Assembly: GCF_025602895.1 (NCBI RefSeq)
Contig: NW_026516284.1
Coordinates: forward strand, 124,001-188,000
DNA length: 64,000 nucleotides
Reading direction: 5' to 3'
From: Polychytrium aggregatum
Taxonomy: Eukaryota > Chytridiomycota > Chytridiomycetes > Polychytriales
Shown here: piece by piece, positions 1 through 64,000 of the stretch
How the letters are laid out: the number at the start of each line of letters is the position of its first letter
How positions within the stretch are numbered: position 1 is the first letter of the stretch
The notes under the pieces: generated by a model
Seen by the model: the letters and a program-made list of their open reading frames with translations, nothing else
Database searches by the model: none
What the model was told of the DNA's origin: nothing
Position numbers and translations under genes: made by a program

Positions 1-1589
1 GTCCTCCGATGCCTTTCATCGCTGTCATATGTCTATCCGCTGGCTCGCAGCAAACGCCTGCTTGCCTGCATTGGCACATCTCTGTTCCCCACCTACCCAC
101 CCGCCACCACATTTGATGCACTGGACCAACATAGTCCTCGCATGCACATCCTTGGAGGACATTTGAGAGGAGCTCGCTGTTGCTGCGGCTCCGAGGACCA
201 CCACCATCATGTATCCTATATTCTTCATCTTCACATCTTGCTGCCCAAATCGCACCCATTCATCGCTTCATCATATCCCTTCATGCAACTGCGATTCCAC
301 CCGTCCCCCAGTGTCTGCCCAGATATATTTCTATCCTTCTTCTCTTCTCTCCTCCCTCCCTATCGACCCCGCCCCGTTTCTACCTGTGTAATAAATGCAG
401 ATACGGTAGCCCGTGCGAATAGATTCGATGGATGGTGTTCTAATGCCTTTCTCGCTCTTGCTCCTCTGACCCGCGGCAACAATCTCACCGGAACGGCACC
501 GTCAACGCCGATCGACCGACCCGGCTGTGTCTCCTGCCCTCGACTCTGGTCGATATCCTGCGTTCTGCCCTCCTCCGTACAGCAAAATCATCGGCTTTGG
601 GGCCGGAGTCCAGTCGTCCTGAGATGCCCCTGTGTAGCTTCTGATGCCTGCAAATCCACGAGGCCGTGCACAACTTGCTTGGCACAGCTCCTTTCCCTCC
701 CTCTCTTTCCTTGCTTCCTTCCTTGCTTCCTTCTGCTGTCTGCACTCTTTCCCCCTCCTCGTCTCCTTTGCCATTGGCACTCCACAGCCATCCGCCCCCC
801 TCCTCCCTTTCCCGCTCGGCCATCCATGCATGGTCCCCTTCTCAACCACCCATCTTGGTTCCCGGTCATCACTGGGATGCTCCCCCAATCAACAAAGATT
901 GCATCGGCTTTGGCCAAAGACCCTGTGCACCGAGTGACTGCCGAGATACAGACCCCATCACGACCGTTGGAGGATACCTGCTTGTGGGAAGCGCCTGTCC
1001 CCCACCACCACGTTCTCTGCTCGCGCTCTCTTCTGGCCATTCACGCGGGTGACCAGCAACATGGGTGTCGTCGCCAATCCAGTCGCAACAACGGCAGCAA
1101 CTGCCCAACGTCGAGCCAGCCGCCACGAAATTGTTGTCCCCCACCACCGCAGCGAATCCCACGAGGTGGAGCCCCGCGCGCTCTTTGCGGTTTCGGGCTC
1201 CCCGGCCCACCCGCCCTGCGGCTTGCTTGTCCGTTCCTGGTCTTTCCCTCTCGGTTCTTTGGACCTTGGACCAGGAAAGGATCTCATCGCTCTCTCGCCC
1301 GCTCGCCCCTCCGCCCCCATCTCTGTCCCGCTTGCCCTCCCGTTCCTCTGCACTGGCGTCTTGGCCTCGCAAGCCGGCTTCACCGACCTGCCAGACCCTA
1401 CAGCCCGCATCCACCAAATCGAGCTCGGCGCTTGACACCAGCGCCGCAAATCAGAGCCCAGGCCCCGCGCCGACTTCAAGCCCGTCCACAGCGTCTTTGA
1501 CGGACTCGAAGGAGCCCTGCGTCGCTCTGCATCATCGGCTCCCTCTTGCAGCGCCCTGACTCCCCCCCCTTATCCCTCGTTGATTCACC
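1..1589. other. No supported gene; pyrimidine-rich upstream region
   Basis: The plus strand is strongly C/T-rich, with runs of CTTCC and CCCTC, especially from 300 to 900 and 1200 to 1560. Frames stay open here on both strands, but their translations are Pro/Ser/Arg/Cys-rich with no recognisable domain, as expected from a biased base composition. The stretch just before 1590 probably contains the promoter and 5' leader of the receptor gene. An exon of an unknown gene is not excluded. Confidence 0.5.
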
Positions 1590-3289
1590 ATGGTCCTCGT
1601 TGTTCTCATCTTCCTGGCCATCCTCTGTCCTCTGCTCACGCTGTTGCTGGGACTGCACCTGGTTGCCTCCAAGGCCACCGAGTCGCCCACAAGCCCGCTC
1701 ATTCCGCTGCCGGGTCTAATCATGGCCACACTGGGCCAGAACGTGGGTGCACTGATCATCATCACGGTGCAGCAGATCTACGGCGAGACCATCTTTTTTG
1801 ATGTCATCAGCCAGGCTGCCGGCTCTTCCTCCTCGGCCAGCGCGCTGTCGCCAAACTCGGCATGGATCGTCAAGCTATGCAACTTTTCGGCTGGCTGGAA
1901 CTCGTTCACGGGCCTGGCCTCGTACTGCAACGGTAAGCGAGAGAACCGACATCGAGCGGCCGTGCGCATTGGCGGAGGGCTGTGTATGGGGGTCTTTGAG
2001 CGAGTTGTGAGGTCCATGAGCGGTGGATGCGCGGGTGGCATGCATCCAGCCAGCAGATGTGCATTCGCCCCGGGGATGTACCTTCGATGAAGGGGTGCGT
2101 TTGATTGACAGGATGACGGCCTTGTCGAACGAGTCCGGTGACCACCGGCATATAACAGACTCGATGCGTTGCCATGATGGTCTCTTACGGATAGCGTCTC
2201 CGTCCCCTCGCCCTCAACAGCCTTCCTCCTGGGCGTGATGCTCTACTATGCAAGCGCCCCTCACTGCCTGTTCAATCGAGCCCTCATCCGATACCGCCTG
2301 ATGTCGTGGGCGCTGTATCTGATCATGGTGGCTCTGCCTGTCCTGGGATCCATCTGGTTCTGGGTCAATCCCGGCCAGTGGCAGGGCCAGCCGACGTTCG
2401 GACACTGCTCTATCAGCCTGGACAGCTACGGGCCCCTCTACGCCATGCTCGTTCACGACACCATCATCCTCATTTGTGGATTCTTTGGATTCCTGGCCGC
2501 AAGTATGTATCGGCGCCGCGAGCTTGCCACCGTCTCCCCTGTCTCCCCTGTCTCCCCCAGTCCCCAGCCCCCCTGTCTCCCCTCCCTTCCTGCCATGGCA
2601 CTGACCCACCTTCGTCAGCCCTCACTCTCGTAAAGATCATCCAGAACCGCCAGGACCTCGCCAAGCTATACCAACACGTCCCTCGAGCCCACAGCCATCT
2701 CCTGATCCGGCTGATGATAATCAGCTTGACCATGGGCTTCTTCGGCATGCCCTACGCCGTTTACAATATCTACGATACCCTCACCAGCCTCTCGGTGATC
2801 GGCCAGCGTCCCAAGCCGCTCACCTACGATAACTCCCTGTCGGCATCCCTCACCCTCTACGTGATCATGGTCCTCGGCTATCTGCTGCTTGTCGTCTTTG
2901 GCACAACAGAGCGACTTTGTGACCTCTACACACGCTGCTTTGCCAGGATGACGGCGTGCATGTTGCCCGAAAGGAAGAAGGTATGGCGCCGTTGCGAAGG
3001 AGAGAAAGATATATTTGATGCCCTGACTATGGAGTCCCGATGGAAGTGGGAGGTCCATTGGCAGCCAATTGCAAGCCGATAGCAGACCAGCACGAGTGGG
3101 ATTAGGTACCATGTCCCCCCCCTCCTCGCTTCCACTGCCGCTAACGCATCCGAGATTACCTGTTTTTGCCTCCAGCGCCGAAACGACCACCTTCCGAGTC
3201 ACCTTGAATCTTGCGAATCGACTGCAACTGACACGGGCCCCACCATCACCACCTGGACCTCTGCCAGTGTGTCCAAGGACGCCATCTGA
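1590..3289 (+). CDS. Ste3-like (class D) seven-transmembrane receptor
   Basis: Four exons fit by frame and splice phase: 1590-1932, 2221-2502, 2619-2980 and 3176-3289, giving about 366 residues. Exons 1-3 hold seven hydrophobic spans. The first opens directly at the N-terminus (MVLVVLIFLAILC), with no long extracellular N-tail. The stretch between spans 5 and 6 is a basic cytoplasmic loop, followed by RLMIISLTMGFFGMPYAVYN, which has the same layout as the Arg-started sixth helix with an internal Pro in yeast Ste3. Exon 4 encodes a short Ser/Thr-rich hydrophilic tail. In dikarya, Ste3 receptors bind lipidated a-type pheromones at the plasma membrane and signal through a heterotrimeric G protein. 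The ligand here is unknown. The family call rests on remembered motifs and topology, so another fungal GPCR class remains possible. Confidence 0.6.
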
Positions 3290-4141
3290 ACAGGATAACG
3301 CCGACTTGCACGCTCTTGCCGCCCAGGAGCCTTGCTGGACACCACGTCAAAACACATCCACGAAAACAAAAAGTATCAACAAAAGGACATTCAAAAGCCA
3401 CGCCGACATACCTGCATTCTCTCGCTCTGCATCCGCTGACTGCTCCCACCTCCGCACGCCTGCTTTATCTAGCGATTCCCTCATTTGCCTCCCTTCACCG
3501 CACGTCACCTCCATCAGCCATACACTGGCCACACTGTTTTTCATTGCATTTGAATCTTGAAACAGGATACTGTCTTGTCTTGATGTTTGATGGACCCGTG
3601 TCATGTCACTGGCGGCTGATACCTTGAGCAACGCCAAGGGCAACTTGTAGGCTATCGTATCGAGGGAGTGGGAGGGGGACCCGCGACAGGGGGGGGGCAA
3701 GAGCAGCAGAGTGATGATCGGGGTCATGTGCTTTGTTTTGCGTTTGTTTCGTGGAGATGGATGACTACCCCTGAATCATTGTAAATAGTCGAAGCAAAAG
3801 GTAGTAAACCCAAAAATCAAAATGACAAATTGGATGAGGGAGGGGGACAAGCCCAAATGACCCAATGCAACCAAATAGATGCAAAGATGCAAGCAAAGCC
3901 AAGGCTCCAGGGATGCCTCCATCAACAACAGCGGTGTCGATCGGAAAGGGTATGGTTTCACGAAGAAGAAGATATGTATGTGCAAAACGAGGAAATATGG
4001 TAGTGTGATAGGCGAATGGAGTGGGTTGATAGAGGCGCATGAATGCGTGACAAGTATCGTGATGCCGGGATCAGATCGGACCGAATGGGGTTGCGCTGAA
4101 TGGTGGGAAATTCATGCAGCCACTCCATTGTTCTGCTCTCT
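3290..4141. other. Intergenic; no supported gene
   Basis: This stretch lies between the 3' ends of the converging receptor gene (+) and the small membrane protein gene (-). Open frames are short and change frame often. The minus-strand frames at 3765-4040 and 3958-4179 are partly hydrophobic but have no clean splice connection. A G-run at about 3689-3697 and A/T-rich sequence are the only features seen. Confidence 0.5.
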
Positions 4142-4611
4142 TCAAAGTCCTGGGGGGACTCGAGCATTCCCCAGGTCAAGGGCGGTTGCTGTGACTACAA
4201 CGGGAACGACGATACTTGTGCCTCCAAAGGGCTGGCTGAGTAGGACGAGCCAGATTCCGCGATCTCCTCTAGTCTCTATCAAAGGACAAAGTGGCGCGAT
4301 ATTGAATGTGTAAACGAGGACAGGCAACACCCGCTGTCGAGGGTTGTAGCTGCACGAGGCGCAGAGATACTTACCTCTTTCTTTCTAGCCTCTGCAGCAG
4401 CAGCAGGATCAAAGACACACAGCATCCACTCTCGCATCCTCGTGGGAGTGGGAATCCAGCCAAACAAAAAGATCAAGAGCCAACTCACGACAAGAAAGAG
4501 TAAAACGGGCAGAGACCGAGAGAAATCGTCGGAGCGGTCGGGCGGGGTTGTGGCGCTGGAAGCAATCACAGCGGCAGCAGCAGCCGCGGTATGTGGACAG
4601 CGAATCACCAT
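4142..4611 (-). CDS. Small predicted three-span membrane protein, unknown function
   Basis: Two exons join in phase: 4611-4375 and 4333-4142. A textbook donor (GAG followed by GTAAGTAT) is followed by a 41-nt intron ending CGACAG, giving 142 residues. Exon 1 holds an Ala-rich N-terminus, a strong span (LPVLLFLVVSWLLIFLFGWI), then PTRMREW and a basic Lys/Arg end. Exon 2 holds two further hydrophobic spans separated by ETRGDRG. I recognise no family. The open frame runs upstream into the transposon end at about 4640-4680, so a start there would be a transposon-derived N-terminus. The ATG at 4611 is preferred because it lies outside the repeat. The very short intron and lack of a known family keep confidence low. 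Confidence 0.42.
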
Positions 4612-4637
4612 CCAGAGCGAATATGGAATGCCTGTTG

Positions 4638-5205
4638 TAGTCAATCCAATTAAAAACGGGACACCCGTGTTTTTGACCATTGATCGAATATTTTGTTACC
4701 CAATGTTATCGCGCGCTGGCCATGACCATTCGCCACACATCCGACTTTCGCACCGCCGCATTGCGATGCTACGCCCTCATCCATAGCCTGCGTAAGGTTG
4801 CCTCCATATTCAGTGTATCCAAGAGCACCATCCATCGATGGCACCGAGGATGCAAGCTGGATGACCCATCCCGGGTCCCAGCTCGCAGATCCTTTCTTTG
4901 AGCAGGCATGTCCAGTCATCCGCACCCTGATTGAACAGGACCCGTTCCAGACTGGTCCTGTGCTGCGGTGCAAGCTCGAGTCCATCCTCCAGAGGAAAGT
5001 GTCGCTCTCCCTCTGCCACACTGCCATCCAGCGAGCCGGCTTCTCACACAAGAGAGCAACACACCTCTACAAGTCCAAGCGACCATGAACATGTCTCGCC
5101 GAACCCAGGGCGGATGTGTCGCCAAGCCACACCGCGACGGATTGCTGGCGCTTTTTTCTTTGCGTCCAAGCGTCGCCGACAGCCTCCCCTCGCTCACTCA
5201 GTAAT
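4638..5205 (+). mobile_element. Decayed Tc1/mariner-like DNA transposon
   Basis: About 130 bp from 4638 onward matches 12344-12468 closely. Both copies share a CAGTCAATCC-like start, a near-palindrome (4652-4674 here: AAAAACGGG, a 3-nt loop, then CCCGTGTTTTT) and the first codons of the same transposase. The likely 5' end follows a TA dinucleotide in the second copy, as expected for Tc1/mariner elements, but no 3' inverted repeat was found. The element is therefore truncated or heavily mutated at its right end. Confidence 0.6.
4722..5088 (+). pseudogene. Transposase fragment (Tc1/mariner or IS630-like), frameshifted
   Basis: The frame from ATG 4722 reads TIRHTSDFRTAALRCYAL, then a helix-turn-helix with SLRKVASIFSVSKSTIHRWH, and stops at 4901. 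A second frame (about 4860-5088) takes over with DPFQTGPVLRCKLESI and LCHTAIQRAGFSHKRA, the part that normally follows the DNA-binding region in Tc1/IS630-type transposases. The two frames overlap near 4860-4900, so one or more indels have broken the gene. No complete DDE catalytic core was found downstream. This is a dead remnant, not a working transposase. Confidence 0.65.
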
Positions 5206-5335
5206 CGTGCAGCCATCAACGAGGGCAGTCATCGGCTGGAACACTGCCATAGCCCCGATAGCTCGCCGTCCACCGCAACTGTGATCAGCAAAACTCTTCC
5301 AGCCATCGCCCACCCCTTCTGCCGATTCATCTGCC

Positions 5336-7140
5336 ATGTCGAGCACTCTCGGTCAGGGCCTGCGGGTCCTCAATGCCTATTTCAAGCGATCTTGGAACTA
5401 TGTCAAGGACGAATCAGTTGCTGGTATGGCCTGCAATTGCTCCGTCGCTGCGGATGGCACAGCTTTCCCAAAGTACAGTGAGGCTTTGGCGCTGCACAAC
5501 ATCGATGAGATCTCGGCCTCGTCTCGCTGCTGAACCACTCCGTCCTGTCGCTGGATCATCCCGCACCAACCCCACCCCAGCGATAAAGTTTGACATGAGC
5601 TGGAAGAAGGAAATGCCTCTGCTTGGCTGCAACTCGGTCGAGGAACTGGAGCAGTTTACCGTTGGCTCGGACGCAGATATCGGAGGTAGGTCAAATACGC
5701 AGCGCTTGTCGACCTTGGGCATGGGTCGTTGATCCCGGGGCCGGAGTCCCCAGATCCCAGAGACTAGGTGCGCACTGGATGGCGACAGCGATGCAGTGGG
5801 ACTAGCTACACTGTATCAAAATCGAAGCAGATCGAAGCAGATCGAAGCAGATCGAAGTGGCTCGAAGTGGCTCGAAGGGAGTCAGTGGGAGAGAGTCGGC
5901 ATTTCGCACCTTCATCGGACCAAGTCCCGTCGACGGCGACATGAATCGAGAACCGCCATCGGCTACGGGATAGATCGTGATCACTGGGAGAGACCACAAT
6001 TTGACACTGGCTGAGGCACGATGTTCACTGATTCATTCCGTCCCGAATGTCGGTCTCAGGCCTGTCAGAAGCATATTGGGGCTTGACCCAGGACAACACA
6101 GGTGAGCGACAACTCAAGCAGGAGCAAAAGCTGCATATGATGAGCGATCAATCGACACGGAGGGCATTGCAGAGTGTCTGAATACTGTTCCGATGGTCTT
6201 TTTTTAGGACTCTTCTGGGGAAATCTCTCCACAGAGGTCCCTCCTGGGCTTCGAATCGAGCGCAGCGGCTACGCCGGAATCCGATCCAAGGTGGGTATTG
6301 GCCACAACTGGCGATCAAAGCCGAGACAGAAATATTGTTCGGTTCATACCATGGCTGCAGAGTTCTGGTCAAGGAGGGAATGCAATCAAGCACCACAGCT
6401 ACCGACTGTACCCAATCTAGGCCTTTTGGTACAATGCCGCTGCCGAGGCTGGCCGAGCCCGTGTCTTCCGAATATCCTTGCTTACTAGGCTCACATCGCT
6501 TGCAGGAACGACCGCTGACGCTGTTCTCTCGGCCTCGGTTTGACACGACGCTGTTTCGATATCTTGCCATCCGGGCCAAAGGCGACACCCGCCAATGGTT
6601 CGTCAACATCCAGACCGACAGCCTATATCCGTCATATCTGTATCAGCACCGGCTGTACTTCCAACGGCCTGGAGAATGGGAGGTTCTGATGGTGAGTTGG
6701 CCGCGAACTCTGTGGCCCGTACCTGGCTTTGGCCCGTACCTGGCTGTGGTATACGGGCAGGCTATATTCGCCCTCAGATATGCGGTTGTGATGAAACAGT
6801 GAGGCTTTCAGACACTGACCAGGGCGTCCCCGATCGACTTCAGATCCCTTTTCGAGACTTTGTTCTCACAAGTCATGGCTTTGTTCAGAAGAGGCAGTTC
6901 CCGATGGAGCGGGACAAGATCAAAACTGTCGGCTTCTCGCTAGTGCGACAGCCCGGCGACTTTGCGCTCGAGGTCGACTGGATCAAGGCCATGAATACCG
7001 AAAAGACCTTTGGCGACCACGATCTGCTAGGACCGGGCGAGTACTTGGACGAAAACGGGATCGTGCGACTCCTGCCGCCGGGCGAAACTATGGAATCCCG
7101 GTTCGGCGACCGCATTCGGTTCTTTGATGATAAAAAGTAA
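5336..7140 (+). CDS. NDUFAF1: Complex I intermediate-associated protein 30 (NDUFAF1/CIA30)
   Basis: Five exons fit in phase (5336-5423, 5581-5685, 6208-6290, 6506-6691, 6844-7140), giving 252 residues. CIA30 proteins help assemble the membrane arm of mitochondrial NADH:ubiquinone oxidoreductase. Diagnostic stretches include EELEQFTVGSDADIGG, RSGYAGIRSK, DTRQWFVNIQTDS and IKTVGFSLVRQPGDFALEVD, in the order and spacing of the CIA30 domain, which fills nearly the whole protein. The N-terminus (GLRVLNAYFKRSWNYVK) is basic and could serve in mitochondrial targeting. Intron 2 is long (about 520 nt) and holds a 10-bp tandem repeat. Presence of an assembly factor implies the fungus keeps complex I. 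Confidence 0.88.
5818..5878 (+). repeat. Short 10-bp tandem repeat in the CIA30 intron
   Basis: The unit ATCGAAGCAG recurs four times and then drifts to TCGAAGTGGC-type units, inside intron 2 of the CIA30 gene. It does not touch coding sequence. Confidence 0.8.
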
Positions 7141-8535
7141 AAAAAAGCGACCGCTCTCTTGGCACCAGACATGATCCGCCTCCGGTCGGTGGATGATCAG
7201 CCCCCTCTTCCCACACCAGTAGTCTTCTCTCACACACCAACCGCCCAGATTCAACGGCCGCGCCGTGGATGCAATGGGATGCAATGGGATGCAATGCAAG
7301 GGCGACGTTCGCCGATCCAATCTCGCGGGCCTCCGGTCAAACGACATTGCATCGCAAGTGCCTTCTCTGGGTCTGGTGGGCCATAGGGTACTTGTATTCA
7401 CGGCTCGATGTCTGAGTTTGATGGACGGGTTCAGCAACAGTATCGATTCCTCAACGGCAACGCAATCTGTTCGCCAACAGCGCTCGCCGCTGCTGCGATG
7501 CCTTTCAGCCGCACCTCCTTCGCTTGGGCTCTTGGACGGTTGTTCTGCCAATCAATTCGAGCTTGGACGCAATCCTGCACTCCCGATCCAAGAGAGCAGG
7601 TCAGCCCCATTGGTTGATATTGTCTCTCCTATCAAGGCGGCTCGCCGATTGCAGTCATGGCAGCGATGGATCGCAGTGCCGTGCAGCCACTTGTTTGGCA
7701 GATGCAATTGTAGAGTGGATGCTCTCGCTGCGATGCAGGTGTTCTCGCTGTGGAGAGGATGGGCTCGCTGTGAAGTATATGGGCTCGCTGCAAGGCCAAT
7801 GTTGCGACAGCTGCATCAGCGCTCGTTGTTGCATCGCCAGAGCAGTCGCCGCGAGAAGGGCTGGGGCTGGCTGGTGGTCTTGCAGCGTCCATTCGACTGC
7901 CCGCACTGCATACAGTGCGGATCGGCTTGCGCGCTGCCGTCGATTGCTGTTCTGAATCCCTCTTCTGCTGCGTGCGTGAATCTGCCCAGCTCCAGCCAGA
8001 ACCCCGTTGATATTGCTGCGGCGTCTCGCTCGCCCTCTCTCTCGCCGTCTTGGTTTCGGTCTGGTCTCTGCAGAGTTTCGTTTGCTTTTGCTCTTTGTTT
8101 GTCGGCTGGGCACCAAGACGTCTCTCCGTTCATCCACCCCTCCTGCAATTGATCTTGTCTCGTCTGCAGCCCAGCGCCCTCTCTGGCCTCTTCTGTTCCT
8201 ATCATCGAAAAAAATTATCGTTCCTACCCTTTCGGCTGTCATTGTCCCAGCTCTTGCTCCTCGCCTCCCTGCTGCATCCTCCTGCGGCCCTCCTCCCTTT
8301 CCCTCATCCTCCCGACGAGCCCTGCTTGGCCTTCTCTTGGCGACCGACTGTTGGTTTGAAACCCCAACGGACTACTGCTCTCCTCCTGCACTCCCGAGCG
8401 ATCTGCGCTTCACTTAACACCGGCGGATATCTTCCCCCCTCCATCATTCCTCCGATATTTGTCCGCACATATCTTCTTGATTACCCCCCCCCACACACAC
8501 TATTTGCTCTCTTGTTGCCTCCGAAATAGCCAAAA
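7141..8535. other. Intergenic region with no supported gene
   Basis: The first part carries a GGGATGCAAT triplication near 7265-7295. From about 8000 to 8530 the plus strand becomes strongly C/T-rich, which resembles the pyrimidine-rich leaders ahead of other genes in this window and probably includes the promoter and 5' UTR of the RRM gene at 8536. Long frames on both strands are low-complexity (Cys/Arg/Ser) with no domain. Confidence 0.5.
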
Positions 8536-11474
8536 ATGTCGGTCTGGGACTCTCGGCTGATGCAGACACCGCCGTTGTCGTCGCTTCCACTTCAATCTCC
8601 AATGCCATTTGCACCGGGGCCTAATTCACAGCGGCCCGCTGGGCAAGGACAGCCACAACCACCACAGCCATTCCAAGGCTCCCAGCCCTCGCCGATCTCG
8701 GCCCAGTCAACTACCCAGTCCCCGTCGCAGACGCAGTTCCTTCTGCAGCAGCCTCCGTCGCAGTCGTCGCCCCAGCCCTCGCAGTCGGTGGGGCAACCGA
8801 CGCTGCCTCCATCGTCCCAGCCCCGGTCCCAATCGCCGCACCTCGTCAACGGTAGCAACACACAGCCATCCGATACAAAAACCACTCTTTGGATGGGCGA
8901 CTTGGACCCAGCCATGGATGAAAACTACATCAAGCAGCTCTGGTTGGTGGCCCTTCCCTCTTGCTATCGCTGAATGGGACCGCTGTCGATTTGCGCTGTG
9001 CGGATCTGGGTGATACCGAGCCGGGTCTGTTCTTTGAGGGCGATCCAAAGAGCTCTCAGCAGCTCTCCGGCCGAGCATGCACAGCACTGGCCAAGAAACG
9101 TCAGTTGCAAGCACTGTGGCCTCGTAGCCGCTCGATCTTGACCGAATGCATTGCGCTGCTATCACTAAAACGGCGTGCCCTCCCTTTGACTCTGGAATCC
9201 TCCGGTCGTATTCTCCGTGTGCACATGCTTCCGGCTTGGTCCATCGGCCCTGCGTTCACTCTGCTCGCTTGGGCGGATCAGGGGGATGCTGGGTGAAACC
9301 GTCCAAATCAAGATGATTCGAGACAAGTTTTCGTCGTAAGTACGATCGGGCGACTGGGTTCTGCCTTTGGATGGGTTCTGGTATCAGCCAGACAGCTAGA
9401 TCCAACCGAGAGAGTGGCGGCTTTGCTGTGCCTTGTGCTGCCCTTCGCCCTCACTGCTAACCTGCTATTACCGTCGAACTCGCTGAAGGGTCAACGCTGG
9501 ATATTGCTTTCTCGATTTCAGCTCCCACGCCAACGCCGCCAGATGTCTCAACACCTTTAATTCAACCCCGATCCCGGGCACCAACCGGGTCTTCAAGCTG
9601 AACTGGGCCTCTGGAGGCGGCATGGTTGATCGAAAGTACGTACCGTGCGCCTGCGGATGGGCTGACCGGACTTTGAGCATGTGTACTGGTAGATACACGG
9701 TGCGTTCGTTTGCCGCAGACTATCGTTTAACATGATCTTTTACTCAGGGACGACCGAGTGGTAGAATATTCTGTCTTTGTCGGCGATCTGTCTCAGGATG
9801 TTGGTGACTTGCTTTTGTTGGTAAGGCGACAGCGCACTTGTCCGAGAAAGCTATCAGTCCGTGAAGATGTCTGCGAGCCAGAGGCCATGCTCATGCTCTA
9901 TTTGCTTCGACTGCCATCTAAATCATGATCCACACTACGTTGCCGGATTGGCTCCGCGATCAACAGCAAACATTCCAGAATCGCTACACCTCGACAAGAT
10001 CTGCAAAGGTGGTTACGGACCCGCTCACGGGCATGTCGCGAGGTGAGTTGCCTGGGTGAACAGAGCTCGATATTGATGTATGATGCGGGGGGGGGTGCTC
10101 ATGACCGACACAAGACACGCCGGTTTGAAGACGTTGTACTGACATAGGGCTTGGCGACATGCTTGGCCAGGCTATGGCTTTGTGCGCTTCGGCGAGGAGG
10201 CGGATCAGCAGCGGTCCCTCCAAGAAATGCAGGGCCAAGTCATCGGCTCTCGCCCCATCCGCATTTCCCTGGCGACCCCCAAGACACGCGGAGGCTCCAG
10301 CCACACGCAGAATGCACTGATGTCGCAGTACATGCAACACCAGGGACACATGATCGCCGGTATTCCTGCTGTCCCTCAGCAGATGCCATATGGAGGCTTT
10401 GCCGGCGGTGTTGCTCTCCACAGCAAGGGATCGGCCAAGATCTCGGGGGCCTCCGCTGCGGCCAACCACCAGAGCGATCCAAACAACACCACCGTATTCA
10501 TCGGCGGACTTGCAAGCCATCTGGCCGAGGATGACCTCGCTGGGTTTTTCCAGCCCTTTGGCGAAATCATCAGCGTCAAGATCCCGCCTGGCAAAGGCTG
10601 CGGATTTGTGCAATTTACGACCCGTGCCAGCGCCGAGCTCGCAATTCAGCAGATGAATGGATTCGCGATCGGTAGGTGCTGAGTGATTGGTGACGGATGC
10701 ATCCGACTGGAACGGATCAAAATCATCCGCCTGCGTGGCGACGGGCGGCAGGATGCCACAGTTGTGGGTGCGTGAGTGCGTGCCAGGAAGCTGCCCCGGA
10801 GCAAGATGAGCGTATGTCCTCTCAAGACGCAGCCCCGTTGGTTGTTTATTCTAACGCCGAGTCTCCCCTTTGTGACTGCAGGTGGACATCGTGTCAGACT
10901 TTCGTGGGGACGATCCCAGGCAGCCGAACACAAGCAACATCACCACCACCACCAACAGCAGCAAGCGCAGCCCCAGCAGCCACAGCATCATCAGCACCAG
11001 CAACCTCAGCAGCACATGCATCCGCACCCCCAGCTCGCAATCACGGTCGGCAACAACGGCTTTGCCAGACAATTCCAGCAGCAGCCCATGATCGGCTATG
11101 ACGGTCTGATGGGGGGAATGTCGTCAATGGGCCCTATGGCCAGTCCTGGGCTGGTTTCTCCAATGGGTCCCGCTAGCATCGATAAGGGTGGATACCGACA
11201 GTCGCTGATGATGGGGCCAACTTCCCCGTTCTCCCCCGTTGGTGCAAACGCCCTGTTTTCATCCGTCCCAAACCAATTCACCCAGTCGTCAGTTCAGGGC
11301 CACGACCGCAACCCCGGCCTGGCTCTCCAAGGACTTGCGCCACTGTCTCCTTTTGATTCCGGCTTCAAGAGCGATGGAAATGCCTTTCCGGTGTCCGGCT
11401 GGAGCGAGCCGCACGACGTTCAGATCGAAAAAGGCTCATGGAGACCACCAAATGGCAAGGTGTTTGTTCAGTAG
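8536..11474 (+). CDS. Three-RRM RNA-binding protein of the Nam8/Ngr1/Csx1 type
   Basis: Seven exons fit in phase: 8536-8942, 9282-9335, 9489-9635, 9748-9820, 9967-10042, 10171-10671 and 10882-11474, giving 616 residues. A Pro/Gln/Ser-rich N-tail (about 115 residues) precedes RRM1 (TTLWMGDLDPAMDENYIKQL, then NAGYCFLDF), RRM2 (YSVFVGDLSQDV, then TDPLTGMSRGYGFVRF) and RRM3 (TTVFIGGLASHL, then GCGFVQFTTRASAELAI, ending VRLSWGRSQ). The WMGDLDP, TGMSRGYGFVRF and RLSWGRSQ signatures identify this family, whose members act in splicing (Nam8 in U1 snRNP) or in mRNA stability (Ngr1, Csx1). Which role applies is unclear. The C-tail has a His/Gln tract followed by Met/Gly/Pro-rich sequence. The donor after exon 1 (GTTGGT) is weak, but only it keeps RRM1 in frame. 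Confidence 0.85.
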
Positions 11475-12343
11475 ACACACCGCCCTCGGCATTGCATATC
11501 GCAATGGCATGGATGAGCTGAAGCGGCTGCTGCGCGCTGTGGATCCTCGATCGAAGCCCCCCCCCCAAAGCAAAGACGGACAACGCCGAAGCGATAGGTG
11601 GGGCAACAAGCGTCGACCGCTGCCACCACTGTCGCCAGCTGTTGCCGTCGCCAAGCTGCGGAATCTCGGCTGCGTCGGCACCTCCATGCTTTGGCCAACC
11701 CGACCTTTGCGTCTGTGCACTCTCGTCCACTCAATCCCGTCCTCATCCCTACACTCCCAAACAGTATCTTTATTTGCTATGGACTTTCTCTCCTGACTTT
11801 GGCGGGCCATGCTTGTCGGTTGACTGCGCTCGCGTTGATATTTGCATGTTTTCTTTGACTTTGCTCGCTGTCTTTGGCTTTGCTCGCTCTGTCTTTGGCT
11901 TTGCTCGCCCCGCCCTTGCACCCCTCGTTCTGCTTCCAGCTCAGTGCCTCCTCTGCCTTTTCTACACAATATCGCTTCTGCTGTACATGATCGAGTCTAC
12001 ACTGGTAGTTTTCCTCCCCGTAATCGCTTTCGTTTGTTGAGCCGGTGGGTATTTTGTACAGAGCCTCTTCAGTAATTCCTTTCATCACCTTCTGTTTAAC
12101 GATCTCTCTGGGTATCGCTGATTTAGCCATGAGAATGCAGGGTTTTGACTCTGCTTGTCTTTTGGACGAAGGCTTCCCTGGAGCAGGCTTGAAAAGAATC
12201 ATTCGTCCTGTTCCATGAGCGACCCTGTTTTCCGGGCGGTGGCGGGTCAAATCAAGGCTGCGCTGAAGAGGCCAAAGCGGATGTATTGTGGGAGAGCCGA
12301 GCGAGATCTCGACTGACACTCGGTTCGACTGAGTGCCAACTTA
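11475..12343. other. Intergenic; no gene, short CTTTGCTCG repeats
   Basis: The region holds a C-run near 11558 and a degenerate repeat (TCTTTGGCTTTGCTCGC and variants) at about 11855-11915. Frames are interrupted and their products low-complexity. It lies between the 3' ends of the converging RRM gene (+) and the coiled-coil gene (-). Confidence 0.5.
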
Positions 12344-12468
12344 CAGTCAATCCAACAAAAAACGGGACACCCGTGATTTTGACGATTGATCAAATATTTT
12401 GTTACCCAATCGCGCGCTGCCCACGACCATTCGCCACACACTCGATTTCCGCATCGCTGCTCTGCGAC
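12344..12468 (+). mobile_element. 5' stub of the same Tc1/mariner-like element
   Basis: The sequence begins TA then CAGTCAATCC and repeats the near-palindrome AAAAAACGGG/CCCGTGATTTT and the tract ATATTTTGTTACCCAATCGC found at 4638-4760. It keeps the first codons of the transposase in frame (TIRHTLDFRIAALR against TIRHTSDFRTAALR). After about 12468 similarity ends and a GGTGGTCTTCACTCGGAG duplication follows. This is a truncated copy with only the 5' end. Confidence 0.6.
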
Positions 12469-12593
12469 CGGTGGTCTTCACTCGGAGGGTGGTCTTCACT
12501 CGGAGGCTGCCAAAGTGATCTGTTGTATTTCTTATGACATAGTTAGACGCATGCCATCACACACTACGCTGACAAATGGGTTGTGGGCAGGTG

Positions 12594-15500
12594 TCACATT
12601 TCCCCTGAGTACAGTGTAACTTCCTCCACCTCCTCGACCACCTCCTCGATGTACACACCTTCTCCATTGCTGTCTGCGTCGCTGCCCGGGTTCGTGATGC
12701 GGTATCCCCCACACTCCAAGCAGCAGCTGCACTCCCCGAAACCAGTAGCTTCGTGGAAGCGGTCGTCCGAGTCGGCATCATAGTCGTGATGTGCGTGGAT
12801 GCCATTTGTGAGGGCAGCGGGAAACCGCCGGTGATCTGGAGTCGATTGATCCGACTCGCAGTCCGTAAAGTCTTCGAGATCAGGCAGGTCCGAGTCATCG
12901 CTCAGCTCGCGGGAGCCAAAGCTGTTTGCGTCGCAGTAGTCCAGATCCTGGCTGCTAATATCCTCCAGATCAGGTAGGTCCGAGTCGGAGCTGTCGTGAG
13001 CCGGGAGGCTGGCATTCCAGCAGCACTCGCCGTCGTCGGGATAAGCGTCGTCCGAGTCGTCAGCGTCTTGATACTCGCGCTCAAACGCCTCGCTGGTGTA
13101 GCTGTCGAAGCCGTGACCAAAGAGCGTTATATGGCGAGGATCAAGAACGCGGCGAAGCGTTTTGCGGATGCGACGGCGATTTCCAAACGCGCTGGCCACG
13201 TCCTTTTCCCACTTTTGGTTGCGGACGACAACCTCAGCAAGACTGGTGCGCAGCTCCAGTTCCCTTCGACGCTGGGTCTCGAGCTGCCGTTGGAGCGACT
13301 GGACTTGGTCGCGAACATCGTACATCTGATTGGATGAGGCGCGATCGCTCGTCGCGGATTCAGAAGAGTCATCCGCAATCGGGTCAGAGTCGCCTTGCTG
13401 CTTGAGTGAGGCCGGTTCCATCACGACGCTGGTGCTATCGGCATAAACGGCGGACTGTCCATCCGCAGGCTCGGTGTCCAACTCCAAGACAGCTGGGCTT
13501 GATACGGTTTGTTCTCCGAAACCATTGCTAGCCTCGCCGCCGATGCGAGCCGAGGTGCTCGCGTGGTCAGCCATGGTCGTCAGGATCGCGGAGCTGAGTT
13601 GGGGAGAGGGCTTCGCAAGGTGGCCGCGCTCACGCTTGCGAGGATGGCGCTTGTTTCGGAATGTATACAGCCCAACGCCGTTTGCCGCCTTTCGAGAAGC
13701 GACGTTGGCGAGTTGGACGGACGACAGGACCGGGGCAATGGCTGGCTCGCCTTTGTGGACATGCTCCAAGGCCTTTTCGAAGATTCCTGGGGGGATGTCA
13801 AAAGTCAAATTGACATCAAGGGCTCCATCACCGGCGTCATCTTCGTCGACGTAATTTTCGTCGCCATCGTAGTCGATTATCTCTTCGTCGGGATCGACCG
13901 GGCTAACAGGCTTCACTGGTTTGTCGCCCAGGGTGAAGATCGAGTCCAGCTGCTGCGAGGCGCGCTGCGGAAGCATGAGCGGGCTTGGCTCAAGCGCGAG
14001 ACTGTGATTCTGGACCGACTTGAGAAGGCCTTGGTTGATGGCGTTGCTGGTGCTGATGATGGCTTCCGACATCAGTTGAGCCTTGTCCTTGGCAAGGCCA
14101 CCGTTCGCAACGACTTCGTTCAGATGATCTAGGAGGCCGTTCCAGGCCACAGCATTGGCAGTAGGATCGGTGGTAGCGATGGCTGGCTGAGCACTTCGAA
14201 TCGGAGCATTGGTTCCGGGAACAGGCCGGACAGGGTCGTCGGCCTTGGCTGGCGTCGCAGCGGCGGTGGGCTTTGTATCTCCTGTACGCCCTGCGGAGCG
14301 AGATCCATCGACCCAAGTTAAGCACGAATGGTCAGAAGGGGACAAGAGACAGCTCCAAGATGGGAGCGTCGAAATCAAAGAGCAAGCTCGAGGGTTCTTG
14401 GCGGTCACTGGAGGAATGCCCATACCTTTCAGGAGCTCGGATGGCGCTGGCGGAGTCGAGTAGTGAGTGTCGTACTGGTCGATCACGACTTGCGTCAGCT
14501 CCTCGATCCTAGTAAAATAGGACGCGGCCTCCTCCGATCCAAGGTCGCGGTGACACATGGAGCCTTCAAAGAAAACACGAAGGGTTTCGGCCGCAGCCAA
14601 GAGATCGGTCGTAAGGCGGAACCCCATCGACGACGGACTCTCGGCAAGCTCGGTAAGAGCATAACAGAGGTGGTCGTTGATCTTCTTGAGGGTCGTCATT
14701 GCTTCGGTGTAGATAGGCACCTGCTTTTTGGTGTGTCGGGCGCTTCGGCTCGAGAATAAGGCTTTGTATTTGGTCCAGCTTCGGCAGTATGCCTTGAGGA
14801 GCTTCATGATCTCCAAATGGGCAGCATGGTCGTCCTGGACAAGGTCTTCAAACTGCAATATATCGGTCAAGTCCAGGATCTGGAAGGGCTTCTGAAATTC
14901 GAAGGGATGCTGCTGCTGCTGCTGGTGGTGGTGGTGGTGGTGATACGCGCCTACATGGGACTGCTGCTTGCGCTGGGCTTTGCGAGTATTGGTGCGAGAT
15001 GACTTTGCAGGCTGGGCTGCAGCAGTGGACTTGGTGGGGAGGGGGGACTGCTGGGGTGTTGGCTGGCTGTGTGCCAGAGACTTGGGGCTGGGAGCAGGCA
15101 CGACCGGAGGGATAGGGGTCGCTGGAACTGAGGACGGCAGAGAGCTGTCCGCAGCTGCTGCGATCGGGAGCGGGAGCAGGGTGTCGCTTGGCGGTGCCGC
15201 CGGCGCATTTTCTGCAGACTGCGCGGCCTCATCGCCGCTGCCTTTGGACAGAGGCGGGGGTATGGCAGCGGCCAAAGTATCGGGTTGCTTGCTTGATGGA
15301 GTGGTGATTGGGCTCGTCGGCGCGACAATCTCGGCCGGCTCTTGCGAGTTGGTGATCGGAGACGAGGGCGACGAGGGCGACAAGGGCGTCTGTTGACACG
15401 GTTGCTGCTGAGGCTGCTGCCGTTCTTTCGCGGCCTGAAGTTCCTTCGTCCTCTGCTCTTCGGCCTTCCGCAGCTCCTCCGCCTTTTGCTGCTCCTCAGC

Positions 15501-16415
15501 AGCCTTCTTTTGTGCTCGCTTCTGGAGCTCGAGCCGCTTGCGCTCCTCGTCCTTCTTCCGCTCTTCTTCGCGCCGTCGTTCCTTTTCAAGCCGTGCCTTC
15601 TCGCGCTCTTCGTCTCGCTTTTTCTCGAGCTCCTTGCGGCGGAGCTCGCGCTCTGCCTTGCGCTTCTGCTCCTCAGACTTTTTCTTGAGCTCTTCTTCCC
15701 TCATCAAGCGCAGTTCCTCCTCGCGTCGCTTGTGTTCTTCCCTCTTTCGAAGCTCTTCGGCCTCCTTCTTCTTCCTGGCATCCTCTTCGCGAAGGCGTTG
15801 CTCGAGTAGCCATTTGAGTTCAGGATTCTCGGCTCGGTGAGTTTCGTCGTTGCCGACAGACTTTGCAGCACTGGCTTCGGTCGAAGTAGTGCTCTGGAGG
15901 CTCTCCGTCGAGGGCTTGGCAGACACTGCCTTTCTGGATACAGAGGGCGACACCGGGCTGCTGTTGTTGACCGAGTCTTGGGGAGACCACAGATGGATAG
16001 GGGACTCCAGTTCGCTGGGGCCACTCACATAGATGACATTGCCCTTTTTGTCGGCTTCTTGATGCCCTTGGGTTGACACGGAGGAGCGGGGACTGGGCTT
16101 GATAAAGCCACTGATTGACCCACCCACGATGATCTTAGCTGCGCTTCCCTTGTGAGCCTTCCGGTCGACAGGCTCGGCAAGGCGCTTCTTGGACTGTCCC
16201 TGCTTGGATTTGACACGCTGGGGCTCTGCCGACTCTGCAAGCGGCTCTGCAAGGTCTTCAATAAGAGTGGTGGCTTCTTGGGCATCGGCTCCGACTTGGG
16301 CTTCAGCACCGTCTTCGGCCTTCATAGCGCTGGCACTTTCGCGAATAGATGGGTCGCGGGTAGACTTGTTGGGTATATCTTGGCTTTGGGAGCCGGGTAG
16401 AGGCATGGTGGTCAT
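12594..16415 (-). CDS. Long coiled-coil protein with acidic C-terminus, unknown function
   Basis: One open frame runs from the first in-frame ATG (16415) to TGA at 12594, 1,273 residues if unspliced. A 135-nt in-frame segment (14425-14291, GTATGG..CGCAG) looks like an intron, and removing it gives about 1,228. Order: Ser/Pro-rich N-part, then about 150 residues of Arg/Lys/Glu heptads (REEELRLMREEELKKKSEEQ), a Pro/Ser/Thr linker, a His6/Gln5 tract, and an ordered-looking segment (FQILDLTDILQFEDLVQDDH to about YDTHYSTPP). A second coiled coil (QVQSLQRQLETQRRRELELR) and a tail with repeated DSDLPDLED follow. The charged coiled coil superficially recalls Nst1-type stress proteins, but I do not claim homology. 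The gene starts only 192 bp after the NOT4 stop on the same strand. Confidence 0.62.
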   Translation of the reverse strand: MTTMPLPGSQSQDIPNKSTRDPSIRESASAMKAEDGAEAQVGADAQEATTLIEDLAEPLAESAEPQRVKSKQGQSKKRLAEPVDRKAHKGSAAKIIVGGSISGFIKPSPRSSVSTQGHQEADKKGNVIYVSGPSELESPIHLWSPQDSVNNSSPVSPSVSRKAVSAKPSTESLQSTTSTEASAAKSVGNDETHRAENPELKWLLEQRLREEDARKKKEAEELRKREEHKRREEELRLMREEELKKKSEEQKRKAERELRRKELEKKRDEEREKARLEKERRREEERKKDEERKRLELQKRAQKKAAEEQQKAEELRKAEEQRTKELQAAKERQQPQQQPCQQTPLSPSSPSSPITNSQEPAEIVAPTSPITTPSSKQPDTLAAAIPPPLSKGSGDEAAQSAENAPAAPPSDTLLPLPIAAAADSSLPSSVPATPIPPVVPAPSPKSLAHSQPTPQQSPLPTKSTAAAQPAKSSRTNTRKAQRKQQSHVGAYHHHHHHQQQQQHPFEFQKPFQILDLTDILQFEDLVQDDHAAHLEIMKLLKAYCRSWTKYKALFSSRSARHTKKQVPIYTEAMTTLKKINDHLCYALTELAESPSSMGFRLTTDLLAAAETLRVFFEGSMCHRDLGSEEAASYFTRIEELTQVVIDQYDTHYSTPPAPSELLKGMGIPPVTAKNPRACSLISTLPSWSCLLSPSDHSCLTWVDGSRSAGRTGDTKPTAAATPAKADDPVRPVPGTNAPIRSAQPAIATTDPTANAVAWNGLLDHLNEVVANGGLAKDKAQLMSEAIISTSNAINQGLLKSVQNHSLALEPSPLMLPQRASQQLDSIFTLGDKPVKPVSPVDPDEEIIDYDGDENYVDEDDAGDGALDVNLTFDIPPGIFEKALEHVHKGEPAIAPVLSSVQLANVASRKAANGVGLYTFRNKRHPRKRERGHLAKPSPQLSSAILTTMADHASTSARIGGEASNGFGEQTVSSPAVLELDTEPADGQSAVYADSTSVVMEPASLKQQGDSDPIADDSSESATSDRASSNQMYDVRDQVQSLQRQLETQRRRELELRTSLAEVVVRNQKWEKDVASAFGNRRRIRKTLRRVLDPRHITLFGHGFDSYTSEAFEREYQDADDSDDAYPDDGECCWNASLPAHDSSDSDLPDLEDISSQDLDYCDANSFGSRELSDDSDLPDLEDFTDCESDQSTPDHRRFPAALTNGIHAHHDYDADSDDRFHEATGFGECSCCLECGGYRITNPGSDADSNGEGVYIEEVVEEVEEVTLYSGEM

Positions 16416-16606
16416 GGAAACTTGTGGGCTGGCCTCGGAAGGTTGCTCGAGGGCGTCTTCGGCAGAGATTTGGGGGCTTTGGGTTGATTGAGGATCTTTT
16501 TTTGGGGTTTCAAGGTTTTTTGTGTCTGTGGTGCGGCACTCTTCATCGGGCTCGCCCACATTATTCTCCGACAGAGATGTTCTGTCGGAGGAAGGGGGAG
16601 GCGGGG

Positions 16607-16744
16607 CTAGTTCATTGCAGCTCTCCGGCCGCCCTTCGCAAGGGTGGCTGGTGAGCCGCTCGTGCCGACCTGAGCCAGACCCATCATCGGGTTGCTCTGA
16701 CTCAGAAGCCCGGGCGGGCCTTCCCGAGCAGCTATCATCATGGG

Positions 16745-16780
<36 letters not shown>

Positions 16781-19700
16781 ATGCTGAAGTCGAAAGGCTT
16801 GCATCGTCTGCAGCTTCACGGATGGATCCTGTTGGGACCACTCCTGGCTCGCTGTGCCAATGGCTGTCTGCATCAAAAGAGAGCCGCCGCTCTGGGGGTG
16901 AGCTAATGAATGGGCAGAGCTCAGCGAGGTCCGCATCAAGCTCGATGGCGCCAGCGGAGTCGTCGAGGTGCCCAAATTCGAGAGGGGGCTGGACATTAAA
17001 CCTTGGTGGTCCCAGCTTCGGGGGCCAGTTTCCAAAGCTTGCTTATATCACACGGAGGAACAGGCAGCGAGTAGGATGATGCACGGACGAAGAGCGAGAT
17101 GCATGCGTTAAGAAAGTGGCCGCTGCGCCAAGGACTCTGCATATGCCGTCGAGGATACGACGAGGTCAGAAAATAACATGTACTCTACCATTGTGATGCG
17201 CCATGGGTTGCAGTCCGGGCGCAGGGAGTCCTGGGGCGCCTGCACCACGCATGCTGTTAACGGAGCTCATGGGGGGACCCGAGAGCCACTCCGATCCCAC
17301 AAATGAGGGTGACCCGTTCATGCCGTCGCTCGAGCCCATGTTGCCACCAAGAGGCCGGTTGCGGCCGGGATGGTCCGACATGGGTCCGTTGCTCATCTTG
17401 GCGGCCATGATGGCCGGATCTCGGAAAGGCATGCTGCTTGATGGCGTGGCTCGCTGGGGCATGGGCGGATGGTGGTGCTGAGCCTCGTTGCGCAGCTGTG
17501 CGTCGCGCAGGAACTGGTTGAAGAACTCATCAGCACCATGGCTAGATGGCTTGGTATAGGGTTCGTCTTGTGGCCGCAGAGACGGCTGCTGCATGAATCC
17601 CATCATCCTTGACGATACGCTTGCATGCTGCTGCAGCGGGAAGGGCGGTTCAGCATCTCGTTGCAGGAGATGGGGGGGCATACCCATGCCCTGCACTCCA
17701 ATCTTGTGATCAGGGGCCATGAAATCGGTGGACCGAACGCCGGGAAAGCCGGGCCGTGGGCCGCCGTATGGAGGCGTGGCGACGCGGGGCTGGTATGTGC
17801 CCGGCCCGGTCCATTGGTCAGCTTTGCTGCTGGGTTGGTTGGGCCACTTGTCGCCGCCAGGATGTGCGTCAGGAGCAAAGGAAATGTTTACATTTGGGAA
17901 AAGCGCCCGGAGAGATTCCTTAGGAGGGAAATCACTACGATTAGCGTCGATTCGCGGCTAATGTGCGTCGACAGCAAACTGATTCGGATGCATGCGGTGA
18001 CAAGAAATACGCCTCAAAGCAAGGGATGGGGAGCATACCTGAGAAGCAACACGGTCGCGGAGTGGCGCATTGTCAGCCGCAGAGGTTTCTTTGCTATCAA
18101 AGAATTTCTCAAAGCGACTGTGGTGCTTGTGCTCGAGGGACGCTGGAGGAACGGGGATGCCGGGCGGAGCAGAGGCGATCGGGAGATCATCGCGGAAAGG
18201 GTCAAATCGGAAGCCGTTGGGCTGTCCGAGTGACGGCGGGTGGGTTGGAGTCGAACTGAATAGGGGGTTACTGCTGGCGCCGGGTAGCTCTGGGGGAGAA
18301 AGCGAAGCAAGTGAGGCCATAATCTTGGCCATTAGATCTTCCCGGAAGGGATTGAACGAGCCCTTGTAGCGCGGCCGCATTTCGTGATCCACAGGGTCGA
18401 TGGGTGCCCTTGTTCTGGCACCGTCATCTGCAGCTCGATCAACAGGCTCACTGCCTTCTTCGAGGGCGGAGGAGGTGAGGAACTCTGAGTCGTCATTCCC
18501 ATCTTCATCTTCATCTTCATCTTCATCTTCATCTTCATCTTCATCTTCGTCCTCAGTCTCTTCGTCGATTTCACCGGCTCCCTCCAGTGTGAGGTCCTGA
18601 GCGTCTTCAGATGCGGCGTCATCTTCGGGGACTTCATCCCGGGGCAAGTCCTGACCGAAGGACTCGCCGCTGCCAACATCTAGATCGGCCGTTTCCGATG
18701 GGACGCCTGTTGACACTTCCGCTTCGCCGGGGAACTCTTCCTGAGCCTCCTGCTCCTCTTGCTGGTCTCGCTCCTCGTGTTCGTCTTGTTCGTCTTGTTC
18801 GTCTTGTTCATCGTGCTCAGAGAGATCGTGGATACTTTCCGGCTCAGGCGATGCATGCTGCATCGAGGCTGAGAGAACTGACTGCGGCTTAAGCATCCCA
18901 TGGATCTTGGCATCATCGTCTCCATCCGAATCCCAGGCGCTGGACCGAACAGAGTCGCTCGGGAGATCAGAGACCGAGGCGGGCGTAGTGGAGACATGGG
19001 GAAGCACTGCGGTTCCTGTCGATATCGACGCTACGCCTGATGGCTTTGCATGAGACTTGACCGGGGCGCGTGGCGAGGTCGGGACCGAGGTCGTGCGCGC
19101 CGTAGAGGTTGACTTTGCCCAGTTCGCTGTTGCTGGCAGAGCATTTGCGTTCGCATCGGCTCTTTCTTTGGGGAGCTTGAGCGCCGGAAAGGGCGGGACG
19201 CGGGTGGGGTGGAAGCGTAAATTGAGTTTCCTACACCAACACGAGGATGGAGCAGTTAGTGCCTGTGGTTCAGATGACTGATTCGGCCGCATCAACATAC
19301 TAGGCACGACGTGGCACAGCGTGGTGGCAGACGTGCTCATGGAAGCAGCAAATCCACTCACGCCATCTCCTCCTTCTCGATTGCGTCGGCGTCTTCTCCG
19401 ATTTCATGGAGATAAGGACACATGCCGTTGGGACATGGCTGGTTTTTCAGAAAGTACGAGCAGTACTTTGTGGTGCCGAAAGTGGCCCTGCGAGTGCAAG
19501 TGCAAGTGCAAGTGCGGCCCAGGTGAGCATCAAGAACGAAAGAGCGACTAATATCACCGATCGCGCGCATCGATTGTCTTGTGACGATATCACAGGCGGA
19601 AAAGCAAACCCCAGAGGCCGGCAGCAATATTGCTCTGATACAGGTGGCACATACCGAATGACACGGCCCTCTAACACCGAGCCATCCACAGCCTCGATGG

Positions 19701-20611
19701 CCTTCATGGCATCCTCTTTCTTGTAGTAGGTCACATAGACGCCTGTCTGGGCCATGTCGGCCATCAGGGGAGCATTTGCGTGCGAATGGCCGCCGCGCCG
19801 GTTGACGACAACCCGCATGATTTTTCCAAACTGGCCGAAAAAATCATTCGACTTGAGGATCTGTCGGACATCCAGACCAGTGTGTAGCATAATGGTAGGC
19901 AGCGCAAGCCACGTTTGAGCAGGGCAGCGTATCAGTAGGCGCCTGGACACGCGTGGCCATAAGACGGACACCAAGCAGGACAGCTGACCACTGGGCCATG
20001 CCGATTCGCAGAGCAAATTCACCGACGATCAAACGAAACGGCAAGAGCCACCCACCTCATCAGTTGCAAGCCGCAATGGCAATCCGAGGACATAGACCAA
20101 GTTTTTCTGGACGACTCGGACATTCGCCAGCTGCCGTTTGGCGTTATTTTCCTGCTCACGACGTTCGCGCTCCTTCTGCTTCTTTGCATTTCGAATGCGC
20201 ATGACTCTGGAGTGACAGTTCGGTGCGGGATGCGTGTCCAACGGACGCCAGGCACACCATCAGCACAGCGATCTGGAACATGCAACTGAAGCACAGACCA
20301 AGCGGCACGACCAAGCAGGGATGATCGAACCACCTGCGGCTCATCGGAGGAGGCGCGGAGCACAGAATCGGTACGTGATGAATCAAGCAAACTCACTCGT
20401 CAAGAGATATAGGGGTAAACTCAATGTCCTTATCACTGAACGGCCGCCGGCACGCTGGACAGAGCTTGTTCAGGTTTTCATTGATGTGATTCCAGCAGAA
20501 CCGGCAGATCTGGTAGCCGCACGGACACGGTTTGAAATACTTGTCCGTCAGGTCGATCTCCTCGAGACAGAGCGGGCACTCCAGATCTTCGTCATCTGAG
20601 CTGTAGGACAT
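16607..20611 (-). CDS. NOT4: CCR4-NOT ubiquitin ligase subunit NOT4
   Basis: Seven exons fit in phase: 20611-20397, 20206-20056, 19860-19655, 19487-19362, 19230-18039, 17957-17189 and 17037-16607, giving 1,029 residues. The N-terminal C4C4 RING (CPLC, CPCG, CRFC, CPAC, residues about 11-60) is followed by the NOT4 signature KKQKERERREQ and NVRVVQKNLVYVLGLPLRL, then an RRM (SNDFFGQFGKIMRVVVN) and a CCCH finger (CSYFLKNQPCPNGMCPYLH). The RING recruits Ubc4/5-type E2 enzymes, and Not4 acts in mRNA decay and cotranslational quality control. The long C-terminus has a Glu/Asp run, the LRALFPNVNISF motif seen in fungal Not4, and a Gln tract. The low-complexity middle makes it longer than yeast Not4 (587 residues). 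Confidence 0.9.
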
Positions 20612-21306
20612 GGCGGTGGCGAGAATAGCGGGGCTACGATAGGGCGGGAGAATATGAGTGCGCGACAAAAGCAGATGAGCGTGGGCGCAACCAGGCGGGA
20701 CAGGGGCTGGTCCCGGACATTGGTCTATTTGTCCATGGCCGAACTTGGCTGGGGGCTACAGTGGCAGCCGGAAGGGGGATGGGCTGCAGTCGCGGCGAAC
20801 AGGAGAGCCAGAGAAGAGGCATACAAGGCAGCAGCGCACAGGGTCTCGCAAAGGGCAGTAATAGGACTGATCTGGTGCAGCAGACACCTACTGTGTCGAC
20901 GGGGGGTTTGGGGAGGTCGGTGACTGGCAGCGCTCGCTGGCACGGGGAAAGCAGGCAAAGACGAGATTTCGAAGTCGATGGCGCAGAGAAAGCAGAGAAA
21001 GCCGGCGAGGCGAGGGGGAAAAAAAAGTGGTCTCGGCTCGGGCGAGAGGCGCCTGCCGGGCGGATCCAGTGTGGCTGCAGCCAAGTTCTGTGCGACACGG
21101 GCTCGCGCCGCGTGCGAAACAGCGCCTCCAGAGCAACCCGTCTCGGCAGCGACCCATGGTCTTCGCTCCGAGGTTGCGAAAGTGAGACCCCATTCCAGGT
21201 GGCCTGCTGGACGCGGGATATCAGTGGATCAATACTGCCCAAGGCCCAGGTCGCCCGATGCTCCCAAATGCCGCCCAAAAAACCAGTGCCAGTGTCGTCC
21301 AGCGCA
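20612..21306. other. Intergenic, no supported gene
   Basis: This lies between the 3' end of the TraB gene and the 5' end of NOT4 (both minus). It should contain the NOT4 promoter. The open frames that cross it are long but Arg/Pro/Ser-rich, are mostly antisense or out of frame to the real genes, and show no domain. Confidence 0.5.
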
Positions 21307-22710
21307 TCACGCAATGTATTTGAATCCGCCGCTGGGCTTCGTTCGCGGTGTGGTCGGATGAACAGGCAACTGGGCGGTGTCCTCAGCAGCTTGGCTGGGG
21401 ACTGCCTGGTTGGGCTGCACTGCCGAATCCGTCGCATGCACAATTGGTTCCTCTGGCACGGCGGAGACATCGGGTGCACTGCTTGGCTTTGAGACGCTTG
21501 AAAACAGCGCAGCCCGTCGGCCAGCGCTCTGGACCAGCTGGACGCCTCTGGAAGCCGATTTGAGCGAAACCTCGGTCGGATCCCATTGTTGGTTATTGCG
21601 CGGGAGGGTGTCCGACGACAGGATTTTGGCGAACCGGTCCGATCTTGGCGATTTCTGGAACCTCTCCTTCGCAAGGACTTCGTTCCACATCTCCACCATG
21701 CCAAAGACGTGGCTCTTGCCAACCACCACGACGATCTTTGGGTTACTCTGCTCGGTATTGTAGAGAGCCTGCATGACCCTACGGAGGTTCGCCAGCATAA
21801 TTGCGTCACGCAACATGATCCAGTAGTAGTGCAGGGCTGGATGGAAAACCGCCCAGATCTTGAGATAGGCTCCAAACTCGGAGAGTCGGACGACGTCGCC
21901 GGCAACGAGCTTGGATATGTTCTTGGTTCCAAAAGCGGCCCGGCAGGCGATCCAAAAGAGGGCTCGATTCAGGAGCGTGGTGCGGGTGGATATGCTGCGG
22001 GGCATGCCAATCCAGAACCTTTCTTTGGCCGAGCTGACGGCGTGGGTGTCCTCGGGTGATGTTGGATTCGCTGCAACTTCGGGCTCCATGTCTATGGCCT
22101 TGACGATCGCCCCCATGCACGACGCTGATTCGATCGCCGCGGCAATCTCCAGCCCATAGCCCAGGCTGTTTTCCTTGAGAAGCGATGGAGATATGCCTTC
22201 CTCGCCGAGACTTTGGATCTCATCAGGTCGGATGGCAGCATGGAGCTGTTGTGAGGTGCTGCCGGAGGGCGAGCCTTGCGAGCCCACAAGCGGCAGTAGA
22301 TGCTGTCCTCTGGCCTGGAACTTAGTCAGTGTTGCCACAGTAGCCTCGACGGCAACCACTGCAGGACGAACTTGCTCAATCGTAGATTTGACTCGATCGA
22401 TCGATGTCACCGAGTCGTGATGTGTGCCGCAAAGAAAGATCTGGATGCCGGTTTGCTTGTGGACGAGGGGCGACATGGCCAGCTCGTCCCATTCTCGCTT
22501 GGACTGCTCAAATTCTTTCGATGGGCCGGTGAAGCGTCTACCAAAGATTGTGCGGCATTGGACGATCGATCGGAGCGATGGCTCGCTGTTGGGTTGCAGG
22601 CAGCGAGTAGGCTTGCGTTGGGTGGCTGTGCGGATCGCTGGCACGGCTGCAGCACCAGCGGACCGATAGGCTCTCGGCAAGCACGCAACAGTTAGGAATG
22701 GCGATGGCAT
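21307..22710 (-). CDS. TraB/PrgY-family (TRABD-like) mitochondrial protein
   Basis: A single exon gives 467 residues from ATG 22710. The frame is open further upstream, but the more distal start at 22785 is GTG. The TraB signature is clear: an Ile-Phe-Leu-Cys strand then GTHHDSVTSIDRVKSTIEQV and RPAVVAVE near the N-terminus, and RDAIMLANLRRVMQAL with KIVVVVGKSHVFGMVEMW at the C-terminal end of the domain. These hold the conserved GTxH and GxxHxxG motifs. The first 35 residues are rich in Arg/Ala/Ser and lack acidic residues, which suggests mitochondrial import. TraB-domain proteins are putative metalloproteases or membrane-bound regulators; animal TRABD and plant homologues act at mitochondria. 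The last 80 residues are low-complexity and probably disordered. The biochemical role in fungi is unknown. Confidence 0.8.
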   Translation of the reverse strand: MPSPFLTVACLPRAYRSAGAAAVPAIRTATQRKPTRCLQPNSEPSLRSIVQCRTIFGRRFTGPSKEFEQSKREWDELAMSPLVHKQTGIQIFLCGTHHDSVTSIDRVKSTIEQVRPAVVAVEATVATLTKFQARGQHLLPLVGSQGSPSGSTSQQLHAAIRPDEIQSLGEEGISPSLLKENSLGYGLEIAAAIESASCMGAIVKAIDMEPEVAANPTSPEDTHAVSSAKERFWIGMPRSISTRTTLLNRALFWIACRAAFGTKNISKLVAGDVVRLSEFGAYLKIWAVFHPALHYYWIMLRDAIMLANLRRVMQALYNTEQSNPKIVVVVGKSHVFGMVEMWNEVLAKERFQKSPRSDRFAKILSSDTLPRNNQQWDPTEVSLKSASRGVQLVQSAGRRAALFSSVSKPSSAPDVSAVPEEPIVHATDSAVQPNQAVPSQAAEDTAQLPVHPTTPRTKPSGGFKYIA

Positions 22711-23564
22711 GATCGATGGAAGAGCTGTCGGCGAGGGCACCAGCGGAGGGGGTCGCAGCCGATCTGGCCAGAGCGAGAAAGTCACAAGAATCGGCTCGGC
22801 GTGCCAGATTTGGAATACCGATGGGGCAAGTTCGCTGTGGCTGAATCATCTCAGGCACTCGGTCGATCACGACCAAATTTGGGGATCAACCGCGGAATGA
22901 ATGGACACCGACTATGGCGAGCATCACTGGCCAGTATCGCTGGCGAGCATCATTGGCGAGCATCACTGGCGGAGTGCTCGATCCCCAATCGCAGTGGTAC
23001 CCGTCGTGCCCATTCACTCCATGCATCTCCCCCACACAGGGAAATGGCTTGACCCACTTGGCCGGGTGTGTGATATGATCCGTGCTTGCCCGAATGAGAC
23101 GGTGTGTCCCACTTTTTCTTCAACACGCTGTCGGAGTGCAGCATCAATGGCTTATTCACATAGAAAGCTTTGGTTGGATATGTACACGATACATGCAGTG
23201 AAGATATGGCACGAAGATATGGTGTGAAATGAAACGAAATGAAACGAAGGGTTGACAAGAAATAAACAGGGCTGCTGTCCAATGATGCCTCACTTGCGGT
23301 TGATGCCCATGGACGAACAAGGGCGAGGAGTATGGAAGAGTGACCCAGAACCACATGAGACATATCCAAATCGAACATGAGGTGACAAGAGGATCGCTAG
23401 ATGCTGCCTCATTGAAAGGCGAATACGACTTGGCGCGGAAAGAAAAGACGACTGCGAAGAACGAAGGAATGAAGCGTAGATTGTGGGATCGACGGCGGCC
23501 ACACCGAGATAAGCCTCGTGATGGCTCATTGCTGCTGAGACCCGAGACAGGATCTCAAGAGGAC
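22711..23564. other. Intergenic with a short GCGAGCATCACTGGC repeat
   Basis: The unit GGCGAGCATCACT and close variants recur about four times at 22917-22977. The rest holds no supported gene. It should contain the TraB promoter and the 3' region of the SH3 gene. Confidence 0.5.
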
Positions 23565-25618
23565 TCAGGCGTGATGCGCCGAGTCGGGCAGCGCAGGAAG
23601 ATAGCGCTCTTGTCCCAAAGGTCGAACACTGGAGAGTGAGATGACGCCGGATAAACCGGTAGTTTGGTTGAAGCCCTGTTGTTCGCGGCACGGACGGTTA
23701 GAGGCGGGCGTCCAGAATCAAGATCCCAGGTCTTCAGCGTCAGAAAATGGACAGCAACGGAACGTCAAGCTCTCCAAGTGGATGACTCCACCTGGATCAA
23801 AGCCACTGCTTGTTCAATGACAACAGCACTCTTTCGTCTCACCTGTGCGTGACCATTTTCAAAATCGTGCTCAATGACGATCACATCGCCGATATTGAGG
23901 GGAAGGTCTTTTGGATTGAACTTGGAGACATGCTCGACGGCAACATACTTTGGGGCATTCTGTGAGCTCTGCCTACCCACCGACGGGTTGTGGCTCGATG
24001 GGGAGGAGCTGGACTCAAATGGCTGCGACGGACCGCCAAATTGAGCCGGGTCCTGGATCCGTTGGAAGCTTCCGATTTGGAACTTGTCGTCAACATGAAC
24101 CGCCTCGCTCCGACTCGATGAAACGGATTCACGGTAATTTGGCGGACTTCCAGTATTGTAGAGTGGCTGAACAGGAACCACATCTGGGACACTTGAGGCA
24201 TACGAATACTGGGGCGATGTCGGATAGCTGGCTGGGTAGAGTTGGATGGTAGACTGGGGCAACACCTCTGGTGAAATGTACTGAGGAGAGTATTGCACCG
24301 GGGCGGCGGATGCAGCAATTGGAACGGCAGAAGGAGCGATAGGAGCGATAGGAGCGACAGAAGGAGCGGCATTGACGACAAAGGACGGAGGGTAGATGGA
24401 TTCGACAGGCTCGGCTTGGTACTGCGACTTGCGGGCCCTCTTCGATCGGCGCGAAAGCCAGACGAGCAGGCCAGCAACAAGGGCTACAAATACTGAGAGG
24501 CAAACGGCATGGGTGCCGGATGCCGCAGGGACCAGGCGACATTAGCCGAATGCTCCATCAAGATCACTCTGAGTGGCGCCATGTGTCCTTACCGACGGCC
24601 CCGGCTGCTATTCCGCTTATGAGCACGACATTGACATTGCTTTGTGTGTTGGTTGGGGTTGGGGTCGCCGATGGAGCCGATGGAGCTGTCGAGCTTGCCC
24701 TGGTGCCATTGGGAAAGCCCGAAGGAAGCGCCACGGTCGGATCGCTAAGCACGCCAATGACTCGATAAACGACAAACCCAGTTCCTGAGTCGGCGCCGTC
24801 GATTGTGCAGGCATTGGATGGCGTATCCCGGCCAACAATCTGGCATGTGTTGCATCCTGCATCGGCGCAAGCATAGAACTCGATTTGTCCACTGGTCGGA
24901 TTGTTGATGGTGATTGCAAAAGTGCCGTTGGCAACTTGAGTGCAAGAGGTGTACATGGGGACACGATTGACTTGAGTGATAGTACCGCAAGTGGAGTCAC
25001 CCAAAGAAAAAGTTTCGTAAAAGAAGTATGGGGTCTTGAAGCCTGGATCCCACAAGCTTTGGACAGGAGAGGTTGGAATGCAGAGTCAAGGGCATACAAG
25101 TCAATCACATCATGTCCACTCGGAGGATAGCAGGTCGCCAGACCGATGTGACGAACCAACTGAAAGGTTAAATTCGATGCAAACAAGCAGTCGTCTCCCG
25201 TAGCATGGGTATATCTGGGTGAAAGCTGCTGGCCAGTGTCATGATGGTACCTCGTGCTAGTGTAGTCCAAGGAGCTGTACGCCCCAGTAAAAAATCTACT
25301 TGTGCACGAATTGGGATTCACTGTTGAGTATTGGTTGAGTAGCTTGCAATTTTGCTTGCAAGTTGTGTCCAGCCCACAGTCGTATAAGTATATCGAGTTG
25401 TTGGCCGGGACAACGGTGGAGTACTGGCATGACTGGGTCGAGGTTGAGGTTGCTGGGAAGCACATACACCTATTGCTAGCCACAGCAAAGTCGCCCAGAT
25501 TGCTCACAATATCATAGTATGTGCTCCCCGAGGGCGCACATTGAGGGGCGATTCGGTTGGATGTGTGAGTGGTCATCCATTGGACGTTTGAAGGATTGAT
25601 TGGAATGGGGGTCGCCAT
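23565..25618 (-). CDS. Single-pass membrane protein with Cys-rich outer region and cytoplasmic SH3 domain
   Basis: Four exons fit in phase: 25618-25098, 25056-24593, 24493-23844 and 23675-23565, giving 581 residues. The first about 300 residues are Cys/Asn/Thr/Ser-rich with many N-glycosylation sequons and paired Cys (CGLDTTCKQNC, CADAGCNTCQIVG). A Thr/Pro/Ser stalk leads to a span (VVFVALVAGLLVWL) with a basic stop-transfer sequence RRSKRARK. The inner part has a Pro/Ala/Ile repeat, a Tyr/Ser/Pro region and a C-terminal SH3 domain (KYVAVEHVSKFNPKDLPLNI, then VIVIEHDFENGHAQ, then GFNQTTGLSGVISLSSVRP). The SH3 should bind Pro-rich partners, and the layout suggests a surface sensor linked to signalling or polarity. 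No signal peptide is visible after ATG 25618, and no acceptor allows an upstream exon. Exon 1 and 2 join by a 41-nt intron or a frame change. Confidence 0.68.
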
Positions 25619-25820
25619 CAGGGTCGGGTTTGCATATCAAGGGAAGGAGAGAGTGTGTCAAGCGGTATCTGAAGTGCCAAACTTCTTCAAGAGGCAAGGG
25701 CAAAGCTGATAAACTGCGGTGAATCTGATGAGGCCAAGTGCAAAGCTGGCTGGCAGTATTATCAGACAACGAGGGTGCTAGCTATCATGGAGAGCAACGT
25801 CCACCGGCCGGGCCTGGGGC

Positions 25821-25826
25821 TATATA
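25821..25826 (-). promoter_or_regulatory. Candidate TATA box of the SH3 membrane-protein gene
   Basis: The minus strand reads GAGCTATATAGCC, about 200 bp upstream of ATG 25618. A short upstream frame (ATG at 25788, eight codons then TGA) lies between it and the start and could act as an upstream ORF. Confidence 0.4.
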
Positions 25827-26348
25827 GCTCGGGGCGCTGTCACGATGGCACAACTTGCACACCGCGAGTTTGTGCCTGCCCTGGGTCTGGACCTGGGTCG
25901 AGGTGGGGGGGATTTTCACTGTGATCGATAAGTGCAAGCTGTCATCCGGCGTTGATACGAGGTACTTTTGCGGGCTGTGGTGAAGACCGGCCCCACAGAA
26001 TTTCCAAAATAAGCGGGGGCTGGACCCGGGCCGCGACATGGTGAACCACGGATGGTCACGCTGATTCATGTTTCAGCAGAAAGAATCAGGGCTGGTCTCG
26101 ATGACGATAGCACGCCGCTTGGAGGCATCCTGACTCGTTGTGAGAATGGCCGGTGGCTGAAGCAGGCTCATGCAAGAAGAAAGCCGGAATAGTCGCGATG
26201 CCAGAATCATCGCAGTCGCAGATGAGCGGGTCGTCAGCGGGAAGCTGCTCGCTCGTCACCGGCGTTGCTGCTCTCAGTCCTCAACAGCAAATTCGTCTTG
26301 AATAGCTTATGGATCTCACAGACGAATCTTCATGGGCGATAAGTTAAT

Positions 26349-26412
26349 GCGATATATTGCGATATATTGCGATATATTGCGATATATTGCGATATATTGC
26401 GATATATTGCGA
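26349..26412 (+). repeat. 10-bp tandem repeat (GATATATTGC)
   Basis: About six perfect head-to-tail copies of a 10-bp unit. A Cys-rich or Ile/Tyr-rich translation in the surrounding frames is a by-product. Confidence 0.95.
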
Positions 26413-26420
26413 TGTACCAA

Positions 26421-26571
26421 CCGCATCCACTGCATCCACTGCATCCACTGCATCCACTGCATCCACTGCATCCACTGCATCCACTGCATCCACTGCATCC
26501 ACTGCATCCACTGCATCCACTGCATCCACTGCATCCACTGCATCCACTGCATCCACTGCATCCACTGCATC
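26421..26571 (+). repeat. 9-bp tandem repeat (TGCATCCAC), about 16 units
   Basis: The array of a 9-bp unit is nearly perfect. Because 9 is a multiple of three, all six frames stay open and give artificial tripeptide repeats. It starts 9 bp after the 10-bp array. Confidence 0.95.
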
Positions 26572-26874
26572 GAGAGCACACATATAGGGTGTCGCACTCG
26601 TTGGCCGGACAGACCGGCGGATCCATGCTGGCCCTTGCTTCTCTGGGGGCAATGCAAACGGCAATTGAACCTTCGCCGAGTGATCAAATGCGCATTTACC
26701 AACCCAGACACAGGGATACAGGGCACGCCGCCACGATGGGGCTATATGGGCAGACATAACTTGCCCTGCCTCTATCCGAAGACGATGTGTATTTGATGCT
26801 GTCAAGCCGGCTGACATGGTTTCCGGGATATGCTGACACTGCTGCCGAGGCCCCGCGAGTCCGAGTCATATATA

Positions 26875-27357
26875 TCATGCATCGAGCTCGTTGCCGCCAA
26901 AGTCTCGCCGCGGGCCCTTGACATCCAGGTTGCTGGGCTGTCTTGACACCCACACCCGGGCATCGACCACTTTGACATCGAAGCAGTCAAGGATGGTTCG
27001 AGAGTTCTCGCAGGTTCCTGTCGTGACATCATATGTCCATCCGTGCAGGTGGCAGGTAATTGCGGTTCCCCAGATGATCCCCATGTCTTCAATGTCTGTG
27101 ACGACGCCTTTGTGGAGGGGAGCGCCCTGATGAGGGCAGATGTTCAGAACTGCGTGAAACTTGGTCTTGGGCCCATCTTTGGCGGTTGTGTCGATCTTGT
27201 GGATAAGATTGACTCGGCGCTTCGGATCGTCGGCGAGAGGAACAGGCGTGCACGAAGCGGTCTTGCCTTCGGGGATGGCAAAGTCTTCGACAGAGCCGAC
27301 GCAAAAGTACCTGGCCTCGAGGCTGCCCTCGACGGCATCGTCTTGTTGGGGAGCCAT
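26875..27357 (-). CDS. Rieske [2Fe-2S] domain protein
   Basis: A single exon gives 160 residues from ATG 27357. The Rieske cluster-binding boxes are complete: ICPHQGAPLHKG (Cys-x-His) and ITCHLHGWTYDVTTG (Cys-x2-His), 20-odd residues apart, so a [2Fe-2S] cluster held by two Cys and two His is expected. The protein is just the Rieske fold with short flanks and no oxygenase catalytic domain, so it resembles stand-alone Rieske ferredoxins that pass electrons to an oxygenase or reductase. No targeting peptide is obvious. The physiological partner cannot be read from the context. It is divergent from the cyclophilin gene, about 300 bp away, with E-box motifs and a minisatellite between them. Confidence 0.85.
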   Translation of the reverse strand: MAPQQDDAVEGSLEARYFCVGSVEDFAIPEGKTASCTPVPLADDPKRRVNLIHKIDTTAKDGPKTKFHAVLNICPHQGAPLHKGVVTDIEDMGIIWGTAITCHLHGWTYDVTTGTCENSRTILDCFDVKVVDARVWVSRQPSNLDVKGPRRDFGGNELDA

Positions 27358-27425
27358 GGCGATTGAGTGCAGACGGGGCCGACACGGCGCTTGGGACACG
27401 ACCTGGCATCAAATCGGCGAGGTAT

Positions 27426-27455
27426 CACGTGCGATCGATCACGTGCGATCACGTG
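27426..27455. promoter_or_regulatory. Cluster of three CACGTG E-boxes in a divergent promoter
   Basis: CACGTG occurs at 27426-27431, 27440-27445 and 27450-27455, each preceded by T or GAT. They lie about 70-100 bp upstream of the Rieske ATG (27357) and 205-235 bp upstream of the cyclophilin ATG (27661). CACGTG is the site of fungal bHLH factors such as Cbf1 and Pho4. Binding here is inferred from the motif only. Confidence 0.5.
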
Positions 27456-27471
27456 GGGAAACGATGAAAGA

Positions 27472-27580
27472 GAGACCAGCCGAGACCAGCCGAGACCAGC
27501 CGAGACCAGCCGAGACCAGCCGAGACCAGCCGAGACCAGCCGAGACCAGCCGAGACCAGCCGAGACCAGCCGAGACCAGC
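27472..27580 (+). repeat. 10-bp tandem repeat (CGAGACCAGC), about 11 units
   Basis: Nearly perfect array placed between the divergent Rieske and cyclophilin genes, just beside the E-box cluster. It lies upstream of the cyclophilin start and does not enter either coding region. Confidence 0.95.
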
Positions 27581-27660
27581 CACGGCCCTTCAAGTGCGAG
27601 CCACCCGGATCAAGGCGATCCTTGCGCTCCTTCGCATCGACTTGATCCTGAATCCCCGCC

Positions 27661-29592
27661 ATGCCCAAGTAAGCATCTGGTTCTGTTTGGCGACGGCGGC
27701 CTCGGTGACCTCGCTCTTAGACTTACTTCCTTCGACCCCTCGCCAGCCCTCGCTGCTTCTTGGACATCTCTATCGGCAACGTCTCCGCCGGGAGAATCGT
27801 CGTCGAGCTCTATGCTGACGTCGTGCCCAAAACGGCAGAGAACTTCAGGGTCCTCTGTCGAGGCGACTCGGCAAAGCGGGCCAGCAACGGACAGCCCCTG
27901 CACTACAAGGGCAGTGGCTTCCATAGAGTCATCAAAAACTTTATGATCCAGGGCGGCGGTAAGCACGACAGCAAGAGCAGTGCTGCTTCGATGCAGGCTG
28001 GGGCAATCGCAACGCCTCAGATCGCAGCGTCCCAGATCGCAACGCCCCAGATCGCTTGAATGCGTCCCAGTGCGCCGCCATCGTGCACGGCCCACGCAGC
28101 GTCGGGGCTTAAGGCTATGCGATCAAGTCTGTGTGTGGCGGCCGGCAATCCAACTCAGGCCCCTGTTCGCACTCGCTCCTCAGACTTCACCAACCACAAT
28201 GGAACCGGCGGCGAATCGATCTACGGCGAAAAGTTCCAGGACGAAAACTTCCAGCTCAAGCACACCAAGCCCGGTCTTCTCTCCATGGCCAATGCCGGTA
28301 CCAACACCAATGGAAGGTAGCTTTCGTACAACGTCGTGGCCGCTGGTCTGAAGCATGCGTGGGCACCCGGCTGTCGTTGCAACTCCATCCAGCGGTTGAC
28401 CCCCCATGTCACATATCCACCCTATAGCCAGTTCTTCATCACCACCGTTCCAACTCCTCATCTGAACGACAAGCATGTCGTCTTTGGTCAAGTCGTAAAG
28501 GTGAGCTGTAGCTTTATCCGGAACACATCGTGGCACCAGCGCCATCTCAATGTCCTCATCTTGGCGCCGGGGACAAACAGCGCCTGCCCTCATGTACAAG
28601 CACTCCTGATTTGCAGCGGTGAATCATCGAGCCTGTAGTCTCGCTCGAATAATGCCGCCCATCTCAGCTACAGCTGATGCCGCAACTGACCAAGTCCGTC
28701 GCTCTCTCCAGGGCATGAATATTGTTCGCCGAATCGAGCATCTGCCCACCTCCAACGACCGCCCCAACGATCCTGTCAGCATCGTGAACTGCGGTGAGCT
28801 GGCCGAGGGCGAGGACGACGGCATTCCGTCCCCAGTCGATGGGGATATCTATGAAGACTACCCAGAGGACCACCCGGGCGACCATCCCGTCGAGGAAATG
28901 GTCAACATCGCGGGCGAACTCAAGACCGTCGGTACGACGCACTTCAAGAAGGGCGATTTCAAGGAGGCTGCTGAGAAATATCTCAAATCTGTGCGATATC
29001 TCAACGATCTGCACCCGGCTCCCCAGGAAGCCAACGATCAGGACTTTCCTGCAGAACAAAAGAAGCTGTATTTCCAGCTTAAGGTTTCATGCCTGCTAAA
29101 CGCCGCGATGGTAGGTCGATTTGTCCGCGAATCGGGAATGATTTGATATGTGTCGCTCAGTGCTCGTCTTTGGGTGGGATTATGCGTTGCAGAAAGCTGT
29201 GATCCGGCCATTTCTTCGTTCCTGTTCAGTCGCTGACGGCCCAATTGTCTCTTTGTCCCAATCTGTCGGCGTCCATTCCCCAGTGCTATCTGAAGGTCAG
29301 CAACTGGGCTGGCGCTATCGACGCCTCAAGCAAGGTCCTTAACCTGGCCAGTGCCCTCGCCAGCCACGCCGAACTTGCGTTGACTCCGTCAGATGTTTGT
29401 AAGGCCCGCTTCCGTCGCGGACAGGGCCGTGTCAAGAACGGCGAGCCGGATCTGGCCCTTGAGGACTTTGCCGAAGCCAACAAGCTGTCGCCCGACGACA
29501 AGCTGATTGAGCGTGAGCTGAAGATGGTCCAGAAGTTCCTGAAGGAGCGTGATGAGAAGCAGAAGCGAGCCTATGCCAAAATGTTTGCTTGA
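27661..29592 (+). CDS. CPR6: CYP40-type cyclophilin with TPR domain (Cpr6/PPID)
   Basis: Six exons fit in phase: 27661-27668, 27747-27958, 28184-28316, 28428-28500, 28712-29110 and 29284-29592, giving 377 residues. The first coding exon is only 8 nt (ATG CCC AA). The N-terminal cyclophilin domain is complete ([57 protein letters not shown]) and should have cis-trans prolyl isomerase activity. The Arg of FHRV and the QFFIT motif of the active site are present. The C-terminal half has TPR helices ([50 protein letters not shown]). CYP40 proteins bind the C-terminal MEEVD of Hsp90 through these TPRs and act as co-chaperones in the cytosol. Confidence 0.92.
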
Positions 29593-30219
29593 GCGAGACC
29601 AAGATCTCCTTTTAGGCTGGCGATCCCAACACCACCAAAATACATGATCTCTCGTTGCCGCAGCCGTTGACCCGATCCAACGCCACTGGCTTATTGCCCT
29701 CATAATCAACACCCAGCGACGATAAATGCAAAAGTCTTGGAAATATGCGCAGTGGGGTGCATCGGATGGAGATCAGCGGGCTGATGGAGAGAGGCGCCTC
29801 AGACTCGTCGAGTGGCACCATCGCCTTCGAGCCCTGCCCGCGACTGGAGTCGGTGCGATCCCAATGTGACAAGTTCCTGCATCAGAACACGCGGTTGAGG
29901 ACGATGGATACAACCCGTGCAGAGCGCAACGGGGGAGTGCCATTTGCGTGATTCCGCAATTCCGCAATTCAGCCGCTGCCTTGAAGCGCATCCCTTCTTG
30001 CTTCCACGGGGCATTTCCAGAGCCAGCCGCAATTGTTTGGCCATGGTGGGCGATGAGTGGGTGTATTCACGACTCAGAAAAAGTGATACACACACGCGGT
30101 GCTATGTTTCGTTTCGAATGGGCTGTGGGCGTGTATTCAGGATCCGGATTAAAGCGGGGAGAGTCCTGCTCGTTTCTAGGGTTGACGCATCTTCCTCTTT
30201 TGATCTGCTTGCAGGTGGT
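29593..30219. other. Intergenic, no supported gene
   Basis: Region between the converging 3' ends of the cyclophilin gene (+) and HUT1 (-). Only a direct duplication GATTCCGCAATTCCGCAATTC near 29950 was noticed. Confidence 0.55.
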
Positions 30220-31278
30220 CTACTCGGCCTTTTTGAGCTTCTTGGCTGCTTTGTTGGCACTGGCTGAGGATGGCGACCCGGCGGCTGGCTTCTTGGCCTC
30301 CAATTTCCTGGAACCTCCTGAAGACGGCTTGGCGTAGGCTTCAACGGCGATTCCAAGGAAAACGATGCCGACGGCCACCCACTGGCCCAACGACAGCTTA
30401 TGGCTGTAAACAAACAGACTCAACAGGATCGAAAACATCTTTCGGGTAACAGTGACGGTGACGAGCGAGAGCGATCCGAAACGCTCGAGCGTGTGGTAGA
30501 TGAAACACTGTCCAATCGCGCCGCAAAGTCCAAACAGGACCACGTCGAGCATAACCCTTGGAAAGAGCGAGCAAAAGACCAAAGCATTCCGCAGCTCGGC
30601 GGAGTACGGATTGAGGAGCAGATACAGAATCATGAGGATGGACGAGAAAAAGTTCATAAATGTCATCATCTGGGTTCCCGAGACCTTGTACTTGTGGAAG
30701 ACCTGGTCCTGGGTGGAATTCGTGGCGCCGTCGACAAACAGGTTGATGGACAGGAGAAACAGTCCCCAGAGCGAGCTGGCAGCCGCACCGCGCTTGTGGG
30801 TGCCCTCCTGCTCATGCAGCATCATAAAGGCCGAGACGCCAACGGTCACCAGCAGCACAACGAGGTACTTGTACGGGGGAAAGGTCTTGCGGTAGATCAC
30901 AAAGTTCATGATCATCACTGGGATAAGCTTGCATGACTTGCCGAGGATCATGGTTGGGTAGTCGATGTGGCTCAGGGCCATGTATCCGAAAGGCGAGCCG
31001 CTCGAGTTGAGGATCGAGAGCTGGACGTATTTTTGGATGAGCTCGGAGGAGGGGCGCCCCAGATCGGATCCTTTGATTCTCAGGAACACATATCCAACGA
31101 CAGAGGCCAGAAGAGCCTGAACGACATTAAGGACGATGAAGTACTTGAAGAATTGTCGCTCGCCGTCCGGGGTAACATATGGCTGTTTGGTGACCCGCTC
31201 TTGAACAAGTCCCCACGTCAGGAAGCAGGCGTAGATGCCAATGACGCAAAAGGCCAATTCGGCGTAGGCTCTGGACAT
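30220..31278 (-). CDS. HUT1: ER nucleotide-sugar transporter Hut1 (SLC35B1 family)
   Basis: A single exon gives 352 residues. It has about ten hydrophobic spans and the family's typical motifs: an N-terminal GIYACFLTWGLVQERVT, QYVQL-like SILNSSGSPFGYMALSHIDY, TMILGKSCKLIPVMIMN, LLSINLFVDGATNSTQDQVF, GAIGQCFIYHTLERFGSLSL and TVTRKMFSILLSLF. The protein ends KKLKKAE, where KKAE is a perfect KKxx ER-retrieval signal. That supports residence in the ER membrane. Fungal Hut1 is described as a UDP-galactose transporter and human SLC35B1 as an ER ATP/ADP exchanger, so the real substrate is open. Length and motifs match the family without gaps. Confidence 0.92.
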   Translation of the reverse strand: MSRAYAELAFCVIGIYACFLTWGLVQERVTKQPYVTPDGERQFFKYFIVLNVVQALLASVVGYVFLRIKGSDLGRPSSELIQKYVQLSILNSSGSPFGYMALSHIDYPTMILGKSCKLIPVMIMNFVIYRKTFPPYKYLVVLLVTVGVSAFMMLHEQEGTHKRGAAASSLWGLFLLSINLFVDGATNSTQDQVFHKYKVSGTQMMTFMNFFSSILMILYLLLNPYSAELRNALVFCSLFPRVMLDVVLFGLCGAIGQCFIYHTLERFGSLSLVTVTVTRKMFSILLSLFVYSHKLSLGQWVAVGIVFLGIAVEAYAKPSSGGSRKLEAKKPAAGSPSSASANKAAKKLKKAE

Positions 31279-31549
31279 GGCGAGACAGTCAATGGGCTGG
31301 GATGGAGGGCGAGGCGGGGATTGGGCCGGATGGGAGCGGGTCCTCGATAGATCAGAATCGGACTGGGGACCCGATTACTGCAGAGGCGATGGGACGTGGG
31401 CGGCTTGGTTCGCAGGACGAGACCGGATGCAAGTGAGGCAACGCCGCGAAAAGCGGCCTGAAACCAGAGGTTCTATATGCGACGAACGGACCAATCAGCG
31501 GATGCCAAATCTGTGTGCAACCGAGATAGGCCGACACGGCGAGGCGCTC

Positions 31550-31550
<1 letters not shown>

Positions 31551-31600
<50 letters not shown>
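31551..31600 (+). repeat. 6-bp tandem repeat (GGTCTC)
   Basis: About eight copies of a 6-bp unit, upstream of HUT1 and outside coding sequence. Confidence 0.9.
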
Positions 31601-31675
31601 CACAATCGACCTGAACCCTGGGAACGTGCTCTGCATCGGTTGCGGGCTCATCAAGAGTGACAGGGCCGTTCAGAG

Positions 31676-31740
31676 CATACCCCGCAATATACCCCGCAGC
31701 ATACCCCGCAGCATACGACGCAGCATACCCCGCAGCATAC
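31676..31740 (+). repeat. Tandem repeat of CATACCCCGCAG
   Basis: About five imperfect copies of a 12-bp unit (some changed to CATACGACGCAG or AATATACCCCGC). Confidence 0.9.
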
Positions 31741-32369
31741 TCTGTAGTGTATTTGTTGGTCGTCATGCATGCTTCCACAAAAGTGGCCAGGCATGGAGTC
31801 TATGTGTTGGGCCAGTACACAACCCGACATGCCACATACAAAATCAGTGCACTCGGGCTTGTTCAAAGCTGGGCTCTGCTCCACTTGAGACACCGGTGTA
31901 TTCAAGCGGGCTTGGGTTGTGGCTTCTGTAGAGTGGCAGGGCGACGCAAATGGCTGGATTCAAGAGTGTCCCCGAACCACCCGCTGTCGATGGCGTCACC
32001 CAAGCTTGAGCTTGCCTGGTCACAATCTGCAAACTAGTGCTCCTACGACGTCACTTGAAGCACACTTGAGTGCAAATGAACATAACTTGATCGCCCTGGT
32101 CTTGGCTTGCAGCTCTCCCAGCACTCTGCACAAGTCAACCATCGTGGCTCGTGAGGCTCTGTCGAGATCGCAGAAAGTCTCGGTACCCCACTACCTGATA
32201 TCCAGGCTGGTTTCCGAGTCAGCAACTTCATCCGTCTCCGGCGGAGTATCGACTGAAACTATCGACCCATATATCCATCCGTCCATCAGCCTCTCTGTGC
32301 CTCCATCGATCCACCCATCTGTCTGTATCCCTGCGCTGGCTCGCTTCTGGTGTCTGGACCTATTATAGA

Positions 32370-34327
32370 ATGCCGCTCTCGCTCTACAACCCTGCAACCA
32401 AGCAGTTCAATTGGACTGGGATCGCCATCCACGTCGCATTTCTCCAGCTCCTGGTGATATCTTCACTAGAGGCCGTCGCTATCTACTATGTATATACGGT
32501 TGGTATCGCCGGTTTAGGGTTGGTGCGCATGATATTTGGCAGCGCCCAGCATCGCTATCGACAGCGCTAACCATCTATGGCGCCAGTTCATCAACGCACA
32601 CATTCAAATCACGCCTCCGGAGATGGGGGGCAACTCGAGCGACATGACGTACAATGTCGGGCAGTATCCTATCCAGATTGTGTATTTTGGGCTGTTCATA
32701 TTCTCGCAGTTCTTTCAGTTCATCTTGGTCTGGGATGCGGTAGGTGCCGTGGGAACCTGAGAACTCTGTGCTGCCGACCAGCCCAAGTTTCCAGACCGCT
32801 GGGGCGATCCGCCTTTTCGAATCGAGCGGGGCGGCATCACCAGACTTGATCTCACCCACCCCATCGGACGAGCGGGCGCACGAGCTTACCCATGGTGTGC
32901 GAATACTTGTCCCGCCATGATGGATTGATTTGCACTTTCACTAACCTTCATCCTCTGGAACAGGCTCGAGTGAAAAACACGATGCAGGTCATTGCCGGCG
33001 CAGTTTTCAACATCCTGACATTTGCTTACTCGGGAATTCAAATATGGCAAACCTACAAGCTGCTAGGGTGCTCAGTTAGCATCATCGATGGATTCAACAA
33101 CGGCAACAGCCGAGCCTCCTACTACGCGGCGCTTGCCCTTCAAAGTGTCACAGACCAGATGTGCTCTGTTCCGGCAAATCCGCCCAACTCGACCAGCGTC
33201 AGCATTCCGTTTACCACGGTGCCGAATCTGATCCGTCCGGCATTGCCGTACGAATATGCTATCTTTGTCATCATGTTCGTTTTCAACGCTGGCGGCTCGT
33301 TTGTTGCATGGAAGGTCTACGACGTTTACGGATGGGTGATCTACCAGGTCCAGGGAGCCTCAACCGAACGGCGGAGTATGTTGGACCGATCCTGCATAGG
33401 CTGACATCCGATAGAGTATGCTCAGAGGCTTAGCGTCGGTGGCCCGATTACCACTGCGACGTGCATCGTCATACAGACCGATAGAGTCGTGTCAGCAGCC
33501 AATGCTGTCCATCTCTGTCGCTGCTGCTATCGCCGTCTCGTCGCTGTTTTGGTCAACGATTCGATCGCACAAACTACCGGCACCCTTGGCGGCATCGTCG
33601 CCTCCGCCGCCGCTGTCGCCAATAGCAGCTCTAACTTCCTTACGATTCAACTGCTTATCCTCCAGGAATCATGCGCTACTATCACAGTTTCATTCTCTTG
33701 CTCAAGGTCAACATCTTCTTCTATGTCGGCATCATCATCCAATACGTCACGGCCTATTTTTTCGTCACACGCCATCCCATCGTCTGTCCGTCGTACTGGT
33801 ACCCTATTTGTGACGACCTACAGCTGGCGGGATCAATCGTATCGACAAGTCTCTCTGCAACCAAGTTTGTCATCATCACAGGAGTGGTGCTTTGCATGGC
33901 TGCAATTCTCTACTACTCCTTTGGCTACTACGGGACCCGTCTTGGCAACCGAAGTCTCATGCTCAGCTTTCTGGTGCTCATCACCATGACAACGGGGGCA
34001 CTCATATATCCGCTTTATCAAGCCTTCCAGACCGGATTCGAGATGACCCGAGTGTGGCTGACCGTCTTCTGTAAGTGACTCGGAGCTGCGCTGCTGTTGT
34101 GTATGTGTGCTCCATCGACCGTGAGCGACGAAGCAGATCAACGCAACCGATCGCCGCTGAGCTGCTGCGTTTATGTTTGTTCGCCAGGCTGCATCCAGAT
34201 CTGTCTCAACGTCATCACCTTCTTCCTCGGTGTGTTTCTTACCGGAAGCATCAACAAAGGCCTGCGTGATATGGGTATGTTGCTCGCCTGGACAGCCTTT
34301 TCAGGACACCACCGGTCCACAGCCTGA
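32370..34327 (+). CDS. Fungal multi-span membrane protein, unknown function
   Basis: Six exons fit in phase: 32370-32518, 32565-32739, 32964-33375, 33666-34070, 34188-34274 and 34323-34327, giving 410 residues. The last 48-nt intron is a multiple of three, and retaining it ends at the same stop, giving 426. About seven or more spans are visible. Motifs VWDAARVKNTMQVIAGAVFN and FILLLKVNIFFYVGIIIQYV resemble a family of uncharacterised fungal membrane proteins that share a [KR]NT[IM]Q core and an LLK-x-[DN]-x-FF helix. The loop between them has several N-glycosylation sequons. I cannot assign a function. Introns of 46 and 48 nt are among the shortest in the window. Confidence 0.7.
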
Positions 34328-35261
34328 ATTCCAACACCGGCTTGGTTGCGCTGGAGTCGCTGCGCTTATGCTGTCGAGTCAAACGGCGTTGATGTATCAC
34401 GCGCAATGTCTACTCACGTCATTCCGTCTGCGCTTCTCAGTTCACCGAGAGGCGATGATTAATGCCCCTCCAAGCCAAGTGAAGCCCAGGACGCAAAACG
34501 TTCTTGATTAGCGCTTCGTTGAGAGCATGTATCATTAGGGTGTATTTACAACACTTTCGTAGGACCAAGTATGGCCCCTCCAAATACCCAGACCCTCTGC
34601 TGCACTTTGTTGATGGCCCGGTACCGAGAAGTGATCTGGATTATGTCGTTATCTGCCCGCTCAATCCAGTCAGTCTACACTCCCTCCACCTGGCGTGTCC
34701 AGTGCGCTCTACGAATCGAGTTCAACCTCTCGAGCATATGATTTGCGACAAAGAAAGCCGTGTCCTCGAGGGGTCGGCTGTGTGTGTGGCTGTATGGGCT
34801 TGGACGGCAATTGGTAGCGTCTCTACCACGCTCAACGTCTTGGTTGGGAAGGAGAGGCCACTGAGCCAAATACAAGCACAGCAATGGAATGGCAACAGAC
34901 TCCCTTTCCATTGATAGAAACATCTTTCCCTCCGTCCGTGCAAGAAACGAGGTGCTCTGAGTTCCTTCCACCAACAACCGACTCTGAGTTCTGGATGCCC
35001 CTTGCAAGTGTCCACTGTGCTCCGAAGCACCCTCCAGCGATTTCTCGTTCCCCATCCCTTCGGGAACATTGTGACAGTCTTTCGATCATCACCCGCAGCG
35101 ATCGACTTGATCTTGGTAGTCAAAAGGGCAAGAGGCTGCAGCCCCGATTCTGGCTGGGTCTGAACCCAGATATCTACACAGGGCTCTCAATGATCCGCTA
35201 GCAGCGAGCCAGTACAGTGGCCTGTTTCTTGATGCAGAGGGTCAAATATCCATTCAGGGGC
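34328..35261. other. Intergenic, no supported gene
   Basis: This lies between the converging 3' ends of the membrane-protein gene (+) and the CFAP337-like gene (-). Short open frames on both strands lack domains. Confidence 0.55.
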
Positions 35262-38200
35262 CTAGTCCCGCTTTGGTGTCTTGGGAGTCGGAATGATGTT
35301 TTGTAAAAGCGCATCGATATCGGCCAGGTTTTGTGGGTGAAGCCGATTGTATATCCGAAACTGGTTCGAGCGGTCTTTGGCAACGTTGCAAGTTCGCTTC
35401 GGTGGAAGATTCTCATGGATCTGTCGAGCATAGGCCGTATTGGCATACCACGAATGGGACGCTCGCGAGAGGACTTCGGCGGTGGCAATCGATCTTCCGC
35501 GGCTTTGAGGCAGCCCCTCGAGCACTGGCCCAGGCGAAATCAGGTCAGTAGAGAGGGCTATGATCGTCAGGCATTCCAAGCGCTGGTGCTGTCAGATGCG
35601 CGCTGACATGAGGCTATTTGGCTCGATCGCTGCGAACGATTATCATCCTGGACAGTACTCTGACTGAACCACCAACACTGCTCACCTGACCCCTGCCTCG
35701 ATGCAAGGAGGTTGGAAAGAGAGTCTTTGCTGCCATCCGGGCTTCGAGGATAGGTGCTTGGAACATCAAGAGACGGAATCGGTGGAAGCGATACCTGCAA
35801 AGCGCGGTAGGCCATTTCTTCCTCGACCGCCACCACATCCGCCGGCCGGGCCGGATGCTGAAAGGTCTGGAAGTCATTGATGTCCCAGGGCGAAAACTGT
35901 CCAAAGGTTCCAATCCATTCACCTTGGATCTGCGGGTGATTCAACCCCCCCCCACGCATGCACACAAGAGCAATCACAATATCGTGCCAGAGACGTTAGG
36001 ATTTATGGCCATAATGACTGCGTAGTATCGACAAGCACTTACCGTAAAGAGTCGGGCGGTGCAATCGGGACTCCCGGTCAACACCACCTGGAACTCCTCG
36101 ACAAAATCCAGGCTCACGATCGAGCGGGCGTGTGCGCGGAACCGGTGTCGCAGCGGCATGCTGTGATCGAGACGGTGATCCACGCATGTGTCGGCAATGT
36201 CCCAGACGCTAACGCAACCAACTGTGTCGGCCGTAATCAAGATCGTATTCGACGAGTTTACCGACATGGTGAAGATGCCTTCACTCGGCTCAGAGGTGCC
36301 TGGACACGCCCAGATCATCTGTCCCTCCTCGATACTCCAGAAACGAATCATGCCGTCCGAGCCGCAGGTGACCAGCTCCGCGGCACCGTGACAATGTCTG
36401 CGCTCCAAGAGAAACAAAACTGAATCCGAAGTGGATTGGACACAGTCAACTTCCATGGGCATTGAGGTCGCTGTGATCTCATTCTCTCACCAGAGCTTTC
36501 GATAGAAGTGCAGTGCCATCAGCGTGTGGGCTTACCCTTGTCAATCGACCTGTTGGTGTTTGGTTTGGTTTCAGCGTCCCACGGATCGGGAACTCGTAGT
36601 CTGTGCAGCACATGCCCCGACTGGACGTTGAACAGAATGATTTCTCCGTCGTAGCTGGCCGTCGCCAGCAGATTTGGTGGCGAAAACTCCATGGAAACGA
36701 TATCATCTTTGTGCCATGCTTGCTGTTGTCGATCTGGAAACGTTTCGCTTTCGTGAAGCGTGTAGCTCTCGAAATCGTCGACAAACAGTGACACACGTCT
36801 GTTCCATCCCGTGGCGGCAATCATCGGACGCTCGTTGAGGTGTATATACTGAAGTGCCGAGGGAGAGCAAGAGTGAGCATTGCCCAAGTCTCGAGAACAC
36901 AGTAGTCACCAGAATGTAGCGTACAGCTCGCAGCTGGTGAGGTGGCAAATTGAAGCGCACTCTCTTGCAATCAGCGCGACAGAGAAAAATGTTCGAGGCA
37001 GCGCCAGGCTCGGTTTGGAAAAGACATAAGCTTACCGTTATTGCTGCAATTTCACCGCCATCTAATTTCATGAACTCATGCAGCCGCTGCCCATTGTTAT
37101 AGTTCCACATTCGAATCGTTCCATCTGGTGGTTGTGGATCGAGAGACTCAGAGATGCAGAAATAGCCAATTTCAAAAGCCTTCGCATGCTCTCCCCAGTC
37201 TCACAGCGCTGTCACATCGGCTCGGACAAAGTTCAGGCAGGCGTGCTCTCTGTCATGACCACCCCCTCTGTTACCTCGCGCGCCTGTAATCAAGCGACGT
37301 CCATTGCTGTCGAACGACATGGCAGTGATCTCGGCCTTGCCACTTGTTGCCGAGAACCGAAATACGTTTGCGCCGGTTGTGATGTCCTGTTGGGAGAACA
37401 CGGGCGCGATTAGCATATCAGACAGGTAGAGTGACTGCAAGGACAGCATCCAATCTTGATCAACCACCGCGCCTTGGAGGCATCTCCCCGAATCTCGGTT
37501 CTTGGGTTGCAATTGATCTTGTCTGAGCCGATCTGATAAGAAACCCCACAGACTCACCCAGACATTGACGATTCCCCCGTCACATCCGCTGACCACCTGC
37601 TTGTAGTTGGCACTGTATATGACACCTCGGATAGGATGGTCGTGGCTCTTGGGCGATGTGACCGCCGTCCGCCTCTCCTTGAGATTGTACACAGACATGA
37701 TCGCGCTGGCGGCGATAAGACAGCCTCCGCCGCTGGAATTGAAGAATACGGTGGCGATGGTATCTTCTGGCCGGTGAAGCACGCTGTCAAAGAGCGTTTG
37801 GAGGCACTGCTGCTTTCGGATGTCCCATATCTTGACAACTTTGTCAAAGTCAAGCGATATGATCTGCCCGCTGAGCTCGTTGATGGTGATGGAGATGATG
37901 GGTGCGTTATGGCCTTTCAGTGCGGCCATGGGATTCTTGAGGCGATGAGGGTTCCATAGTCTCAGTTTCTTGTCTTGGTGACCAAAAGTTTGACGGTTGC
38001 ATGCCGGCGAATGTATTGCGTCAGGACGTCATCGTACGATAGAAGATTGAATTAGCGTCATTGATCTCTTCATAGTGACAGTGGCGGAAGCAACAGCAGA
38101 CCCACGATCTCGATGCACTTTTGTGGACCCATGTACAGATAACTGCCTCGGGTGTGCAGAGACGGAATCAACGTCTCCTATCCTCTTCATCTCCGGCGCT

Positions 38201-39956
38201 CGCTTCGATGAAAGATGCTTGCCTGTTCCGCCGGTAACGAGAGTCAGGGGGAATTTGGAATATGCAAAGGTATTGACGCCTTTGTGGACAGGTGCAGAAT
38301 GGTAGATCCACTTCTTCTTGGAGACCTGCGTTGCCACCACGAGCGAGTGGGTTGGGTCCGGCGAGCAGCTCACAATCAGATGAATGTCGTGGTAGTAACG
38401 CACCATGACCGTCCAGTCGTTGTGGGCCTTTCGCTTGGTCAGAATACACGAAAATTTGTTGTTCTTGCCGAGAGAGTCCAGCAGGACGGTTTTCCCCTGA
38501 TGCTTTTGGGTGGCATACTGGTCGATCAGGTTGATGTTGAAGGTGAAGACCAGTACATATCCACTGTCTGTGCCGATATACATGGTCCCATCGCTCGCAT
38601 CTGGATTGTCACTGTCGGACCAGTAGTCGAGAGAAAGGGCCACGGTATCTTGCAGATCCAGGCGGAGCTGGGTCTCCATTGTCATGAAATCTGAAGGATA
38701 CACATCCGTGCGGTTTCAGCGAACGGGCACATCATTTATCATATCATATCCGGCTCGAGATGCATTCTGCTGGAGGAGCAACGGCATTATGCTCTTTCAC
38801 ACACTTCTCCCGTCACAAGCATACCGTAGATTGTCACATGGTGGTCGTCGGATGCGAGCGCGATCTTGTTGAGATTGTCCATGTACGTGCAGTCGTGGGT
38901 CCAGCGGACCTCGGTGTTGCGAGGGATCTTGTTGCCCTTCTTCGCCTTTTGTGCCGATTTCATCGATGACTCTTCCAGTCCCTCAATGCTGCCGGTAGCG
39001 AAACCGGACCGAGTTAGATGGGACCGAAAGCGGCTGAGCACCGGTCTCCTGCTACCTCTGCGCCCGCTGCGAACAGAACCAGTCTGTCTGCTTTGTGAGC
39101 CACGGCACTCGTCCCAACACCAGAGACTATATCTCGTCCTCGTTGGCATCGCCAGCACCGCCACAGACGGTACAAACCCAACATTCGAAAAGCTGCGCTG
39201 TAGCTTGAGCCGGTCGCCCCAGTGGCAGATTGTCCCCTCCCGGCTGCAAGTAACATATCGACTCGACTTTTTGAGAAATAGGATTCTCACGATGGCATCC
39301 TTGTGGGGAGTCAGGAGCGCCGATCGCCTCACTTCGGTGTCAAAGAGCTGTGTTTCGGCCTCCTCCTTCATTTTGTTGTGTCCCTCGGCCTGAAGCAGCA
39401 TGAATGTGCTGAACTCGTCCCAGTCGACAGAATCATCGATGTTGGCGTCGATTTTCATAAATAGATGCGACATCTGCTCTTCGTTCAGTCCCTGACCGAG
39501 GATCATCCCAAAGGCCTCTTTGAATTCATCGATCGAGAGACAGCCCTTGCCATCCTTTTCGGACGCCTCCTGGAAGACAGATTTTGTTGCGACTGGGCGT
39601 CAAGCCGTGGCCATTGAGCCGATCGCACGGCTCTCACAGCCAGCCATCCATCGCTCCCGCGGGCTTGGACCTGCGGGTCGCCTTACCCGGAAGATGTTCA
39701 TGAGCTCGCGAAAATGCTGGAGATTCAGCTCCTTCTCGGCTCGATACGAGGCGTTGTCCTTCAGCAAATTGACCCGATTCGGCTTGGAATGAAGCTGCAC
39801 CTCGAGTTCCTTGGTCCGAGCCTTGGTCCGGTCCAGGACCGACTCGCCTTTTGTCTCCCTTGAAATGCCCCAGGACTTGAGTCCCTTGAGGCCGCCGGGG
39901 ACATTGCCATGACCCGACGCCTTGGTCCCCGAGATTGCCGGCAGGGTAAATGACAT
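35262..39956 (-). CDS. EF-hand/WD40 flagellar protein, CFAP337 (WDR49/WDR64) type
   Basis: A many-exon minus-strand gene. Exon 1 is 39956-39687 (MSFTLPAISG start). Exon 2 begins at 39569 and carries two EF-hands, the first with DGKGCLSIDEFKEAF and the second with KIDANIDDSVDWDEF. Later exons carry WD40 blades: SSRYVTCSREGTICHW, LQDTVALSLDYWSD, DGTMYIGTDSGYVLVF, LSGQIISLDFDKVVKIWDIR, VVSGCDGGIVNVW, MIAATGWNRRVSLFVD, NLLATASYDGEIILFN, ELVTCGSDGMIRFWS and VLTGSPDCTARLF. Near the end is WIGTFGQFSPWDI, and the final exon runs to TAG at 35262. The N-terminal EF-hands, about a dozen blades and the IGTFGQ-type motif match WDR49/WDR64, axonemal proteins. The role would be in the zoospore flagellum. 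Not every exon border was resolved; some introns stay open in frame. Confidence 0.78.
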
Positions 39957-40867
39957 TCTAGCGTTTGGGACAATACAAAGCAAGCACGCATCCGCTCGCC
40001 AAGCCCCAAAAAATTATCGGCAAGCCTCGAGCTGGACGAAAGGGCTGCGATCCAACCCGAACAACATATGTTTCTGGAACCGCTGCACATCGTGAACAAT
40101 CTCGCCAATCATGTTGTGTTTGGCTGATGCTCCTGTGTAGTGTTGTGGGTTGGGAAGGCTCCCCGGGCGAATGATGTCGATCGGCGGCCGCACTGGCATG
40201 ATGGACTGGGCCGATGAGATGTCGACTGCAGAGATATTGGACTGGCTTCACGGGGCGGACTGACTCCATGGGACGGACACCCAGGGAGACGATGTTACCC
40301 ACTTGGTCGTTGCTTGTGTCTGAAGTTAGGATCTGTGCCATGACTATTTCAGCACGATGAACATCCCACTCAAGTCAACCGACCCTGTCCGCCCAGTCCG
40401 CCACGCTTGATCCCGATGCTGCAATATGGATCTTGCGGTCAACGAACGAACCCAGCATGTCTCAATCGAAAGAACCATTGCTGATCATGGCTGATCGTGT
40501 ATTCTGGACTGTGATCCCGAGCTGGTGCAGCCAAGGCCAGAGGGGATGCCGCAACCTCCGGCCCTTGAGGTGACGGTTTGTTCGAATCATTGATTGCATG
40601 TCCGCGGGTTCCACCGAGGACAGAGCCGTATCCTGTTCGAAATTGCACAAGCTGGACGCCGATCGCTGGACAGCGGTGGAGGCGGTGCGGTAACTCCGCG
40701 GATCGATGGGAGGCTTCTGGGGATCAGTGCGGATGATGAATGGGAGGTTGATGGCGTAATCGAGACAGAGGTAGTGTTGCTTGCTCCGGGCCGAGCTGGT
40801 ACCAGAGGGAACAACTTCAAAAGTAGATACAGAAGACGACGTGCGACGGGAGGCGGGTATAACACAT
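39957..40867. other. Intergenic, no supported gene
   Basis: This lies between the 5' end of the CFAP337-like gene and the 3' end of the 68-residue membrane protein gene (both minus). No domain-bearing frame. Confidence 0.5.
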
Positions 40868-41242
40868 TCATAGAACAGCTGATCGCAGCGTCTTGAGATC
40901 CCGGGCGCTCAAGTCGGTTTTTTTGATGGTGATTCTGCAGGGCGAGGCGAGAGCAGGTTGAGCTGTGGGTTCCACCGGCGTTGCGAGTCGAGCAGAGCGG
41001 ACTACGGCTCCATACCAGCGAGATCGCATTGATGGGCCAGGCCGATGCCTCTCTAGATGCCTCTCTAGGGCGACGAGCCCGTAGATCAACGATATGCCTT
41101 ACCTGTCTGTTTCGGTCTTGTAGTAGGAACGCCCAAACATGAACAGCCAGTAGAGCACAGGCAGACAATGCAGGAAGATGATGAAGTGGATGATCGACCA
41201 GCCCACGTCCTCGGGTGTTTCGTCAATGTCGTGGTCGGCCAT
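40868..41242 (-). CDS. Small single-pass membrane protein (68 residues), unknown
   Basis: Two exons join in phase 2: 41242-41103 and 40934-40868. The donor is AG followed by GTAAGG and the acceptor CTGCAG, around a 168-nt intron. The product has an acidic N-terminus (MADHDIDETPEDVGW), one hydrophobic span (IIHFIIFLHCLPVLYWLFMF) and a basic C-terminal tail (KKTDLSARDLKTLRS). Frame, splice signals and charge distribution all support a real gene, although it is far below the size most gene finders accept. I do not recognise the family. A long frame that runs upstream of this ATG to 42115 is judged spurious. Confidence 0.55.
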
Positions 41243-42269
41243 GGAGTCCAGTAACTCAACTTGGGTATGGTTCCCAGCATGCCACGGCAGCTTGGAGGAG
41301 AGTGGGATGACAGGCATTGGGAGGGCTTTCGAGAGGCCGGATGGACGGAAGGATGGCAGAGGGGAGAGGAGTGAGCCAAGGAAAAGCTGCGAGCGGAAAG
41401 AAATGCGAGCACGACGAGGACGACCCGACGCACGCTGATTGGCCGGCAGGACGATGACGTCGCCCGAGCGCATCATGTCTGTGGTTTGGAGGCCGTGGTG
41501 GCCATCGACTGCAACGCAGCAGCACCGAAGCGTATGGTGCGGAAGGCATCGGGGGGGGGGTGCACAGTGCGCAGGTGCATCGGAATGCACAGCTAGAGAC
41601 ATCAGAACTATCGGATAAGCCCCACGGTCCATCGCCCTGGTGGTGCATTTGCTGGCTTGAGCGATCGATTCGCGAACCGAAACATGCGTGTGAGAGCTCC
41701 CTGGACGGCGCTGGCTCTCCGCCGGCTGCTGCAGAACTACCGCCTGCCTGGCCAGGGACGGGCATGGCACAAGGTTTTCGTTCCGCCCCAGAGTCGCTTG
41801 CCCCTTCCACCGGCAGCTTGCGCCGCTGCTTCTCAGTAGTGACGCTGGAGCGCAGGGAAAGTAGACAGGGTAGCCGGAAGGGCGGGCAGCCCCACAAGCG
41901 GACCGCAGAGCTTCCTCGATCTCAAGCGGGAATTGGCGCCAGAGAAGCATTTCTCTGCACCGCCCGATCCATACAAATGACATCCACATTGCGCCGACAG
42001 CCATGAGCGTCCCGGCGTCGGTACCTGGAACAAGTTGATCGCCCTGGGGCTGCCTGGTTTGACTCCTGGGAGGCCGTCGCATCTGCTTCCACGCATTACG
42101 TTGCGAGTACGGCACTTGATCGGCAGATTAAGAGCGAGTGCACCGAAACCTCGCCCAAGCGCATCGCACGCACGCATACCAACGCAGAGTATCGACACCA
42201 AAGACCAAGTTGATTCGCAGAGCTGCAGTCGGACGTTGAAGACCAGCCCAACTCCACAGAGCGACGGCA
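41243..42269. other. Divergent promoter interval, no supported gene
   Basis: This lies between the 68-residue membrane protein gene (-) and the TPT-type transporter (+). A G-run at 41550-41558 and GC-rich sequence with open but featureless frames are present. Confidence 0.5.
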
Positions 42270-43766
42270 ATGATTCTCAAGAATATGACCACCGCGGCGG
42301 ACTCGCTTTTATGGCTTCTCTTTTACTTCTCCGTCAACCTGACGCTCACGATCCACAACAAGGCCGTCCTGCAGCTCTATCGCTTCCCGTTTCCATGGAC
42401 ACTTACAGCCATCCACATCATGTGCAGCACGCTGGGCTGCTCGGCGTTGTCGGCCTTTGGGGTATTCCGGCCCGTGGCGTGCAGCCCCAGAGACATGATC
42501 AAGATCCTGGGCTTTTCGATCCTCTACACCGTCAATATCGCAGTCTCCAACATCAGCCTGAGCATGGTTACCGTCCCGGTGAGTAAGCAGCCGAGATACA
42601 CTGGGATCAGAATGCCTCTGGCCGGTGATTGCGTGCCCCATGGCTATAATTCCGAATCCGGGCCTACGATGAGACTGTGGGATCATGGGGTGGGATTGTG
42701 GGAGCAGGGTACGAGAGCAGCATGCGGGATGGGATGGGATGGGATGGGAATGCGGGGCTCACAACACAACTTACGCCTTCCACTTGCCATCGCCAGTTTC
42801 ACCAAGTGGTGCGGTCGATTGCCCCAATCGTCACCATGGTCCTATCATCTCTGTTTTGGAGACACTCGCACGGCACCAAGACATGGATATCCGTGCTGCC
42901 GGTAACTGATCCCACTGCCGCAGCATCCCACCGCATCTGCCCCCACTGCAATCTAGCGTCTCACGGCGTCTGGGGTCGCTGCTTCGGACGTCTAACTCGA
43001 TCCTTGCTATCAAACACACCCACAATTGCATACAGACCATTGTCGGAGTGTCGCTCACGACTTTGGGCGACTACGACTACACTTCGGCCGGCTTGATCCT
43101 GACCATCTTGGGCACGGTCTTGGCCTCGCTCAAGACAATCTTGACCAACAAGCTCCAGGTTAGCGACCGGTCTTCCCAAAAGGCCAAGCTCGGTCCTCTA
43201 GATCTGCTCTACATCATGTCCCCTCCAGCGCTCGCCCAGACGCTGGTCTATGTCTATGCAAGTGGCGAATTCGCGACCTTGTCCGAGTACTGGGCAGATC
43301 CGGGACTCCGTCGATCGAGTCTGCTCGGCGCCCTTGTCTTCAACGGATCGATTGCCTTTGCCCTCAACTTTGTGAGCTTCACTGCCAACCGGAAGCTAGG
43401 GCCCCTCATGATGGGTGTTGCTGGTGAGTGAATTGTAGCGCGAGTCGGCATCCAGGAACCGCAAGGTCGGAGGAATCGGTTGTGTCTGTGGTCTCTCTTC
43501 CCCGACTCATCCGGCCGTCGCTACCGTATCCACGAACGACACCGACACCGACACCATCGCCACCAACGCCGACAGCAAACATGAAGCAAGTGCTCTCGGT
43601 CGGGCTGGCGGTTGCCGTGTTTGATTTGCGCATCGGCGCTATCAATGCGTTGGGCATCGTCCTGACGCTCGCTGGCGGAGCGGTGTGCACCTACGTCGAG
43701 CTGGAACGCAAGAATATCCTGAGCCGGGGCCAGAATGAGCCGATACTCGTCCTTTCGAAGCCGTGA
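42270..43766 (+). CDS. Triose-phosphate-transporter/SLC35-family membrane transporter
   Basis: Four exons fit in phase: 42270-42578, 42797-42901, 43036-43423 and 43576-43766, giving 330 residues. Ten hydrophobic spans and family motifs are visible: NLTLTIHNKAVLQLYRFPFP at span 1-2, STLGCSALSAFGVF, ILYTVNIAVSNISLSMVTVP, FHQVVRSIAPIVTM, LKTILTNKLQ and MGVA followed by NMKQVLSVGLAV. The N-K-x-V/L and K-T-x-x-T-N-K motifs mark the TPT branch (Sly41, SLC35E-like), Golgi or ER antiporters for nucleotide-sugars or phosphorylated sugars. The substrate cannot be told from sequence. The protein ends in a short hydrophilic tail with ELERKN. Intron 1 contains a GGGAT repeat (about 42725-42750). Confidence 0.85.
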
Positions 43767-44247
43767 CGCTCGGCCTTGGGATCTTGCGCCAAATCGGCCG
43801 CCGGCGTTACTCCATCGAACAGGCTACCATCTCTCTCGAGATGAGTCGCCAGGAGCTGGACTCTCTCCATGTGTTTGTCCCAAGAATGTCCTCGTGCAGA
43901 ATGCTTTATTCTGTTGAGTTATAACAATCACGAACAAACGAAAGCGTCCAGCCGCTTTGGCCAAGGATCAAAGGTAAAGCGAGGCCACAGGGAAGCGGAA
44001 GGGCGGGGAGGGAATTTGGGGGCAATCTATGGACAGGGAGAACCCAGCAGACAGGCTGCGGAAGAAATGCTTTGACGAGGATTGTATCGGTGGATTTTGA
44101 GAAACTCGGGAGGAGAGGGTTTAGCTGGCTTTGAAAAAAAAAAAAGGTGCAAGCAAAGGCGAACGCAAACAAGACCGAAGAAGGGAGGGGCAAGGGAAGG
44201 GTCAAGGGCGGGGGGGGAAAGTGGGAGGTGCCTGTCGGACTTGGCCA
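43767..44247. other. Intergenic between converging genes; A-run
   Basis: A run of 12 A (about 44134-44145) and G-rich tracts lie 3' of the tyrosinase gene. No coding signal. Confidence 0.55.
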
Positions 44248-47200
44248 TTAGGCGGTAAAGCCGTTGACAGAGTTGAATTGATCGACCCACTGGCGATGCT
44301 GCTGCTCCAGCTGGCGCACAAGGTCGTAATCGACCACGCCCATGCCCCAGGAGTCGGGGAGGGGGCTGCCATAGGCAAGCGGCATCGCAATATCGTCGAC
44401 AAAGCTGCTGCTGCGGGGGAGCGGCTGCTGGTAGGAAGTGCAAAGAGCGGCTGCGGACATGGCGTTCGAGATGGTGAGGGGCTCGAAGGACGTGATCGAA
44501 TCGGAGAGCTGGGCCTGGCCGGGGTTCTTGTTGCCAAAGTAGGTGCCAGCCTTGGACGGGTTGGCCTGTTGCCAGAGGTCCCAGACACGATCGATGTTGC
44601 TGGAAGCGTAGAGCAAGCGCATCAGGGCAAGAGTCGTCAATATTGATGCCACCACAACGGCCGACTGTGCACGACGGGGGCAGCCAGCCGTGCAAGCACT
44701 CGACTTACCCATGGAGCAGGAAGAAAATGGGATCGTTGGGCGAGTAGAGTGGTGTCAGGTCACCGTTGGGGCCACCGACGCAGACTGGCAAGTCGTATCG
44801 CGATATGAGTGTGGAGAGGCAACAGGGTTAGATGGCGATATGAGACATGCAAACTGGAATCCACTTCCCAACGGGGTTTCAGCGAACGAGGGGCCCGAAC
44901 ATACCGTGGGGATAGCCGTGAACAATCTCCCAGGTGGTACGGAAGCTGTTGTAGTCCAAGGTGGCGTTGTTGATCAATTGGGTCTGGATTTCGGCGTTGG
45001 TCCAGAAGGCGTCGGTAGTGATGGTGGTACCCTGGTCCCACTGTCGCTTGATGCACTGGCCAGCAAGGTTGCCGTAGAAAATATTGGAGACGGGGTATTT
45101 CTTAACCCACTCTGTAGGTAGTCAGGTTGCGTCACATCGTATTAGCACAGCTCTATCTTGGCCCTGTGTCGTTGTAGACACCTAGGCGCGGCTGTGGGCT
45201 GTGGACTAAGCAAGATTCGGATGCGCCGTCTGGTCACGAGCCGTGCGGCCACCGTCGATGGGAATCGGTGGGATTCACAAAAGCACTCACTGGAGGCAAC
45301 GCCGTCCTGGAGACAGTAGTTGGTGGTCGAGTCGCCGTTGTGGGTGCCGAAGGTAGTGGGGTCAAAGATGACCGACTGCGAGGGCTGGTGCGAGTCGGCG
45401 CCAAAGTCCCAGTAAGGGAGGAAAACGTTGGGGTCGATGTTCTTCAGATGCTGCTCAAAGACGTAGATGAACCATCTGTGCCAGGGGAGGAACGCGGGCT
45501 ATCGTTGCCGATGGATTGTTGGTGCCCAGGGCCAAGTGAGAAGACAGAGTGGGGAGATCAGTCAATGTGGACGTGCAGCAACACACTTGACTTGGTCAGA
45601 GCAGACGCCTTGAGATGCACTCAAGTGTTCTTGAGGATCAAAGAGTACAGCCACACATACCACATAATGCGCCGTGAAAGTATTGGTCAGATGGATGTTG
45701 ACAAAGTCGTCGTAGTCGTAGGTGTTGCCAAAGACATCCTTATTCACGGTCTTGAGCTGGTTAAGGGCGTTGATGTAGCGCGTGCGTTCGTCCGTGCTCA
45801 TGTCATACCAGCTCTTGCGAACGCTGACGGTGGGGCAGGACGTGGGCGGGCGGACAATAAACTGGGGCAAGGTCGGGGCGAATCCAGAGATGCCCACTTG
45901 CATCCTCCAGACACCGCCGCAAGTCTCGGCGCTGTTGCCGGAGCAGGCGATGTTGCACTGAGACATGGGAACTTGCGTGCCAGCAATGCCGGTATCGCCA
46001 CCTGGGTTTCCGTAGGACACGCTGTTTCCGCAGCGGCACTCTGTACCAGCTTCAATGCCGTAGTAGCTGTGGCGAGTGCGGGGGTATAAAATTAGGGATC
46101 ACACAATAGGCAGGAAACAATCCGCAACAGCGCATTATGCGACAAAGATCGTCCAACAGCTAACGGCCACAACAACAGCAACAACAGCAACAACAGCAAC
46201 AACAGCAACAACAGCAACAACAGCAACAACAGCAACAACAGCAACAACAGCAACAACAGCAACAACAGCAACAATAGCAACAATAGCTGGGTGTACGTAC
46301 ATATAGTGGTAGTAGCTACAGAAGGCCTTGCACTTCTCGATCGTCTGGGTGGGGCTGTTTCCGACCTGGACATGACACAGAGGGGATGGGCTATCAGTAC
46401 GAAGCGCTGGTGCATATCGCATGCAGCATACACAAGGCGTCGTGACTGCGCTGGATGATGATGGCTTACCGTGACAAGGTCGCTAATGATACGGGCGCTG
46501 TTGTCGATGTAGCAGCCCTCGCCGAACGAGAGATAGATGGAGATGGCCCAAGGACCGCCACAGAGACTTCCGTCGCGGCAAGGGGTGTTGCAAGTCGAAT
46601 CGGCCACGATCGAGCCAGCGAGGATGCTACCACCGTTTCCGGCAGCACTGCCGTAGTTGATGGTGTTGCCGCAGTGGCATTCGCCAGCGATTTCAACACC
46701 GGCGTAGGTGAAGTTCTGCGAAGCACACCAGTTCTGGCAAGGAGCAGGGGAGCTGGTATCGATTTGGTACTAGCGATGGACATATGGCATGAGGGATCAG
46801 CTGGAGATTGCGACAGTGGACAGCAGGAGCAGTTTCAAAACATCAAGCTGCAATGGCGCTCTGTAAGGAGCAGACTTACGTTGGCAGCACCGCTAAGGAC
46901 TCTGGAGGGGCTATCCAAGAAGCAGCCCTGATAGACAGTGTTGGTGACGATAGGCTTGGGCGGAGGGGTGGGCAGCAGAGTGCTGGTACTAGTGGTGGTG
47001 GTGGTCTTGGTGGTAGTAGTAGTAGTAGTGGTAGTGGTGGTGGTGGTGGTGACCGGGACGGTGGTGATCTTGAGACCCGTCAGTCCAACCTGCATCTTCC
47101 ACGAGCCACCACACAGCTGAGTGCTGTCCCCAACACAGGGGATGTTGCAGCTGCCGGCGGGAGCAAGGGTACCCGCAATGCCAGCCGAGTCACCCGAGGG

Positions 47201-50200
47201 AAGGTTCTCGTAGACAACACGGTTGCCACAGTAGCATTCCTGGCCAGCCTCGACACCAAAGTACCTGTAGTGTTGCATGAGACAATCAAACAGGCGAGAC
47301 GACACATTATTGCCTGGCGATGATCGGCATCAGCAAACTCAGCAGCTAGTCATCGGACCCTTGAGTGTCTGTGTCCGTCAACTTACGCGGCGCCTTGAGA
47401 CAGACAAGTGCTCTTGCATTGGCTGGCACTCAGTCCGAGAGGGTTCTGTCCAATCGATTCACAGACAGCGTGATGAGTCTCGGTTATTGCTGGCTGTCTC
47501 AGGTCCATGCAATATCTCGATTCTATGTCCTGTCATTGCTACTTACGTTGGTGACCTTGCGGAGATCGCGAGCCGAGTCGTCGTAGTAGCAACCTTCGAC
47601 CGAGGCAAAGTAGACCGAGGCAAGCCAGCCACCACCACAGCTGGTGGTGCCATCGCCAGGGCAAGGAGTGCTGCAGCGAGAGTCGGCGACAAGAGTGCCG
47701 ACGACACTGCCATCGTTCAAGCCGGAGGGAGTGCCGGAGCTGAGCTGCTGGCCACACCAGCACTCGGCACCGTTCTCAAGGCCAGCGAATCTGTCGTCAA
47801 AGGATCTGGGTCAGATGGCCGCGCGGAATGACATTGAATGGCGCCGGGTGTGATACAACGGCAACTTACTCGTAGCCAGACTTGAGGCACTGGAGCTGGC
47901 AGTTGGGGATGGTGAGGGGGGAGACGCTCTGGAGCAAACGTGGAGAGACCGTTGTCAGGATTGACGGTTGGGGCACGACATTGATGGTGAAGCATTACAC
48001 TGAGCCGAACCCAGAGGTCCGAGGAACTGCTGGTGAGAGCGGCGACAATACTCACGACTTTGGTGGAAAGGAGACGGCTGGGACCATCGGCGTAGCAGCC
48101 AAGATAGGGTGAAACGGGGGGCAGGTTGGTGGGGGTGGGCTTGGAGGAAGTGGTGGTGGTGGTGGTGGTCTTGGTAGTAGTAGTAGTAGTAGTGGTAGTG
48201 GTGGTGGTGGTGGTGACCGGGACGGTGGTGATCTTGAGACCCGTCAGTCCAACCTGCATCTTCCACGAGCCACCACACAGCTGAGTGCTGTCCCCAACAC
48301 AGGGGATGTTGCAGCTGCCGGCGGGAGCAAGGGTACCCGCAATGCCAGCCGAGTCACCCGAGGGAAGGTTCTCGTAGACAACACGGTTGCCACAGTAGCA
48401 TTCCTGGCCAGCCTCGACACCAAAGTACCTGTAGTGTTGCATGAGACAATCAAACAGGCGAGACGACACATTATTGCCTGGCGATGATCGGCATCAGCAA
48501 ACTCAGCAGCTAGTCATCGGACCCTTGAGTGTCTGTGTCCGTCAACTTACGCGGCGCCTTGAGACAGACAAGTGCTCTTGCATTGGCTGGCACTCAGTCC
48601 GAGAGGGTTCTGTCCAATCGATTCACAGACAGCGTGATGAGTCTCGGTTATTGCTGGCTGTCTCAGGTCCATGCAATATCTCGATTCTATGTCCTGTCAT
48701 TGCTACTTACGTTGGTGACCTTGCGGAGATCGCGAGCCGAGTCGTCGTAGTAGCAACCTTCGACCGAGGCAAAGTAGACCGAGGCAAGCCAGCCACCACC
48801 ACAGCTGGTGGTGCCATCGCCAGGGCAAGGAGTGCTGCAGCGAGAGTCAGCGACAAGAGTGCCGACGACACTGCCATCGTTCAAGCCGGAGGGAGTGCCG
48901 GAGCTGAGCTGCTGGCCACACCAGCACTCGGCACCGTTCTCAAGGCCAGCGAATCTGTCGTCAAAGGATCTGGGTCAGATGGCCGCGCGGAGTGACATTG
49001 AATGGCGCCGGGTGTGATACAACGGCAACTTACTCGTAGCCAGACTTGAGGCACTGGAGCTGGCAGTTGGGGATGGTGAGGGGGGAGACGCTCTGGAGCA
49101 AACGTGGAGAGACCGTTGTCAGGATTGACGGTTGGGGCACGACATTGATGGTGAAGCATTACACTGAGCCGAACCCAGAGGTCCGAGGAACTGCTGGTGA
49201 GAGCGGCGACAATACTCACGACTTTGGTGGAAAGGAGACGGCTGGGACCATCGGCGTAGCAGCCAAGATATGGCGAAACGGGGGGCAGGTTGGTGGGAGT
49301 GGGCTTGGAGGAGGTGGTGGTGGTGGTGGTCTTGGTAGTAGTAGTGGTGGTGGTGGTGGGCTTGGTGGTCGTCGTCGTTGTCGTCGTAGTGGTAGTAGTA
49401 GTAGTGGTGGTGGTGGTAGTGGTAGTAGTGGTGGTGACAGGAACGGTGGTGGCCTTCAAGCCAGTCAATCCGATCTGCATTCTCCATGAGCCACCGCAAA
49501 GCTGAGCGCTGTTGCCCACGCAGGGTGTGTTGCAGCTGCCGGCGGGAGCAAGGGTACCCGCAATGCCAGCCGAGTCGCCAGATTTGAGGTTCTCGTAAAC
49601 GACACGGTTGCCACAGTAGCATTCCTGGCCAGCCTCGACACCGTAGTAACTATGAAGGTGCAAGAGGGAGCATGGGGATCAGTGGGCTGTTGCTGGGGAT
49701 TGGGAGTCAGTAGGCGACAGCGGCCTTCATGGCGATATGATCTTACAAAGCTTGCTGGGAAAGACAAGTGCTCTGGCACTGGCTGGCACTCAGTCCGAGA
49801 GGGTTCTGTCCAATCGATTCACAGACAGCGTGATGAGTCTCGGTTATTGCTGGCTGTCTCAGGTCCATGCAATATCTCGATTCTATGTCCTGTCATCCCT
49901 ACTTACGTTGGTGACCTTGCGGAGATCGCGAGCCGAGTCGTCGTAGTAGCAACCTTCGACCGAGGCAAAGTAGACCGAGGCAAGCCAGCCACCACCACAG
50001 CTGGTGGTGCCATCGCCAGGGCAAGGGGTGCTGCAGCGAGAGTCGGCGACAAGAGTGCCGACGACACTGCCATCGTTCAAGCCGGAGGGAGTACCGGAGC
50101 TGAGCTGCTGGCCACACCAGCACTCGGCACCGTTCTCAAGGCCAGCGAAACTGAAGCGAGCAGAGTGTGAGTCGAACCGAGCGAGACCGCCGATATTGTT

Positions 50201-50786
50201 GTGCAGTTCAGACGGGAATCGAGGCGGATGGCTACGTACACATATCCAGCTTGCACACAGGCGACCTGGCAATTGGGGATGGTGAGGGTCGAAACGCTCT
50301 GGGACGATCGAAAGGCACCAGGGTCAGCATCGAGGGCATGAGCTCTTGGGCAGGAAGCGAGTGGACAATCGGACGCAAAAGGACAGTGCCGCTGAGTCGG
50401 TCGCTGCAAATGCTGGAGTACGAGCGGGCAATACGCACAACTTTGGTGGAGAGAATGCGGCTGGGGCCGTCGGCAAAACATCCGACGTAGGTGGAAGCAG
50501 CCGCTGAAGAGCGCAAGAGACAGAAACAGCATCGGCATCGGCGTCAGTATCGGCATCGGTATCGACAGTCGAGTGACATCGGATCGTGGGCGCCCAGCCG
50601 CATCAGCACCCACGGCCGACGGTATCGTTGGTGGTCGAGCAGCTTCGAGGTGATGTTTGATGGTCAAGACGCCTCAAGACGCTTGACAACCCGACCCAAG
50701 TCTTGCCTTCTCCCACCTGAGACAACAGCGGCATTGGCAGCAGCGGCCGCGGCAACCGACACCCAAAACTTGTTGCTGGACGGCAT
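44248..50786 (-). CDS. Secreted tyrosinase with eight N-terminal WSC domains
   Basis: Twenty-one exons fit in phase from ATG 50786 to TAA 44248, giving 1,340 residues. Exon 1 encodes a signal peptide (MPSSNKFWVSV, Ala-rich, NAAVVS). Eight Cys-rich WSC domains follow as four pairs. Type A has GC[FY]ADGPSR and AGLENGAECWCGQ; type B has GVEAGQECYCGNR and QLCGGSW. Three pairs end in Thr-rich linkers. The C-terminus (exons 17-21) is a type-3 copper domain: CuA with NIH, TAH and FLPWHRWF (His-x8-His), CuB with HGYPH, VGGPNGDL and FFLLHGNIDRVWDLW. All six copper His are present; the first of the usual HH pair is Leu. It should oxidise phenols to quinones (melanin or cross-linking), probably held at wall glycans by the WSC array. 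Exons 7-10 and 11-14 are near-identical copies. Confidence 0.85.
46168..46284 (+). repeat. (CAACAG/CAACAACAG)n microsatellite in a tyrosinase-gene intron
   Basis: About 117 bp of CAACAACAG-type repeats lie between exon 17 (from 46066) and exon 16 (to 46301) of the tyrosinase gene, i.e. within an intron. Poly-Leu and poly-Thr/Ala translations of this stretch are artefacts. Confidence 0.9.
46995..49322 (-). repeat. 1,164-bp direct tandem duplication inside the tyrosinase gene
   Basis: Positions x and x+1164 agree almost base for base from about 46995-48158 against 48159-49322. The copies include exons 11-14 and 7-10 and their introns; only a handful of substitutions were seen in the non-linker part (e.g. 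G to A near 47688/48852, A to G near 47827/48991). Differences concentrate in the Thr-rich linker and near 48106/49270. A third, diverged unit lies at about 49323-50500. Confidence 0.92.
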
Positions 50787-52285
50787 TGATGCGCGAGCCA
50801 GCGGGGTCTAGGAAACAGGAATCAGCAGCAAACGGAGGAGCGAGGGAGGGGAAGGGATCTTGTGGTCTATGTCCTCGGAACATTCGTATCAGGGCCACCA
50901 TCGGGTTTATATCGGCGCTCAGTGCCAGGCAACCGCACGATGGCGAGCCCGAACCTGGAGCGCTTGCCGCTGTCCGTAAACTGTTACTGTGGACTGCGAG
51001 AGCGGCCAGACACCACTTGGGACGCGAAACACGCGGTGCGCCCGGCGAGCTGACCAATGGCCGCGGCGGTGTCGCGCACAGGCCTTCCAAATGCAACAAG
51101 CGCCCTGGCGATGCGCGCTGGCGCGGGCTTGCTGTCGCGTGCCCGACTCGCACAACACAGCCGGGGAACCAGCACACGGCAGCACATGGTCTGGCAGCGC
51201 TGTGGCGGGCGTGTGGGCTGGCTCTGGGCTGTGATGGGCTGTGATTCATCGGCAGTCGCGCTCGGCGCGCTGCTGGGCACCGGGTCGCACACGGCCCTGG
51301 CCCACGGCGAGCTGCGGGTGTGTGGAGCAGGGCCACACAAGCTGTCTCTGTGTTGACTGCCGGAAAGGGTTGGCTGCAGCAAAGGAGTCGGCCGCAAGCC
51401 ACAAATCGTGGAGTCACAGCCCCAGCCGGCCTGCTGGCCCCGCGACTGCCCTGGCTGCTCTGATCGAGAGCGCAAGACAAGCCAGGAGCGAGCAGGGGCG
51501 GCCCAGACGAGGTCCTCGCAGAGGCCGAATCCGTGCTTCTGCGCGGCGGAAAAAGACCCGAGCTGTTGCGGCTGTGCAGCCAAAGTCAGCGCGGCCCGAC
51601 AGCGACTGTGTCGGCAAGCCGGCCCAGCACGCAGCTCCTGGCGATCCAGACCCTTGGCCAATGGCGTAATCACCGCAGACGGCGCCTCAGCACGCCCTGA
51701 ACCGGCCCAGAGTGGACGACATGACCACCAAGCAGCCGCGGCTGTGCTGGAGACAGCGAGGGCGGGGTGCTTCTCTTGGCGTGGGCCCATGAATCTCGCT
51801 CGGTGGGGAGCGACAGGCCACCCCGTACCTATCCGCGATCGAGCAGCGGCGTCTCTGACCCTGTCATTATAGAGAATGCGGATGGGGGGGGGGAAAGACC
51901 ACCAACGCAAATTGAGACTCTGAGCATCCGTGCTCGAAGATTGAGTGGGACTGTATTTTATTGGATTGCGTGTAGGATGCGTCGTATGAAACAGTCAAAG
52001 CCAAAAAGAATAATAATAGAGATCCGGTCAGATCCAGCACCTCTCAACCGTTTGGTGCTTTGTCCGTGTCGGTATGGTTTATGGAGAGGCGGCTATCGTG
52101 CCGGAGAGCCAAGGGGCTGCGGCATGGACAGCCTATCATCAATGGTTTGGTTTGCGGTGGCCAGTGGCGGCAGTGTCCCGACGGCAGCGCCGTGCCTACA
52201 GGCTAGCCATTTTGGCCTTGGATTATCAGAGCCCCGTTGGCTCAGGGCCAGGTCGGGAGCAGAGGGCATGTGTGCTGCAGTTCGT
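50787..52285. other. Intergenic, GC-rich; no supported gene
   Basis: It holds the tyrosinase promoter side and the 3' region of the small protein gene at 52286. Long open frames on both strands from 50.9 to 51.9 kb are Ala/Arg/Ser-rich with no domain, as is common in GC-rich sequence. A G-run occurs at 51885-51893. Confidence 0.5.
50906..50911 (-). promoter_or_regulatory. Candidate TATA box of the WSC-tyrosinase gene
   Basis: The minus strand reads CGATATAAACCCG, 120 bp upstream of the start codon at 50786, a normal position for a fungal TATA element. Confidence 0.45.
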
Positions 52286-52938
52286 TCAGCCGTGGATGCG
52301 ACGGAAGGTCTCTTCGTCGATGGTCTGGAGGATAATTGCCGCGTGAGAAAAGGACCGATGTGCTCGTGGATGCCGATGGACGTGCCAACGATTTGCATGC
52401 AAGCATGCAAGCAAGCAACCGCCGACGGGTGCGCACGAGGCTAGAAGACCAACCCAGGTCAACCCAGACCAACCCGGGCTGGCCAGACACGGGCCGTCCA
52501 TGACCCCACGTTTCCATGACCCTTCCCCGCCGCGAGCAAGCACGCGTTGCGGCCCGTTGAGGAGGACTCGACTGACCTGGATCTTGGAGGAGCCGGCTGT
52601 GGGCGAGGTGGAGAGCGCAGACTCGGCTCCGTCAAAGGCATCCTCATAGTCGTCGGAGGAATAGTCTGCGTGGACGATGCCCCAGTTGCCCTTGCCAGCG
52701 CCGTTCTTCTTGGGCAGGCCGCGGAGATCCTGCAGGCCAGATCTGCAAACCAAACGTGTGCTGTTTGAGCGCCAGAGCAAGAGCGAGAACGAGGTTGTGG
52801 CATGGTGCTGGACTGGTTCATGAGCGGGTCGGTCTTTCACCGACCGGGCGGGACTCGGCTGTCTGACACCTACCGCTGATAGTGCTTGCTTTGCCGGACA
52901 GGGGTGCCACCGACAGTCACAACGGAGGGGCGAGTCAT
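52286..52938 (-). CDS. Small conserved-looking protein with a GLPKKNGAGKGNWG motif
   Basis: Three exons fit in phase: 52938-52874, 52742-52577 and 52324-52286, giving 89 residues. The start MTRPSVVTVGGTPVRQSKHY leads to LRGLPKKNGAGKGNWGIVHA, then an acidic stretch (DYSSDDYEDAFDGAE) and a Ser/Thr-rich end. The Gly-Leu-Pro-Lys-Lys-x-Gly-Ala-Gly-Lys-Gly-x-Trp-Gly motif resembles the short linear motif in PDCD4-type and related RNA/translation-associated proteins, and loosely that of HABP4/SERBP1 proteins. No MA3 or other folded domain is present, so I infer only a disordered adaptor-like protein. The last exon is 13 codons and depends on one acceptor (CTCCAG). Confidence 0.6.
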
Positions 52939-55054
52939 GGTGGAGTGAGAACGGGAAGAGGATGAATGGGTGAGCGGCCGAAGGATATGCTCTGTTGATG
53001 CTTGATCGCCGGGGAATGTGGCCGCCTTTTATGGGAGGGGGAGAGAACGATATCGGACGACGGACGGCCCTCTCGCTCCCCAATCCGACAGCACCATGAC
53101 CGGTGCTATTGTCTGCGGCAGGCAAGGTTTGGGGAATGACGCAATGAGCGCTGCGGGCTCGCTGGCAGACGGCTGCTCCACCACTCGCTGGCGGTCAGAT
53201 GCCCGGTCAGATGGCTGGCCAGGCAGCTCCGTTGATTTCTGGAAGGCTCGCGCAGACGCCCGGCTGCGACGCCCTGCGGCGGGGGCCTGCCGGGGGTCTG
53301 CTGGGGTCTGCTGGGCCTGTGGAGATGGAGGCGCTGGTCTGGCGGCGGGCCTGCGGCGAGGGCGGTGGCCCTGTGGAAGTCTTGTGGTGCTGCTGGTCCT
53401 GGAGGAGGAGGAAGGTGGCCCAGCGCCTGAGGACAACGGACATCAACGTTCCCAAGACAATAGCACCCTCACACGTTAACAACATTCCCCCAAGATAACA
53501 ACATTCCCACAGAACAACCACACCCTCGCAAGGCAGATCGAGGATCTTTCCCTCCGTCCACCGATTGCCAAAGTGCGCTTCTCGCTCCGCTTCCTCTCCC
53601 CTCCCCCTCTCCGTACAATGCTTGCCGTGATCCATACGGGCAGATCCCTGGGATGGCGACATCGACTCTGCGCAAGCGCCGGCGGGAATCCGAACCAGTG
53701 CGCAATCGAAGTGTGTGTCAGCGCCGCTGGCTGTCCACTCAAACGGCTCGGCGCTTTCGTCAGCCCATCGGCCGACTCGCTCGCCGACTGACTTGCTCGG
53801 CTGACTTGTCGCCCCCCGCCCTGTCTGCCCGCCCTCGCTTGATTCATGTCCTTCATGTTCGCCTGACCCAGCAGCACTCCCACTGGTCCACCAGCCCGCG
53901 CTGCCGTCGCCATGGCGGCTCCCATCCGGCGTGATCGACTTCCGACCAGCAGAGCCGCTCTGCCCACAACACCACAACGACAATGTCATGATTGTGTCAG
54001 CCGCACGGGCAATGTCGACAACAGCTATATTGCTCCCTCGATACCTGTCTCCCCCTCCACATCTCGCTCGAGCCACAGATGCGATCGACCGCTCACGAGT
54101 GGCCGCCTGCGGATCCAGCCCCAGCGAGTGCGCCAGTGCTGCCAGTGTTGCCGGCGCTGCTAACCCCACCCCGGCTCGTGGCCTGCTGGGCAGCGAGAGG
54201 TGGAGGCACGCCAGAGAGGCTACTGAGGGACGAAGGCTGGCCGCCAACAGATGAAGCACGGCCCTCTTCGCCAACGGCTCCAGCAGCTCCAGCAGCTCCG
54301 GTTGCCCCAGTCTCCTCGGCAGTCGTCTTGGTGCCTCGTCGTCGTGGATGACGCTCCGTTCCTGTGCTGCGGTTGCCTGGAGATGGATGGACGGTGTCAG
54401 AAAGGTCGAGCGCCCACGGTGCCGACCCACTCGTCGTCGTCAGGGCCGGCCAGACGATTCGCTGTCCCTCGATCGATAGATACCACATACTGCCAAGCCC
54501 CACTTGCTCACTCTTGCACTCTCGACATGCAAATACCCAAAGCTCGGGGACAGCAACCAACAAAGGTCGTCCACGGGCACTCGCACTCTGTCGAGAGACA
54601 TACCGCTCCGACGGGCTCGTTCCTGGCGAGCCTGGACAGCCCTAAAGTGGCTCAGAAGATCTTGCCAGCGGAGAGTTGGCACTTCAGAACTCGTAGCTTG
54701 ACTCTTGATGTTGGGTCGGCTCTGAGGGCTGGCGGCAGGTTCCGTGTGGTGGAGTCAGTTCGTTTGGTGGAGTCAGTTCACATGGGACATGGTTCCATAG
54801 AGGCCACAACACCCCGATCCAAGATGGACATTGCCGGTAGACGCATGTGTGTCAGGGCGGGCCGTTGTGTATCGTGGGCAGCAGTAGAGCATCCATATCA
54901 GGTCAGAGATGTACAGCGGTATCGCCTAGAGACCCCACGTAACGCTCTGGCTCGTGCTCACAGCTAATCTCGCCAGGCAACTCGCATGCTGCCAGCTCTT
55001 CTTTGCTCCAAACCCCTTCGTTCAAAGCCTGCTGGTGGGGGGGGGGAAAGCGCT
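52939..55054. other. Intergenic about 2.1 kb; no well-supported gene
   Basis: The minus-strand frame at 54093-54563 and the plus-strand frame at 54251-54967 are open but low-complexity (Gly/Ala/Ser/Thr or mixed), without a domain or convincing splice partners. Imperfect repeats of AACAACATTCCC occur at 53478-53515. A G-run at 55037-55046 lies just 3' of VAC14. Confidence 0.45.
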
Positions 55055-58000
55055 TTACCTCTTCAGTCCGCTTGAGATCAATCCAGTCGGCGGCACCGAC
55101 GACGGTGGCATCGGGACGTTCGAGTTGGTGTAGAGCATCACCAGGGAGCTGACCGAGTTGAGCCGGTTCTTGAGGGTGGCAAACGCAGAGCTCTGGGGCA
55201 ACAGCATCAGGATCCCGTACAGACACTTGAAGAGATGTGGATAGCGGTCGGGCTCGAGCAGCTGCAGCCGCAGGTACGTGAACACGGGCGACTCGATCAG
55301 CTGCACCAGCTTGTCGATCTGGATCAAAAAGTTGACCGTGATCTCGAGCTCGGCAAACACCTGCAGGAGATTGGCGGCGTGCTCGTAGGCTTGCGCAAGC
55401 AGGCAGAGCGAGAATGTGGCCACGGGATTATGCGACCACGACCGATACAGGGCCACAAACAGCAGGAGGCCGTCCTGTCGGCAAGTTGGATATGCGCAGA
55501 TACAGAGGAGTGAGTTGGGCGCAGCCTCATGCAGCTCGGCAGGAGAGTGGATCTGGATGCGTGGATCTGGACTCCCATTAGCCCGTCCCGAAACACCCCC
55601 AGCAGATCCATGGACAGTTTGTCCCGGACTCGACATGCTGCGTCCAAGAAATGTCGGCTTACCCGTGTGTCCAAGTTCCGGATGCGCTTTCGCAAGTCCG
55701 AGAGCTCCGGAGTGGTAATGAGGATGATGTTGAGGTTCTGGACCATGGTCGAAGCAAAGTCCAGGTCCTCGGCATGCTGTGTCTTGGTCTCGAGGATCTC
55801 GGCAAGCGACCGGTAGATGCGCTCCGACTGCAGACTCAGGCACAGCTGGCGGATGATCAGCGTCCCGCGGCTCTCGAGGAGCTTGCGGTCCGTCTGGAAC
55901 AGCAGCAGGAGGTTCGTCATGAACCGATTGAAGTATTCTTCGCCAGCATACTGCGAGATGTGGGCCAGGAGCTGAAGGTCCCGCTTGACGACCTAGAGCG
56001 GGTTAACCGATGCATCCACGCAGCCGTTAGAGTTGGGCTCTGACTCGATAAACCACATTCGACTGCATTGTCTTGATCCGCACGACTGGCCACAAGCGAT
56101 ACATGGCAAGTCGTCCCCCATTCTTGAAAGGGCACATACCTCCTCCGAGGGATCCGACACGGCCCTGAGGAGCGAGTTGAAAGTACTTTCGTCTGCAGCC
56201 AGGATCTAGAGAGAGAGCGTTGATTCCACAGGATATCGGAAACGGGCGCCCACATCAGTACAAAAGCGTCGGCCGTCCATGGAAGGAATAGCGTTTCCCC
56301 ACTCGGAAGCTAGTTTTCCCACCCACACCGCCGAGTGGCAAAAGCCTCGATATGCACCTTCCGCGGAGCCTTCCGATGGAGCATGAGAAGCCAGTCCAAA
56401 GACGCGGTTCGGGTTTCTTCGTGCTGGTCAAGTAACTTCTGGGTCAAAACCTCGATGGTAAGCTGCAGCTCGAGGGTCTCGCCCTGCAAAAGCAGGAACT
56501 CCATGTTGGGGGGCACGGGCCCGGCATTGCTCGAATCGACTCCGTAAAGACTGCTTGTCGACGCCGACGGGCTCATGTTGACCGCAGGAACGCTCGCCTG
56601 GAGGCCCATGGACTCGTTTGAGGCCTGCAAAACCACGCTCTTGTGGGCGGCTTTGTCGCCGAGGGGAGTGTCTTGAACGAGGGCGAAGAGATTGGCGTTG
56701 GTGCCAGAGGCAGCCGATCGGATGGCTGGGACGTTGTGCGAGATGCTCGGCAGGATCGCGGCGAGCAGCGTCGGGGTGTATGGCATCATGGTTTCCTTGG
56801 CCATCAGAATAAACTCGCTGACCCACTGGATGGCCGTGACCTGGGTCTCGACATCTATCCACAGGATCGGTCGGCAATGCCGGGACAGTGCGAGTAAGAT
56901 GCACGCGCAAGCGGCGAAAGAACATGAGTAAACGAGAGATCCCGTGGACAAGAATAGGATGGGTCCACAGGTCGCAGAGGCGGGCAGCCAAAGATATAGC
57001 CCAAGCGCGCAGTGCAACCTGCCGTCAGCTGAGAATCGACGGCGCCCGACCGCCTGGATCGGACGGGTATTGGACGGTATTGGTTCTGCTCGAGAATCAG
57101 CCGCGCCGCAGTCTCGTATGAGCATCATCACACCCTTGCCCCGATATTCTTACCAGCGCTGACCAGGTGCGGACTGAGGATCTCGACCATCTTGCCAAAG
57201 TTCAAGGCAACCCCTTGTCCGGGAACGTAAGGGTGAGATCCTGCCAGGGATGGCTTGATGATCCTCCCCTGCACGCTGCTGCGTCCGAGTGAGTTGCTCC
57301 AGTTGCCGCTCGGATCGGCGATGGTCGTTCCATCGGCGCCAAAGGACTGCAGACTGGCGCGATCATCGGCATCATGGGCGGACTCGGGCCGGCTCTCGGC
57401 CAGCTTCTCGGGAGGATGGTAGACGCCGCGCGTGGCCTGGACATCCAGCACATCGCGAATCTCTTTCAGGAACTCGCCGAGGAGACTGAGGGTCTGCGCC
57501 CGGACATCGGGGTTGGGGTCGCTCAGGTACTTGAAGAGGCCGTCGAGGAAGTGCGGCAGGAAGGCGATCAGCTCCAGGTCCGGGAGATGATCGAGAGTGC
57601 GGATCCAGTCGACCAGAAAGATGCGGGTCAGCGGGTTGAGGGTGTTGATGCGTTCGGCGAGGAGCGGAATGAACTTTGGGATGTTGAAAGTGGTCTCCTC
57701 GACACCGGGCAGGGGATTCAGCGTACCGGGGACGGCGTGCTGGGGGTCGCCGATGCTTGAGTGTGCAGAGTGGGCCAGGGGCGAAGGCGAGACGGGTCGC
57801 AGCAGATGAGGATTGCCGCTGACTGGGGCCGACGAGGACAGCACCGCCAACGACGAGGCTGCGGCGATGGCGTCCGCGGCCAAGTCGGGGTTGAAGTAAG
57901 CCGACTGTTCCGAGACGATGTCCTTGATCAGGCGGTCGAGCAGGTCGGCACCGTTCTTGACCGAGGCTTCCTGGTCGGCCGAGAGCTGGCGGGGGGGGGA

Positions 58001-58955
58001 GAGGCGAATCGATGTCCAGCAAACAGATCAGCCGGGGCTTGAGCGCCGGGGATATAGCAGGAAGGCCAGATGCTGCAGCAGGGAGCCAGGCCAGCCGACG
58101 AGCAGTCGTGCATCATACAAGCGTATATTTTCGCAAGCAGCAGGGACCAGTTCGCCGCAACAACAGCCGAGGACTGACTGCAGCAACCGAAACCCACCCC
58201 CGGCCAGGAGGCGGAGCAACGGACATTACCTTGCACAGGGCATCAAAGATTTCGTTGAAGAACCTGAGTGTGTCGCCGCGAGCGACCTTGGCAACATTGT
58301 ACATCGATTCACAGGCATAGTATCGCACCCGGGCGTCCTGGTCCGAAAAGCAGCTCAGGATGGGCGGGACGATGGCCTCCAGGTGTTGCTTGAGGTCCTG
58401 CAGACCCGCCAGCCAGGGCGGGCAAGATGGAGCAGATGCAGAGCAAGCGTTCGAGGCCAGTCATTAGCGACAGAGAGCGATCCCGCACTGGAAGGATCGC
58501 CCATAGCTGCGGCCTGGATGCACTGGCGAGGCCCTGCGGCTCGGCGGCTCGGCGGCTCGGCGGCTTACCGGGCCGAGGGCGACTGCGGCAGCAGCGAGCG
58601 AAATCAGCCCGCCGTTGCGGGCATTGGGAACGCCCGAGTAGGCAAAGTCGTGTATCAGGCCGTTCAGCAGCTGGGTGATCTTGTGGGGCTCGTGGGCGGC
58701 AGCCAATTCTCTGACGACTCTGCGGGTGTTTGTTGGAACCGATGGCGGGCGATGAGACGGCAGGGCTCGCTGGCTCGCTGGCCGGAGGGAGGGTGCGGAG
58801 GCTCGGCAGCCAGCTGTCCGGGACGCAAATCGAGGGGCGGAGAGACGTTACCTCTCGACTTCAAGGGCAGCGCCCTTTCGCCTCTCGTAGAGTTTGTCGT
58901 TTAGGCCTTTGACCACCGCCTGGGGCAGGGCGTTGAGTCCCGAGGTGACGTCCAT
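55055..58955 (-). CDS. VAC14: VAC14, scaffold of the PI(3,5)P2 kinase complex
   Basis: A many-exon gene from ATG 58955 to TAA 55055. Exon 1 (58955-58852) encodes the start with [18 protein letters not shown]. The next exons give [48 protein letters not shown] and [20 protein letters not shown], the conserved N-terminal HEAT repeats of Vac14. Then come [20 protein letters not shown] and [20 protein letters not shown]. The C-terminal part has [40 protein letters not shown] and [20 protein letters not shown] with [20 protein letters not shown]. Vac14 holds together the kinase Fab1/PIKfyve and phosphatase Fig4 on vacuole or endosome membranes. Low-complexity inserts around residues 230-260 and 460-500 are unusual but tolerated. 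Some exon borders were not fixed. Confidence 0.9.
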
Positions 58956-59062
58956 AGCGGGGGTATGTATGAGGACAGAGGCGAGATGCGGGAGGCCAGG
59001 GCGATGTCCTGGGTTTTGGGTGGCAGAGACAGCCGTCCCGGTTGGTGACACATGAGCGAGAG

Positions 59063-59064
<2 letters not shown>

Positions 59065-59130
<66 letters not shown>
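59065..59130 (+). repeat. (GA)33 microsatellite
   Basis: An uninterrupted GA dinucleotide run about 110 bp upstream of the VAC14 start codon. Poly-Arg/Glu and poly-Ser/Leu frames here are artefacts. Confidence 0.97.
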
Positions 59131-59132
<2 letters not shown>

Positions 59133-59523
59133 CAGACCAGTGGGAATATCAAAGCTGATGGACCAAAAAAAACACTCTCGCATCGGCAGAATGCATCGGC
59201 AAGAATGCATCGGCGACATTCTTCCTGGGGCCATGTCGGCCGGCCAGTCCATCAAGCGCCATGGCGACACCATCGCCGCGAGGCCGCCCTTCCTCAGCGG
59301 CGCCGTGGGAATCAAAACGCATGCCCAAACAGCGTCTGCTCATGTGCCGCGCCGGGTTCATGTCTGGGCCGTCTGTTCGGGGCCCCGGACGCAGCCGCCG
59401 ACCAGACCCGCCGACCACGCCGATAAATCCGACTTGGACGTCTGGTCTTGCTCAGAGAAGTGCTGGTCTGCCTTTTGCATCTGCCTCCGGCGTCTGCCCT
59501 CCGTCCAGCATTCACTCGCACTC

Positions 59524-60840
59524 ATGTCCTTCGGAGCCGAGTCCATCGACCTTCTGCTGTATCCAATGCACATGTAGGTCGCAGTGCCGGCGCCGTGCCT
59601 CGCCCGGCTCGCCCAAAGCCAGACCAGAGCCCGTCTGTCCTCGTTGCTGACCCTCGTCCCCGGCTTCCTTCGCCGATCCGTCCGCCACAGCCATTCAATC
59701 AGCTGGATGGGGATATGCGTTGCAACAGCAAGAGACCTGCTCATCATTGGCGTCCATGTCACCGTGACCTCAGTCAACACCAAGGAAGAAGATCGGTTCA
59801 CTCCAGTGAGCCTGTGGCTGCTTCTCGAGGCCCTGGTGGCCTACGTCCGTCTGCCCAAGGCAATTCTGCACTACTTTCTGTACCGGAACCCTGCCCAACT
59901 CAACATGAACTCGCATCGACTCTTTCGAAACTACTCGCTACTGCTCTACCAGGCGGCGCTGTGCTCGTGGGTCTGGGGTAAGCCATTGGGTTTTGCTCTG
60001 GGGCCTTGGACTATCCTGTCCCACATGCACCTCTTTGCCCTGTTCCCTGGCTCTGGTCCGATTTGGTCCGATCTGGTCCGATCTGGTCCGATCTGACTCA
60101 ACCCCGATGCCCTGATTCTCACCCCATCGGCGGATCTGCTCCCAGGTGCGCTGATCATCGTCAAAGAGCAAGTACTGTGGCCGCCCTATCTCGACATGCG
60201 GATCATGACGGTCGAGATTCTGTTCGGAGCAGCCGTTTGGGTGCTGATCTCGATCGGCGGAGCCTCCATCGTTCTGTCGTCGGCACTGTGTCCTGGGCTC
60301 CAGGTGCCGGCGGGTATCAGGGCCTACATCGAGCAAATGGCCACAATCTTCTCGGGCGCTGTCGTCATCGATCCGCACAATATCCGTCGCTGGTCGATCG
60401 TCCAGAGCGGGCTGACGACTCAAGAAGTGGCCACCCTGCCGGTGCTCCACTACTCCGCCAGCAGCGACACTGAGAGTGCCGTCGAGCGCATGTGTCCCAT
60501 CTGCCTGATGGACCTGGAGGAGGGCGAGGCCGTGCGGGAGCTGACATGCGGACATCTGTTTCACCCCGAATGCATCGATCCGTGGCTGCTGGGCCCCAGT
60601 CCCTCGACGATTCCGCACACCCGGAGTGTCTACGGACATCGCACCTGCCCGATCTGCAAGCAGGATGCCTTGGCGGGGATTGTCTATGGCCGCCGCCATG
60701 TTCGGCTGCCGTTTGTTGGGCCGGCCTTTCTCTTCCCGGATCGATCGGGGACTCGGTCTCAGACCAGCAGCCTCCTTCCGAGCGCCTCGTCGTCGGCCCG
60801 GGTGTCTCGCAATCCCTCATACCAAACTCTGTACCCGTAG
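59524..60840 (+). CDS. RING-H2 membrane protein (probable E3 ubiquitin ligase)
   Basis: Three exons fit in phase: 59524-59573, 59703-59977 and 60146-60840, giving 339 residues. The N-terminal half has about four hydrophobic segments (DLLIIGVHVTVTSV, PVSLWLLLEALVAYV, SLLLYQAALCSWVWG and MRIMTVEILFGAAVWVLISI). A RING-H2 finger sits near residues 220-285: CPICLMDLEEGEAV, CGHLFHPECIDPWL, then CPICK after a 25-residue insertion rich in Ser/Pro/His that lengthens the last loop. All eight zinc ligands are present. RING-H2 proteins with N-terminal spans usually act as E3 ligases on endomembranes. A start at 59584 in the second frame would skip exon 1; the spliced model is preferred for its clean donor and phase. 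Confidence 0.78.
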
Positions 60841-61151
60841 GCCCCCGCACAGCATCCGTCGAGGATGATGGGGCAGCGTTCGCTAAACGAACGAGACGCT
60901 CTGCTCTTGAAGCCATCTTGGCCGCTTGGCTGTTTCCTGGATCCCTGAATACATGCATACTTCATTCGCCAGCCTCAGTGGCTGTTCATGGCCATCTTTC
61001 CCACCGGCCCAGTTTCCTCGGACGAGTTTGCCACCATTCCGCGTCATCCAGTCGCCCATCCTGCCAGTCTCTCTCAGCTCCATCCTGCTCCCAGATCAGC
61101 AGCGGCTGCTCCCGGCCCACAGCAATACCGTCAGCACCATAACCCCGCGCC

Positions 61152-62429
61152 ATGATCGTTGGACTGGTCGGACCCCCGAAATCGGGCAAGACAGCAGTGG
61201 CATCGTTCTTGCTCAAGCACCTGGGCTTCTGCCAGATTTCGCTGGCGACGCAGCAGGACGGCCTTCCCGCCATCGAGGATGATGCCCACATTGTCGTGGC
61301 CACCGCCGAGGCCCTGATGGATCACATCACTCAGAACTGGACCCACAACTTTGTCCTGGATGGCATCGAGAGTCTGTCGCTGATCGAGACCCTGTCGATC
61401 CGTCCGTTCTTCCTGCTGGTATCCGTCGACTCGCCCATCTCCATGCGCCTTGCTCGCCAGCTCCCCGACCCGATGCAGCACAGAGACCCGGGGCAGCTGC
61501 TCCAGTTCATGAGCCAGGACGACGACTGGAAGTTTGGCAAGACCAACGGCAAGGAGTGCATGGAGCGGTCGGCCCTCAAGATCGTCAATGCCGAGACCTT
61601 GGCGAGTCTCTATGCGCAACTGCAGCGCCTCGACATCACCAACCCCATCCGACTGCGACCCTCCTGGGACACTTACTTTATGAAGCTATGCAATCTCGCG
61701 GCGACCCGATCGAATTGTAAGCATGCGACGGCAGCCACATCCCTGCTTGCTGTGCCAGTGTGGCAGATCGACCTTCTTGGCGCTGTCTTGGATCGAGTGC
61801 TGTCGACTGGATGTCTGACATCCCAATGCTGTCCCGCATCGGGCTCCAGGCATGAAGCGGAGAGTCGGCTGCATCCTCGTCCGCAACAACCGCATCATTG
61901 CCACAGGATACAACGGCACCCCGAGAGGTGTGCGCAACTGCAACGAAGGCGGATGCGACCGCTGCAACCACGGCGCCTCCAACCACTCGCTCGATACCTG
62001 CCTGTGTCTGCATGCCGAGGAAGTACGTTGTCCGCCTTGGATGGTTTGGCTGGCTGCTCGTGGATCCACTGGGAACACTCGCCGCTTTCTGATCCCTCTT
62101 TACCGTTGATCTTTGTTCAGAACGCCTTGCTCGAAGCCGGCCGAGAGCGAGTTGATTCTGGCGTCGGCCATGCCATCCTCTACTGCAACACCTGCCCGGT
62201 AAGCACACACTCCTGTCAGGCTCCGTATTGAAGGAGCGTGAAGATCCTTGCTTATTCCCCAGCTCTGCCCTATTGTCGCTTTGTCCAGTGTCTGGGATGC
62301 GCCAAAAAGATCATCCAGGTCGGTATCCGCGAAGTCATCTATGCGCTGGGCTACAAGATGGACGACATGACGGCCAAGCTTTTCGACTCGGCCGGTGTCC
62401 AGCTGCGACAGCATGTTGTCGCTCCGTGA
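61152..62429 (+). CDS. DCD1: Deoxycytidylate (dCMP) deaminase
   Basis: Four exons fit in phase: 61152-61716, 61850-62022, 62121-62198 and 62289-62429, giving 318 residues. The enzyme converts dCMP to dUMP, feeding dTMP synthesis. The C-terminal deaminase domain is complete: RRVGCILVRNNRIIATGYNG, TPRGVRNCNEGGCDRC, LCLHAEENALLEAG (the His and catalytic Glu) and CPCLGCAKKIIQVGI with the zinc Cys pair. As in other fungal Dcd1 proteins, the first 170 residues form a P-loop kinase-like region. Here the P-loop GPPKSGKT is intact, which is striking. Its partner gene neighbours show no nucleotide-metabolism cluster. The activity of fungal and animal enzymes is typically regulated by dCTP and dTTP. Confidence 0.92.
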
Positions 62430-62750
62430 ATGACCTTCGCGAGAGTGAATCGGATACTCGGCAATGCGTGGAGATCCAGCAATGTTTCTACCGGAGGGCT
62501 GGAGCACATACAGTCGAGATCCTTGAAATGGAATAGAACTCCAATGCAGCTCCCGTGTGATGAATATTGCAATCCGCAGAGTGGAGTAGAGGGGACTGGC
62601 GCTGGCGAGTTGGCGCCAAACGGAGCGGTCCAGTGCATGCCTGCGTCGGCTGCTTGCATGGTCGCCGCGGGCTGTCGGCGAGAACGAGCGTCTCCTCTGG
62701 TTTGCTGGTCAAGAAGATCCTGGGAGCTCAGAGGTCGATGCTACGCGACG
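62430..62750. other. Short intergenic interval, no gene
   Basis: Only 321 bp separate the dCMP deaminase stop and the proposed CFAP57 start on the same strand. It must hold both the deaminase 3' end and the CFAP57 promoter. Confidence 0.6.
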
Positions 62751-64000
62751 ATGGCATTGCCCACGATTTCATACAGGTGGGTTGGGCGTGAGCATTGCCA
62801 GCGACGAGCGAGGCAGAGCCAGGGCCACGCAATGCCGCCGCCGTCGGATGGCCCCTTTCCTGCATCGCAAACCCCCGCGTTGACTCGGAGAATGTCTTCC
62901 GATGCTCCGCCAGATATGCCTTTGGCATCAAAACCGATGTCAAGGAGAACATTGGCTTCCTTGACGAGCAGACCGTCATCTATCCGGCCGGATCCAACCT
63001 CATCATCTACAATGCCGAAAACAAGAGCCAGCGGTTCATAACCATGACGGAGCACTGCGAGTCCATCACGAGCCTCTGCATCTCCAACACCCGACGGTAC
63101 TGCGCCGTTGCCGAGCGGAGCACGGTCGAGAAGCCGCAAGTGGTGATCTATGATCTCCACACGCTGAGGCGAAAGAAAGTGCTCGTGCCAAGCAGCGAGA
63201 TCGAGTCCAAGGTACTGCACTTTCACCTCCTGCTCCGGCACCAGCGTAAATGATGGTCGCCGCGCAGAGCCAAGGCCGGGACTGATAGGCGATGGGTCCA
63301 TTGGATCGCCGCTAATGCCGCCCGCTGTCCAGGAATATGTGGCTCTGGCCTTCTCCAGCGATGCAAAGTTCATCATCACCCAGACAGGCGCGCCAGACTG
63401 GATGATGTACTTTTGGCTGTGGGAAAAGGGCAAGCTGATGGCTTCGTTCCGCACCACCCAAGACAAGCCGACATCCAATCTGCCGCCGCCAACCGGGTTC
63501 AAGGACCGAGATGCAGGCGGAACGATCAACCAGGTCTCGTTCAACCCCTTGGACAGCAACCAGATCTGCACGATCGGAAACGGCGTCTTTCGCCTCTACC
63601 GATATCAGGACGGCGGGTGCAAGCAGCTTTCGTTTTCAAAGTTCGAGCCGCGCGTAAGTACCGGGGCCAACGCCAGGTCCCCAGCGCCCAGGAACGATGG
63701 CGATGCAAGAAAGTGCGATACCGCAGAGCATTTGTGAAGACCATGGCCCGCCGTCTCTGACCCTGTTCCGTCACGGTCGTCCAAATGGGCTGCCCTATCG
63801 GGCCGGCACCTCGATTCGCATGTGCATTCCAGAACTTCACTTCACACGCCTGGATCTGCGATGACCGTTTGGTCGTGGGCTCCGAGGACGGGCGACTCCT
63901 CATCTTTGAATCCACCGGGGAGCTCAAGATCGAGATCGTGTACAGCAACGGCACAACCAACGCGCCAAAGCAGATCTACGGCATCGTCGCGTACCTCAAG
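62751..64000 (+). CDS. CFAP57: CFAP57 (WDR65), axonemal WD40 protein, partial
   Basis: The gene runs off the window. Exons resolved: 62751-62776 (9 residues, MALPTISY plus part of a codon), 62914-63211, 63333-63653 and 63833 onward. The first exon is tiny but joins in phase to give YAFGIKTDVKENIGFLDEQ, which aligns with the start of CFAP57. Further hallmarks: TVIYPAGSNLIIYN, VALAFSSDAKFIITQTGAPD, YFWLWEKGKLMASF, INQVSFNPLDSNQICTIGNG, SHAWICDDRLVVGSEDGRLL. These are WD40 blades 1-4 in family order. CFAP57 is an axonemal protein associated with inner dynein arms, supporting a flagellate zoospore. The upstream in-frame extension without an ATG is excluded. Confidence 0.88.

Follow-up and report, generated by a model that had tools for sequence, protein, structure and literature searches.

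The genome of Polychytrium aggregatum, a chytrid of the order Polychytriales, was predicted to encode a tyrosinase preceded by a series of WSC domains. This raises the question of whether both parts indeed belong to one gene and, if so, what the product of such a gene would do. The window considered here, i.e., the whole stretch of DNA analyzed, is 64,000 nt long.

Gene model and domain architecture

Upon rebuilding, the gene was found to run from 50786 to 44248 on the minus strand, comprising 21 exons and 4,023 nt (including the stop codon) and encoding 1,340 amino acids. All 20 introns begin with GT and end with AG, with phases being consistent throughout. As such, the exons, phases, and length of the original prediction, which had called for one 21-exon gene with phase-consistent splicing, were reproduced. 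Exon 1 (50717..50786, minus strand) carries the start codon and a probable signal peptide, namely, a hydrophobic stretch starting at residues 5-16. Exon 17 (45661..46066, minus strand) encodes the end of WSC 8, a short proline-containing junction and the start of the tyrosinase with HisA1 and HisA2, while exon 21 (44248..44599, minus strand) encodes the end of the copper domain, the C-terminal extension, and the stop codon.

Exon 17 is one open stretch across the WSC/tyrosinase junction. In models of paralogous genes on contigs C290 and C32/C235, considered below, the junction likewise falls within a single exon (exon 8 and exon 9, respectively), which ends at the equivalent place, in phase 0, just before a FLPWHR motif. 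Given that a single exon spans the junction, the fusion is independent of splicing, and a splice artefact was ruled out as its source; the prediction that WSC and tyrosinase sequences share one gene thus held, both here and in the C290 and C32/C235 models. Two adjoining genes or an assembly chimera taken for one fusion gene could account for a protein database having returned two other tyrosinases of this genome but nothing for its three WSC-tyrosinase loci. Such an explanation is, however, hardly credible with the junction being covered by one uninterrupted exon and with the same junction appearing on both haplotype contigs and in the C32, C235, and C290 paralogue models. These paralogue models are approximate, having been generated by a gene finder whose codon table was trained on the window gene and which recovered 18 of the 21 exons of that gene.

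The predicted domain content of the 1,340-residue product was borne out by a Pfam scan, with WSC (PF01822) being detected in eight stretches (369.8 bits; cut-off 27.8) and Tyrosinase (PF00264) at residues 1042-1235 (120.6 bits; cut-off 22.6), encoded at 44566..45717 on the minus strand. With bounds drawn from Pfam and a motif rule, and again on the minus strand, WSC 1 corresponds to residues 29-128 (49961..50489, several exons) and WSC 2 to residues 129-229 (49460..49960). These are followed by a first threonine-rich linker (49292..49450), WSC 3 (residues 293-392, with the Pfam stretch covering 293-382; 48765..49270), WSC 4 (residues 393-493; 48239..48764), a second threonine-rich linker (48128..48229), WSC 5 (residues 538-637; 47601..48106), WSC 6 (residues 638-738; 47075..47600), a third threonine-rich linker (46979..47065), WSC 7 (residues 786-885; 46524..46933), and WSC 8 (residues 886-986; 45883..46523). 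Each of the eight domains, within its motif-rule bounds, contains eight cysteines. Pfam and the motif rule thus recovered the predicted four WSC A/B pairs, set apart by three threonine-rich linkers; the gap between WSC 8 and the enzyme is a short proline-containing stretch. At E<=0.01, the scan of the product otherwise returned only a sub-threshold Mucin match, with neither CBM18 (PF00187) nor AA5 being found.

All six copper-ligand histidines were located, namely, H1050, H1058, and H1067 of CuA and H1194, H1198, and H1223 of CuB. Together with a PF00264 match above the curated cut-off, this agrees with the complete six-histidine type-3 copper domain originally predicted. The PF00264-type core and the six histidines are shared with solved type-3 copper proteins, and the HisA spacing of 8 and 9 residues matches that of Aspergillus oryzae catechol oxidase; to our knowledge, no solved type-3 copper protein carries a WSC array. 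The CuB motif reads FLLHG, as opposed to the usual FLHHx seen in both paralogue models. The second histidine of the usual pair, the copper ligand (H390 in human TYR), is retained. The idea that this CuB site is unusual was dropped, since leucine is common at the first position of the pair (found in 35 of 171 motif-bearing relatives, from 175 examined, against histidine in 134). The residue following HisB1 is glycine (His-Gly-Tyr-Pro-His), found in 29 of 169 relatives with the motif, where asparagine is commonest (99). As glycine at this position, judging from structure-function work, leans toward oxidation of diphenols over monophenols, classical tyrosine-to-melanin chemistry is uncertain here. 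Past PF00264 come about 105 residues with no Pfam match, where long fungal and plant tyrosinases have a C-terminal shielding domain.

When solved structures were ranked by sequence, molluscan hemocyanins, which share the fold but carry oxygen, came first (8trz, 5.8e-81), with scores summed over many repeated units. Other matches included a Streptomyces tyrosinase (1wx2; E 1.5e-24) and a fungal catechol oxidase (4j3p; 2.9e-23). In a protein search, the nearest named catalytic relatives among the best 120 of 431 matches were fungal, chytrids included.

The protein also appears to be maintained. Comparison of WSC pair 1 with pair 2 gave dN 0.06 and dS 0.43, while comparison of the tyrosinase part with the approximate models gave dN 0.33 and dS 1.16 for C32, and dN 0.42 and dS 1.08 for C290. 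With dN being below dS, these values suggest a constrained protein under purifying selection.

The predicted signal peptide was recognized by eye and by hydropathy as a hydrophobic N-terminal stretch and is accordingly termed probable. Indeed, the 12 highest 19-residue hydropathy windows all start at residues 5-16. The C-terminus is hydrophilic, with the best 19-residue window starting past residue 1290 averaging 0.55 in simple hydropathy, and no candidate for a membrane helix and cytosolic tail of the Wsc1/Slg1 type was found among the 12 top windows besides the signal peptide. The prediction of a wall-tethered protein thus found no support if a membrane-borne wall sensor is meant, a topology rejected on simple hydropathy. 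Instead, the probable signal peptide, lack of a second such hydrophobic segment among the top 12 windows, and hydrophilic end point to a secreted, soluble protein. Were the WSC part an adhesin or wall sensor, with the copper domain being a passenger or structural element devoid of oxidase activity, this would be in line with WSC domains being best known from wall stress sensors and with the comparison of one WSC pair to solved structures, in which six weak matches were obtained, the best being Kremen 1 and another being 7pz2, a yeast Wsc1 structure. Still, the absence of a membrane-spanning candidate among those windows, the retention of all six ligands, and catalytic dN below dS across the three loci make this very unlikely.

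Elsewhere in the window, 20 other open stretches (19 of the 28 with at least 260 codons and one shorter) were scanned with Pfam. WD40, Vac14, and a UAA nucleotide-sugar transporter scored above the cut-off, EF-hand and the STE3 receptor family scored below it, and the other 15 stretches had no match. As no second WSC or tyrosinase match was found within the 64,000 nt, nothing points to a gene cluster. The sub-threshold match to a fungal STE3 pheromone receptor (2195-3079, plus strand; 22.5 bits, cut-off 29.2) is possibly of interest, the mating systems of chytrids being poorly known. An open stretch of 1,482 codons at 12597-17042 on the minus strand had no Pfam match at E<=1e-4. A radial-spoke gene is also present in the genome, in keeping with a flagellated fungus.

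Haplotypes and paralogous loci

Contig C386 is collinear with the window. In blocks of more than 400 bp, and leaving aside a missing unit addressed next, the two are about 99.4-99.9% identical in long blocks and 96.5% identical in one shorter block; as such, both haplotypes seem to be represented in the assembly. On C386, the gene contains 17 exons and encodes 1,076 amino acids with six WSC domains. Its product shows zero amino-acid substitutions relative to the window protein, differing by a single 264-residue gap that corresponds to one WSC A/B pair and linker. The original count of eight WSC domains therefore stands for the window haplotype, where Pfam detects eight stretches, but not as the state of the gene at large.

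The WSC-pair units are marked by a 300-nt stretch present in three tandem copies at 47396..50055 (minus strand), spaced by 1,164 and 1,196 bp, with one such unit being absent from C386. The first unit of C386 is a mosaic, its head resembling unit 1 of the window and its tail unit 2. Specifically, at the 197 sites that differ between window units 1 and 2, C386 matches unit 1 at four of the first five and unit 2 at all 192 that follow, and it further presents five differences from both. A mosaic with differences of its own fits the loss of one unit from C386 by unequal crossing-over around exons 4-5. Alternatively, a near-identical tandem repeat could have been collapsed or over-expanded upon assembly, such that no real difference between haplotypes exists, an idea favored by the 699/700 identity of window units 2 and 3 over the part compared. 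However, the mosaic and its five private differences suit real unequal crossing-over, and the flanks are collinear at about 99.4-99.9%, leaving an assembly artefact rather unlikely. Intron 16 contains a long CAA/GTT triplet repeat (46164-46277) and measures 234 bp in the window vs. some 162 bp on C386. A second structural difference between haplotypes was seen at 26038-27581 of the window, where C386 is about 0.5 kb longer. Other candidate haplotype pairs present equal numbers of WSC matches, all counts being lower bounds, namely, C32/C235, C35/C382, and C49/C346 (4+4 each), C12/C112 (5+5), and C88/C101 and C14/C375 (1+1 each).

The genome presents 25 tyrosinase matches at 18 places. At five of these 18, namely, on C400, C386, C32, C235, and C290 (at 345 kb), the same strand carries WSC matches at a distance of up to about 0.6 kb; the five correspond to three loci. 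By Pfam, the C32 model contains five WSC domains and PF00264, and the C290 model four WSC domains and PF00264; a raw DNA search gave four and five WSC matches, respectively, one of those on C290 being partial and containing a stop. The C32 and C290 catalytic domains are about 54% identical to that of the window. In a 28-row tree, the catalytic domains of the three WSC-tyrosinases group in a single clade with support of 99/93, and the fusion most likely arose once.

The tree comprised six of our own models and 22 proteins chosen from 175 database proteins. It took in C335, C290 (401 kb), and C190, with C24 and C62 being represented by database proteins P0003 and P0002, respectively, and C369, the twin of C335, being left out. 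Seven of 12 further tyrosinase contigs (C92, C224, C62, C375, C399, C384, and C408) offered no usable model, as judged by eye. From the C290 model, 32 residues resembling an unspliced intron were removed for the tree, these being present in the Pfam scan, the database search, and the dN/dS comparison. In the raw DNA of 20 tyrosinase loci (L009-L028), a regular expression for the copper motifs found no match, either because the motifs are interrupted by exon boundaries or because the expression was overly strict. P0002 (BJ171DRAFT_254687) and P0003 (BJ171DRAFT_498422) are stand-alone tyrosinases of this genome, with exact runs linking 363/363 residues of P0003 to C24 and 428/429 residues of P0002 to C375 and C62. 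Their catalytic domains are 45 and 36% identical to that of the window, respectively; unlike the window protein, both contain PF00264 alone among the listed Pfam domains and fall outside the WSC-tyrosinase clade.

WSC arrays were also found on other enzymes. Besides the window gene, five WSC models were scanned with Pfam (C32, C290, C39, C12, and C382), with WSC loci on C346, C13 (666 kb), C88/C101, C14/C375, C24, and C13 (521 kb) lying outside that scan. The C39 model (L034) is a GH18 chitinase with five WSC domains, the C382 model (L037) is a CE4 deacetylase with four, and the C12 model (L036) is an FTP-M36 metalloprotease (fungalysin) with at least three, the first 969 of its 1,321 modelled residues having been scanned. 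With such arrays also accompanying GH18, CE4, and M36 models, the WSC array appears to be a targeting cassette of general use. For CBM18, the genome gave five matches spread over three contigs, and none of the 18 tyrosinase places has one nearby.

Putative function

The best reading of the sequence is that of a secreted phenol oxidase with carbohydrate-binding modules. More specifically, the protein would be a type-3 copper phenol oxidase that is secreted and kept on polysaccharide by its WSC array, a reading to which a probability of roughly 0.6 is assigned. The sequence itself shows the architecture, the intact ligands, signs of purifying selection, the three paralogous loci, and the difference in WSC number between haplotypes of the assembly. 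The wall-tethered phenol oxidase of the original prediction is in this manner kept as a secreted enzyme with carbohydrate-binding modules, and abandoned as a membrane-borne sensor.

In the proposed mechanism, the N-terminal WSC A/B pairs, joined by threonine-rich linkers that are probably O-glycosylated, would anchor the enzyme to chitin and/or beta-1,3-glucan. At the polysaccharide surface, the anchored enzyme would turn o-diphenols, and perhaps also monophenols, into quinones, and these quinones would darken or cross-link that surface, with secretion, binding, oxidase activity, and this last effect all being predicted. The eight- and six-WSC haplotypes would yield isozymes with the same catalysis but unequal reach and binding valency. 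With respect to what WSC domains bind, WSC3 is cited as a beta-glucan-binding lectin in the accessible part of one source (PMC10225716), while chitin binding is reported for GLX1, a WSC-bearing AA5 oxidase, in that of another (PMC8400822). What a WSC domain recognizes may vary from one protein to the next.

The same enzyme could be aimed outward, with the WSC array docking on arthropod exuviae or other chitin; there, it would act on the phenols of sclerotized cuticle or fasten the fungus to its food. Both the docking and these roles are less probable than the reading above, in which the polysaccharide may be that of the fungal wall or of another chitinous surface. Still, attachment to chitin outside the fungus deserves to be taken seriously, as WSC arrays are shared with the chitinase, deacetylase, and protease models of a chitin-associated species. 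Indeed, according to the accessible text of the report on strain JEL109 of P. aggregatum, this strain was isolated by chitin baiting and contains many GH18 genes (PMC12115818). The same enzymes could, however, remodel the fungus's own wall, where the tyrosinase may act in melanization or cross-linking, the melanization of cysts or sporangia put forward in the original prediction being one possible role.

Comparison with known systems

Chytrid tyrosinases with carbohydrate-binding modules are already known. Those described, as far as the accessible text of the sources extends, carry CBM18 (PMC3569864; PMC5364385). The CBM18 tyrosinase-like proteins of Batrachochytrium, Homolaphlyctis, and Polyrhizophydium (PMC3569864; PMC5364385; PMC12204190) similarly combine a tyrosinase with carbohydrate-binding modules; in the same partial texts, a sister class has a deacetylase as its fusion partner, and the CBM18 number of homologues varies among Bd strains. 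The module there is CBM18 (PF00187), whereas the window protein carries WSC. Database entries from two other chytrids, Zopfochytrium polystomum (P0122) and Chytriomyces hyalinus (P0123), join PF00264 to a ricin-B lectin in one long protein; these differ in the ricin-B type of module and in their catalytic domains, whose identity to that of the window is only about 30-33%. Finally, TrLOx (AA5) presents five N-terminal WSC domains ahead of a secreted copper oxidase, as does the window protein in kind, according to the part of the source available (PMC8400822). WSC-AA5 enzymes are, however, copper radical oxidases, whereas the window protein contains a dinuclear type-3 copper tyrosinase domain.

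As to WSC-bearing tyrosinases elsewhere, PF01822 and PF00264 did not occur in one protein in any of the 175 database proteins among the matches listed, these comprising one protein (with about 737-2,345 residues admitted), the best 120 of 431 (194-617), and 55 (512-1,628). The search for this architecture called for by the original prediction thus came back empty, yet offers weak evidence, since the database misses at least the three P. aggregatum loci, which are absent from the listed matches while P0002 and P0003 are present. Likewise, no WSC-tyrosinase fusion is described in the accessible text of literature mentioning both "WSC domain" and "tyrosinase," a scope outside of which most subscription papers fall; no paper was found combining WSC, tyrosinase, and Chytridiomycota, and the available text of the chytrid literature consulted makes no use of "WSC." Within the literature and databases so covered, the WSC form of such a protein appears to be new, as do its triplication and the variation of its array between haplotypes.

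Tentatively, and with less confidence than is placed in a surface-held phenol oxidase, the WSC array of Polychytrium may be an interchangeable docking cassette of variable copy number, serving tyrosinase, chitinase, chitin deacetylase, and metalloprotease alike and replacing the CBM18 and ricin-B modules of other chytrids; a single individual would then hold two tyrosinase isozymes identical except for valency (eight vs. six WSC domains).

The findings widen the habit of chytrids to pair a tyrosinase with a sugar-binding module from CBM18 and ricin-B to WSC, suggesting that the module was exchanged between lineages while the enzyme was retained. If real, haplotypes one WSC pair apart would offer a natural comparison for the effect of module number on a surface-bound enzyme. 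The WSC-bearing tyrosinases are, moreover, candidate enzymes for wall hardening or for the handling of sclerotized cuticle by a chitin-associated chytrid.
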